Shown one piece after another: positions 1 through 38,773 of a stretch of 38,773 nt of DNA; the stretch's first letter is position 1; each line of letters opens with the position of its first letter. A program made the position numbers and the translations under genes. The notes below the pieces were generated by a model that saw nothing but the letters and a program-made list of their open reading frames with translations, did no database searches and was not told the origin of the DNA. Source of the DNA: a virus. The stretch spans positions 1 through 38,773 of the IMG/VR virus record IMGVR_UViG_3300032240_002289; one strand, 5' to 3'.

Positions 1-123
1 CGAGTTAACGATGCTCTGAACGCCTGCGCGAAGAACTTGAGGAAACAAAGTCACCGAATCAGCTTCGGTTAACTTCTGGCGTGCTTTTTTAAAGCTCCAT
101 GTTCTTTTGTGAACAGGAAACTC
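1..123. repeat. Left copy of 123-bp terminal direct repeat
   Basis: These 123 bases are identical to 38651-38773. The major capsid reading frame runs through the join without interruption, so the repeat is best read as the overlap of a circular or circularly permuted assembly. A true short terminal redundancy is less likely but cannot be excluded from one sequence. The unique genome would be 38,650 bp. Confidence 0.95.
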
Positions 124-267
124 GGTTGGGTTACAAACGTCGACACCTAACCCGCGTTGAATGGACTCACGAAGAGACTTTTCGTCCTCGGATGCCCAAG
201 TACAAGCTTTGAGAACTTCTCGGTTCTCCTCAGCGCTATTTCTCATTCCTAATTTAATTGTGCTCAT
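1..267 (-). CDS. Major capsid protein, N-terminal part (continues at 38773)
   Basis: This is the first 89 codons of the major capsid protein; the rest lies at 37739-38773 once the circle is closed. Translation starts at the ATG at 267, and the frame passes through position 1 into the right end with no stop. The complete protein is 392 residues. The beginning is polar and charged (MSTIKLGMRNSAEENREV), as in capsid N-terminal arms. The decoration-protein gene lies just upstream (281-757) and the protease-scaffold gene before that, a normal head-gene order. A shorter start at the GTG at 54 is possible on paper, but it would discard 71 well-formed codons. Confidence 0.85.
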   Translation of the reverse strand, partial: MSTIKLGMRNSAEENREVLKACTWASEDEKSLRESIQRGLGVDVCNPTEFPVHKRTWSFKKARQKLTEADSVTLFPQVLRAGVQSIVNS

Positions 268-280
268 ATTTTATCACCTA

Positions 281-757
281 TTATGAAATGGTTGGAGCGG
301 ACAGGTAAACAGTACCTTCAGAGCCGCTAGCAGCGGTCAAAGTAGGGCCTTGATACACGCCGACGTCATAAGTTCCGGTTACGGATACTGTCTGAGCATC
401 GCCGCCGTAGTACACAATCGCGCCTGGTACGAAGGAATCACCTGATTTCAATTTCATCTTAGCAACCACGTGAAACACGGGGCCTGCCAAAGCTTCAATT
501 GCGGTGGATGCGTCTACAGCAGTGCCGGTGTAAACTGCTTTAGGCTTTCCGTTCACAACGGTCTGAACTGCAATGCCGATCGCATACTGAGCATGAGCAT
601 CAGAATCCAAAGCTTTCACCAAGTGGTTGGTGGTATCTAGATACAAGAGGTCCCCTTGATTCCAGCTTACAGCAGAGGAAACAAGGGAAGTGAGGTCAGG
701 AAACACCGAGTTCGGTGCGACCTGGCGGACAATACGATTTTTAGCTGTCGTTGCCAT
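281..757 (-). CDS. Capsid decoration / head-stabilising protein
   Basis: The 158-residue protein is small, beta-rich and free of Cys. It has a pattern seen in phage head decoration proteins: a stretch like QGDLLYLDTTNHLVKAL, then a turn (YAIGIAVQTV), then GDSFVPGAIVYYGG. Such proteins bind the outside of the capsid lattice and stiffen it. Its position between the protease-scaffold and the major capsid protein supports this role. The ATG at 757 is preceded by AAAGGAA. The assignment rests on layout and neighbourhood, not on a catalytic motif. Confidence 0.65.
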   Translation of the reverse strand: MATTAKNRIVRQVAPNSVFPDLTSLVSSAVSWNQGDLLYLDTTNHLVKALDSDAHAQYAIGIAVQTVVNGKPKAVYTGTAVDASTAIEALAGPVFHVVAKMKLKSGDSFVPGAIVYYGGDAQTVSVTGTYDVGVYQGPTLTAASGSEGTVYLSAPTIS

Positions 758-781
758 TTTTATTTTCCTTTAGTTAGAGAT

Positions 782-2806
782 TTAGCAGTCACCGAAAGAA
801 ACTTTACTTTTCTTTGCAGGTGCAATTGCCTTTTCGGTTGAGGTCACAAAAAAGCTTCCATTTTTAACCGACTCACTTCGGCAAGCGAAAGCCTCTTTAA
901 AAATCTTAATCGTCTTTTTGATTTCTGACTCGCTCTTTGGAGTGCCGATGATTTTTCTAATCTTATCGGTCTCAGCGCGGCCCAAGCCTGATTCCTTCAA
1001 TTGCTGATCCAGGAAATCAGCGAGGACGCGTAAGCTCAATTCACGCTCTAAGAATGCAATGCGAGCTTGCATCTTAACTTCTGATTCTTTTTTGCCTTTC
1101 GGTAAAATATCAGACTCATGCTTTTCCTCTTCGGCTTCGCATTTTTCTTCTTCCGCTTCACGGCGTTTGCTGGCCATGTGTTTGGCAAGCTTCATGGCCT
1201 TGCCAGCGGAGTGAGCAGCGTCTTCATGTTTTTCGCCCATGGATTTAAAAGCCTCATAAGCTTCCATAGCGGCCGCTTCATGCTCGGATTCCATTTCGCT
1301 GTCATCGCCCATGTGTTTTTTAATCATGTCCATGATGAGCTTCTTATCTTGCTCCTCATCGGCGTGGTCTTCATCCCCTTTTGAGGAATCGTCCGCTTCG
1401 TCTTCTTTTTTTTCATCCTCGTCTTCTTGCTCCGAGGTTTCTTTTTTCTCTTCTTCCTCTTCGGCCATCATCATTTTCTTTTCTTCTTCGGCCTCAATTT
1501 TACCTTTTTCATTCTGTTTCATTTTCATTTGTCCCGTCTCCTTTGGGCTTTCGTTTTCGATAATATCAATCACCTTGCCCTTAGCGCCGGGCTCAGTCAC
1601 AAGGTCACAACTGACAGCGTCTTTAATGGTAGAAACTAGACGGATGCTGTCCATTCCGTTTTCTTTCGCAGTCATCAGCTTAGGCTTGCAGGATTCCGGC
1701 AAGTCATAAGATTTTAAAAAATCATCCCAAGGCATTTCTTGAGCGTCTCCGCTGGCATTGATTGAAAGACCTACTAAATTCTGCTCAGGGTATTTTTTAT
1801 TATACTCGGCGGCCTGTCTAACCAGTGCGCGAGCCCATTCAAAGGGCGGGTCAGGCGGCATGACTAAATCAGCGACAAGAGAGAGTGACTTGTCTTCATT
1901 CTCCTCAACCGCGACATTCTCGAAATGTCCGATGATATCTCTGACCGATCGCTCGGGCCTATCTTGCTCTTCACTCTGAGAGGGATGATCGGCAAAACAC
2001 TTACGACCCTCAAACGCTTGAATGCCCGATTGAATGGCGTCTTTTCCGTAAAAAAAGCCATCGCGCATATTACCTAAGCCCTCTTGAATGAGCGCGACTT
2101 TAAAACGAATCGGGCCGACCCCTGCGTTCTTTGTTTGGGTATGGCTACCTTCTTGAAAGGATACTTTTGAATAAAGATTAAGAGCCGATTCTTTCTTAGC
2201 ACCCGCTCGAGTCACCGCAACGGCGCTTGTCGTATTATCTGCCTCAAGGGTTTCCTTCTCATCGACTAGCTTAATGCCTTTGGACTTAAGAGCATTGAGA
2301 AGAGTCGCTGCTGGCATGTCGGGATTAGAGATTAGGAGCTTTTGCGCTTCATCATCTGCAGGTGCCGGTCCTGTAATTTGAGCCACAACTTGAGGCTTTG
2401 CTTCAGCTTTCGCACCACTAAAAGCTTCCACACCGTAAAACCAGAACGGAGCTTTGACGCCTGTTTTGTCTGCTTCTTTTTCAATTTTATGATCTCCTTT
2501 TTTAGCTTGAGCTAAAAGTTTTTTCGCGTCTCTCATTGTTTTTTGACGGTTTCTTACCGCTGAAGAATATTCAGCTGCAATTTTTTTATATTCTGGAGAA
2601 TTCCAACCAATAGTTGAATCAGGGTTATTAATTTGTTTTTGCATATTGAGCAAAGCTTCTTCAGCTTTTTTTTCTCGGCTCATAGCATTTGTAAGTTTTT
2701 GACTCAGCTTGCTAGCATTTAAAGTCTTACCTTCTGGATGCCGTCCGCTTCCAGGTCCACCCTCAAAGAGTCCCGCCTCATCTAAAAGTTTGTGCAATGC
2801 TTCCAT
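782..2806 (-). CDS. Prohead protease-scaffold fusion protein
   Basis: This 674-residue protein appears to combine capsid maturation protease and scaffold. Residues 16-26 carry GGPGSGRHPEG, a motif that recurs at the N terminus of phage morphogenesis proteins. Residues about 30-115 are helical and charged. Residues about 230-410 look like a head-maturation serine protease: His274 in FADHPS and Ser348 in VGLSINASG are the candidate catalytic pair, and DLVTEPGA at 401-408 resembles the conserved tail of that domain. From about 425 to 530 the chain is extremely acidic and Glu/Lys-rich, then helical to the end, as expected of a scaffold. Its place between portal and capsid genes fits. The exact protease family is uncertain. 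Confidence 0.7.
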   Translation of the reverse strand: MEALHKLLDEAGLFEGGPGSGRHPEGKTLNASKLSQKLTNAMSREKKAEEALLNMQKQINNPDSTIGWNSPEYKKIAAEYSSAVRNRQKTMRDAKKLLAQAKKGDHKIEKEADKTGVKAPFWFYGVEAFSGAKAEAKPQVVAQITGPAPADDEAQKLLISNPDMPAATLLNALKSKGIKLVDEKETLEADNTTSAVAVTRAGAKKESALNLYSKVSFQEGSHTQTKNAGVGPIRFKVALIQEGLGNMRDGFFYGKDAIQSGIQAFEGRKCFADHPSQSEEQDRPERSVRDIIGHFENVAVEENEDKSLSLVADLVMPPDPPFEWARALVRQAAEYNKKYPEQNLVGLSINASGDAQEMPWDDFLKSYDLPESCKPKLMTAKENGMDSIRLVSTIKDAVSCDLVTEPGAKGKVIDIIENESPKETGQMKMKQNEKGKIEAEEEKKMMMAEEEEEKKETSEQEDEDEKKEDEADDSSKGDEDHADEEQDKKLIMDMIKKHMGDDSEMESEHEAAAMEAYEAFKSMGEKHEDAAHSAGKAMKLAKHMASKRREAEEEKCEAEEEKHESDILPKGKKESEVKMQARIAFLERELSLRVLADFLDQQLKESGLGRAETDKIRKIIGTPKSESEIKKTIKIFKEAFACRSESVKNGSFFVTSTEKAIAPAKKSKVSFGDC

Positions 2807-2816
2807 GCCTATCCCC

Positions 2817-3197
2817 TCAACCCCACTGATCGCGTTTCTCTCGCTCGGCTTTTGAAACGAACTTAACCAGAATATCGCACTTTCCCCCGCCTAATGGAAT
2901 AACCTGGGGCTGATATTCTAATCCATTTGAAGAAATTCCTTGGGCCTTAGCCACGCGCTCTACTTCTTCCAAGGTCTTGCAACGGTAACCCTCAATTTCA
3001 TAGATATGCCTTTGAACATGCCGATCGAGTTGACGAGAGCCCGCATCGACTTGAGCAAAAGCATCATCCTCGCGCCCAAGATATTTCTCAGAGTTTTTTG
3101 CAAACTCCTCAAAGGTGGGCAGTCCGTAGTAGTGAGGATTCTCTAGTACTTCATTTGGGTCTGTGACCGATGCGATGCGCTCTTGATAATTAGCCAT
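2817..3197 (-). CDS. Hypothetical protein between portal and protease
   Basis: This is a 126-residue soluble protein with no signal peptide or membrane segment. It is mixed alpha/beta and ends KAEREKRDQWG. I recognise no family. It overlaps the portal gene end by 8 bases and ends 11 bases before the protease-scaffold start, so it belongs to the head-assembly operon and probably takes part in assembly or is a minor virion protein. The function is not claimed. Confidence 0.7.
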   Translation of the reverse strand: MANYQERIASVTDPNEVLENPHYYGLPTFEEFAKNSEKYLGREDDAFAQVDAGSRQLDRHVQRHIYEIEGYRCKTLEEVERVAKAQGISSNGLEYQPQVIPLGGGKCDILVKFVSKAEREKRDQWG

Positions 3198-4872
3198 AGG
3201 ATTTAATCGCTTTCTTTTCCGTCCCAGTCACCGCTTGAGGTGCGGAATCGGGTTGTGGGGTTGAGCTCATCCCTGGCGATGTCAGCGGGGCTATCTCAAT
3301 GCCCTCCGCGTGTTCCTGCTCGATCTCTTCTTGTTCTATCTCCCATTCATAGGACGTAATACCGAATTCTTTTCCTGCAATCGTGCCAGCGGTCTTATTC
3401 GATAACCATCGCTGGGATTCAGCGAGTGCTAAGTCTTTTAGCTTCTGGCTTCTATCCTGCGTGATGAGATCCGGAAATGTAATTTCGCATTCGACTGACC
3501 CGAGATTCGCCCACTCCATCAGACGGTCCCACTGATCTTGAATCATACGTTCAAAAACCAGTTGTCTTTGTTCAAATCGTTTGGCCACTGGTTCAGTCGC
3601 TACAATCGCTGAGGCTCGAGTTTGCCCGCCTGATAGGTGAGTGCCGAAATAGGAAGTAGGAATTCCAATACCCGCGCAAAACATCGAGAATGCCCATTCA
3701 AAAGCACTTGAATGCCCGCCTTTTGAGCCCTCCGGTCCCATGTATTTTCTCTCAATCGCATCGGTATGCACGAACTCAGAGCCTGCCGGTGCGATCGTGC
3801 CGTAAGATTGCTGATCGTCGATATAATTCTGCAGGTCCGCTTGTGAACCCCTGACAATGGTATCGATACAAAACGCCGATTGTTTTTGGAGCGCAATGAT
3901 TGAATAGTTCACTGAGTCTCTTAAGCGCTTGAGATAACCCATAACTGGGAATAAATCCGAGCGCCCGCGTTTCTCATTAGAGACTGAGTTAATTTTATAG
4001 TGATTGATTTGATCGGCTGGGATTTGTTGAAAGATAAACTTAGCCGTCGGCACGTTAATATTCTTCTCTAGCCCCGAGTAAACTTGATACTGAGTCGGAG
4101 CAAGCCAGACATAAAAAAGAGCCGATGTGATATCCTCGGGCTCAGTCACAACTTCATAGATATTGGTTGGATCAATGAGCCTGATTCGCGGGATCAACCC
4201 CTTGGGGATTACCTGTCCAGGGTAAGGCCGTTGAATGATTTTTGTATTGTTATCAGGTAGCCACCAGAACATAGATTCGCCGTAAATGGCGATTTCTTTA
4301 GACACCTGAAGCATCTGCTCGGGTAGGCGATTGACTTTCTCAAATGCGCGCCAAAGAGATAAAGCAGCGGCGTTATCACTATCCACGCGGTAGCCACGTC
4401 CCAGTGTAAAATCCGATAAAATGTTTACGCTCGCATGGGCGAGGGGGTCATGATTATAGGCATAGAAAGCGGAGTTAGCTTGCTTGATGTGGTCTAAATT
4501 ATAAAGTTGTCTGTAAAATGCACCGCCGAGAAGGGGAACGAAATCCTCACCGCCGACGAAACCCATATTGGGCAAATCGCCCACGTCGGTTCCGTAAGAA
4601 TCAATTCCCTCTCTCAGTCTCACGCCTTCAAACGTCGAATCAGGTAGTTTTGAGCTCTCAATGAACTCTGCCTTACCAATGCGCTTCATTCCGGTTTTTC
4701 CACTCACTGGATCAAAAGCAATCACGCGAGCGTCAATATCTGAGTTTGGGTCTGACTCTAACGCCTGGACTAGATCCACCTGCGACTCATAAAGAGGTTT
4801 ATCCTCGGTATTGAGGGGATGGTACTCATCGATGACGGATTGATCTATTTTAGCTCTATTAACTTGAATCAT
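3190..4872 (-). CDS. Portal protein
   Basis: The 560-residue protein has the size and position of a phage portal, the dodecameric ring at the capsid vertex through which DNA is packaged. It shows the usual early region leading into AFYAYNHDPLAHASVNILSDFTLG, a central beta-rich wing (PGQVIPKGLIPRIRLIDPTN), a long alpha region (RSDLFPVMGYLKRLRDSVNYS) and a glycine-rich stretch (THLSGGQTRASA) followed by helices. Its ATG overlaps the stop of the MuF-like gene as ATGA. No frameshift is seen. The length and gene order (terminase, portal, protease, capsid) make this one of the firmer structural calls. Confidence 0.85.
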   Translation of the reverse strand: MIQVNRAKIDQSVIDEYHPLNTEDKPLYESQVDLVQALESDPNSDIDARVIAFDPVSGKTGMKRIGKAEFIESSKLPDSTFEGVRLREGIDSYGTDVGDLPNMGFVGGEDFVPLLGGAFYRQLYNLDHIKQANSAFYAYNHDPLAHASVNILSDFTLGRGYRVDSDNAAALSLWRAFEKVNRLPEQMLQVSKEIAIYGESMFWWLPDNNTKIIQRPYPGQVIPKGLIPRIRLIDPTNIYEVVTEPEDITSALFYVWLAPTQYQVYSGLEKNINVPTAKFIFQQIPADQINHYKINSVSNEKRGRSDLFPVMGYLKRLRDSVNYSIIALQKQSAFCIDTIVRGSQADLQNYIDDQQSYGTIAPAGSEFVHTDAIERKYMGPEGSKGGHSSAFEWAFSMFCAGIGIPTSYFGTHLSGGQTRASAIVATEPVAKRFEQRQLVFERMIQDQWDRLMEWANLGSVECEITFPDLITQDRSQKLKDLALAESQRWLSNKTAGTIAGKEFGITSYEWEIEQEEIEQEHAEGIEIAPLTSPGMSSTPQPDSAPQAVTGTEKKAIKSYG

Positions 4873-5963
4873 GAATTCAACCAGTCCTCAAATTCCTGCG
4901 CGTTAGTCGGTTCTTCATCCGGCATATCTTTTAGCATCGGGGCCATCGTGCATCGACAATTAAAATGAGCGGGAGGGACACTCACCTCGCACTCATCATC
5001 CTTATGCTCGGTTTTCAGTTTTGCCTCGATCTCTGTAGAAGTCAAACCATCCCGCCAAACACAGCATTCATCTGTCTTATCATCGACTATGGCAATCCAT
5101 ACGAAATCAGTGATACCGAGTTGATTCGCAGCTTCATTCTGGCCAGAGCGTACTCCGTTGACAAAACTATCCGTCATCTCTTGTTCCATTTCCCATCCGT
5201 AGCGCTCTTCTAAATCCGGTCCACCCTCGGGGTCGGGTAGGTCAAATACATTTTCGGGCCCTCGGCCAGTGGGGACGTACTCCGTCATATAGTCGTCTAC
5301 GATTTGAGCCCATTCCTCATCTGACACAAAGCCGGTCGATAATGTGATGGTCTCGGGCTTATCCGCTTCTTGTAGCGGAATCGGTTTTAGCTGGCGCTTG
5401 GGTTTTTTGATTCGCCTTTTTTTAGGTAACGCACGAAGGACTCGCTCGAGTGTCGCTTGCGTGTCCTCTTCCTGAATCATTGACATTTCTACAGCGTCCA
5501 GAATCTTGCGGCGAAGTCGATCAAATGCGATTTGAACCCGAGAGGCGGGGTTTTCTCCTTCCCGGCCTTGCATTGCGTTTTGCAAGGCTTGCCCGTGCTT
5601 TACGTCAAATGGCATGACTTGATTCATGGCGCGACCGATGGCTTCAGTCTCACCGACTAAGGATAGCGTGTAACTATGAGCCTTCAGGTTCGTCATCACC
5701 TGCAAGATCCGGCGAGAAAACGGTTGAAATAAGCGCTCAATCTCTTGATCGATCATTTGAAGCGAATGCCTAGCCTTAGCGCTCATGAGATTGTCTGAGC
5801 CTAACATCGTGTAGCGGAATGCGACAATCTCGACCACTCGGGTGAATGCGTGTTTTAATAAATCAGTCATCTCCGCTTGCGCTTTGTTTAGTAAAATTTC
5901 AAGCGCTCGGTCCACGTCGTTTCTAAATTTGACGTAAGCTTTTTTTTGATTGGCAGGTTTCAT
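4869..5963 (-). CDS. Phage Mu F-like minor head protein
   Basis: This protein of about 364 residues is a minor capsid/head morphogenesis protein. The N-terminal two thirds is helical. The C-terminal domain carries the MuF signature: DDKTDECCVWRDG, then a spacer, then PPAHFNCRCTM, with the conserved Cys/His cluster. Proteins of this family sit at the portal vertex and are often injected or needed for head assembly. The ATG at 5963 is preferred over an in-frame TTG at 5969 because it overlaps the TGA of the 26-codon gene upstream as ATGA, which implies translational coupling. There is no toxin or nuclease extension. Confidence 0.85.
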   Translation of the reverse strand: MKPANQKKAYVKFRNDVDRALEILLNKAQAEMTDLLKHAFTRVVEIVAFRYTMLGSDNLMSAKARHSLQMIDQEIERLFQPFSRRILQVMTNLKAHSYTLSLVGETEAIGRAMNQVMPFDVKHGQALQNAMQGREGENPASRVQIAFDRLRRKILDAVEMSMIQEEDTQATLERVLRALPKKRRIKKPKRQLKPIPLQEADKPETITLSTGFVSDEEWAQIVDDYMTEYVPTGRGPENVFDLPDPEGGPDLEERYGWEMEQEMTDSFVNGVRSGQNEAANQLGITDFVWIAIVDDKTDECCVWRDGLTSTEIEAKLKTEHKDDECEVSVPPAHFNCRCTMAPMLKDMPDEEPTNAQEFEDWLNS

Positions 5964-6040
5964 TGGCAAGGCGGGTGTATCAAAAGAAGAGCAACGGCCA
6001 CAAGTAAAAGGATAATAATAAATTGCTGATCGGTGAGCAT
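5960..6040 (-). CDS. 26-aa single-span membrane peptide
   Basis: A 26-codon frame encodes a peptide whose middle is almost purely hydrophobic (FIIILLLVAVALLLI), flanked by a short polar start and PPCQ at the end, so it would make one membrane span. A clear ribosome-binding site (AAAGGTG) lies 4 bases before the ATG, and the stop overlaps the MuF-like start as ATGA. The ribosome site begins only a few bases after the encoded CCA of the tRNA. It may be a true micro-protein, or a leader that couples translation of the next gene. No homolog is recognised. Confidence 0.5.
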   Translation of the reverse strand: MLTDQQFIIILLLVAVALLLIHPPCQ

Positions 6041-6056
6041 AAACACCTTTCTTTTG

Positions 6057-6142
6057 TGGCGGTCCTGGCAGGATTCGAACCTGCGACCTATATGGTGGGC
6101 GTCCCCACGATTCATAACACTCTACCTCTGAGTTACAGGACC
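6057..6142 (-). tRNA. tRNA with expanded anticodon loop, anticodon not assignable
   Basis: The sequence folds as a tRNA: 7-bp acceptor stem (GGTCCTG with CAGGACC), TA linker, 4-bp D stem (ACTC/GAGT) with AGAGGTA loop, variable loop AGGTC, 5-bp T stem (GCAGG/CCTGC) with loop TTCGAAT, discriminator G and an encoded CCA. The anticodon arm is abnormal. The stem TTATG/CATAT has a T-T mismatch at its outer end and encloses 18 bases instead of 7. Fourteen of these form an extra hairpin (GTGGG, GACG loop, CCCAC) at 6095-6108. No T33 followed by a credible anticodon can be placed. The gene starts 2 bases after the terminase stop, within the late operon. Confidence 0.7.
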
Positions 6143-6144
6143 GC

Positions 6145-7461
6145 CTAATGCCGAGGGATCACTTTGAGCCCCCCCGCCGAGGGTATCCACATTCTGGATA
6201 AAGCGCAAATAGAATACCCGAATGCATCGCTCATATGACTAAGCGTCGGGTCAGTCGTTTGATCGAGCTTTGGGAGCGCACTCGTTCCTTGCTTCCATGC
6301 GACGCGCTGCAAGTCTCGAATCAGTTTTGGGCATTTGTTTCTATGAATAAAGATATGAGGCGCTCCAGTTGCGTCCTTAAGTTTTGAGTTCACCACGTTC
6401 ACACGGTCAGCGACTAATGGGTTACTCTCAGGCGTTCTATTCTCATACCGGATGCCCGCTTGACTGAGGATCTCCTCCACGATCGCGAGATCCGATCTAC
6501 CCATCGCAGCACGTTGACCGGCTTTTCCAGTAGCATCTCCCACAAGAATAGCCTTCACCTGGCATTGCAAATTGAACTGTCTCAAGCGTGCGGCTAACTC
6601 TAAGGCTGCTTCTTGCGTGTGGGAACGCTCAAGATAGATCTCATCGAAGAAATAAAACTGCCCGACACGCTCTTGACCCAATACCCAAGACATAGGAGAC
6701 AAGTTGAAATCCATTCCGACGAGAACGGGGAGATAAGGGGAATAATCACCGTCGCGAGTAAATGGGCTTGAGTCAACCAGGTTCTGCGCGTGAAAATTGA
6801 TATAGGCCGAGCCATTATGGATATCCCTAAAATTTGCGTTAATTTCCTGGTCAAAAATAGCTTCGCTGAGTTCCTGTTTCGCTGCTTCGTACTCAGCTTG
6901 GGTAAATAAAGGGTTACACGTTGAGGGAGCGTGAAAGCTAGCCCATTCTGAATCCGTTTGGGATTTTTGGAATAGATCGAAAAACGTATCAAAGCCCCGG
7001 GGAGTAGACACGAATGCCGCCCAACCTTTGGTTGTGGTGAGCATGGGCCTAATGATTTGAGACCACAGCTCGGGCGCTTGATCTCTCACTTCGTCAATGA
7101 CTACCCCGTGCAAGGTCTCACCTCGTAGGTTTTGCGAGGTCTCACCCGACACGAAACGGATTTGGGAGTTATTAATCAGTTTGATTCTGAGTTCCGTTTG
7201 ATTCTTTTTGAGTAGCAATTCATCACACGTGTGAAGCATCCCGACTAGGCGGCGATATTGAACCCGCGCTTGGTCGTAGGTGGGAGATATATACCAGTAC
7301 GTCGTGCCGGGTGCCTCCCATGCCTTTTTCACCATTTCATTCAGGCACGCGGTAGACTTGCCGGATTGTCTTCCAAAAGATGCGACACGGAAGCGGGCAT
7401 TGGAGTTGTGGAATGCGAGCTGCGCTGAATGTGGGGTGTAGAGTCTGAGTCTAGCCTTCAT
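6145..7461 (-). CDS. terL: Terminase large subunit
   Basis: The 438-residue packaging motor has both expected halves. The ATPase part shows Walker A (FGRQSGKST, residues 29-37), Walker B (GVVIDE, 119-124) and the coupling motif FVSTPRG (150-156). The RNase H-like nuclease part shows three acidic positions: Asp251 in VGMDF, Asp309 in VGDATG and Asp412 in HMSDAFGY. It translocates DNA through the portal and cuts the concatemer. The first bases overlap the small subunit by 11, and the stop lies 2 bases from the tRNA. The length is normal for the family and all key residues are present. Confidence 0.95.
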   Translation of the reverse strand: MKARLRLYTPHSAQLAFHNSNARFRVASFGRQSGKSTACLNEMVKKAWEAPGTTYWYISPTYDQARVQYRRLVGMLHTCDELLLKKNQTELRIKLINNSQIRFVSGETSQNLRGETLHGVVIDEVRDQAPELWSQIIRPMLTTTKGWAAFVSTPRGFDTFFDLFQKSQTDSEWASFHAPSTCNPLFTQAEYEAAKQELSEAIFDQEINANFRDIHNGSAYINFHAQNLVDSSPFTRDGDYSPYLPVLVGMDFNLSPMSWVLGQERVGQFYFFDEIYLERSHTQEAALELAARLRQFNLQCQVKAILVGDATGKAGQRAAMGRSDLAIVEEILSQAGIRYENRTPESNPLVADRVNVVNSKLKDATGAPHIFIHRNKCPKLIRDLQRVAWKQGTSALPKLDQTTDPTLSHMSDAFGYSICALSRMWIPSAGGLKVIPRH

Positions 7462-7879
7462 CCTTGGATTTCGACGCCTCGCTAGTCGAGCCCCACTCGG
7501 CTTCGTAGGTAATTTCTTTCACCTGCGCTTTTACTTCTTGCTCGGTTTCGACTCGGTCACTCCATTTAAATAAGTTTTTTGTTAACCAAACGTAGAACCC
7601 GAGTTGAACATGAAGTTTTTTTCCAGTAGCTTTATCGTACGCCTCACCTAACATGGCGGCCTTACCGATTTTAATATACCATGCCTCGGAAAGAAGGCGT
7701 CCTTTTTTTACGGCGTCGGAAAAATCTGCATGTTTATCCTGCCATTCATAAACGGTATCGCGATGCACTCCCCAGCTTGCCGCAATTTGAGAAAGCACGT
7801 CACCGGCTTTTGATTTTTCGATAAAATCATGAGGATGAAAATCTGGATTGTATTTCGTTCGTCTTCCGAGTTTCGCCAT
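7451..7879 (-). CDS. terS: Terminase small subunit
   Basis: This 142-residue DNA-binding protein precedes and overlaps the large terminase gene. The N-terminal part reads as a helix-turn-helix (VLSQIAASWGVHRDTVYEW, about residues 28-46), followed by helices used for oligomerisation and a polar C-terminal tail. It recognises phage DNA and recruits the large subunit. It is the first gene of the late operon, and 241 bases without another gene, holding terminators and palindromes, lie in front of it. The small-subunit family is inferred from HTH, size and overlap with terL. Confidence 0.85.
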   Translation of the reverse strand: MAKLGRRTKYNPDFHPHDFIEKSKAGDVLSQIAASWGVHRDTVYEWQDKHADFSDAVKKGRLLSEAWYIKIGKAAMLGEAYDKATGKKLHVQLGFYVWLTKNLFKWSDRVETEQEVKAQVKEITYEAEWGSTSEASKSKDEG

Positions 7880-7916
7880 CTCTGGTAGGATAAACTAAAT
7901 CTAATCATTCAGGTAT

Positions 7917-7951
7917 AAAAAAAAGGGCTCGAGAATTTTAATCTCAAGCCC
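7917..7951 (-). terminator. Rho-independent terminator upstream of terS
   Basis: Read on the minus strand, a stem of 5 + 4 base pairs with one internal mismatch (GGGCT and GAGA arms around a 7-base loop) is followed by eight T. It is the second of two terminators downstream of the oxidase gene and closes transcription before the late operon begins. Confidence 0.85.
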
Positions 7952-7969
7952 CTTCAATCTAGGAGCAAC

Positions 7970-8060
7970 ATATGAATATCAATCAACATTGAGCGCTCAA
8001 ATCATTTGAACGCTTTGAGAGAGAAATTTAATGTAAACGATTTTCAAGTGACTGAAAAGA
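7970..8060. promoter_or_regulatory. Palindromic region between the two terminators (possible terS promoter/operator)
   Basis: Two overlapping inverted repeats occur here: a perfect 12-base palindrome TTGAGCGCTCAA (7989-8000) and TCAAATCATTTGA (7997-8009, 6-bp arms around one base). A degenerate echo (TTGAACGCTTTGAG) follows. The DNA is AT-rich and non-coding on both strands. This would be a natural place for the start of late transcription and for an operator, although I could not fix a convincing -35/-10 pair. Confidence 0.4.
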
Positions 8061-8093
8061 AAAAAGGGGAAGAGCGTTTTAATTCTCCTCCCC
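8061..8093 (-). terminator. Rho-independent terminator after the oxidase gene
   Basis: On the minus strand a stem of GGGGA and GAG-type pairs with one mismatch and a 10-base loop is followed by TTTTTTCTTTT. It lies 28 bases beyond the stop codon of the fibre-oxidase gene and should end its transcript. Confidence 0.85.
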
Positions 8094-8120
8094 TTTCCTT
8101 CTTAGGAGCAACTCAGTTTT

Positions 8121-11100
8121 TTAGACAGCGTGAGTGTGAGTGCTGTAAGGCGCCTGAACGTATCCAGGAGCCACGACTTCCACGTGCTGCATCATACCCA
8201 TGTCCTGATCATCCAGGAGGTGACAGTGTACGAGGAAGAGACCGGTGTAGTCTTCGAACTTAGTTCTCATACGGACTTCGCCGCGAGATCCTGGATCAGC
8301 TTCATCTGCAACGATTGGATTCTCAGCAAGTACGCCCGCTGGGATCGTTGTGGTGTCCTCATACCCCTGGAATGCAATTGGCATTTCACGTTCAAACGTA
8401 TAAGCACCTTCTCCGCTCATCGGAGGATTAGGCATTGCGTTCGCGCCGAAAATACCGTCTCTGTATCCCATGATCTGGTATGGATTCACGTGAATATGAA
8501 ACTGATGGATGACGTCACTCTTGTTTTCCATCAAGATTTCTTCACAAGTGCCCAAATAAGCGACCGTGCGGTTGAAATCATTGTAGGGAGATTCGTTCAT
8601 CCAAGTCGATCCGCTTCCCATGCCAGCCACACCGCGACCATGAATCGCGAAACTCATGACTCGGCGTCTCACGATCTTATCTGCCAACGCTTCTACAGGA
8701 AGCGCAATGCCTCTGTAAAAGTAGTGGTCAGTTAGGATCTCAACGATTTGCTGATCTTGGTTGTTAGTCGAGGAGTTGTTAATCGTGGTCAATTTGAATA
8801 GGTCATATTCAAACGACACGGTTCCTTCGGCAGGAAGTGTAGCCGATGAGCCTTCAGGGACTGCGATTTTAAAAGTCGCAGCATCTGTCGCAAGCTCACT
8901 GATGACGAAATCCGTTCCACCGATGGCAACCCTTGCACCGACTGCAAGATGATGAGGTTGATCATTTGGCATGACCAGCGTTCCATCAGCTGCAAGTGTA
9001 GCACCTTCCACTGTAGCTACGATCGGAGTTGAACCGAGCAAGGTTTGTAATTCTGCGACTGAAGAGATATAACTCTTCGTTGCAAAGTCAACCTGTGGCA
9101 AGGCTGTGCCGTCGGTAGCAGGAGAGGGGAGCAGGCTCTCTAGTTTTGAAACGTGATTCGATGCGCTGCTTGCGAGAGTCTCGCCGTAAGCAATCGATGC
9201 GATCTTAACTGGTGCATCGATGTTATCGAAGGTTTCAGTTTCAGTGATCGGCAACGTGTAAATCGGATACTCGCCCGAGACTTCAACGCCCACTTTTGGG
9301 ACGACGAAGAATTCAAAACGCTGACCTGGGTTACAGATGATGTAACTCAAGCGAACGCCTGCTGGGTAGTAAACGAAGTCGGGGTCAATCACGGTGTCAG
9401 AGAAGCCTTGCGGAATGACTGGCACTCCGTCGCGGCCCACGATCACGAGGTCATGATCCTTGACTGCGATTCTGTGAAAAGTAATGCCCGATGCGTTGAG
9501 CATGGAGAACACTTTAAGTTCTCCTGCTTTGACCGAGTAAACCGGTTGCTTCTGACCGTTCACTGAGTGAATGAACTTCACATCCACTGGGGTACAGCTT
9601 GGGGTTGCCATGCTGAAATTTCCGTGAACGTGAGGAGCATTTCCTTCGAGAGCAGCGCAAGAGCAAATACACTTAGGATCTAAGTTGTCTTTGTAGTATG
9701 GGCTCAAGTCAAGCGCGTCTACTGGAGTGACTTTCTGTCCGTCCTCAGCTGGCGTTGCGTTTGGATCATAGACATCCAAAGGCAGGTTAGACACATAGTC
9801 TACCCAATTGAGCTCGTCGTGACCATTCAGGTTATCGCCCCACTGCATGCGTTGCAAGATCATGAATTCACGATCCACACCCGCTGCGTTGAGTCTTTGC
9901 TGATAGGGGCCTTCAATTAAGATCGGGCCTGCGGCACCGCGATCGATCATGTTCATCGAACCGCCGTGTCCGTGTGGGTGATACCAGTAGAGCCCACCGA
10001 AGTGATTCGCTGGCACTTCATAGTAATAACGAAGTTTCGAGCCTGGCTTAACGGTTCTCATGACGTTGTCGCCAAAGCCGTCTGGACGTGCGTGGACGCC
10101 ATGCCAATGCAGGTTAGTCTGTCCGCGTTGCATGATATGCTGCATCCAAATGGTCGCCGTATCAAGCGCCATGGGATTTGCGTTCAATGGATAAGCGCGA
10201 TCATCAAGATGCATGTGAAGCATCTCATGACGTTGCATCATGCCATCGGACCAAGGTTCAATTTCACCGAGGTCGTCCATGTTATTTTGGAATTCAACGG
10301 CCAGAGCATCGCCTGGGCGAACTTTCAAAACAGGACCGCAAATGGTACCGTTGAAATTAGCCGAGCGCTTCATGATGCGACCAAGCGCGAAAGCGTCATC
10401 CGTGTTCAGATTAAGCTTCACATTTAAAAGGCCGTCTTCAGACTCATAAAGAGCCCAAGCCTGTTTACCCAAATTCACACTTGGGTCAACGAGAGCTGGC
10501 TTTTTAACAGGCTCACCCTTACGCTCGATGTAAGGATTCGCTGCCTCTGCAAGTCCTTCGCCCTTGTCGGTTGAAGTAAGAGCAAACTTTCCTTTTTCAA
10601 TCCATTGGCCATCCAAACGGCGATACTCAACGACGAGCTCACCGTCTGCGTTTGTTCCCAGTCTCCATGAATCATGCTCGCCTGAGCCTAGATAGAGCTT
10701 ACCGGATTTAACACGGTTTCCGACTCGAACCTTCTGTTCAGAAAGAGCGGTCTTGTTATCAATCTTAATTTCTGTCTCACAAGAAAGATTAATATTATCA
10801 GAAGTATTCCAGGCATTGTTTGCATAGTCGTAGAGCCAAAAATGGTCTCTAAAGCCTTTGAGCACAATACCGCCGAAAGACGCATCCAAATCACCTACGG
10901 TTGCAGGATCGGCAGAGCCATTCAACACCAAACGCTTTGAATCCAAGATTTGCGCGCGGTGGGTTTCAGGACCCACGAATGGAGCGGCAGGGTCTCCGAT
11001 TAAAAGAGGACGGCACTCGGTAAAGTTACCAGCGGCTAGCCCGTCGTGGTCAAGATCATTCCAAGCGGTCACGCCGTCACCGACTTTAAACTGATGCGTA

Positions 11101-11189
11101 TCGGATTCAATCCCGATCTCACCCACTGCGAGGATAGGGTTCTGCTCGGTCCAGTGAGACGCTGGGCCGTGTTTCATTTGGATTTTCAT
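8121..11189 (-). CDS. Tail-fibre/multicopper oxidase fusion protein
   Basis: This 1022-residue protein is phage fibre at the front and enzyme behind. Residues 1-50 match the fibre N-terminal module found in Mtd-like and hyaluronidase-type fibres (NPILAVGEIGIESD, FKVGDGVTAWNDL). Residues 100-205 resemble fibre beta modules (GGIVLKGFRDHFWLYDY, GELVVEYRRLDGQW). From about 245 on it is a three-domain multicopper oxidase: FNGTICGPVLKVRPGD (279-294), motif I HWHG (His361, His363), motif II YHPHGHG (His404, His406), motif III HQFHIH (895, 898, 900) and motif IV HCH (988-990) with axial Met999. Asp994 stands where type-1 copper His is expected. A fibre-like beta segment (about 715-795) separates domains 2 and 3. 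There is no signal peptide. The start follows AAAGGAG. Such enzymes couple one-electron oxidation of metals or phenols to reduction of oxygen; the substrate and virion location here are inference. Confidence 0.9.
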   Translation of the reverse strand: MKIQMKHGPASHWTEQNPILAVGEIGIESDTHQFKVGDGVTAWNDLDHDGLAAGNFTECRPLLIGDPAAPFVGPETHRAQILDSKRLVLNGSADPATVGDLDASFGGIVLKGFRDHFWLYDYANNAWNTSDNINLSCETEIKIDNKTALSEQKVRVGNRVKSGKLYLGSGEHDSWRLGTNADGELVVEYRRLDGQWIEKGKFALTSTDKGEGLAEAANPYIERKGEPVKKPALVDPSVNLGKQAWALYESEDGLLNVKLNLNTDDAFALGRIMKRSANFNGTICGPVLKVRPGDALAVEFQNNMDDLGEIEPWSDGMMQRHEMLHMHLDDRAYPLNANPMALDTATIWMQHIMQRGQTNLHWHGVHARPDGFGDNVMRTVKPGSKLRYYYEVPANHFGGLYWYHPHGHGGSMNMIDRGAAGPILIEGPYQQRLNAAGVDREFMILQRMQWGDNLNGHDELNWVDYVSNLPLDVYDPNATPAEDGQKVTPVDALDLSPYYKDNLDPKCICSCAALEGNAPHVHGNFSMATPSCTPVDVKFIHSVNGQKQPVYSVKAGELKVFSMLNASGITFHRIAVKDHDLVIVGRDGVPVIPQGFSDTVIDPDFVYYPAGVRLSYIICNPGQRFEFFVVPKVGVEVSGEYPIYTLPITETETFDNIDAPVKIASIAYGETLASSASNHVSKLESLLPSPATDGTALPQVDFATKSYISSVAELQTLLGSTPIVATVEGATLAADGTLVMPNDQPHHLAVGARVAIGGTDFVISELATDAATFKIAVPEGSSATLPAEGTVSFEYDLFKLTTINNSSTNNQDQQIVEILTDHYFYRGIALPVEALADKIVRRRVMSFAIHGRGVAGMGSGSTWMNESPYNDFNRTVAYLGTCEEILMENKSDVIHQFHIHVNPYQIMGYRDGIFGANAMPNPPMSGEGAYTFEREMPIAFQGYEDTTTIPAGVLAENPIVADEADPGSRGEVRMRTKFEDYTGLFLVHCHLLDDQDMGMMQHVEVVAPGYVQAPYSTHTHAV

Positions 11190-11218
11190 TGAAAAATCTC
11201 CTTTAAGAAATTTGGATT

Positions 11219-11257
11219 AAAAAAAAGGGGAACTCGTTCATTAGAAACGAGCCCCCC
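11219..11257 (-). terminator. Rho-independent terminator directly in front of the oxidase gene
   Basis: On the minus strand the arms CTCGTT and AACGAG plus a CCCC/GGGG clamp form a strong hairpin followed by eight T. It lies 19 bases after the fibre gene stop and ends only 29 bases before the oxidase ATG, just ahead of that gene's ribosome-binding site. Oxidase expression must therefore come from read-through, antitermination or a promoter overlapping this short stretch. Confidence 0.85.
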
Positions 11258-11275
11258 CGGAATGTCAATTCAAGT

Positions 11276-12811
11276 TTAGACTGAACCGCCGTTCAAAGTG
11301 ACATCTCCAAGGTATTGACCTTTAGCAGAAATCACATCCCCAACGGACAACTGTTCTCCGCTTGGATCTACGAGTGAGCCGGTGAAGGTGACACGAGACA
11401 CGCCGCCATTGACGGACACGCTGAAATCCTCGCCTTCAAAAATCGCCAGACGACCGACGAAAAGCTGAAGAGAGTTGACGTCATAGTCGTGCGAAAGATT
11501 AATAAAGCCCTGATCCAAATGAGTCTGGGTCAATTCTACTTTCTCTTTTGCAGGAACGAAGTAAGCGGCTTCAAGAGCTGTGACGCGAGCATCTAAGGAG
11601 CTTTCAACTCCCTGAGCACGGGATGCTTCGCTTGCAATCGATGCACTCAGTGCGCTCTCAGCTGCGCGAGCAGTTGAGGCTTCCGAGGCTAAATCAGAAG
11701 CTAATGAGGCTTCGACACCCTGGGCGCGAGAGGCTTCACTTGCGACCTGAGAATCGGTGTAGGATTTCGCTTCAGTCAGGTTAGCGGCGACGGTGTTTAC
11801 GAGTGCGGCTACTGCGCTTTCGTCGCTTGCCAGCTGATCGTCAATTTTTTTAAGAGTGTCCAGCATCGCTGGAGCGCCCCCAATCAAATCAGCAATCTTT
11901 TGATCCGTGTAGGATTGAGCAGCCGACTGAGCGGCAGATTCTGCTGCGGTCGCGCGTGCAATTTCAGCGGTCAAGGCATCGCTTAAGCCTTGTTCAGCTG
12001 CGCGAGCGGTTTCTGATTCTGTGGTCAAATCAGAACGAAGGGATGCTTCTACGCCTTCAGCGCGAGCGACTTCTGCATCCAACGCAGATTGGAAGCTTGA
12101 GCTTGAAGCCGATTCCGCAGCTTGCGCCCGGGCAATCTCAGCGTCTAATGCGTTTGAGAGAGCAAGTTCCGCTGCGCGAGCCGTAGCAGCTTCGCTGACG
12201 ATTGCAGCTTCAGCGCTCGACAAACGACCATCAAGCGCACTTTCTTGAGCCTGAGCTCGGGAAGCTTCGCTTGCGATTGAAGAGGCTAGGTCTGCTTCAA
12301 CCCCTTGAGCGCGAGCGACTTCAGCGGTGAGATCAGAACGAAGGGATGCTTCAACGCCTTGTGCCCGGGATGCCTCGGAGCTAATCGCATCGCTTAGGCT
12401 CTGCTCCACGCCTTGGGCGCGGGAGGCTTCGCTTGCAACCTGAGAATCAGCGTAGGCTTTCGCTGTATCGAGGTTCTCAGCAACGGTCTGGACGAGAGCG
12501 CTTACGGCACTTTCGTCTTGAGAAAGTTGATCGTCAATTTTTTTTAAGGTGTCGAGCATCGCCGGAGCACCTCCGATCAAATCAGCAATTTTCTGATCGG
12601 TATAGCTCTCAGCGCTCGAGAGAGTGGCCGAGTCGCCTGCTGCGAAATCAGTTCGAATGGATGCGTCGGCATCACTTCTTAACTGCGCTTCTGCGGCGAC
12701 TTGCGCGTCGGTGTAAGAGTTAGCAGTCGAAACCGCCCCAGTTTGCTGAGAGGTAATGAAATTGATTACCTCGGGCGCTAAAAATTTCTTTTTAATTCTT
12801 TGATCTGACAT
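11276..12811 (-). CDS. Coiled-coil fibre protein with 18-residue repeats
   Basis: A 511-residue, Ala/Ser/Glu-rich protein, almost wholly helical up to residue 415. About ten copies of an 18-residue repeat of the type SEASRAQGVEASLRSDLT run through 127-411. A separate 68-residue block beginning SYTDQKIADLIGGAPAMLD occurs twice (69-136 and 300-367) with only scattered changes. Residues about 425-501 form a beta module that recurs at the C termini of three other proteins of this phage. The layout (N-terminal anchor, helical shaft, beta knob) suggests a trimeric virion fibre. It is followed by a strong terminator and then the fibre-oxidase gene. Attachment site and ligand are unknown. Confidence 0.8.
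   Translation of the reverse strand: MSDQRIKKKFLAPEVINFITSQQTGAVSTANSYTDAQVAAEAQLRSDADASIRTDFAAGDSATLSSAESYTDQKIADLIGGAPAMLDTLKKIDDQLSQDESAVSALVQTVAENLDTAKAYADSQVASEASRAQGVEQSLSDAISSEASRAQGVEASLRSDLTAEVARAQGVEADLASSIASEASRAQAQESALDGRLSSAEAAIVSEAATARAAELALSNALDAEIARAQAAESASSSSFQSALDAEVARAEGVEASLRSDLTTESETARAAEQGLSDALTAEIARATAAESAAQSAAQSYTDQKIADLIGGAPAMLDTLKKIDDQLASDESAVAALVNTVAANLTEAKSYTDSQVASEASRAQGVEASLASDLASEASTARAAESALSASIASEASRAQGVESSLDARVTALEAAYFVPAKEKVELTQTHLDQGFINLSHDYDVNSLQLFVGRLAIFEGEDFSVSVNGGVSRVTFTGSLVDPSGEQLSVGDVISAKGQYLGDVTLNGGSV
11579..12433 (-). repeat. 18-residue helical repeats in fibre shaft (54-bp period)
   Basis: The coding repeats translate as S/A-E-x-(S/A)-R-A-x-x-V/A-E-x-x-L-x-(S/D)-x-L/I-x, 18 residues each, interrupted by the second SYTDQK block. 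The DNA copies have diverged, so this is an old protein repeat and not a tandem DNA artefact. Confidence 0.8.
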
Positions 12812-12825
12812 GAAAGAGTCCTTTC

Positions 12826-13236
12826 TTACGTTCGGATATATCTGATTTTAAGAGAGTCACCGGCTTCGAGTGCTTCATCCCCACTTGAGCTCATGGAGTT
12901 TACCCAACTTAAACGAGTCACCCCATTGATTTGAGTTAAAATAAAATCCTCCCCCTCCCATAGGCTGAGACGATTCACAGAAGCCTGAATACTATTCTGA
13001 ATGGGAGTGTATGTGAGGTCAACGTATTGATTCAAAATATCATTGGAGCTGAGACTAAAAGTTTCGACGCAATGCGTAAAAGATGCACCACTTGTACTCG
13101 TGGTCAATCTCCAATCTGAGGCGTTATCCTTACCCACGGAAATGTAGGATTGCTTATTCAGGAGATCAATATAGTGATGACCCACCCCATTAGGCGTGAT
13201 CGAAGGACTTCCATTACCAGTGTAAATGTGTTGCAT
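12826..13236 (-). CDS. Short fibre-type protein with shared C-terminal beta module
   Basis: The 136-residue protein starts with a fibre-like segment (IYTGNGSPSITPNGVGHHYIDL, then YISVGKDNASDWRL) typical of phage appendage proteins. Residues 58-136 are the beta module also found at the C terminus of the 511-, 456- and 501-residue proteins: an E-x-F-S-L beginning, a W/F-EGEDF turn, TRLSW and a final GDSLKIRYI. Its gene lies between two other small structural genes and the long coiled-coil fibre. It is probably a small virion surface or adaptor protein. Confidence 0.65.
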   Translation of the reverse strand: MQHIYTGNGSPSITPNGVGHHYIDLLNKQSYISVGKDNASDWRLTTSTSGASFTHCVETFSLSSNDILNQYVDLTYTPIQNSIQASVNRLSLWEGEDFILTQINGVTRLSWVNSMSSSGDEALEAGDSLKIRYIRT

Positions 13237-13237
13237 A

Positions 13238-13501
13238 TTAAAAAGTTAATACCTCGCCTATCGGGGTCGTAAGAAATTCATACTCAAGTTGAGTGATGAC
13301 CGTCTGATTCAAAAAATTGACACCTACAATTTTAGGACCGAGCGCGGTCAAAACTCGATAAGCACCTTGGGATTGAGCGAGTTCTTGAATCGCGCTTTGA
13401 ACGGTTTGGGAGTTGAGCGTTGTGCCGGTGGGGTCAAAAGGGGTAGTTCCCGCATTTGGAGCGGGAATGTATTTCGTGACTATCCCGCCGTAAAGACTCA
13501 T
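13238..13501 (-). CDS. Small fibre-cassette protein
   Basis: The 87-residue protein contains NSQTVQSAIQELAQS, a helical motif often seen in phage fibre and baseplate proteins just before a beta region. It overlaps the upstream gene by 4 bases and stops 2 bases before the next gene starts. No enzyme motif is present. A structural role is inferred from the motif and context. Confidence 0.6.
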   Translation of the reverse strand: MSLYGGIVTKYIPAPNAGTTPFDPTGTTLNSQTVQSAIQELAQSQGAYRVLTALGPKIVGVNFLNQTVITQLEYEFLTTPIGEVLTF

Positions 13502-13923
13502 TGCCCGACCTCTTCAATCACGGCTATCCCTGTGGCGCCAGACTCCATGACACCATAAATTTGCATTGAATCGGAGAGAACTAATTCTTTTGCGCTCTGT
13601 GGCCAAATGATAAATCCTTCAGTGAGTGGCACAGAAGTGGTATAATTTACTAAAATATTTTTCGTCGTTGAAGTATTTTGAATCGTAACGCTGTGTCGAT
13701 TCGGTAAATTTTGTGAAGGCAGTGGCACCCAGGCCGAACTGTTTAATTGAACTGTGGTCACTCGGGCTTGCACTAGAGGTCTTAAATCGGTGTAGACCGG
13801 CTCATTAACTGAGTTCGTGATTTTAGTATGGAGTCTTCTCCGCCCGTCCGTATCGGCGGAGTTGCCGACCGGGTCCGAACGATCCATAAAAAGCCCGCTC
13901 ACGACTGGGGTTTCGTTTGCCAT
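13498..13923 (-). CDS. Small beta-rich structural protein
   Basis: A 141-residue protein with beta-strand pattern in its second half: RHSVTIQNTS, ILVNYTTSVPLTEGFIIWPQ, MQIYGVMESGATGIAVIEE. This layout (a value at a strand, a bulky turn, and a final short acidic strand) is shared with the 109-residue protein encoded at 20803-21132 on the other strand, and is common in small phage decoration or head-fibre proteins. It lies between a zinc-ribbon gene and fibre genes, so a virion surface role is likely. It overlaps the next gene by 4 bases. Confidence 0.6.
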   Translation of the reverse strand: MANETPVVSGLFMDRSDPVGNSADTDGRRRLHTKITNSVNEPVYTDLRPLVQARVTTVQLNSSAWVPLPSQNLPNRHSVTIQNTSTTKNILVNYTTSVPLTEGFIIWPQSAKELVLSDSMQIYGVMESGATGIAVIEEVGQ

Positions 13924-13926
13924 GGG

Positions 13927-14178
13927 TTAATCTCTTAACCTAACTGCGGCCGGTTCGGGAGTTTTTACTTCTTTGGCTTTTCCTCGATTGCAATTGGAAC
14001 AACGAATATTTTTGGAGGCAAGCGATTGCTTGACTAACGCCCCCCCGCAAATTCCGCATTTCACCGTTCTGCACGGTTGGCAAAGCCCTGATGAGTGTCC
14101 CGAAATATTTTCACAAGTCTCAGTCACGCAAGAGGATTTCCATTCCGGTTCTTTTAATCGTGTTTTAATTTTACTCAT
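13927..14178 (-). CDS. Zinc-ribbon protein
   Basis: An 83-residue basic protein with four Cys pairs: CVTETC, CQPC, CGICGG and CSNC. Two zinc ions could be bound. Such small ribbons bind nucleic acids or proteins. It is the first gene of the surface cassette, and only 20 bases separate its ATG from the ATG of the opposite-strand nuclease gene, so any promoter for either must overlap the other's coding region. Confidence 0.7.
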   Translation of the reverse strand: MSKIKTRLKEPEWKSSCVTETCENISGHSSGLCQPCRTVKCGICGGALVKQSLASKNIRCSNCNRGKAKEVKTPEPAAVRLRD

Positions 14179-14198
14179 GCGTGGGATAGGCTACCTCA

Positions 14199-14600
14199 AT
14201 GATCCGAAATAAAAAAGTCCCCCGGGCAATTCTCAAGCTAAAACCACAAGTGAGGAAAGAAAAAGACATCGAACAGGAAATTCTCCTTTGGCTCAATTAT
14301 CAGAAGGGATGCTTCGCCTGGAAGAATAAATCCATGGGCACTTTCAATGCGAAGCGTGGGGTCTATCTGAAACCGACCCACCGATTCAGTGAAAAAGGCA
14401 GTTCTGACATTTTAGGGATTTGGCAAGGCTATATGCTCTGCATCGAGGTTAAAAGCGAGAAGGGTAGGCTCATGCCGCATCAAGCGGTGTTTTTAGACCG
14501 CATGCATGAGTTGGGCGCGATTGCTTTTGTGGCTCGGTCGCTTGAAGATGTGAAGGCTCACTTGATTGAGGGCCAGATTTTAAAAGTTCTTAACTACTAG
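14199..14600 (+). CDS. VRR-NUC domain nuclease
   Basis: The 133-residue protein is a stand-alone PD-(D/E)XK nuclease of the VRR-NUC type. Glu25 (DIEQEILLWL), Asp70 (GSSDILGIW), Glu83-Val-Lys85 (CIEVKSEKG) and Gln95 (MPHQAVFL) are the expected catalytic positions, and all are present. The family cleaves branched or structured DNA, and stand-alone phage members are thought to process recombination or replication intermediates, in keeping with the ERF and SSB genes nearby. It is the only plus-strand gene between two minus-strand operons. Its stop region overlaps the convergent HTH gene by 11 bases. Confidence 0.85.
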   Translation: MIRNKKVPRAILKLKPQVRKEKDIEQEILLWLNYQKGCFAWKNKSMGTFNAKRGVYLKPTHRFSEKGSSDILGIWQGYMLCIEVKSEKGRLMPHQAVFLDRMHELGAIAFVARSLEDVKAHLIEGQILKVLNY

Positions 14601-14766
14601 ATCGTCCCGACTGAATCCAAGCGTCAATCTCAGATTGAATGAATCGCCATTGTCTGCCCACTCGGTGGCATGGGATTTTTCCTTGCTGAACCCAACGATA
14701 AACTGTGATGGGTGCAACGCCTAAATGAGCAGCAATCTCATCGACGGATAAAAGCTTCTCGCTCAT
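14590..14766 (-). CDS. Excisionase-type HTH DNA-binding protein (58 aa)
   Basis: A 58-codon frame encodes MSEKLLSVDEIAAHLGVAPI and continues with TVYRWVQQGKIPCHRVG and RQWRFIQSEIDAWI. This is a complete MerR-like/HTH_17 (excisionase family) winged helix, in which the helix VDEIAAHLGVAPITVYRWV is followed by the IPCHRVGRQWRF wing. It overlaps the upstream gene as ATGA and the convergent nuclease gene at its end. Without an integrase in the genome, excision is an unlikely role. A transcription regulator or DNA-architecture protein is more plausible. Confidence 0.85.
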   Translation of the reverse strand: MSEKLLSVDEIAAHLGVAPITVYRWVQQGKIPCHRVGRQWRFIQSEIDAWIQSGRSSS

Positions 14767-14960
14767 AGCCGCCCCAAATCAGGCGTATAGTTTCGGTAAT
14801 CCGACCACTCGCTCTCGTAATCGCGCCGCCTTTGTTCCTCGTACCATGCGTTTTTATCAAATCCCGAACCGTTGCAGAAAGTACAATCGACTCGTTTTTC
14901 TTCGGGTTGGTCAATGGCAAGATTGACCGATCCTCGACCGCCGCAAAATCTACACTTCAC
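14763..14960 (-). CDS. Small DnaJ-type zinc-finger protein
   Basis: The 65-residue protein has two CxxCxGxG-like knuckles, CRFCGGRG and CTFCNGSG, separated by about 20 residues, the pattern of a DnaJ-like zinc finger, followed by a charged tail. It starts with GTG, overlaps the preceding gene by 11 bases and its stop overlaps the HTH gene start (ATGA). The role is unknown; such fingers usually mediate protein or RNA contacts. Confidence 0.7.
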   Translation of the reverse strand: MKCRFCGGRGSVNLAIDQPEEKRVDCTFCNGSGFDKNAWYEEQRRRDYESEWSDYRNYTPDLGRL

Positions 14961-15195
14961 TGGCGCCCCCTTCGGCTGAAAGAGAAAGAGTCATTCCAAT
15001 TGTGTGCCGCGGTTTTAAAAACTCCGCTTCGGGATGGTAGACGAACGTGATTTTAGTGGTGAATTGGATAATGACGCTCTCACCCGGGTAGGCTGTATCC
15101 ATTGCGGTCTGTTTTAAACGTTGTCCAATTTCAATTAATTTATTTGGGTCCACTTCAATGAGCTGCACGACTTGAGTTCCTGATTTTTCATTCAT
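14950..15195 (-). CDS. Hypothetical protein of the replication operon
   Basis: An 81-residue soluble protein without recognised motifs. A good ribosome-binding site (GAGGGAGGG) precedes the ATG. It sits between SSB and the DnaJ-type zinc-finger gene in a compact operon, so an accessory role in phage DNA metabolism is possible. Confidence 0.6.
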   Translation of the reverse strand: MNEKSGTQVVQLIEVDPNKLIEIGQRLKQTAMDTAYPGESVIIQFTTKITFVYHPEAEFLKPRHTIGMTLSLSAEGGASEV

Positions 15196-15210
15196 TCAAA
15201 ATTCCCTCCC

Positions 15211-15615
15211 TCAAAATGGAATATCTTCCTCGCTCATCGTGCCGGTGTCAAACGATGAGGATGGGGGGGCGTAGGATTGAGTTTGAGCTTCTTTTTTTGC
15301 TGTAAAGGGCACGAACTGGAACGCCACAACCTCAACCACTATTTTTTTACTGCCATCCTTCGCCTGGTAGTCTCTGATATTGAGCTCACCCTCGACAAAA
15401 ACCTTCGTGCCCTTTTGCAGCTCTTGCGACACCCATTCTGCCCGTTTGCCGTAGATGACGACATTAACCCAAGTCGTCGTTTTGACAATTTGACCATGCG
15501 GATCTTTATAGCTCTTAGTGACCGCGATTGAGGGAGAGAGTACCGCCGTCCCGTTTTGCGTATATCTTAATTCAGGCTTTGAACCACAGTTTCCAATTAA
15601 AAGAACTTTATTCAA
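15211..15615 (-). CDS. ssb: Single-stranded DNA-binding protein
   Basis: The 134-residue protein has a full OB fold of the bacterial SSB family: NKVLLIGNCGSKPELRYTQ at the start, TTWVNVVIYGKRAEWV in the middle, then GTKVFVEGELNIRDYQ. A short linker ends in the acidic tip MSEEDIPF, which recruits partner proteins. It starts with TTG, overlapping the ERF stop as TTGA, with GAGGTG six bases before it. Together with the ERF gene it forms a recombination pair. Confidence 0.95.
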   Translation of the reverse strand: MNKVLLIGNCGSKPELRYTQNGTAVLSPSIAVTKSYKDPHGQIVKTTTWVNVVIYGKRAEWVSQELQKGTKVFVEGELNIRDYQAKDGSKKIVVEVVAFQFVPFTAKKEAQTQSYAPPSSSFDTGTMSEEDIPF

Positions 15616-16439
15616 AATACACCTCGACCCTTCAGTACTTTTTCAATCGTATTTAAAATCTCTTGCCTCTCGGGTGCTTGTTGCTCGAAAGGCTTGCCGC
15701 TTTGCGCGATGGCTAGCATCGTGTCCTTGAAATAGCGTTTCAACTCTTCATCTGATTTTTGACGAAGAGGGATTCCCGCAAGCTTCCCCGAGGGGGGGAC
15801 GTAATCCTCGGTAATGAGTTGAACCTGAAAATCGTCAGACATGCCTGTCTCTTTTTTAGGTTCAGGCTTATGCTCTTGATGTGGGTTCACTTTTGCTACA
15901 ACTTGAACCTTGGGCACGTTCGCAATCTCGCCCTTCGGCGTAGCGCCTACCCCGTTTCCAGCACCGGAAACAATTCCTCCACGGGGTTGCACGTGTCCAC
16001 TCTCAATCGGTCGATTGCCGCTGGCTTCATTCCCGTCATCGTCTTCATCCGCGACAATGCCACAGAGAGCCGACATAGCCATTCTTTTGGTGTAGGTGAC
16101 CGACGAGGCTAAACCTTGCGCATTCGGTTTTTCCGGTTTTAAAACGACTCGGGATTTGACCCACTGTCCACTTGAGTGAGTCAGCATAGTCTCAAGGATT
16201 GGAATGTCTCCCTCATGATCTACGCTTTGAATCACGCAGAGGCCGTTTTTGGTCAAAGGGATTCTAGCAGCATCCCATACGGCTACTAGGGACGCATACT
16301 TTGAGGGGTTGCCTTTTGCGTCTTTAAAAAAAGAATTCTCTTTATCAAAAATCGCTGCCTTCATCTCTCCTTGAGCTTTAGAAAGCGCGATAGCCAGTTC
16401 GTTGATTTGTTCAGATCGTTGCATGACTAAGTCATACAA
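15612..16439 (-). CDS. erf: ERF-family single-strand annealing protein
   Basis: A 275-residue recombination protein. The ERF signature is clear: SKYASLVAVWDAARIPLTK (46-64), ILETMLTHSSGQW (81-93) and QGLASSVTYTKRMAMSAL (108-125), ending in the acidic IVADEDDDG (128-136). ERF proteins anneal complementary strands and help circularise or recombine phage DNA. The C-terminal half is a linker and a helical tail. An internal ATG (codon 6, at 16424) could be the true start. Its stop overlaps the SSB start, which fits coupled synthesis. Confidence 0.9.
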   Translation of the reverse strand: MYDLVMQRSEQINELAIALSKAQGEMKAAIFDKENSFFKDAKGNPSKYASLVAVWDAARIPLTKNGLCVIQSVDHEGDIPILETMLTHSSGQWVKSRVVLKPEKPNAQGLASSVTYTKRMAMSALCGIVADEDDDGNEASGNRPIESGHVQPRGGIVSGAGNGVGATPKGEIANVPKVQVVAKVNPHQEHKPEPKKETGMSDDFQVQLITEDYVPPSGKLAGIPLRQKSDEELKRYFKDTMLAIAQSGKPFEQQAPERQEILNTIEKVLKGRGVF

Positions 16440-16466
16440 TGATTAAAAGAGTTATTCAAAGGAAAA

Positions 16467-16793
16467 CTAACACCCAAAACCAATCAGCGATTCAATCGAA
16501 GGTCCCAACGATTTGAGCACGTTCTCGACCTTTCTCATCTCATGGTCCACTTGCCAGTCAGCGAGGCTATCCACGGTGAGGGAACACACCCCGTCGATGT
16601 AGACCCTGATTTGATACATGTCCTCATGCGTCCACGCCTCAAGTACGACTTTGGTTTTATCGACGTGTAGAAATCTTTGATACATGCGCGAGCTTTTAGC
16701 ATGAGCATTGAGAGTCAATCCGAGGATAGACAAGAAGAGGAGGCTGACGAGAAACGCGATAAGTTTGAAATTAACAGACATATTTTTTTTCAT
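16467..16793 (-). CDS. Secreted protein of unknown function
   Basis: The 108-residue protein begins with basic residues and a hydrophobic stretch (LIAFLVSLLFLSILGLTL), then NAHAKSS, a good signal-peptidase I site after AHA. The mature part of about 75 residues is polar, with two Cys. A periplasmic protein in the replication operon is unusual. Roles in superinfection exclusion or host-envelope modification are possible but only inferred from location. It overlaps the upstream gene by 23 bases; an in-frame Met at codon 5 is an alternative start. Confidence 0.65.
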   Translation of the reverse strand: MKKNMSVNFKLIAFLVSLLFLSILGLTLNAHAKSSRMYQRFLHVDKTKVVLEAWTHEDMYQIRVYIDGVCSLTVDSLADWQVDHEMRKVENVLKSLGPSIESLIGFGC

Positions 16794-17052
16794 TTTGTTC
16801 TTTTAGTTTCCATTCGCCCATTTTGATCGCTTCTTTTTTCAAAAAAACAGGAAGCGGGAATTTTGAATTGTAGACCGATCTCCGGTATTGTTTGGCGGCT
16901 TCGTTAACAAGCTCACTACCGAGTGGCAGTAAATCCTCGACATACATCTCTAATTGACTACTTGTGATTGACGTAAAATAATATTCGGCAAGATCTTTTA
17001 GTGTTTGAATGATTACTGGTTTTTCAATTTCCATACTACGTACTACACGCAT
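16771..17052 (-). CDS. Small helical replication-associated protein
   Basis: A 93-residue protein with the pattern LEMYVEDLLPLGSELVNEAA then YRRSVYNSKFPLPVFLKKEA. This resembles the short helical domain of phage helicase loaders and replisome proteins, in which a helix, a choice of a 'replace about every N residues' surface and a closing P-x-x-x-E turn recur. TAGGAGAAAATCC precedes the ATG, and the start overlaps the upstream stop. The neighbouring gene has the same pattern. Function is inferred. Confidence 0.55.
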   Translation of the reverse strand: MRVVRSMEIEKPVIIQTLKDLAEYYFTSITSSQLEMYVEDLLPLGSELVNEAAKQYRRSVYNSKFPLPVFLKKEAIKMGEWKLKEQNEKKYVC

Positions 17053-17612
17053 GGATTTTCTCCTACTTTATCAATATTTTTTAAGTAAACGCCCAAATCA
17101 ATTAAATTGAATTGTTTTTCTGGCGATGCGCAATTTTGAATTTGCATTGTATTATTATTACACTTTTGTTTTGAAATCAACCCTTTTAACGCCATGCGAC
17201 ACTGCGCTTTCAGCGTTGGGACTTGTTCTTCATTGACCACACTTTCTATAAAAATTTGCCATCCCCCAATTCTTTCAACCCACTGCCATCCTATTTCTCC
17301 AATTTTAGAACGTGCTTTTGCTTTACCAATACTATCAGCACCATAATTTCTTAAAGCGGTAAAAATTGAATCCGCAATAAGAGCTGCTTGAGAATTGGAA
17401 TCACTTTCGGGTCTAATCAAACTATAAATTTGCCCAGGTTTTGGAAAGAATTTGCTCTCAGGGTCTAGGCAATATTTTACAATCCCTTGAATAAATTCTT
17501 GCTCAGAAATGCCCTCGAAAATGGTTGTCCAAATATCAACTAGTTCGTCTGTCAGTTCTTGCTCATAGATTTTCGTCAATCCCGCCAACTGGTGCCAAAT
17601 TATTTCTCTCAT
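17043..17612 (-). CDS. Helicase loader-like replication protein
   Basis: The 189-residue protein begins with a helical region (LAGLTKIYEQELTDELVDIW, FIQGIVKYCLDPESKFFPKP, GQIYSLIRP) typical of phage loader or replisome-organiser proteins: E-x-x-L, a tryptophan, then a serine-rich turn before FFPKPGQI. It overlaps the replication gene by 50 bases but has its own ribosome-binding site (AGAGGTTAGCAAATG). It probably helps place the host helicase at the phage origin. The DNA is more AT-rich than in the structural genes. Confidence 0.55.
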   Translation of the reverse strand: MREIIWHQLAGLTKIYEQELTDELVDIWTTIFEGISEQEFIQGIVKYCLDPESKFFPKPGQIYSLIRPESDSNSQAALIADSIFTALRNYGADSIGKAKARSKIGEIGWQWVERIGGWQIFIESVVNEEQVPTLKAQCRMALKGLISKQKCNNNTMQIQNCASPEKQFNLIDLGVYLKNIDKVGENPCV

Positions 17613-18435
17613 TTGCTAACCTCTGCTCTCTTAACTCTGCAAGCCTTCGCTTAACTAGAGCGTCGTTTTTTTCATGTAATAGTTGTTTTTGAGTTTTGGT
17701 TTCTTGTTTTGGTTTTGGGTTTAGGTTTTCTCTCCAATCGGTTTTTAGGTATCTTTCGAAATCCTTTCGGTAAATCAATTCGGGTTTTTCTTGCTGATAA
17801 TTTTGAATAGCGATTTTGAGTTGAGCAATTTCGTTTTCATTCAATCGTTGTTTTTTGAATTCCTCAAAGCTGGCTTTCTTGTCACCCTTACGATCATACA
17901 AAAACCAAAGTTGATCAAAATCTTCGGGATATTCGATTCGAATTCCCGCATTTTTATTTTTAGAAAAAGAATTTGAGTCAGAGGGTGAGGAAGAGGAAGA
18001 GGGGGAGTAAGAAGAAGAGGAAGAGTAAGAGGCTTGGGTTTGCTTGAGCATTGCTTGGGTTGTGCTTGGCTCTTGCTTGGGTTGTGCTTGGAGTTTTCCT
18101 TGGGAATCTCGACTTCTTTGAGCCGATTTCTTCCCTCCCTTAGCCCCCGCCGCTTTCTTTTTTTCTAGCCATTCGTAAGCTTTTCCCGCTCCGCGAACAT
18201 GCACCCACTCACCGTCTAGCACTGCTAAACCACTTTCAAGCAAAGCCGAAGCACAGCCAAGCAAATCGAAGCACTGCTTGGGTATTGCTTGGTGGTTTTC
18301 CTTCCAATAGTCTTGACCCATACGCCATAGACGCACGGCTGCGCCGTCTGCCATCTCTTCCGATCCTAAAGCTCTGATAAGAGCTGACCGCCTTGCGGAT
18401 ATCCACCAACTGTCTTCAATGTTGATTCTTGCCAT
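17563..18435 (-). CDS. Replication initiation-type protein with serine-rich linker
   Basis: The 290-residue protein has three parts. Residues 1-100 look like a compact winged-helix DNA-binding domain (DSWWISARRSALIRALG, ADGAAVRLWRMGQDYW). Residues about 105-165 form a basic, then very serine-rich linker (SYSSSSSYSPSSSSSPS). Residues 170-240 are a helical domain (FDQLWFLYDRKGDKKASFEEF, RKDFERYLKTDW) seen at the C termini of phage O-like and DnaD-like proteins. It is the first gene of the operon. A terminator hairpin lies between its presumed promoter and its ribosome-binding site (AAGGGCAGC). The exact family is uncertain. Confidence 0.65.
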   Translation of the reverse strand: MARINIEDSWWISARRSALIRALGSEEMADGAAVRLWRMGQDYWKENHQAIPKQCFDLLGCASALLESGLAVLDGEWVHVRGAGKAYEWLEKKKAAGAKGGKKSAQRSRDSQGKLQAQPKQEPSTTQAMLKQTQASYSSSSSYSPSSSSSPSDSNSFSKNKNAGIRIEYPEDFDQLWFLYDRKGDKKASFEEFKKQRLNENEIAQLKIAIQNYQQEKPELIYRKDFERYLKTDWRENLNPKPKQETKTQKQLLHEKNDALVKRRLAELREQRLANERNNLAPVGGIDENL

Positions 18436-18444
18436 GCTGCCCTT

Positions 18445-18478
18445 AAAAAATGCCCGACTTAGTTGACGCTAGTCGGGC
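18445..18478 (-). terminator. Leader terminator in front of the replication operon
   Basis: On the minus strand an 8-bp perfect stem GCCCGACT/AGTCGGGC with an 11-base loop is followed by ATTTTTT, directly before AAGGGCAGC-ATG of the first replication gene. It is a textbook intrinsic terminator but sits inside the leader, so transcription into the operon would need read-through or antitermination. Confidence 0.8.
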
Positions 18479-18664
18479 CGATATGCGTCTGTGTACAGAG
18501 TGAGGCTTGACGCCTCTTGAATTTTCAGACCACATACCGAAACTTTTTTAGGGTTTGTAAATCTGTACGAATTCGTCAAAATTCATAAAAGCTTTTCTAA
18601 CTTAAATTATTATAAATTCAAAGTTTTTCTTTTTTGTTTTCTTTTTATCGGCTAAATTTTGCGT
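18479..18664. promoter_or_regulatory. Divergent control region (replication operon / methyltransferase)
   Basis: The stretch between the divergent genes is AT-rich near the methyltransferase. It holds a second leader hairpin (GAGGC, TTGAC loop, GCCTC, 18502-18516) and a perfect palindrome ACGAATTCGT (18567-18576). The heptamer TTGACGC occurs at 18462-18468 in the terminator loop and at 18507-18513 in this hairpin. Promoters for both directions must be here; exact -35/-10 boxes could not be fixed. A replication origin could also be present. Confidence 0.5.
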
Positions 18665-20026
18665 ATGAAAATCCATTGTCCCTACGATCTTTTAGTTGCT
18701 ATTTCTGATCTGAAGCATCACCCTAAAAACAGAAATAAACACACACATCAACAGGAAGAGCGTCTAGCGGAAATTTTAAAATATCAAGGTTGGCGTTATC
18801 CCATCAAAGTCTCCAATCAAAGCGGTTTTATAACATCCGGACACGGAAGGCTTTTAGCCGCTCAAAGAAATGAATGGACCGAAGTTCCTGTTTCTTTTCA
18901 AGATTACGAAAGCGAAGAACAAGAATACGCTGATTTAATCGCAGATAATGCCATAGCAGCTTGGAGTGAATTAGATCTTGCAACAATTAATTGCGATATT
19001 GCTGATCTAGGACCAGATTTTAATATTGATTTGTTAGGCCTCAAAGATTTCGCCATTGATTTGAATGAAAAAGAACCTGATAAAGAAACAAGAGGTAATT
19101 TATCTGAAAAGTTTTTAATTCCTCCTTTTTCTGTGTGGAATGCTCGGGAAGGATGGTGGCAGGACCGGAAAAGATCTTGGATAGCTATGGGAATAGAAAG
19201 CGAGCAAGGCAGAGCAAACGACCTGCTTGATTTATTAGACGCTGCTACACTTTTAAAAAAAATCAAAGGATCAGAAGCGCCAGTGCAGTGTGGCACAAGC
19301 ATTTTTGACCCTGTAATTTGCGAAATTATTTACCGCTGGTTTTGTCCTTCTGAAGGTTTAATTTTAGACCCTTTTGCTGGTGGCAGCGTGAGAGGAATTG
19401 TTGCCTCTAAATTAAATCGACAATATGTTGGCAACGATTTGCGGCCTGAGCAAATTGAAAGCAATCGTGCTCAAGCCGATAAAGTTTGTGTTGACCCTAT
19501 GCCTGTTTGGCATTGCGGGGATTCGCGAGATATTGCAACCATCTGCAAGGATATCGAAGCGGATTTAATTTTCAGTTGTCCGCCTTACGCAGATTTAGAA
19601 GTTTATTCAGATAACCCAAAAGATTTATCAACTTTAGATTATGCAGAATTTAGGGCGGCTTATTTTGATATTATTAAAGAATCAGTAAAATTACTTAAAA
19701 ATAATAGATTTGCTTGTTTTGTTGTCGGAGAAGTCCGCCAAAAGAAAAATAATGGAATTTATTTAAATTTTGTAGCTGACACTATTGCAGCTTTTGAAGG
19801 TGCAGGAGCTAATTTCTATAACGAAGCAATTTTAGTCACCGCAGTTGGCACGTTGGCTCTGCGTGCTGGAAAAGCTTTCAGTGCGTCAAGAAAATTAGGA
19901 AAAACACATCAAAATGTTTTAATTTTTGTCAAAGGGAATGCAAAATTAGCAACTCAAGCATGTGGCGAAATTAAAATTGATGAAGACCTTTTAAAAAGCG
20001 CTGTTGACGCAACAGAGGAGCTCTGA
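18665..20026 (+). CDS. ParB-like/DNA methyltransferase fusion
   Basis: The 453-residue protein has a ParB/Srx-like N-terminal domain (NRNKHTHQQEERLAEILKY, then SGHGRLLAA with GHGR at 59-62), a linking segment (PPFSVWNAREGWWQDRKRSW) and a methyltransferase domain with SAM motif LDPFAGGSVRG (234-244) and catalytic CPPY (305-308). This order (SAM motif before PPY) fits an N4/N6 amino methyltransferase. Phages use such enzymes against host restriction or as epigenetic signals. The ATG at 18665 is preferred to the in-frame TTG two codons earlier; neither has a clear ribosome site. The gene is AT-richer than the structural genes and faces away from the operon, as expected of an acquired module. Confidence 0.85.
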   Translation: MKIHCPYDLLVAISDLKHHPKNRNKHTHQQEERLAEILKYQGWRYPIKVSNQSGFITSGHGRLLAAQRNEWTEVPVSFQDYESEEQEYADLIADNAIAAWSELDLATINCDIADLGPDFNIDLLGLKDFAIDLNEKEPDKETRGNLSEKFLIPPFSVWNAREGWWQDRKRSWIAMGIESEQGRANDLLDLLDAATLLKKIKGSEAPVQCGTSIFDPVICEIIYRWFCPSEGLILDPFAGGSVRGIVASKLNRQYVGNDLRPEQIESNRAQADKVCVDPMPVWHCGDSRDIATICKDIEADLIFSCPPYADLEVYSDNPKDLSTLDYAEFRAAYFDIIKESVKLLKNNRFACFVVGEVRQKKNNGIYLNFVADTIAAFEGAGANFYNEAILVTAVGTLALRAGKAFSASRKLGKTHQNVLIFVKGNAKLATQACGEIKIDEDLLKSAVDATEEL

Positions 20027-20224
20027 AATAATTGTCCAATTTTTTGTCCGCTCTTTTTCTAAAAACATTCGATTTACTGCTAGCTCAAAATTAGGTTTAT
20101 CCAAAAAATCATGAGCTATTATAAAATCTACAGCAATTTGCTTTTCTTTTGCAGACAATCGATTAAAAGATTTTTTTAGCCAAGGATGAAAAGAATAACT
20201 ATTGAAAATTTGGCAACGATTCAT
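19991..20224 (-). CDS. Small hypothetical protein overlapping the methyltransferase end
   Basis: A 77-residue soluble protein with no recognised motif. It has a good ribosome-binding site (TAGGAGCAAG) and overlaps the convergent methyltransferase by 36 bases. The two genes face each other. A host-takeover role is possible by position in an AT-rich accessory region, but nothing in the sequence shows it. Confidence 0.55.
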   Translation of the reverse strand: MNRCQIFNSYSFHPWLKKSFNRLSAKEKQIAVDFIIAHDFLDKPNFELAVNRMFLEKERTKNWTIISELLCCVNSAF

Positions 20225-20344
20225 AATATTTCTTGCTCCTACATTTATTATATAATAAACAACTACATTACGTCTATTGAGATAAAATTTTAAATTAAAA
20301 TAATTGGATATAAAGTAAAAAAATTAATAAAATCTTAATTAGAT
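20225..20344. promoter_or_regulatory. AT-rich divergent intergenic region
   Basis: About 120 bases, strongly AT-rich, separate the minus-strand 77-residue gene from the plus-strand Cys-rich gene. They contain TATAATA-like stretches (ATTATATAATAAAC) on both strands. Divergent promoters are likely, although their exact positions cannot be fixed. Confidence 0.5.
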
Positions 20345-20548
20345 ATGAAGAAACGTAAAACTAAACAAGATGAGTCTAACAACCGATTTCGTTGTATGAT
20401 TTGCCAAAAGTGGAGGCTGAGGGGAGTTTGGGCGAGTGTATCCAAAGGATGGTATCAAGGATATTCAGTCAAGGTGTGTCAATCTGTGAGTTGTTTTGAG
20501 CAAGCAACGAAAGGTGATTTTGGGTGCCCAACTTGCGCTAGAGTTTGA
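20345..20548 (+). CDS. Cys-rich zinc-finger-like protein
   Basis: A 67-residue basic protein with Cys pairs CMIC, CQSVSC and CPTC, enough for one zinc knuckle or ribbon. It begins MKKRKTKQDE, typical of a nucleic-acid-binding tail. The gene is followed by a terminator (20669-20699). No family assignment is made. Confidence 0.6.
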   Translation: MKKRKTKQDESNNRFRCMICQKWRLRGVWASVSKGWYQGYSVKVCQSVSCFEQATKGDFGCPTCARV

Positions 20549-20574
20549 TTTTAAAAAGAAAACCGTCCAGACTC

Positions 20575-20649
20575 TCACTCAGCTTTTTTCTCTTGCTCGT
20601 AAGCTAAAATAATGGCCCACTCAGGCTTGCGAACGATTGAACTAGCCAT
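20575..20649 (-). CDS. Possible 24-aa peptide
   Basis: A 24-codon frame (MASSIVRKPEWAIILAYEQE, then KKAE) has AGGAG five bases in front of its ATG. It faces the Cys-rich gene and lies in the gap between it and the next terminator. The good ribosome site is the only support; no promoter or homolog is known. Confidence 0.3.
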   Translation of the reverse strand: MASSIVRKPEWAIILAYEQEKKAE

Positions 20650-20668
20650 GTAACTCCTAGTGAGCTTT

Positions 20669-20699
20669 CCCCTACTAAAAAGCTAGCTAGGGGTTTTTT
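20669..20699 (+). terminator. Rho-independent terminator after the Cys-rich gene
   Basis: On the plus strand, CCCCTA and TAGGGG pair around a 13-base loop, followed by six T. It ends the transcript of the 67-residue Cys-rich gene before the next plus-strand operon. Confidence 0.75.
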
Positions 20700-20759
20700 A
20701 ATTTGAATGAGAATTAATTTCATGATGAATTAAGGTTTGAGTGTCAGATAATGGGCCGG

Positions 20760-20781
20760 GTGAGTGCACTAACGCGCTCAC
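20760..20781 (+). promoter_or_regulatory. Hairpin in the leader of the plus-strand structural operon
   Basis: GTGAGTGC and GCGCTCAC form an 8-bp stem (one G-U pair) with a 6-base loop, 13 bases in front of the AAAAAAGG ribosome site of the 109-residue gene. There is no T run, so it is not a terminator. It may be an operator or an mRNA-stabilising leader. Confidence 0.5.
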
Positions 20782-20802
20782 TCGGATAAAAAAGGATATC
20801 GT

Positions 20803-21132
20803 ATGAGCATTGCAGCCGTTGCCGATGGGTTCCAAAAACAGATCTTTCAAGTCGTCCATCCCGGAGTCTCCCAGACGGTCGCAATCGGTGCGAGTAGCGT
20901 GCAATCTAACTTTTTTACGTCCGGAGTCACAATCATTAGACTTTTTGCGACGGTTGATTGCTGGGTTGCTATGAACACAAATCCGACAGCGATTGCAGGA
21001 GATCCCGCAAGCTTCTTCATGCCCGGCGGCATTGTAGAATACTTTCAAGTCACTCCTAATCACAAGCTTGCTGTGATTCAAACCACGGCTGGAAGCGGCT
21101 CTCTCTACATTACCGAAGGGGCGAATTCATGA
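20803..21132 (+). CDS. Small beta-rich structural protein
   Basis: A 109-residue protein with a beta-strand layout (SVQSNFFTSGVTIIRLFA, DPASFFMPGGIVEYFQVTP, HKLAVIQTTAGSGSLYITEG). It matches the second half of the minus-strand 141-residue protein in general arrangement: a strand, a turn with a bulky residue, and a final short acidic strand. Small phage decoration or head-fibre proteins look like this. AAAAAAGGAT precedes the ATG. It is co-transcribed with two further small genes by 4-base overlaps, on the strand opposite to all main structural genes. Confidence 0.55.
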   Translation: MSIAAVADGFQKQIFQVVHPGVSQTVAIGASSVQSNFFTSGVTIIRLFATVDCWVAMNTNPTAIAGDPASFFMPGGIVEYFQVTPNHKLAVIQTTAGSGSLYITEGANS

Positions 21133-21431
21133 GCGGCGTGGGATTAGGCGGCGGTGCATGGACTGGTTCGAACCCGATTACGAGCGGCACGATCATCCGA
21201 GGCATTGCTGCGATGGCAAGCGGCCCTTCGGCTTTCTCAGTCACCTATCCCTCAAGTCTCGGGACAACGAACTACGTCCTGCAACTCACGATCTCAAATG
21301 TCGTCGATGCATCGCCCCGTCACTTAACGCCTAACACGACCGCCAAAAGCGCCACGGGATTTAGTTTTGCGACTGCCCAAACGACTGACACGGCGAATTA
21401 TAAAATTGAGTATTTGATCGTAAAGTTGTGA
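21129..21431 (+). CDS. Small fibre- or decoration-type protein
   Basis: A 100-residue, Gly/Ser/Thr-rich beta protein (GSNPITSGTIIRGIAAMA, VTYPSSLGTTNYVLQLTISN, SATGFSFATAQTTDTANYKI). The pattern of a tail-fibre tip domain is visible in TNYVLQLTISN and TANYKIEYL. It overlaps both neighbours by 4 bases. The role is inferred from composition and context. Confidence 0.55.
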   Translation: MSGVGLGGGAWTGSNPITSGTIIRGIAAMASGPSAFSVTYPSSLGTTNYVLQLTISNVVDASPRHLTPNTTAKSATGFSFATAQTTDTANYKIEYLIVKL

Positions 21432-21658
21432 TTCGATTTATTTTGATAAAAATCATTACTTATCAAGATTTCAAAACGCCTCAAATTTTTACTTACGAGC
21501 TAACAGACGAGGACTTGCCCACCATTTTGAACCAAATCCCCGACACCAAGAATCAGCATTTGAAGCGCATGTTTTTACAAGATCAGACAGTTACTTTTAC
21601 GACCGACAAAGCCCAGATTGAGTTACTTTTACTCCCCACTCTGCCCACTCTGAATTAA
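21428..21658 (+). CDS. Hypothetical protein, last gene of the plus-strand operon
   Basis: A 76-residue soluble protein that starts with GTG overlapping the previous stop (GTGA). No family is recognised. Its stop codon overlaps the stop of the convergent lysis-cassette gene. A short perfect inverted repeat (CGATCAA, TAAG loop, TTGATCG, 21659-21676) lies just beyond. Confidence 0.55.
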   Translation: MIRFILIKIITYQDFKTPQIFTYELTDEDLPTILNQIPDTKNQHLKRMFLQDQTVTFTTDKAQIELLLLPTLPTLN

Positions 21659-21840
21659 CGATCAATAAGTTGATCGAGTTTCGTTTCAATCTGATCCAAT
21701 CTTTTCTCAATGAAGGTGTGCATCTCGATAGAATTTTCACGACTCTCAAACTGTTTAAATGCGTAGCCTGCTAAACCAAAAATAGAGGACACGAGAGAAA
21801 GAAGAAAAATCCCCCACTTAATAATGTCGTTTTGACTCAT
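21655..21840 (-). CDS. Small membrane protein with coiled-coil tail (holin- or XhlA-like)
   Basis: The 61-residue protein has one membrane span (IIKWGIFLLSLVSSIFGLAGYAF) followed by an amphipathic helix (MHTFIEKRLDQIETKLDQL). This is the general layout of XhlA-type lysis proteins, with orientation reversed relative to the Gram-positive examples. The ATG at 21840 is chosen over a GTG at 21849 because it overlaps the lipoprotein stop as ATGA. It is the last gene of the lysis cassette. Holin function is an inference. Confidence 0.65.
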   Translation of the reverse strand: MSQNDIIKWGIFLLSLVSSIFGLAGYAFKQFESRENSIEMHTFIEKRLDQIETKLDQLIDR

Positions 21841-22073
21841 GGTAAACACCCCGCATTATGATTCTCATACGCCTTAATCATCCGTTCAGTGTCTCGAGGA
21901 GAAAAACAGACATAATTTTCTGCATCCTCAAATCTTAAAGTTTTCTTATGGCCATCAGAGTCAGAGCATTCCAACGTATTATGCTGCGCGTCAATGAGGC
22001 AGACCGTTACGTCCGGGCCGTTGTTACAGCTAACGAGAGCTATGAATAGAACGAGCCAGAGATTGCGCTGCAT
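21837..22073 (-). CDS. Lipoprotein (outer-membrane spanin-like)
   Basis: The 78-residue precursor has a short signal peptide ending in the lipobox LVSC (Cys16), so the mature protein should be acylated and carried to the outer membrane. The start ATG at 22073 has AAGGA in front; the TTG at 22115 has none. It overlaps the upstream 69-residue gene by 44 bases, recalling the nested Rz/Rz1 spanins of Gram-negative phages. The mature part has four further Cys and is not Pro-rich, unlike typical Rz1, so the spanin call is tentative. Confidence 0.6.
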   Translation of the reverse strand: MQRNLWLVLFIALVSCNNGPDVTVCLIDAQHNTLECSDSDGHKKTLRFEDAENYVCFSPRDTERMIKAYENHNAGCLP

Positions 22074-22239
22074 CTTGTTTTTCCTTCGACGTATGAGCCG
22101 CTTCAATTCGGTCAATTGTTTTTTCTAAATCCTCTAGCCAAGCATGAAAGCGAGCATCAGACATTGCTTTACCCGCTTTTTCCATAAGCATAAGAATTCG
22201 CGGTAACATTTGAATAAATGCAATGATACCCGAGATCAT
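22030..22239 (-). CDS. Small membrane-anchored helical protein (inner spanin-like)
   Basis: The 69-residue protein begins with a hydrophobic segment (IIAFIQMLPRILMLM) and continues as a charged helix. Its start overlaps the upstream holin-like stop as ATGA, and its 3' end contains the start of the lipoprotein gene. The arrangement suggests an inner spanin partner, but the protein is shorter than a typical Rz and the hydrophobic segment is weak. Confidence 0.5.
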   Translation of the reverse strand: MISGIIAFIQMLPRILMLMEKAGKAMSDARFHAWLEDLEKTIDRIEAAHTSKEKQDAAQSLARSIHSSR

Positions 22240-22382
22240 TCTTTTTTACTCAAGAACTTAAGAATTTTAATAATAGCGTCAAGTATTCCATTGCTTTTGC
22301 AAGCAGGAATGAGTGCTAAACTCTCAGAAATCCCTAAAAGAACACCTAAAATGACTGGTAACTGATCTAAAATTTTTTCCAT
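22236..22382 (-). CDS. Small hydrophobic holin-like protein (48 aa)
   Basis: A 48-codon frame (MEKILDQLPVILGVLLGISE, then SLALIPACKS and further) encodes one membrane span followed by a basic tail ending LKFLSKKE. GAGAGGTG lies 4 bases before the ATG, and the TGA overlaps the next ATG (ATGA). Between the endolysin and spanin-like genes, a holin is the natural reading. Confidence 0.7.
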   Translation of the reverse strand: MEKILDQLPVILGVLLGISESLALIPACKSNGILDAIIKILKFLSKKE

Positions 22383-22468
22383 TACCCACCTCTCAAAAAA
22401 AAGAGAGACAAGTCACATCCTTGTCACCCGCCCCCCTCATTTAATTATGAAACAAGCGAGAACTAAAA

Positions 22469-22942
22469 TCAACCGGCCTTGATATTTTCTAATTCGCGCA
22501 TGACTTTATTTACATAAGACTGGTTCATGTAAAGATTGTCAGCGGTTTTTTTCACAGTGCCCGCATTGTAACTTGCAATGGCGTCTTGCAAATTAGGACG
22601 GTTTTTCGATAACTTCGCAAGGTGCATAGCTGAGTATTTGAGGGCACTTTTCCAATCAGTGACCAAGTTCATCAGATTGTCTTTATACCCATACTCACGG
22701 CAAACTGCGCCCATCACTTGCCCGAGTCCATAGCTGAATCTCTGACAAGCCGCTTCAGTATCTTGCGAAATCAAAAGCTTCGTCGCCCAGGTCGAGGTTT
22801 GGAAAAGATAAGAATAGCTAGGTTCAAAACGCACTAGGTTGGTTTTCAAACTACTCTCAACCGTGCAAATCGCTTGCAGTAGCTTCGGATCGATCTTTTG
22901 TTCTTTTGCAATCGCTTGAATCGCCTCAATGATCTCATTCAT
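22469..22942 (-). CDS. Lytic transglycosylase endolysin (SLT family)
   Basis: The 157-residue protein is a single SLT/GEWL domain. Catalytic Glu29 in TVESS, GLGQVMG (72-78), AIASYNAG (121-128) and YVNKVM (143-148) are the four family motifs in order, all intact. It cleaves the MurNAc-GlcNAc bond with formation of a 1,6-anhydro end. No signal peptide or wall-binding domain is present, so export would need a holin. It overlaps the collar-fibre gene by one base. Confidence 0.9.
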   Translation of the reverse strand: MNEIIEAIQAIAKEQKIDPKLLQAICTVESSLKTNLVRFEPSYSYLFQTSTWATKLLISQDTEAACQRFSYGLGQVMGAVCREYGYKDNLMNLVTDWKSALKYSAMHLAKLSKNRPNLQDAIASYNAGTVKKTADNLYMNQSYVNKVMRELENIKAG

Positions 22943-23487
22943 TAGTTGACCCGGATGAAGTAGTTAATCGTCACATTTTTGGCTCGGGTTTCATTCCCAC
23001 CCGTTGAGCTCACGGTATTAGTTCGGCTTTCCCCGGTGCCATTTGACCCTGCAGCATGATTGTTGGGCTTAATGCCGTTATCGGTATCCACCACATAGCT
23101 ATGATTATGGCTTTTAAAAGCATCGGCTTGATAAGTACCTAAAGCCGAATCCCCGTCTGGGTTTTGGTTCCCGTCGGATCTTCCGTTGTTTTTTCCTCTT
23201 AAGAATTGACCTCTTAAATCAGGAACAGTTGTATAGCCTGAAACTGCTGAATAAGTCGTGCCTACACAAGAAGAGCCATCTGCAATGACCCAGTAGCCAG
23301 TGCCAACTTGTCCATTGAATTGCGCTTGGGTGAGCATCGAGGGGATAATAGTTCCCACCGGGATCAGTTTTAAAAGACAATAGTTAATCGCCCCACCCAT
23401 CGCTTGCAGTGCCGATTCTGAAACCGGCGATTGATATTGGAGAGATTCAGTTTGAATAAGATTTGCACTCGTACTTAAGTTTGACAT
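22942..23487 (-). CDS. Tail collar-domain fibre protein
   Basis: The 181-residue protein is a short tail-fibre tip. Residues about 38-110 match the phage tail collar domain (GTIIPSMLTQAQF, WVIADGSSCVGTTYS, VPDLRGQFLRGKNNGRSDG), and the end (FKSHNHSYVVD, NETRAKNVTINYFIRVN) carries the usual SHNH and final strand. Such tips bind host receptors. It follows the baseplate hub and precedes lysis genes. Confidence 0.85.
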   Translation of the reverse strand: MSNLSTSANLIQTESLQYQSPVSESALQAMGGAINYCLLKLIPVGTIIPSMLTQAQFNGQVGTGYWVIADGSSCVGTTYSAVSGYTTVPDLRGQFLRGKNNGRSDGNQNPDGDSALGTYQADAFKSHNHSYVVDTDNGIKPNNHAAGSNGTGESRTNTVSSTGGNETRAKNVTINYFIRVN

Positions 23488-23496
23488 AGTTTTTCC

Positions 23497-26013
23497 TTAC
23501 AAGAAGCGATAAGCCCCGCCACTATCCAAAAATCCAATGAGCTCAATTTTTTGGCCAGAGGAAGGCGTAAAGCCTAACGACTCACTCACGACGATTGTAT
23601 TAGCGCTAATAATTTGAATAACCGTAACATCTGGACTGCGAAGCGACCAATCTGAACTTCGAATAAAAAGGGTAGCCCCGAGCGGTAAGTTTGCAAGGTC
23701 CCCTAGTGACACTGTAAATTGTGTAGTAGAGATGCCCGCTAGAACTGTTAATGTCGGATCTGTAAACGCATAGACAGCCTTGGCAAGCGCGTTATAAGCT
23801 GAGTCTGTGTTGCTTCCATACCGGGCGACATCTACAATATAATTTTCACCCGGTAAAAACGAGAGCGGGCTTGAGAGTATGAGGGTATCAGGCAAAGTGC
23901 TACTGAGTCCTTTAAGCGTCCTCGTTTCGACGTGCGTAAACGCATAGTCATGAATCAATAGATCAATTCCGACTAACTGCGTCCATTTTAAAGATTCACT
24001 GACCGTATTGCCATAACTGGGTTTAATTTTGATTTGACTTGTCGTCGTGCCCACCGCTGCAATTTGCGATGAGGGAGAGATAACCGCATAGCGCGCATTG
24101 AGGACATTCCCCAAAGCTTGCGTTAAAGTCAGTTTCACTTGTCCGGTTTTTAAATCAATCGAGCGATCCGTGACTTCCAGAACTTGAGAACCTAAATTCC
24201 TGCTTCCATCGGCGAAATTTGTTAATTTTAAATAACCCCCATCTCGTAACACAACCCCATCGCCCGCTTCAATAAACGTGCCTGGGTTCCAGAAAGTTGA
24301 GAGTTGTACATCATAAGCTGCTTGTTTAAATCTCGTGAGTAGACGGTTGCAAATTCGATTTGCCAAAATACCCGCCCCGTAAGCAGCTTTTAATCCTTGC
24401 GAATTAATAGGGAGTAGCTGCAAAATTCCAATTTTATTTAACGAATCAGTATCGACCGAGCGAATCACTTCTTGAAACTCTCCGGCATCCGTTGAGTCGT
24501 ATTGAAATTGAATTTCGTTATAAAATTTACGGTTATTCAGTCCTCGGCTTAAAGCTATATTTTGCGGATTGATAACATTATTCGCATCTAAAACGACAAG
24601 CTTATCTGCTGCAACGGGCGGTTTAGTATAGCCCATCGAGAGTCTGCCATATCGGGTCAGTGAGTATGCTCCAATCGGTAAATACATTTCACTCTCGATG
24701 AACGATTTACCCGTTTGCTGACTGGTGATGTAGAGCACCATAAAATACTCAGTGCCCACAAAAACCGTATCACGATATTTAATATGTGTTTTTACATCAA
24801 TGTCATTCGGAGTTAATTTTAAACCCGCATTCTCAGGCAAGACATCAAATTGAGAGTAAAAACTTAGCGTGACACTTGTCGCTGGGTTTTCAAGCGCAAG
24901 GTTCGAACTGATGTAAATCAATCGATTAGAAAAACCCTCACAATTCCCAAAGTTCGTGATCGTATAAGTGCCATCGTTTCCTGCCGTACTCCCCGTGATT
25001 TGCACTCGGTCACCTATCACAAGTCCATAGTCAATATCCGCGTCAATTGCGGGAGGTAAAACAATGACATTAGCAGCGGGCGTCACACTTCCGTCAATCA
25101 CGAGACCCAAGGCAGTACATTTCACTCCGGCTTTCCAAGGAGATCCCCCCCAGCCAGAGAGCATAATTCTTAATGCCAAATTGAGTGGATGTCCGTTTAC
25201 TTCAATTGCGTTAGAGCATTCGGTTCCCAAATCGTGAGCGATTGCACTAGTAGAGCGAGCATACACCCCACCTCGAGCCAGTGCTGTAATGGTTGTGCCT
25301 GAAATCGCTCCATACCCGTAAGGGATCACCTCATCCTGAATTTTAATGTAAGGCTTTACAGTCCATAGGTTCGGAGCAACCGCACCTTCATCGACAATGA
25401 GATTGTAAAAGTTAACAATGGAATTAAGCGGGATAGCAAGTTGAGTATCTGTGATAGTAGAAACGAGAGTTGTTTTTGCGACCTTAAACGTGGCCGATCG
25501 TCTCTTTTGATTCGCATCCCCAATAGATAAATTGACCTTACCAGCAATGATTTGCACATTCGTAATAATGCCTCGGAACACGACGAAATAGTCCTCGGGA
25601 TAACTATTGTTCAGATAGCCCATTCGAACCGTGACGGCTCGACCTAAAATCTCATTTAAAATCCCCCCGCCAGGAGACACGACTTGAGACACATATCCGT
25701 CTTTGTCAATGAGGGTAAAACTGAATTGAGAAATGGACGCGCGTCCTTGCTCGGGCTCGAGCCTTTGAGAAAGAGTCATTCCCGAGTCAAAACTAAGATA
25801 AGATTTCACATCATCGCGCACTCGAAGTGCGCCATAAACAACGTCAGGCATCCCGTAGTAAATGCCTAAATCCCCATAACGAATTCGAGTATAAGTATTT
25901 GATACAGAAAAACTGACAGGCAAACCGTCAATGCTCAAAACAATATTAAGTTGTTTTGTTTGTTCAGTACTCGTGAGGACGTAGTTTTGAGGATATTGCG
26001 TTACGTCCGCCAT
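23497..26013 (-). CDS. Baseplate hub/tail tip protein
   Basis: The 838-residue protein is the largest in the tail-tip region after the tape measure. Residues 60-180 contain a beta-rich hub domain (YGALRVRDDVKSYLSFDSG, GRAVTVRMGYLNNSYPEDYF, GIITNVQIIAGKVNLSIGD). Around 340-380 is a beta module (LVIGDRVQITGSTAGNDGTY) of the kind also inserted in the fibre-oxidase. It lies between fibre genes and the collar tip. Siphophage hub proteins of this length anchor receptor-binding fibres. No lysozyme or peptidase motif is seen. Confidence 0.65.
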   Translation of the reverse strand: MADVTQYPQNYVLTSTEQTKQLNIVLSIDGLPVSFSVSNTYTRIRYGDLGIYYGMPDVVYGALRVRDDVKSYLSFDSGMTLSQRLEPEQGRASISQFSFTLIDKDGYVSQVVSPGGGILNEILGRAVTVRMGYLNNSYPEDYFVVFRGIITNVQIIAGKVNLSIGDANQKRRSATFKVAKTTLVSTITDTQLAIPLNSIVNFYNLIVDEGAVAPNLWTVKPYIKIQDEVIPYGYGAISGTTITALARGGVYARSTSAIAHDLGTECSNAIEVNGHPLNLALRIMLSGWGGSPWKAGVKCTALGLVIDGSVTPAANVIVLPPAIDADIDYGLVIGDRVQITGSTAGNDGTYTITNFGNCEGFSNRLIYISSNLALENPATSVTLSFYSQFDVLPENAGLKLTPNDIDVKTHIKYRDTVFVGTEYFMVLYITSQQTGKSFIESEMYLPIGAYSLTRYGRLSMGYTKPPVAADKLVVLDANNVINPQNIALSRGLNNRKFYNEIQFQYDSTDAGEFQEVIRSVDTDSLNKIGILQLLPINSQGLKAAYGAGILANRICNRLLTRFKQAAYDVQLSTFWNPGTFIEAGDGVVLRDGGYLKLTNFADGSRNLGSQVLEVTDRSIDLKTGQVKLTLTQALGNVLNARYAVISPSSQIAAVGTTTSQIKIKPSYGNTVSESLKWTQLVGIDLLIHDYAFTHVETRTLKGLSSTLPDTLILSSPLSFLPGENYIVDVARYGSNTDSAYNALAKAVYAFTDPTLTVLAGISTTQFTVSLGDLANLPLGATLFIRSSDWSLRSPDVTVIQIISANTIVVSESLGFTPSSGQKIELIGFLDSGGAYRFL

Positions 26014-26021
26014 TTTTTACC

Positions 26022-26330
26022 TTAAGGTTTAGGGTATTTTGCTTTTACCGCTAGGCAGTCTGCAATGTACTTATCGACTTGCGCTTTACCTGCATCGCCT
26101 TTGACAATCCCGTCAAGGTAATCAGCGGCAGGTGGATATTCAGCGGCTCGCTTCAAATGACATTGCTCAAGTAGCCAAGCAGGATCTTGATCTAGGTCAA
26201 TGACTTCGACACTGTAGTCGACACCCCAAGCCCCTGACTCCTGACACTTCGCAATCCATGCAGTCGGGTCTTGCATATCCGCGCCGTGAGTTTGAATGCC
26301 GTCTAAATTCTTAACAATTACGCGTTTCAT
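26022..26330 (-). CDS. Small fibre-assembly or tail-associated protein
   Basis: A 102-residue soluble acidic protein. The end (AADYLDGIVKGDAGKAQVDKYIADCLAVKAKYPK) resembles a short helical domain that follows fibre genes in several phages, as chaperone or small tip protein. It starts 2 bases before the fibre stop is reached by neighbouring transcription and lies between the fibre and hub genes. Confidence 0.55.
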   Translation of the reverse strand: MKRVIVKNLDGIQTHGADMQDPTAWIAKCQESGAWGVDYSVEVIDLDQDPAWLLEQCHLKRAAEYPPAADYLDGIVKGDAGKAQVDKYIADCLAVKAKYPKP

Positions 26331-26331
26331 A

Positions 26332-28368
26332 TTAGTTACCTACCCTTGCAATCGCAATAAAGTTATCGGTCACGCTATTACTTAGCGTCGTCGAGCCCGA
26401 ACCTACATTCATATAAACTTGAATGGTATCGCCTGCGTTGCAGCTAATCATTGCATTTCCAGTTACCCATGCGCGAGTTGTGCCGAGAACGTAATTATAT
26501 CCCAAAGTGTTAACTGATGAACCATTTTTATATAAATAAAGCTGCAAGTTGTTTGCAACTGCAAACGATGTAGATGCAGTCAAAAGAGTAGCTGAAACTG
26601 AATATTTTCCAGAAACCGGGACCGTGTAGGTTCCATTCACGTTCATGGCTGCGTGTGAATCAAAGACTTTTGTTGGCCAAGGTACAACTGCGGAGACGTT
26701 TGTAATTGAAGTTCCAGCGCCGTTTCCATAAGCAGCATTGACGCTTTCAGTCGCAGTGATGACTGCGGGACCGGAAAGCCTGAACAGACTTGCAGTAGTT
26801 GAAGCACTTCCCGCTGCAAGCGTTGCGTTACCGCCCGAGTCTTGTCTTACCCACCACTCCACATAGTCGCCTGCTTTAAGTCCAGGAATTAGCGTTGATG
26901 CGGGTAAACGATCTCCGCTCGGGAGCATTCCAAAGTATTGAGATGATCCACCATTGACGCGATATGATGTTAATTTAACCCCTGTTTGAGTGCTCCAATT
27001 TGTAACTGTAGATAAAAAATAATCGCCAGTCACAGCAATGTTCCACCGATTGTTAACACTATCAAAAATACCCGTGGGATCACTCAATGCGGAATTTAAA
27101 GGTACTTTTGCTTCAACATTAGTAGTAAAATTTCCAGAAGTAGCGGAAAGAGTAGCTTTTGAAGAAATAACCCTCGTATCCGTATCACTTGAACTGACGC
27201 TATTGCTTGAAAGTCCTACAATTGGAGCAACAAACCTGGCTTGGATAGTGTCAGTGCTACCGAATGTAAAGGGCACGGCCTGCGTGACTGCGCTTTCTAA
27301 CGAATAAGTGCCAGCCGCATTCATTGCGAGCATTTTCACGGTCGTTGTATTTACATAATTAACAACGCACGGATAAGAATTTACGCCTGTATCGGTGGCA
27401 ACGCCAATTCCCAATTGCTCATTATCATTTCCACTCAAAGCAAGTTTTGTTGTGTCAATTGACAACCCTGACGGAAGTTGAAGAGTGAGAGTCGTGCTTG
27501 TTGGCGCACCGGAGCACGTGATCGAATAATCAAACTCGTAACTATCTCCCACTCGACGATATTTGCCCACATAAGTTACGTTCGCTGTCCAAGTGCCTGT
27601 CGGAGTGAATGAAATCCAATCCGACATAGCAGGAGCGACTGCCGTTGGAGCGGGTCCAAGCGAAAAATCATCCAGATAAAACGTCACGGCAGCTGTAGAA
27701 TTTGGGAAATAAAGCGCAAGCCTGACACTCGTCGTATTTGCTGGCACCTGAAATGTAGCCGTAAATTTACCCACTGTTGCGGTATTTACGAAATTATAAA
27801 CCCCGGCGGGCTGAATCCATGCGCTATTGGTTACATCATAAATTGCTGCGGCTAGCGAGTTTGAGGAGGTACCAGAAAAATTAGGAGATCCAGAAGCCAC
27901 TTTGTAATAACAAGTGATGGTCTGGACGGACGCTTGAGCTTCTTTATCTAACGTGATCGCGTTTGAGACTAACATATCCCCAGCTGTCGTTGCAGCGGAG
28001 GAGGCAAGAGACAAGGAGTAGTTTCCAGCTAACTGAGAGCCCGAGCCGATGGTTGAGATGGCAAGAGTGCCCGCTGCAGAAGTCCATGACCCGCTTGCTT
28101 GATTGGGGAACTTATTTGAATCCAGTGTCGTATGAGAGAGAGACCATCCGGTTGTCGCGTTATTCTCAAAGGTTGAGCCAGTGGTGATATAGTTTTTAGA
28201 CCCACCGCCTCCGCCGATTGACCCCGCTTGAATCGCATTAAATAGAGTGTCGTTGATGCTATTACCAGTCACATAGATTTTCGTGTCATTCAAAAGTTGG
28301 GCAGCGGTTCCGCCAGCCGAAACTAATTCCGCACTGCTTTTAAAATCCTCATTCTGTAGTCTGCCCAT
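26332..28368 (-). CDS. Tail fibre with jelly-roll and two C1q-like domains
   Basis: The 678-residue protein starts with a coiled stretch (1-55), then a jelly-roll resembling a carbohydrate-binding module (about 60-240, with GNYSLSLASSAATTAG and FYLDDFSLGP), a beta domain (250-395), and two C1q/TNF-like domains (about 400-533 and 535-678), which share FDSVNNRWNIAVTGDYFLS and FDSHAAMNVNGTYTVPVSGKY, respectively. C1q-like tips are common receptor-binding units. The two copies are clearly related but well diverged. AGAGGG precedes the ATG. Confidence 0.75.
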   Translation of the reverse strand: MGRLQNEDFKSSAELVSAGGTAAQLLNDTKIYVTGNSINDTLFNAIQAGSIGGGGGSKNYITTGSTFENNATTGWSLSHTTLDSNKFPNQASGSWTSAAGTLAISTIGSGSQLAGNYSLSLASSAATTAGDMLVSNAITLDKEAQASVQTITCYYKVASGSPNFSGTSSNSLAAAIYDVTNSAWIQPAGVYNFVNTATVGKFTATFQVPANTTSVRLALYFPNSTAAVTFYLDDFSLGPAPTAVAPAMSDWISFTPTGTWTANVTYVGKYRRVGDSYEFDYSITCSGAPTSTTLTLQLPSGLSIDTTKLALSGNDNEQLGIGVATDTGVNSYPCVVNYVNTTTVKMLAMNAAGTYSLESAVTQAVPFTFGSTDTIQARFVAPIVGLSSNSVSSSDTDTRVISSKATLSATSGNFTTNVEAKVPLNSALSDPTGIFDSVNNRWNIAVTGDYFLSTVTNWSTQTGVKLTSYRVNGGSSQYFGMLPSGDRLPASTLIPGLKAGDYVEWWVRQDSGGNATLAAGSASTTASLFRLSGPAVITATESVNAAYGNGAGTSITNVSAVVPWPTKVFDSHAAMNVNGTYTVPVSGKYSVSATLLTASTSFAVANNLQLYLYKNGSSVNTLGYNYVLGTTRAWVTGNAMISCNAGDTIQVYMNVGSGSTTLSNSVTDNFIAIARVGN

Positions 28369-28371
28369 TTT

Positions 28372-28620
28372 TTATACCCTCTTACAATAGAGAACGAATA
28401 CGTCTTGCCCCAAAGCGGGCGCGGTTACGAAAGTGATTGTAGTCCCCGAAATCGAATAATCTGTCGTTGGCCTTTGAAATACGCCATTCAAATGCACGGC
28501 GACACTCAAAGGATCAACCGGAATGTTGGCTAGCGTGAAAACTTTATTCGAGCCGTTAATCGTGCCCGTGGGAGTTTCCTGTGTCCAGCCTTCGTTAATA
28601 TATCGATTTACAAGACGCAT
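28372..28620 (-). CDS. Single beta-module protein of the tail-fibre cluster
   Basis: The 82-residue protein is one copy of a beta module (ETPTGTINGSNKVFTLANIP, VHLNGVFQRP, ITFVTAPALGQDVFVLY). The same module is embedded in the 501-residue protein (GGLINGVNTTFGPLTYTP, FLDYVAVPNSS, ADIPQAGQSVYVFYLF). Such modules are widespread in phage tail proteins and probably mediate attachment between tail parts. Confidence 0.6.
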   Translation of the reverse strand: MRLVNRYINEGWTQETPTGTINGSNKVFTLANIPVDPLSVAVHLNGVFQRPTTDYSISGTTITFVTAPALGQDVFVLYCKRV

Positions 28621-28634
28621 TCTATCCTCTCAAA

Positions 28635-30005
28635 TTACAAGTACGAGTAAGCGACCGTCAACTTATCTCCGGCTACTAACGCAGTGCCCGCCGCAATTAA
28701 ATCTCCGGCGAAAGTCACCCGCGTCACGCTTGAAACTGTAGACAAGGTATAGTCCGTGCCTTCCAATTGCAAGAGTCCAGTCGCAAAAAGCAAGACTGAT
28801 CCAGTTTGAACCGTATGGGCAAGATCAATATATCCGTTCGTGATATTGGTTGCCGACAAAGTGAAATTCTCTTTCGTTGGCTTCAGACCTTCCAGCTGAT
28901 TTGAACCGTTGATCTTAACGGTTACACCGTCTACTTGAACGGCTAGACCGCTTGCACCCGTCACGATCGCACCCGATCCATTGAGCTTTACGCCCAGTTG
29001 ATTTGTGGCAATTTGCAACGTCGGGTTAGTTCCTTCAAGATTGACGCCTACGCCAGAAGCCCCACTTGTGATCGCACCCGATCCGTTGAGTTTCACCCCG
29101 AGTTTATTCGTCGCAATTTGCAACGATGGGTTACTTGACTCAAGTTGAACTGCGACACCCGAAGAACCCGAGACAATCGCGCCCGCTCCATCTAATTTCA
29201 CTCCTAGACGATTAGATGCAATTTGAAGAGAGGGATTAGACGCCTCAACTTGAAGGATCAATCCAGAGCTACTTGTGACGATAGGAGCGCCTGAATCCAG
29301 TTTGACTCCGAGTTGATTGGTTGCAATTTGCAACGTCGGGTTAGACGCTTCAAGATTGACTCCGATACCGCTCGCTCCACTTGTGATTGCTCGAGAACCG
29401 TCTAACTTAACTGCTAAACTTCCCGATGCGTTTTGCAACGTCGGGTTAGTTGCCTCAAATTTAGGCTGAATATCAACCCCAACTTTTTGCAAGCCCGTGC
29501 TCGCTGTCGTCTCTTCAAAATCTTTTGCCGCCCAAGCAGAGCCGCTATAGACATAAAAGCCCGTTGTATAGGTGTTTACATTGACAAAAGATCCCGCAGT
29601 GGGAGTCAAAAAATTCCAAGAACTCGTATAATAAGCAATCGCGTTAGCGTGTCCACTCCAAAGTCCGCTCGGGGAAGTTCCAACTAAGTAACGATCACCA
29701 CTTGAAGGCGATGACGGAGGAGTGTTCAGTGGTCCGTCTAAAACCGCTGAGATCCAGGTCGATGGACTTGTGGCGATGGCCGTATCGACATAATTTTTAT
29801 TTGCCACGTCATTCGATGCAGTTGGAGTCGTTGCAATCTGGGTTTGACCCATCAGTTGCATGATATTCGACCCATCCAACTGCAAAAGATTTACGTCTGC
29901 AGAATTCGCAGCATTCCTAGCCCGTAGTGGATTAGCATTTCTCAATCTAATTTTACTATCATTGATTGTATCTGCTAAAACAAATTTTCCGTTTAACTGA
30001 CTCAT
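28635..30005 (-). CDS. Tail fibre/baseplate protein with DUF2793-like and repeat domains
   Basis: The 456-residue protein has an N-terminal helical segment, a DUF2793-like domain at about 88-164 (SGDRYLVGTSPSGLWSGHAN, then AIAYYTSSWNFLTP), five tandem 35-residue repeats at 185-359 (consensus NPTLQIATNQLGVKLNGSGAI), a short remnant and the shared C-terminal beta module (379-456). The build suggests an elongated beta fibre ending in a tail-binding or receptor-binding knob. It lies between two other baseplate-fibre genes. Confidence 0.75.
   Translation of the reverse strand: MSQLNGKFVLADTINDSKIRLRNANPLRARNAANSADVNLLQLDGSNIMQLMGQTQIATTPTASNDVANKNYVDTAIATSPSTWISAVLDGPLNTPPSSPSSGDRYLVGTSPSGLWSGHANAIAYYTSSWNFLTPTAGSFVNVNTYTTGFYVYSGSAWAAKDFEETTASTGLQKVGVDIQPKFEATNPTLQNASGSLAVKLDGSRAITSGASGIGVNLEASNPTLQIATNQLGVKLDSGAPIVTSSSGLILQVEASNPSLQIASNRLGVKLDGAGAIVSGSSGVAVQLESSNPSLQIATNKLGVKLNGSGAITSGASGVGVNLEGTNPTLQIATNQLGVKLNGSGAIVTGASGLAVQVDGVTVKINGSNQLEGLKPTKENFTLSATNITNGYIDLAHTVQTGSVLLFATGLLQLEGTDYTLSTVSSVTRVTFAGDLIAAGTALVAGDKLTVAYSYL
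28929..29453 (-). repeat. Five 105-bp coding repeats (35 residues each)
   Basis: The repeats run from residue 185 to 359 of the fibre protein, with no gaps: each is x-x-N-P-(T/S)-L-Q-(I/N)-A-(T/S)-N-x-L-G-V-K-L-(D/N) and a GASG turn before the final V-x-L-E or similar. DNA identity is high between copies 4 and 5 and lower with copies 1 to 3. Confidence 0.85.
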
Positions 30006-30018
30006 AAAATCCCCTCAA

Positions 30019-31524
30019 TTACGTTAAATATTGAACCCGCAAAATATCACCCGATGAAAGTATACCATCGAGGCCTAACCCGGTCCAAGATAGCGAGGTT
30101 CCTGCAACCGTAAAATCGACATTAAATATCTGAGGTGACCCACCGATTAAATCAACTATCGTAAGATTAGCACTAAACGGAGCATTTAATAGCGTCAAGC
30201 TTTTGGCACTAATTTCTCCGCTTGTTAAAGTTCTGTATTCTAAATTAAAAGCGCCTGTAGGCACTGGCGGCGGCGTTGGAATCCCAGCAAATAAATAAAA
30301 AACGTAAACGCTTTGACCGGCTTGCGGAATATCCGCGCTAAATACAATACTATTTCCAACTAAAGTCCACGAGCTATTTGGCACTGCGACATAGTCTAAA
30401 AATACGATCACAGATGCAGGTGAACTGGGAGTATAGGTTAAAGGACCGAAAGTCGTATTGACACCATTTATCAATCCCCCAGGAGTTTCTTGATATCCAA
30501 TCGCACCGAGCGAGCTAAAATCAATATTCTGTCCAGTTTGCGTGATAGTGACCGCATTGCTTGCCGTAATGGTTACATCGCCCAGAAGCGGTGTGTTTCC
30601 ACTCTTACAGATAGAATGCAAACCCGCGTGAACGTGATCCGCGTTGGCTACCGTGGCATTAGGTGTTCCGACTGAACCTGTAGTAGTAATTGCGCTTGCG
30701 GTGGTCGATGATAAAAGAACTTTACCCTGGACGCTTTGGGTGGCTGTTAAAACATCTGCCGTCACATTATCCGAGGGAATGACCGCAAACTCAGAATAAG
30801 TCGGAACTGAGATCATCGGATTGTAGATTTGCTGATAATACCAGTCGACATTGACCGAACTACCGAAGCTATAGGCCGTCTCGACTGCCGAGAGTAGGAC
30901 ATAATAACTTAAAGTCCAGACTGAGGCGGCATAGGTCAATCGCCCATAGACGACGTTACCCAAACTATCGACAAAAGAATCACCCGCATTAGCGCCCGTG
31001 GCTTGTCTCAAAACAATTTTATTATAAGGAGGTGATGTGACAATCCCTAATGCAAAAGCAGATCCTCCAGAAGTACTTCCCGAGAGTTGAGAGCTCACGT
31101 TGGTTGACGATCCACTCACCCCCGTTAAAGTTGTGCCCTGAAGGACATAACCCCGGTAAGGGACGCTAGCGAGGGTCGAGGCTACGATATTAGGTCCATT
31201 CCCGTTCGTGCCATCATGCGTATGGCCAGTCGATCCGTCAAATCGACCAGTTAATAAATCCGCTCTTGTTTTTAAGTTATCAGTAGATGATCCGACTTGA
31301 GTATTTGTCCAGGTAGGCAAATTCGTTGCGCTTGAATTGAGAGACTTACCCGTAAAAGACGCAATTGAATTGTGCTCTTTTTGAATATTAGTTACTGAGC
31401 TCCCTGAAGTGGGATCAGTATTGCTTAAAGTATATTTGCCGATTGCCGTATCGTCCGCTCGACGATCAAGGAATGCGGGGTTCGTGTAAGCTTGATTAAC
31501 CGGCTGCCCGTCTAAAATTCCCAC
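30019..31524 (-). CDS. Tail/baseplate fibre protein
   Basis: The 501-residue, Ser/Thr/Gly-rich beta protein starts with GTG after a GAGGAT ribosome site. HTHDGTNGNGPNI at about residue 110 is a fibre motif that often coordinates metal in trimeric fibres, and HVHAGLHSI at about residue 297 is similar. A module like the 82-residue protein lies at about 345-415, and residues from about 426 form the C-terminal module shared with three other proteins. It follows the 254-residue tail protein in a normal tail-tip order. Confidence 0.65.
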   Translation of the reverse strand: MGILDGQPVNQAYTNPAFLDRRADDTAIGKYTLSNTDPTSGSSVTNIQKEHNSIASFTGKSLNSSATNLPTWTNTQVGSSTDNLKTRADLLTGRFDGSTGHTHDGTNGNGPNIVASTLASVPYRGYVLQGTTLTGVSGSSTNVSSQLSGSTSGGSAFALGIVTSPPYNKIVLRQATGANAGDSFVDSLGNVVYGRLTYAASVWTLSYYVLLSAVETAYSFGSSVNVDWYYQQIYNPMISVPTYSEFAVIPSDNVTADVLTATQSVQGKVLLSSTTASAITTTGSVGTPNATVANADHVHAGLHSICKSGNTPLLGDVTITASNAVTITQTGQNIDFSSLGAIGYQETPGGLINGVNTTFGPLTYTPSSPASVIVFLDYVAVPNSSWTLVGNSIVFSADIPQAGQSVYVFYLFAGIPTPPPVPTGAFNLEYRTLTSGEISAKSLTLLNAPFSANLTIVDLIGGSPQIFNVDFTVAGTSLSWTGLGLDGILSSGDILRVQYLT

Positions 31525-31534
31525 TAGAATATCC

Positions 31535-32299
31535 TCATCCCGTAATAAAAGTTGGGTTTATTTGCCGCCTCATCGTTATCAGTCCCGTTTGATAGTAAAA
31601 AGGAAAATTTGGCAGCATTTCAGTCATTTTAAAGCCTAACCCTTTACCATTCGTTGAACTCTTCTCAAGCGTAACCTCATAGTACGTTGTAGGGTCACTC
31701 ACTTGGGGAGTAAATTCAAATACCTTTTGCTGAATCGCCCAGTTCCAAAAAGGGGACCATTGAATAATGGTCTTCGCTTGTGGCTCATATTTGAATTCAA
31801 CTTGAATGAATTGCATGATCTGAAAAACTACTGCTTCTTTTAACCCCGTTGCTGAAATATTGACAGATCCATTAATATCTTTATAAAAATCAGGCCCCAA
31901 ATAAGTATAACCTACTAGCTCAGGCACTAAAGTGGTCCCCGCAGATAAATTACTCGTGTAACTTAAAGAACCCGTATAATTGAGAGATAAAAATCCTAAA
32001 GTAGGTCCAATGCTTGAGGGCACTAAAAAATTAAGCTGAAAAATGCCCGTATTACAAGTAAAAGTAACTCGATTTTGCGTTCCCCCGCTGACAGTTCTAT
32101 CAATGGAATAACTAAAAAGCCTTGAAGGTGCGAGCGATGACAACGCAGTCATTACCGCTTGGCAAAGTGTCTCGAGAGAATAATAACCGTACGGGATGGT
32201 TCCAATTAAATCCGAACCTCCGATATTAAAAGTCAGGTTAGCATTGTACGCATCCACTGTAAAACCGTAAAGAAAGAGGCTTTTACTTGTCAGTGCCAT
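31535..32299 (-). CDS. Tail protein following the tape measure (distal-tail-like)
   Basis: The 254-residue soluble beta-rich protein sits directly after the tape-measure gene, overlapping it by one base. That place is usually occupied by the distal tail protein. Features include LGFLSLNYTGSLSYTSN and a middle section rich in aromatic residues (IIQWSPFWNWAIQQKVFEFT). No named domain is recognised, so the call relies on gene order. Confidence 0.55.
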   Translation of the reverse strand: MALTSKSLFLYGFTVDAYNANLTFNIGGSDLIGTIPYGYYSLETLCQAVMTALSSLAPSRLFSYSIDRTVSGGTQNRVTFTCNTGIFQLNFLVPSSIGPTLGFLSLNYTGSLSYTSNLSAGTTLVPELVGYTYLGPDFYKDINGSVNISATGLKEAVVFQIMQFIQVEFKYEPQAKTIIQWSPFWNWAIQQKVFEFTPQVSDPTTYYEVTLEKSSTNGKGLGFKMTEMLPNFPFYYQTGLITMRRQINPTFITG

Positions 32300-34317
32300 T
32301 AAGCCCCCTGCCCGATTTGAGAAAAAGTAAACTGCGTTGCGTCCGATTCTTGTCTCAGCATATCGACTAGCATACGACGAGTTTCGGGCGTTTCAAAATA
32401 ATGCCCCATAATATTCACTTGAACTTCTCTTTTTTGAGCCGGTAAACTCGGAATGGCAGGTTGAGCAATACCGGATTCTACACTCGGAACTGTGGAAACG
32501 CCGGATACTGAGCTAGCGGTGGCTTGAGCGCCTAAACCCGCACTTGAGCCACCAGCTTTAGATCGTAAAAAGCCCGATAAGGTCATAAGAGCGGCCCCGG
32601 CACCTAACGCGAGAGGGTTAGGCGGCCACAGTCCCGAGAGTAAAAGCTCTGAGCCGTAAGCCTCGGCCATATCTGCGACCGTACCGAGCATGAATCCAGT
32701 CATCGCTTGACTCGCGCTTTTTGAACCGTCCCCAATGGCTTTAAATGCACCCGTAGCATTGTGAGCAAAAGACTGTGTGAATTGAGATCCTAATTTAGAA
32801 AAATTTTGCATGTCCGAAGTTGCTTGAGCGCTAGCAGCCCGCATCGAACCTGTAAAACCCGCCATTGTAGACTTGTTATAGTCTGCAAAACGTCTCAATG
32901 ATTCAATGCGTTTTTGATCCGTCTCTTCTTGAACTTTTACAATCTCCGCATTAGTTCGGGCGTTTAATTCTTCTTTTTTTAAGTTAAGTTCTTCATCAGT
33001 CGCAATTTCTTGTAAAGCCCGTTGCGCGTCTAACTCTCTTAATTTTGCGTCACGGAGTTCACGCATCGCGACAATTTTTTCTCCTTGTGCCACATTGATT
33101 TGGTCAACGGAGGTTGCGACTTCTTCTTCGCTTTTAATTCTTTGAAGTGTAAGTTCTTGCAAACTGACTTCGAATTTTGATTTTTCCGCTAATCTTTTGG
33201 CATATTTACTAGAGTCATCCTCAATCGCTTGTGTTTTTTCAGGTGCGGATGATTCTTTTTCTTCAGTCAATTGCTCACGTTTCGATTTGAGTTCTTCTAA
33301 TTTAGTTTCTTGCTCATCTAATGCTTTTTGAATACGCGCGCGATCTTTTTCAGTCGGTGCGAATAGTTTAGACCAAAATCCTGAGCTCGGAGCTCCTATT
33401 TTTGAAAGATTATCGGTCAGCCCTTTAATTTTTTCTTGGGTCCGTCGAATCTGATAATCAGTTTGCTGCTCTACATTCCCAAAATTTCCAATTAAAACAT
33501 GAGAGACACTTTTAGCGAACTCTTCGACGGATTTCATCGCCGTTCGCAAAGTAGGTCCGATTGTTTTATCAAAAGTTACAGCAAAAGCGTCTTTCAATTC
33601 TTTAAGAGCAACGCCTAACCTTTGAACACTGAAAGTCGCGTCGTTCGTGTTCACTTTATTATTTTTAAAAACAGTCTGAGATTTTTCTAAAACTGCGTTT
33701 AAAATGGCTTGTTTTTTTTCAGTCTCAGTCAAAGATGAGACGGTTACCCCAAGAGAATTCGCATATTCACGATAAGCTTTTTGGGAATCAATCACGATTC
33801 CCAAATGTCTCAAAGCGCGAGTTTGCCCCGTTGAAATGGCTTGATTCAGAGCTTCAAAATTTTCAGTCAGTGCACCGCCGAAGACAAGAGTTGAGTTGCG
33901 AGCAACTTCGAGTATTTTCGGCAATTTCCCGGCACTACTGCCCATAGTGACAATTGCTTTATTAGCAGACTTCAAAAGGTCATCCGTATCGATCAATCCA
34001 CCGGCGGCTTTTTCTAGTCCTTCTTTCAAAGTTTCCGCCGCAATGCCAGCATTAGCACTCAGCATTTCAAACTGAGCATTGACTCGTTTAATGGACTCAG
34101 CTTCCTCAACCAAATCGAGAGCTTTTTTAAAGGCATAGGTAGCCGTTGCAACGGCAGCCAGACCTAAAGTTGCGTCCCCGACGAATTTTACCAATTTAAT
34201 CAGAGATTCAACTTCGCCAATCTCATGCAAAGCTTTTTGAGCTTCTTTAGCGTTTTCAATGAATTTTTTGGCGTCTAGATCTAATTTAAATAAGCCAAAA
34301 CCGTCGAATATTGACAT
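32299..34317 (-). CDS. Tape measure protein
   Basis: The 672-residue helical protein sets tail length and is ejected into the cell. It has long coiled coils (about 300-480, with RIQKALDEQETKLEELKSKR), a hydrophobic Gly/Ala-rich segment (LALGAGAALMTLSGFL, about 565-585) and a tail rich in small residues. The known rule of about 1.5 angstrom per residue would predict a tail near 100 nm. It follows the frameshifted chaperone genes, as is standard for siphophages. Confidence 0.9.
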   Translation of the reverse strand: MSIFDGFGLFKLDLDAKKFIENAKEAQKALHEIGEVESLIKLVKFVGDATLGLAAVATATYAFKKALDLVEEAESIKRVNAQFEMLSANAGIAAETLKEGLEKAAGGLIDTDDLLKSANKAIVTMGSSAGKLPKILEVARNSTLVFGGALTENFEALNQAISTGQTRALRHLGIVIDSQKAYREYANSLGVTVSSLTETEKKQAILNAVLEKSQTVFKNNKVNTNDATFSVQRLGVALKELKDAFAVTFDKTIGPTLRTAMKSVEEFAKSVSHVLIGNFGNVEQQTDYQIRRTQEKIKGLTDNLSKIGAPSSGFWSKLFAPTEKDRARIQKALDEQETKLEELKSKREQLTEEKESSAPEKTQAIEDDSSKYAKRLAEKSKFEVSLQELTLQRIKSEEEVATSVDQINVAQGEKIVAMRELRDAKLRELDAQRALQEIATDEELNLKKEELNARTNAEIVKVQEETDQKRIESLRRFADYNKSTMAGFTGSMRAASAQATSDMQNFSKLGSQFTQSFAHNATGAFKAIGDGSKSASQAMTGFMLGTVADMAEAYGSELLLSGLWPPNPLALGAGAALMTLSGFLRSKAGGSSAGLGAQATASSVSGVSTVPSVESGIAQPAIPSLPAQKREVQVNIMGHYFETPETRRMLVDMLRQESDATQFTFSQIGQGA

Positions 34318-34631
34318 TAATTCACCTTAGACGCCTCAAGCGTGAGAGATTCAACCAATGCCACAGTCAGCGGATCAGTTGGATCGAGTGCCGTTTTTGA
34401 TTTCCCCTCAAGTCCCATCGCCCGATCGTAAAACACTTTTCTTACTTTTTCAAAATACTCGGGGTTTCCTAGAGAAATAGATTGGATATCGCACTGGGCG
34501 ACGTGTTCTCGGGCTCGGTTCTGGCGGTCTTGCTTCCTTCCCTCATCGAGAAGGGCAAAAAACCGAATGGCGGGCATAGATAGAATTTCATCGACCGACC
34601 ATCCAAAAAGGTTGATCGCCTCAACCGTCAA
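34317..34631 (-). CDS. Tail assembly chaperone, frameshifted (T-type) part
   Basis: This 104-residue segment has only a TTG as possible start and no convincing ribosome site. The frame is open upstream through 34673 into the poly-A tract of the preceding gene, where a -1 slip would join the two into a product of 243 residues. This is the well-known G/GT arrangement, in which the longer form binds the tape measure. It ends directly at the tape-measure start. Confidence 0.8.
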   Translation of the reverse strand: MTVEAINLFGWSVDEILSMPAIRFFALLDEGRKQDRQNRAREHVAQCDIQSISLGNPEYFEKVRKVFYDRAMGLEGKSKTALDPTDPLTVALVESLTLEASKVN

Positions 34632-34648
34632 ACTAATCGGGCTAATCT

Positions 34649-35047
34649 CTACAGAATCGAGTCCGGTGGATTTTTTTTTTGAGCTTGATATTCCTCAACT
34701 TGGGACGCTCCTTTGATCGTGTCGACCACGAATTGAAGGAGCGCCCCGATTTGAGGTTGAGTCATATTTTTTACGTCTTCCAACGTGATACTCGGACATA
34801 CGGACTGAAAAATACCTAAATAACCTTCTGTCAGGCTATCTATGGTCACGCCTTCCTGAGTCGCTAAGAGTTGAATTTGAGCCATGGACTCAGAGAACTT
34901 CCAAAACTCCAAAACCGTCACTGGATTCATGACGTGAATCTTGCCATGCAATTTGAAGGAAACCGCATCGGCAACTAAGGCGTCGAAGTCCCGAAGGACT
35001 ACAGAAGGTTTCACTTCAGCTTGCGGTTTTTTAAAAAATAGACTCAT
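34649..35047 (-). CDS. Tail assembly chaperone (G-type)
   Basis: The 132-residue soluble protein lies between the tail tube and the frameshifted part, the usual place of the G-type chaperone that coats the tape measure before tail assembly. Most ribosomes should stop at 34649. A fraction would slip at the ten-base A tract around codons 124-126 into the -1 frame. Its body is helical (LEFWKFSESMAQIQLLATQ, PQIGALLQFVVDTIKG). Confidence 0.75.
   Translation of the reverse strand: MSLFFKKPQAEVKPSVVLRDFDALVADAVSFKLHGKIHVMNPVTVLEFWKFSESMAQIQLLATQEGVTIDSLTEGYLGIFQSVCPSITLEDVKNMTQPQIGALLQFVVDTIKGASQVEEYQAQKKNPPDSIL
34671..34680 (-). promoter_or_regulatory. -1 programmed frameshift site
   Basis: In the message, CAA-AAA-AAA-AAT contains the slippery heptamer A-AAA-AAA within a run of ten A. 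After a -1 slip the frame is open (KSTGLDSVEISPIS) into the T-type part. The zero frame ends 8 codons later with TAG. Confidence 0.8.
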
Positions 35048-35059
35048 TTCAGTTCCTTA

Positions 35060-35599
35060 TTAAACGACAGCGGGGTCTCCGTAACGGAAAAACTTATTTG
35101 GAGTCACGCTGTCATCGGGTAGAATATTCCACACAATCTTTAACCTAGCTTGCTCGCTCGGTCCATAGACAATCGTAGATTCAGCGGATGCGACTGCTTT
35201 ATAGAAGTTGTAGTCGCTTGATAGGTCGCTGTCTGCTTTTGACAAAGGGTGCAAAACAAGTAGACCGGCATGGCTCAAGTCCCCGTCTCCAATGGCGTCC
35301 TTAAAATCAATAGCAGCTAGATTTGCATTTCCGGTGCCTAATTTTGTAGCGTGTGGGAATACGACTTTCCAGTTATTCTTGAATTGAACTTCGCTGAGTT
35401 CGGTTGTGACGGTGATTTCTAACCCATTGACTCGGCGATCTCTTACGGTCGTGCCGCTTTGGTCTGCTACGATATTAGCCTTCGAGTATTTTGCCATGAT
35501 CGAGACGTTGGCCATCGTGCCACCGAGATCAAGACCTGCATAAGTAACCCTCATGGGGGTTAATTCCATATTTGAAGTTGTGATTACTGCGTTCGACAT
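35060..35599 (-). CDS. Major tail tube protein
   Basis: The 179-residue beta-rich protein has the size and position of a siphophage tail tube subunit, upstream of chaperones and tape measure and downstream of the tail terminator. It shows a strand pattern typical for such proteins (MRVTYAGLDLGGTMANVSI, VNGLEITVTTELSEVQF, ARLKIVWNILPDD). A hexameric ring of this protein would build the tube. The call rests on gene order and layout. Confidence 0.7.
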   Translation of the reverse strand: MSNAVITTSNMELTPMRVTYAGLDLGGTMANVSIMAKYSKANIVADQSGTTVRDRRVNGLEITVTTELSEVQFKNNWKVVFPHATKLGTGNANLAAIDFKDAIGDGDLSHAGLLVLHPLSKADSDLSSDYNFYKAVASAESTIVYGPSEQARLKIVWNILPDDSVTPNKFFRYGDPAVV

Positions 35600-35613
35600 T
35601 TCAGTCTCCTTTT

Positions 35614-36126
35614 TTATAACTGTTCAAAAATATAACAATCCACTTCCAAGGCGATTTCTCTTCTAAAAACCGCCTGCGGATCTCCTGCGGTGCCTGCATT
35701 CGTATAAAGAGGCGAAAAACTTGCCCCTTGAATGACTACGGTCACTTTACTCTTGTTATCAGCGCTACTGAATTGCGTTTGATCTAAAACCTCATGAATC
35801 GCCGCCTGATAACGATAAGACTTGATCATAATACGCTCGGCGTCTTTATCCTCAACTAGGACCGTGATATTGACCCGACAATTTGCGTTAATATGATTAG
35901 CCGCTGTCGTGCGCTTTTGAAAATCAATGCGGTCGCCGATGATAAAGACAGCGGGCGTTCGGTAACCCATCGCTTTTGGGTAAACGAAATAATCGCGGGG
36001 GGGCTCCATGGTAACGAAATTGTCGTTTCGGTTCGTCCTAATATCATTCAAAGCACCGGGTAAATAAGCCTCAAGCTGAGATTGAATGCCCCGGACACAG
36101 ATTTCGACTAAATGCCGAGTGCTCAT
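35614..36126 (-). CDS. Tail terminator/completion protein
   Basis: A 170-residue protein between the head-completion gene and the tail tube. It has features of tail terminators: an early helix (RHLVEICVRGIQSQLEAYL), a strand-turn segment (CRVNITVLVEDKDAERIMI), then a helix and a C-terminal strand (RREIALEVDCYIFEQ). Terminators cap the tube and join it to the head. It overlaps the upstream gene by 4 bases. Confidence 0.6.
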   Translation of the reverse strand: MSTRHLVEICVRGIQSQLEAYLPGALNDIRTNRNDNFVTMEPPRDYFVYPKAMGYRTPAVFIIGDRIDFQKRTTAANHINANCRVNITVLVEDKDAERIMIKSYRYQAAIHEVLDQTQFSSADNKSKVTVVIQGASFSPLYTNAGTAGDPQAVFRREIALEVDCYIFEQL

Positions 36127-36599
36127 GTGATCCTCTGAATATCGAATAAGAAGTTATTAAAAACATATTGGGCAACTGCTTTTCTAAAGCGTTGCTGAGT
36201 TTCAGGGCTATAAGTCGTAAAGGTTCGAGCAGCGTCCGCGTGGACTGCGTAAGGAATTGAAGTTGAAATGGTAATGGATCGGTCTTCGACGACTTTTTTA
36301 AACCCCTCACCTGGACCGATGACGCTTTTAAAAAGTTTGTTAGTTGCAATCATCATTTTAGAGCCGCCGCCCGGGTACTGTGCAAATTTTTTGAGCTTAA
36401 ACTTGGCATAAGAAGGAGAAAGTTTAGTCCACTCAGTACCTTCACTCTTGTTTTGAGTCATCCACCGCTCACGCTGAACGTCTTGATACATGTGATAAAT
36501 ATTGCGATCTAAAAAAGTACGAATGCTTTTGGCCCGATCTAGCATTCCATCTAATCGGCTTGTAATGCTATCTTGAATGCGTGTGACTTTAGCACTCAT
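36123..36599 (-). CDS. Virion morphogenesis (HK97 gp10/Mu G-like) protein
   Basis: The 158-residue basic protein has a pattern of head-tail joining and virion-morphogenesis proteins: ERWMTQNKSEGTEWTKLSPS (W-x-x-L-S), a YAKFKLKKFA segment, and a mid-section TNKLFKSVIGPG preceding VDAARTFTTYSP-like residues (strictly VHADAARTFTTYSP). It overlaps its neighbours by ATGA on both sides. It probably helps tail attachment. Confidence 0.65.
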   Translation of the reverse strand: MSAKVTRIQDSITSRLDGMLDRAKSIRTFLDRNIYHMYQDVQRERWMTQNKSEGTEWTKLSPSYAKFKLKKFAQYPGGGSKMMIATNKLFKSVIGPGEGFKKVVEDRSITISTSIPYAVHADAARTFTTYSPETQQRFRKAVAQYVFNNFLFDIQRIT

Positions 36600-37258
36600 C
36601 GATTCGGCACCACGTTAGGCACGTAGCCGCGATTGACAGCGAATAGAGGCGCTAAGGATTGACCTTGTCGGGTGTAAAATTCATCTCTTAACTTGTGGGC
36701 CGTATCTCGAGAATGTTCACTGGCTTGTTTCCATTCCGCAATGAGAGCTTGCCTTGCAACGTCCGGCATATCCTCCAGTCGGAAAGTCTCGCTCATATGT
36801 TCAGAGAATCGACTCGCAAGCTTCTGATAGCCTTCCGCTGCGACGTAGGAAACCGCTGCAGCTTGTAGCCCCCCCGGAATTTGGGTGTAATCATCGCCCA
36901 AGCCTAACCAGTTTGACGCATAGCGTAAAAAGGTCTGAATCTCGGCGTCTAAAAAATATTGAACGTAGTAAGTCGCCTCGACTACGGATGATGCACTCGG
37001 GGCCGTGACTGTCGTAAAGTAACCGCTGGTTGGGTCATCGGTTGCGATATACCCACTGGATTGCAGTACTTGATCAACGTACACCCCGAGTGACCCGGTG
37101 GCAGTGGTGAAATCTGTCACGCGTCTAAATTCAAAAGTTTTAAAACGGGTATTCGTCCCGTCAATTTGGCCTAAAACTCTTTTAAAGGCTCGGATCTTAT
37201 CGACTGGGCCGTCGTTTAATTTCATTCTCGAATCTGAGAGAGCGGTAGTCCAAGCCAT
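36596..37258 (-). CDS. Head-tail connector (adaptor)
   Basis: The 220-residue protein begins with a beta part (FKTFEFRRVTDFTTATGSLG, VYVDQVLQS) and continues with helices of the usual connector type (AEIQTFLRYASNWLGLGDDY, ALIAEWKQASEHSRDTAHKL). It lies between the capsid gene region and the tail-joining genes. The beta part resembles the LNG-x-N-T-x-F modules of the fibre proteins. It starts directly after the upstream stop (TAAATG). Confidence 0.6.
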   Translation of the reverse strand: MAWTTALSDSRMKLNDGPVDKIRAFKRVLGQIDGTNTRFKTFEFRRVTDFTTATGSLGVYVDQVLQSSGYIATDDPTSGYFTTVTAPSASSVVEATYYVQYFLDAEIQTFLRYASNWLGLGDDYTQIPGGLQAAAVSYVAAEGYQKLASRFSEHMSETFRLEDMPDVARQALIAEWKQASEHSRDTAHKLRDEFYTRQGQSLAPLFAVNRGYVPNVVPNR

Positions 37259-37678
37259 TTATTCCCCCAACTGCATGAGCGCATCGAAAAGCGTACTCGT
37301 TTCGTCGACCCAGCAATACTTATAACCTAAATCCCTTAAAATCTTTAATTTCAAATTGCACTGCTCGACTTCTTGCTCAGTCTTTGGCGTATCGACAAGC
37401 AGTGTCTGTGTTTGAGTCGCCTCGACCCCAATTTTTGCATAAGGAAAAACAAGATCAATTCGTTTCATTCGGTCAAAGTTTTTATACTTCTCCCTGATCT
37501 CGGGCACGTACCAGTTTTTAAAAACGACTTTAGACTTTGCAATCTGTTCTGGAAGCGTCTTGAAATGCTGAACTGGAGTTGGGACTTTCTCGGTCCTCTC
37601 CAAATCAATTCTCTCCCGTGGCGGCTCACCGGGAGGTAAAATAGTCAGTGAATGCTGAGACGCTTTTCTTTTTGCCAT
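37259..37678 (-). CDS. Hypothetical protein after the major capsid gene
   Basis: A 139-residue protein from the ATG at 37678, which has AGGAG nine bases ahead. An in-frame TTG at 37723 lies within a hairpin and is unlikely. The N-terminal third is basic and proline-rich (LTILPPGEPPRERIDLERTE), and the rest is a mixed fold. By position it may be a minor head protein. No family is recognised. Confidence 0.6.
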   Translation of the reverse strand: MAKRKASQHSLTILPPGEPPRERIDLERTEKVPTPVQHFKTLPEQIAKSKVVFKNWYVPEIREKYKNFDRMKRIDLVFPYAKIGVEATQTQTLLVDTPKTEQEVEQCNLKLKILRDLGYKYCWVDETSTLFDALMQLGE

Positions 37679-37699
37679 GGACTCACTCCTGTATGGAGA

Positions 37700-37716
37700 G
37701 TGTGGATCACCCACAC
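37700..37716 (-). promoter_or_regulatory. Hairpin between capsid and next gene
   Basis: GTGTGG and CCACAC form a 6-bp stem around five bases in the short gap after the major capsid stop. No T run follows, so this is probably an mRNA-stabilising or processing hairpin that keeps capsid mRNA abundant. Confidence 0.45.
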
Positions 37717-37738
37717 CCCCCAATCAAGAATTAAATCA

Positions 37739-38773
37739 TCAAGCGGACCCGTCGTTGCCTTGGAAAGCATAACGAGGATCGATGAAATCAGCGTTAGATC
37801 GCAGTCTCAACTTGAAACGCACCACGTCGCGGTCAAAGGATTGACCGGATTGTGGGTTTTCAAGTTCCACGACTGCAGCTTCTCGAACCTGAACGACGAA
37901 CCATGGGACCTTGGAATCAACCAGGTACCAGGCTTTTGAGCTACCAGTGACGGCGCCCGAGTTGTCGAACATGAATCGGCTGACTACCTTCTCAGCAATG
38001 CCTTCGATCGGGTTGATCGAGAAAGCGCCGCCGGTCTGTCCAGCGGTTGCACCCGTTGGGTAGTAGGCAGAGTGAAGGAGAACAGACAAGTCAAATGTCT
38101 GTGTCGGTCCACAGAGAATCTTGTCAGGCTGAACGTTCATCTTGAGGCCTAACAAGTTCTTCTGATTCATGAGAGCCACGAAAGCGCTCTGAATATTTGC
38201 TTGGTTAAGAGCACCGTAAGAAGCAGGGCGAGTAGCGCCGCCGCCGACGAGAGCGGTTGACCAAGGGTAGGTGGATTCGTCCGCTGGCTGAGTTTCAGAC
38301 ACAGGGATAGAAAGCCCGCCGTAGCTCATGTTAGCTACAGAAGCCAACTTACCGTAAGCAAGAACTTCGAGAACTTGCTTGGCGTACTGACCAAGTAAAC
38401 CAGATTGCTTTTGAAATTGTCCGGTCTGATCGTCTTCAAGCAATTCTTTCGAAACTGCGAAGAGTGTCCCAAACTTCTTGTTCCGAAGTTTCAAATCCAA
38501 GCCAGCTGCGCCGACTTCTGGATAAACTTCTTGCTCACCAATGGCACCGGGGAAACCGACACCATGAAGGGGAGCATAGAGTTCTTCGAGTTTAGAGGAT
38601 TGAACCGTGTGGGTCCAGTTCTCAAAAGTCGTAGGCACGGTCTCATACATCGAGTTAACGATGCTCTGAACGCCTGCGCGAAGAACTTGAGGAAACAAAG
38701 TCACCGAATCAGCTTCGGTTAACTTCTGGCGTGCTTTTTTAAAGCTCCATGTTCTTTTGTGAACAGGAAACTC
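37739..38773 (-). CDS. Major capsid protein, main part (starts at 267 across the join)
   Basis: This part holds residues from the join to the stop and contains most of the 392-residue capsid protein. It shows a recognisable capsid pattern: a long N-terminal arm (VLRAGVQSIVNSMYETVPTT), a spine helix (GQFQKQSGLLGQYAKQVLEV), peripheral and axial regions (QANIQSAFVALMNQKNLLGL, NPIEGIAEKVVSRFM), and a C-terminal strand pair ending QSFDRDVVRFKLRLRSNADF. The layout resembles Mu gpT-type and HK97-fold major heads. The arm follows GDYVEKPDDE-like context only in function; no direct motif is claimed. The gene is preceded by protease, scaffold and decoration genes. Confidence 0.85.
   Translation of the reverse strand, partial: EFPVHKRTWSFKKARQKLTEADSVTLFPQVLRAGVQSIVNSMYETVPTTFENWTHTVQSSKLEELYAPLHGVGFPGAIGEQEVYPEVGAAGLDLKLRNKKFGTLFAVSKELLEDDQTGQFQKQSGLLGQYAKQVLEVLAYGKLASVANMSYGGLSIPVSETQPADESTYPWSTALVGGGATRPASYGALNQANIQSAFVALMNQKNLLGLKMNVQPDKILCGPTQTFDLSVLLHSAYYPTGATAGQTGGAFSINPIEGIAEKVVSRFMFDNSGAVTGSSKAWYLVDSKVPWFVVQVREAAVVELENPQSGQSFDRDVVRFKLRLRSNADFIDPRYAFQGNDGSA
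38651..38773. repeat. Right copy of 123-bp terminal direct repeat
   Basis: This copy is identical to positions 1-123 and ends the window. It lies within the major capsid gene, which reads through the join. One copy should be removed to close the circle. Confidence 0.95.

Follow-up and report, generated by a model that had tools for sequence, protein, structure and literature searches.

To our knowledge, the enzymes carried on phage tails cut or de-acetylate polymers. In Rhodococcus phage ReqiPepy6, the proteins gp1, gp2 and gp5, as annotated, consist of an Mtd_N module at the N terminus and, after it, an enzyme-type head with an SGNH esterase or pectin-lyase fold. We detected Mtd_N in the four ReqiPepy6 tail fibres tested (including gp2 and gp5), above the Pfam cutoff in three and just below it in one, and two of the four are annotated with esterase heads. 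Because these fibres join Mtd_N to annotated enzyme heads, the combination of an anchor and an enzyme is already known. The protein described here follows the same scheme, but its head has an oxidoreductase fold, that of the multicopper oxidases (MCOs).

Bacterial MCOs and laccases, such as the Thermus laccase (2xu9, 9cpm), Campylobacter McoC (3zx1), CueO and CotA, share with the phage protein three cupredoxin domains in the same order, the eight histidines of the trinuclear centre, and the His, Cys and axial Met of the type-1 copper site. Unlike them, the phage protein has Asp in place of the second type-1 His, no signal peptide, a fibre anchor, and about 280 extra residues that include a Cys/His insert. 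CotA of the Bacillus spore coat is an MCO located on the exterior of a particle and synthesised in the cytoplasm without export. Being cellular, with a canonical type-1 site and no fibre, it differs from the phage protein, but by analogy it shows that, in principle, an MCO from the cytoplasm can be loaded with copper and displayed on a particle.

MCOs encoded by viruses and mobile elements have also been described. Viruses of ammonia-oxidising archaea encode MCO1, an auxiliary metabolic gene of the archaeal MCO/NirK family for which no fibre fusion has been described (PMC9859776), and thaumarchaeal mobile elements carry MCO genes reported as metabolic (PMC6563490). The giant-virus copper oxidases (Satyrvirus, Hyperionvirus) are alike in fold, but they belong to large viruses of eukaryotes and are not tail fibres. 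SufI/FtsP of E. coli, an MCO fold that serves as a scaffold without copper (PMC2661564), likewise has altered copper sites, but keeps 2/12 ligands compared with 11/12 in the phage protein. No description of an MCO on a phage tail was found in the literature searched. As far as our searches and the literature go, an oxidoreductase head on a tail fibre is new, whereas the fibre scheme itself is known.

Architecture of the Fusion Gene

The window, i.e., the whole stretch of DNA analysed (38,773 bases), bears a 123-base direct repeat at its ends (1–123 = 38651–38773) and, given these identical ends, can be taken as a phage genome closed into a circle. The capsid gene spans the join of the circle (ORFs 1–267 and 37739–38773). 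The window encodes major capsid/protease-like, portal, terminase, tape-measure and fibre proteins, and its gene plan appears siphovirus-like. The fibre-MCO gene (8121–11189, minus strand, as are all its parts given below) is an uninterrupted ORF of 1022 aa with the ATG at 11189 and the stop at 8121. It is intact and has full-length homologues in two other phages, designated L001 and L002.

Residues 3–41 (11067–11183) correspond to the Mtd_N fibre anchor domain, which was recognised above the Pfam cutoff (PF18454, 1.8e-7) and by a dozen PHROG families of tail and virion proteins, thus representing a recognised N-terminal module of fibres. The linker module that follows (residues 50–244; 10458–11042) is confined to the window phage and its two MCO relatives. 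A BLAST search with residues 51–244 gave no match in 50,697 phage records, and one weak PHROG match to a virion protein covered residues 100–155 (4e-4). We rejected this linker as a common fibre module, since outside the two MCO relatives it has no match. The preliminary description had assigned fibre motifs to two stretches; residues 1–50 indeed hold Mtd_N, and residues 100–205 are matched weakly and in their 100–155 part. The absence of a signal peptide was confirmed: the N terminus is a fibre module, and the maximal 15-residue hydropathy is 0.38.

The rest of the protein (residues 245–1022; 8124–10457) is a three-domain MCO head with large inserts, as judged from Pfam, PDB sequence and Foldseek searches. 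In the Pfam search, the N-terminal part was recognised by Mtd_N and the head by Cu-oxidase_3 (residues 356–428, 1.4e-13) and Cu-oxidase_2 (residues 862–1005, 5.1e-10), both above their cutoffs; the middle-domain family Cu-oxidase scored 0.0044, below its cutoff. A PDB sequence search found the Thermus laccase (9e-18), the alignment being spread over all three domains. Foldseek aligned the models with laccases, that of Thermus among them, over about 777 columns, with an E-value of about 1e-30 and a TM-score of about 0.78 by target length. The AlphaFold models, both monomers, are of modest confidence (mean pLDDT 52 and pTM 0.55 for the full-length protein, 57 and 0.61 for the head only), and MCO sequences were present in the input alignment, so that the sequence matches serve as the independent evidence for the MCO fold. 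Taken together, the results place three cupredoxin domains in order from residue 245, far beyond chance.

Copper Ligands and Phage-Specific Inserts

The copper-binding motifs HWHG (residues 361–364; 10098–10109), HPHGH (404–408; 9966–9980), HQFHIH (895–900; 8490–8507) and HCH (988–990) were found exactly at the residues given in the preliminary description. All eight trinuclear-centre histidines are invariant in the alignments: H361 and H363 (both in alignments of 18 and 34 sequences), H404 and H406, H898 and H900, H988 and H990. The type-1 ligands H895 and C989 and the axial M999 are invariant as well. The claim that all four motifs of an MCO are present holds for the first three, whereas the fourth is incomplete. 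Instead of the canonical HCHxxxHxxxxM, the window protein has HCHLLDDQDMGMM (residues 988–1000; 8190–8228), where H988, C989, H990 and M999 are retained and the second type-1 His is replaced by Asp994 (8208–8210). Among the 66 distinct MCO ORFs in the gathered loci, Asp stands at this position in 3/3 fibre-MCOs and His in 63/63 non-fibre MCOs, the latter including many close Gilliamella relatives. Overall, 11/12 ligands are kept; the loss of most copper ligands, as in SufI, was not observed, and the type-1 set of His, Cys, His and axial residue lacks its second His. We also considered H1002 as a stand-in for the lost His and rejected it; this residue is Gln in L001 and so is not conserved.

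Since all members have a substitution at one of the type-1 copper ligands, the label of a canonical laccase or metal oxidase cannot be assigned from the sequence, and the protein is best regarded as a homologue within the MCO superfamily rather than as a canonical blue MCO. Asp994 may abolish canonical electron transfer. With this replacement, the type-1 centre is predicted to be unusual and probably of low potential, unless the head works without the standard blue site. Nitrosocyanin is a red copper protein with a Glu ligand, and by analogy the type-1 site would be expected to have a lower potential when one of its ligands is a carboxylate. The type-1 site is among the best-studied copper centres, and a conserved Asp there would represent a naturally occurring variant.

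Two inserts distinguish the phage head. The phage-specific CICSC...HVH...C insert (residues 507–532; 9594–9671) is absent in cellular MCOs, and its Cys and His residues are all invariant in L002; it may form an extra metal site or disulfides. Residues 450–540, which hold this insert, show zero amino-acid changes between the window and L001. The other insert lies between domains 2 and 3 (residues 690–800; 8790–9122), has no counterpart in most cellular MCOs, and is the fastest-changing part in comparison with L002. For the head as a whole, the comparison of the window with L001 gave 0.30 synonymous and 0.026 nonsynonymous changes per site (dN/dS about 0.07). This points to strong functional constraint (purifying selection) on the head, including the Cys/His insert.

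Distribution of the Gene and Its Exchange between Phages

Searches of IMG/VR revealed two further full-length copies, in L001 (96% identity) and L002 (64–66%), which brings the known members to three. Searches with the head alone, with the linker, and with a DNA pattern for the type-1 Asp (HCHxxxD scan) returned the same two relatives and no others. In all three phages the head is fused to Mtd_N and the linker, and none of them carries it as a separate gene without a structural fusion. In the 50,697 phage records, any one protein covered at most a quarter of the query, nearly all matches being to the N-terminal fibre module; the head alone gave weak matches only, to prophage-type or unannotated records. 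In BFVD, the fold was significantly matched only in the giant viruses Satyrvirus (A0A3G5AHN9) and Hyperionvirus (A0A3G5A9G4). The IMG/VR pattern scans yielded no other phage MCO fusions: eight canonical HCHxxxH matches lacked a fibre module, being ORFs of the signal-peptide type or partial ones, and the WYHPHxHG contig L134 was rejected as a 14-codon chance match.

Cellular MCO relatives are distant, with about 25–33% identity over the longer aligned stretches, and in the tree the phage heads form their own clade (support 100/100) on a long stem. The plasmid collection, the loci picked by pattern from 84,980 species genomes and a sample of 398 genomes from a single phylum yielded no close cellular relative. 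A recent capture of a host MCO is unsupported by these data, given the low identity, the long phage stem and the lack of a close cellular relative. L001, L002 and the MCO-less sister phage described below bear neighbouring IMG sample numbers (in numerical order, 3300032265, 3300032269 and 3300032285), which may point to one sampling campaign.

The window and L001 share DNA, at 91% identity, over the fibre-MCO gene and over no other part of the 19-kb locus of L001. Their identity climbs from about 60% to more than 90% between gene nucleotides 50 and 200, and at the protein level it amounts to 69% for residues 1–36, 99.5% for residues 37–244 and 96% for residues 245–1022. The confinement of the high DNA identity to this gene, along with the less alike N terminus, argues that the gene travels as a unit. 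L001 has baseplate wedge genes, thus indicating a contractile-tailed phage, in contrast to the siphovirus-like window phage. The gene moves as one cassette between unrelated phage types behind a differing anchor, just like host-recognition modules, and this exchange of modules between phages is what one expects of fibre genes. The anchor is the part that differs most, and it would have to fit the recipient virion. Upstream of the fibre genes, the L001 sequence at 588–2192 reads as two divergently oriented genes of the IS200/IS605 kind, a TnpB-like one on the minus strand and a TnpA-like one on the plus strand.

The Variable Fibre Locus

A sister phage, G404 (IMGVR_UViG_3300032269_001237), is collinear with the window: its major capsid protein is 100% and its TerL 95% identical, and most of the remaining genes are 78–97% identical, some lower. 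An ORF at 18659–20026 that joins a ParB-like part to a DNA methyltransferase is 97% identical in the two phages. The MCO gene is absent from the sister record. Although this record is listed as linear and is perhaps not complete, it does contain the fibre locus in intact form. Between the homologue of 13498–13923 and the terminase genes, the sister phage has a different 639-aa fibre with a similar N and C terminus, and two further relatives have a 784-aa fibre at the same locus. The presence of a different fibre at this place in a collinear sister without the MCO indicates that the MCO gene sits in a variable fibre locus. Such loci are the usual place of host-recognition proteins, and variation of a structural locus between close relatives, as found here, is typical of fibres.

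The genes in and around the locus given here all lie on the minus strand. The gene was earlier said to sit among fibre genes. This holds for its upstream side, where a coiled-coil partner fibre (11276–12811) lies immediately upstream of the MCO gene in 3/3 phages, but not for its downstream side, which is bordered by the genes for the small (7451–7879) and large (6145–7461) terminase subunits, recognised by PHROGs (together 6145–7879). The diverging flank of the locus is formed by small fibre-associated genes (12826–13236, 13238–13501 and 13498–13923, together 12826–13923), which are 37–51% identical in the sister phage vs. mostly 78–100% elsewhere. The partner fibre is 43% identical to that of L001, and the partner fibres of the three MCO phages have similar N- and C-terminal modules. 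The L002 partner (2647–7935 in L002; 1762 aa) carries seven FG-GAP repeats (3e-68) and a lectin-like Laminin_G_3 domain between coiled coils.

Discussion

In this work, we describe a gene that joins a phage fibre anchor to an MCO head. The gene is shared by several bacterial viruses that are otherwise unrelated, and this suggests that viral tails may bear a redox enzyme. The display of the protein on the virion, proposed in the preliminary description, is supported by the replacement of the locus in the sister phage, by the transfer of the cassette with a differing anchor, and by the occurrence of the same anchor on annotated enzyme-bearing fibres; from the sequence evidence, display within a receptor-binding locus is highly probable. 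Copper binding at the trinuclear site is predicted with reasonable likelihood. The enzymatic part of the proposal is weakened, though not refuted, by the replacement of one type-1 ligand in every member, and redox activity on the host surface is predicted tentatively, at somewhat less than an even chance. We regard the combined reading, i.e., a tail fibre of the receptor-binding locus with a copper-binding and probably redox-active head, as rather probable.

The main rival is a non-catalytic adhesin, in which a borrowed MCO fold would serve as a rigid head; its type-1 site would no longer function, and its other copper sites would do no more than support the fold or contact a receptor. The exchange of the type-1 His for Asp in 3/3 phages, the place of the gene in a receptor-binding locus and the precedent of SufI (PMC2661564) agree with such a pseudo-enzyme; however, the phage protein keeps nearly all of its ligands where SufI keeps two, they are invariant down to 64% identity, and the head is under strong purifying selection, so we consider this rival rather unlikely. 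A head that sequesters copper or another metal without catalysis, through the trinuclear site and CICSC...HVH...C, for fibre stability or for binding to metal-coated cells, seems improbable. In favour of this idea, few stretches are as well conserved as the Cys/His insert, which cellular MCOs lack; on the other hand, the Cys of the insert may simply form disulfides, and the trinuclear centre is complete, its known role being O2 reduction.

Stand-alone MCO genes are carried by viruses that infect ammonia-oxidising archaea (PMC9859776) and by thaumarchaeal mobile elements (PMC6563490). They bring to mind an auxiliary metabolic enzyme that would work within the infected cell, where it would detoxify copper or take part in nutrient metabolism, the fibre module being incidental. 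The fusion to a tail-fibre anchor, the adjoining fibre gene in three unrelated phages, the lack of a signal peptide and the replacement locus all speak against this, making it very improbable. An assembly or annotation chimera, a concern already raised in the preliminary description, can be considered practically negligible: the gene is of metagenomic origin only, but the fusion is carried by three independent, otherwise unrelated contigs, in intact genes without premature stops (window, L001 and L002), one of them at 64–66% identity.

Returning to a copper-binding and redox-active fibre, we suppose that the protein would be synthesised in the host cytoplasm without export, that the short Mtd_N module would anchor it to the virion beside the coiled-coil partner fibre, and that the three-domain head would be presented outward. 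Copper would be acquired at or after lysis; its loading outside the periplasm is not assured. During adsorption, the head would bind and probably oxidise a component of the outer layer of the host, such as a metal-, phenol- or polymer-rich coat, acting in a manner likened to that of a tailspike depolymerase or esterase. The substrate might be sought in the host surface, its sheath, minerals or metals. In its full form, namely the first oxidoreductase-headed tail fibre, a virion-borne MCO with an Asp-ligated type-1 copper that oxidises an outer-layer component during adsorption and has spread as a cassette among siphovirus-like and contractile-tailed phages, this proposal falls somewhat short of even odds, and we put it forward as a possibility. 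If true, a redox enzyme on the tail would be a new way through the outer layer of the cell, and oxygen chemistry could be carried out by free virions in the environment, which would affect the cycling of metals and phenolics. Even a non-catalytic adhesin would mean that a large metalloenzyme fold was recruited into a host-recognition locus.

The partner fibre bears a C-terminal GG[ST]V tail in 3/3 MCO phages (11276–12811; L001, 4814–7912; L002, 2647–7935) and in 0/4 other fibres compared, and the tail is absent on the genes preceding Mtd_N proteins in Syn19 or ReqiPepy6. In this small sample, it offers a weak lead to a docking peptide for Mtd_N. Elsewhere in the window, a fibre encoded at 28635–30005 combines DUF2793 with adenovirus-like shaft repeats, PF06536, the fibre repeat of avian adenoviruses, being matched five times (1.6e-31). 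A tail-region protein encoded at 26332–28368 has a weak C1q-like match at its C terminus (6.7e-4, below the cutoff); it is 49% identical in the sister phage and is perhaps a second variable fibre.
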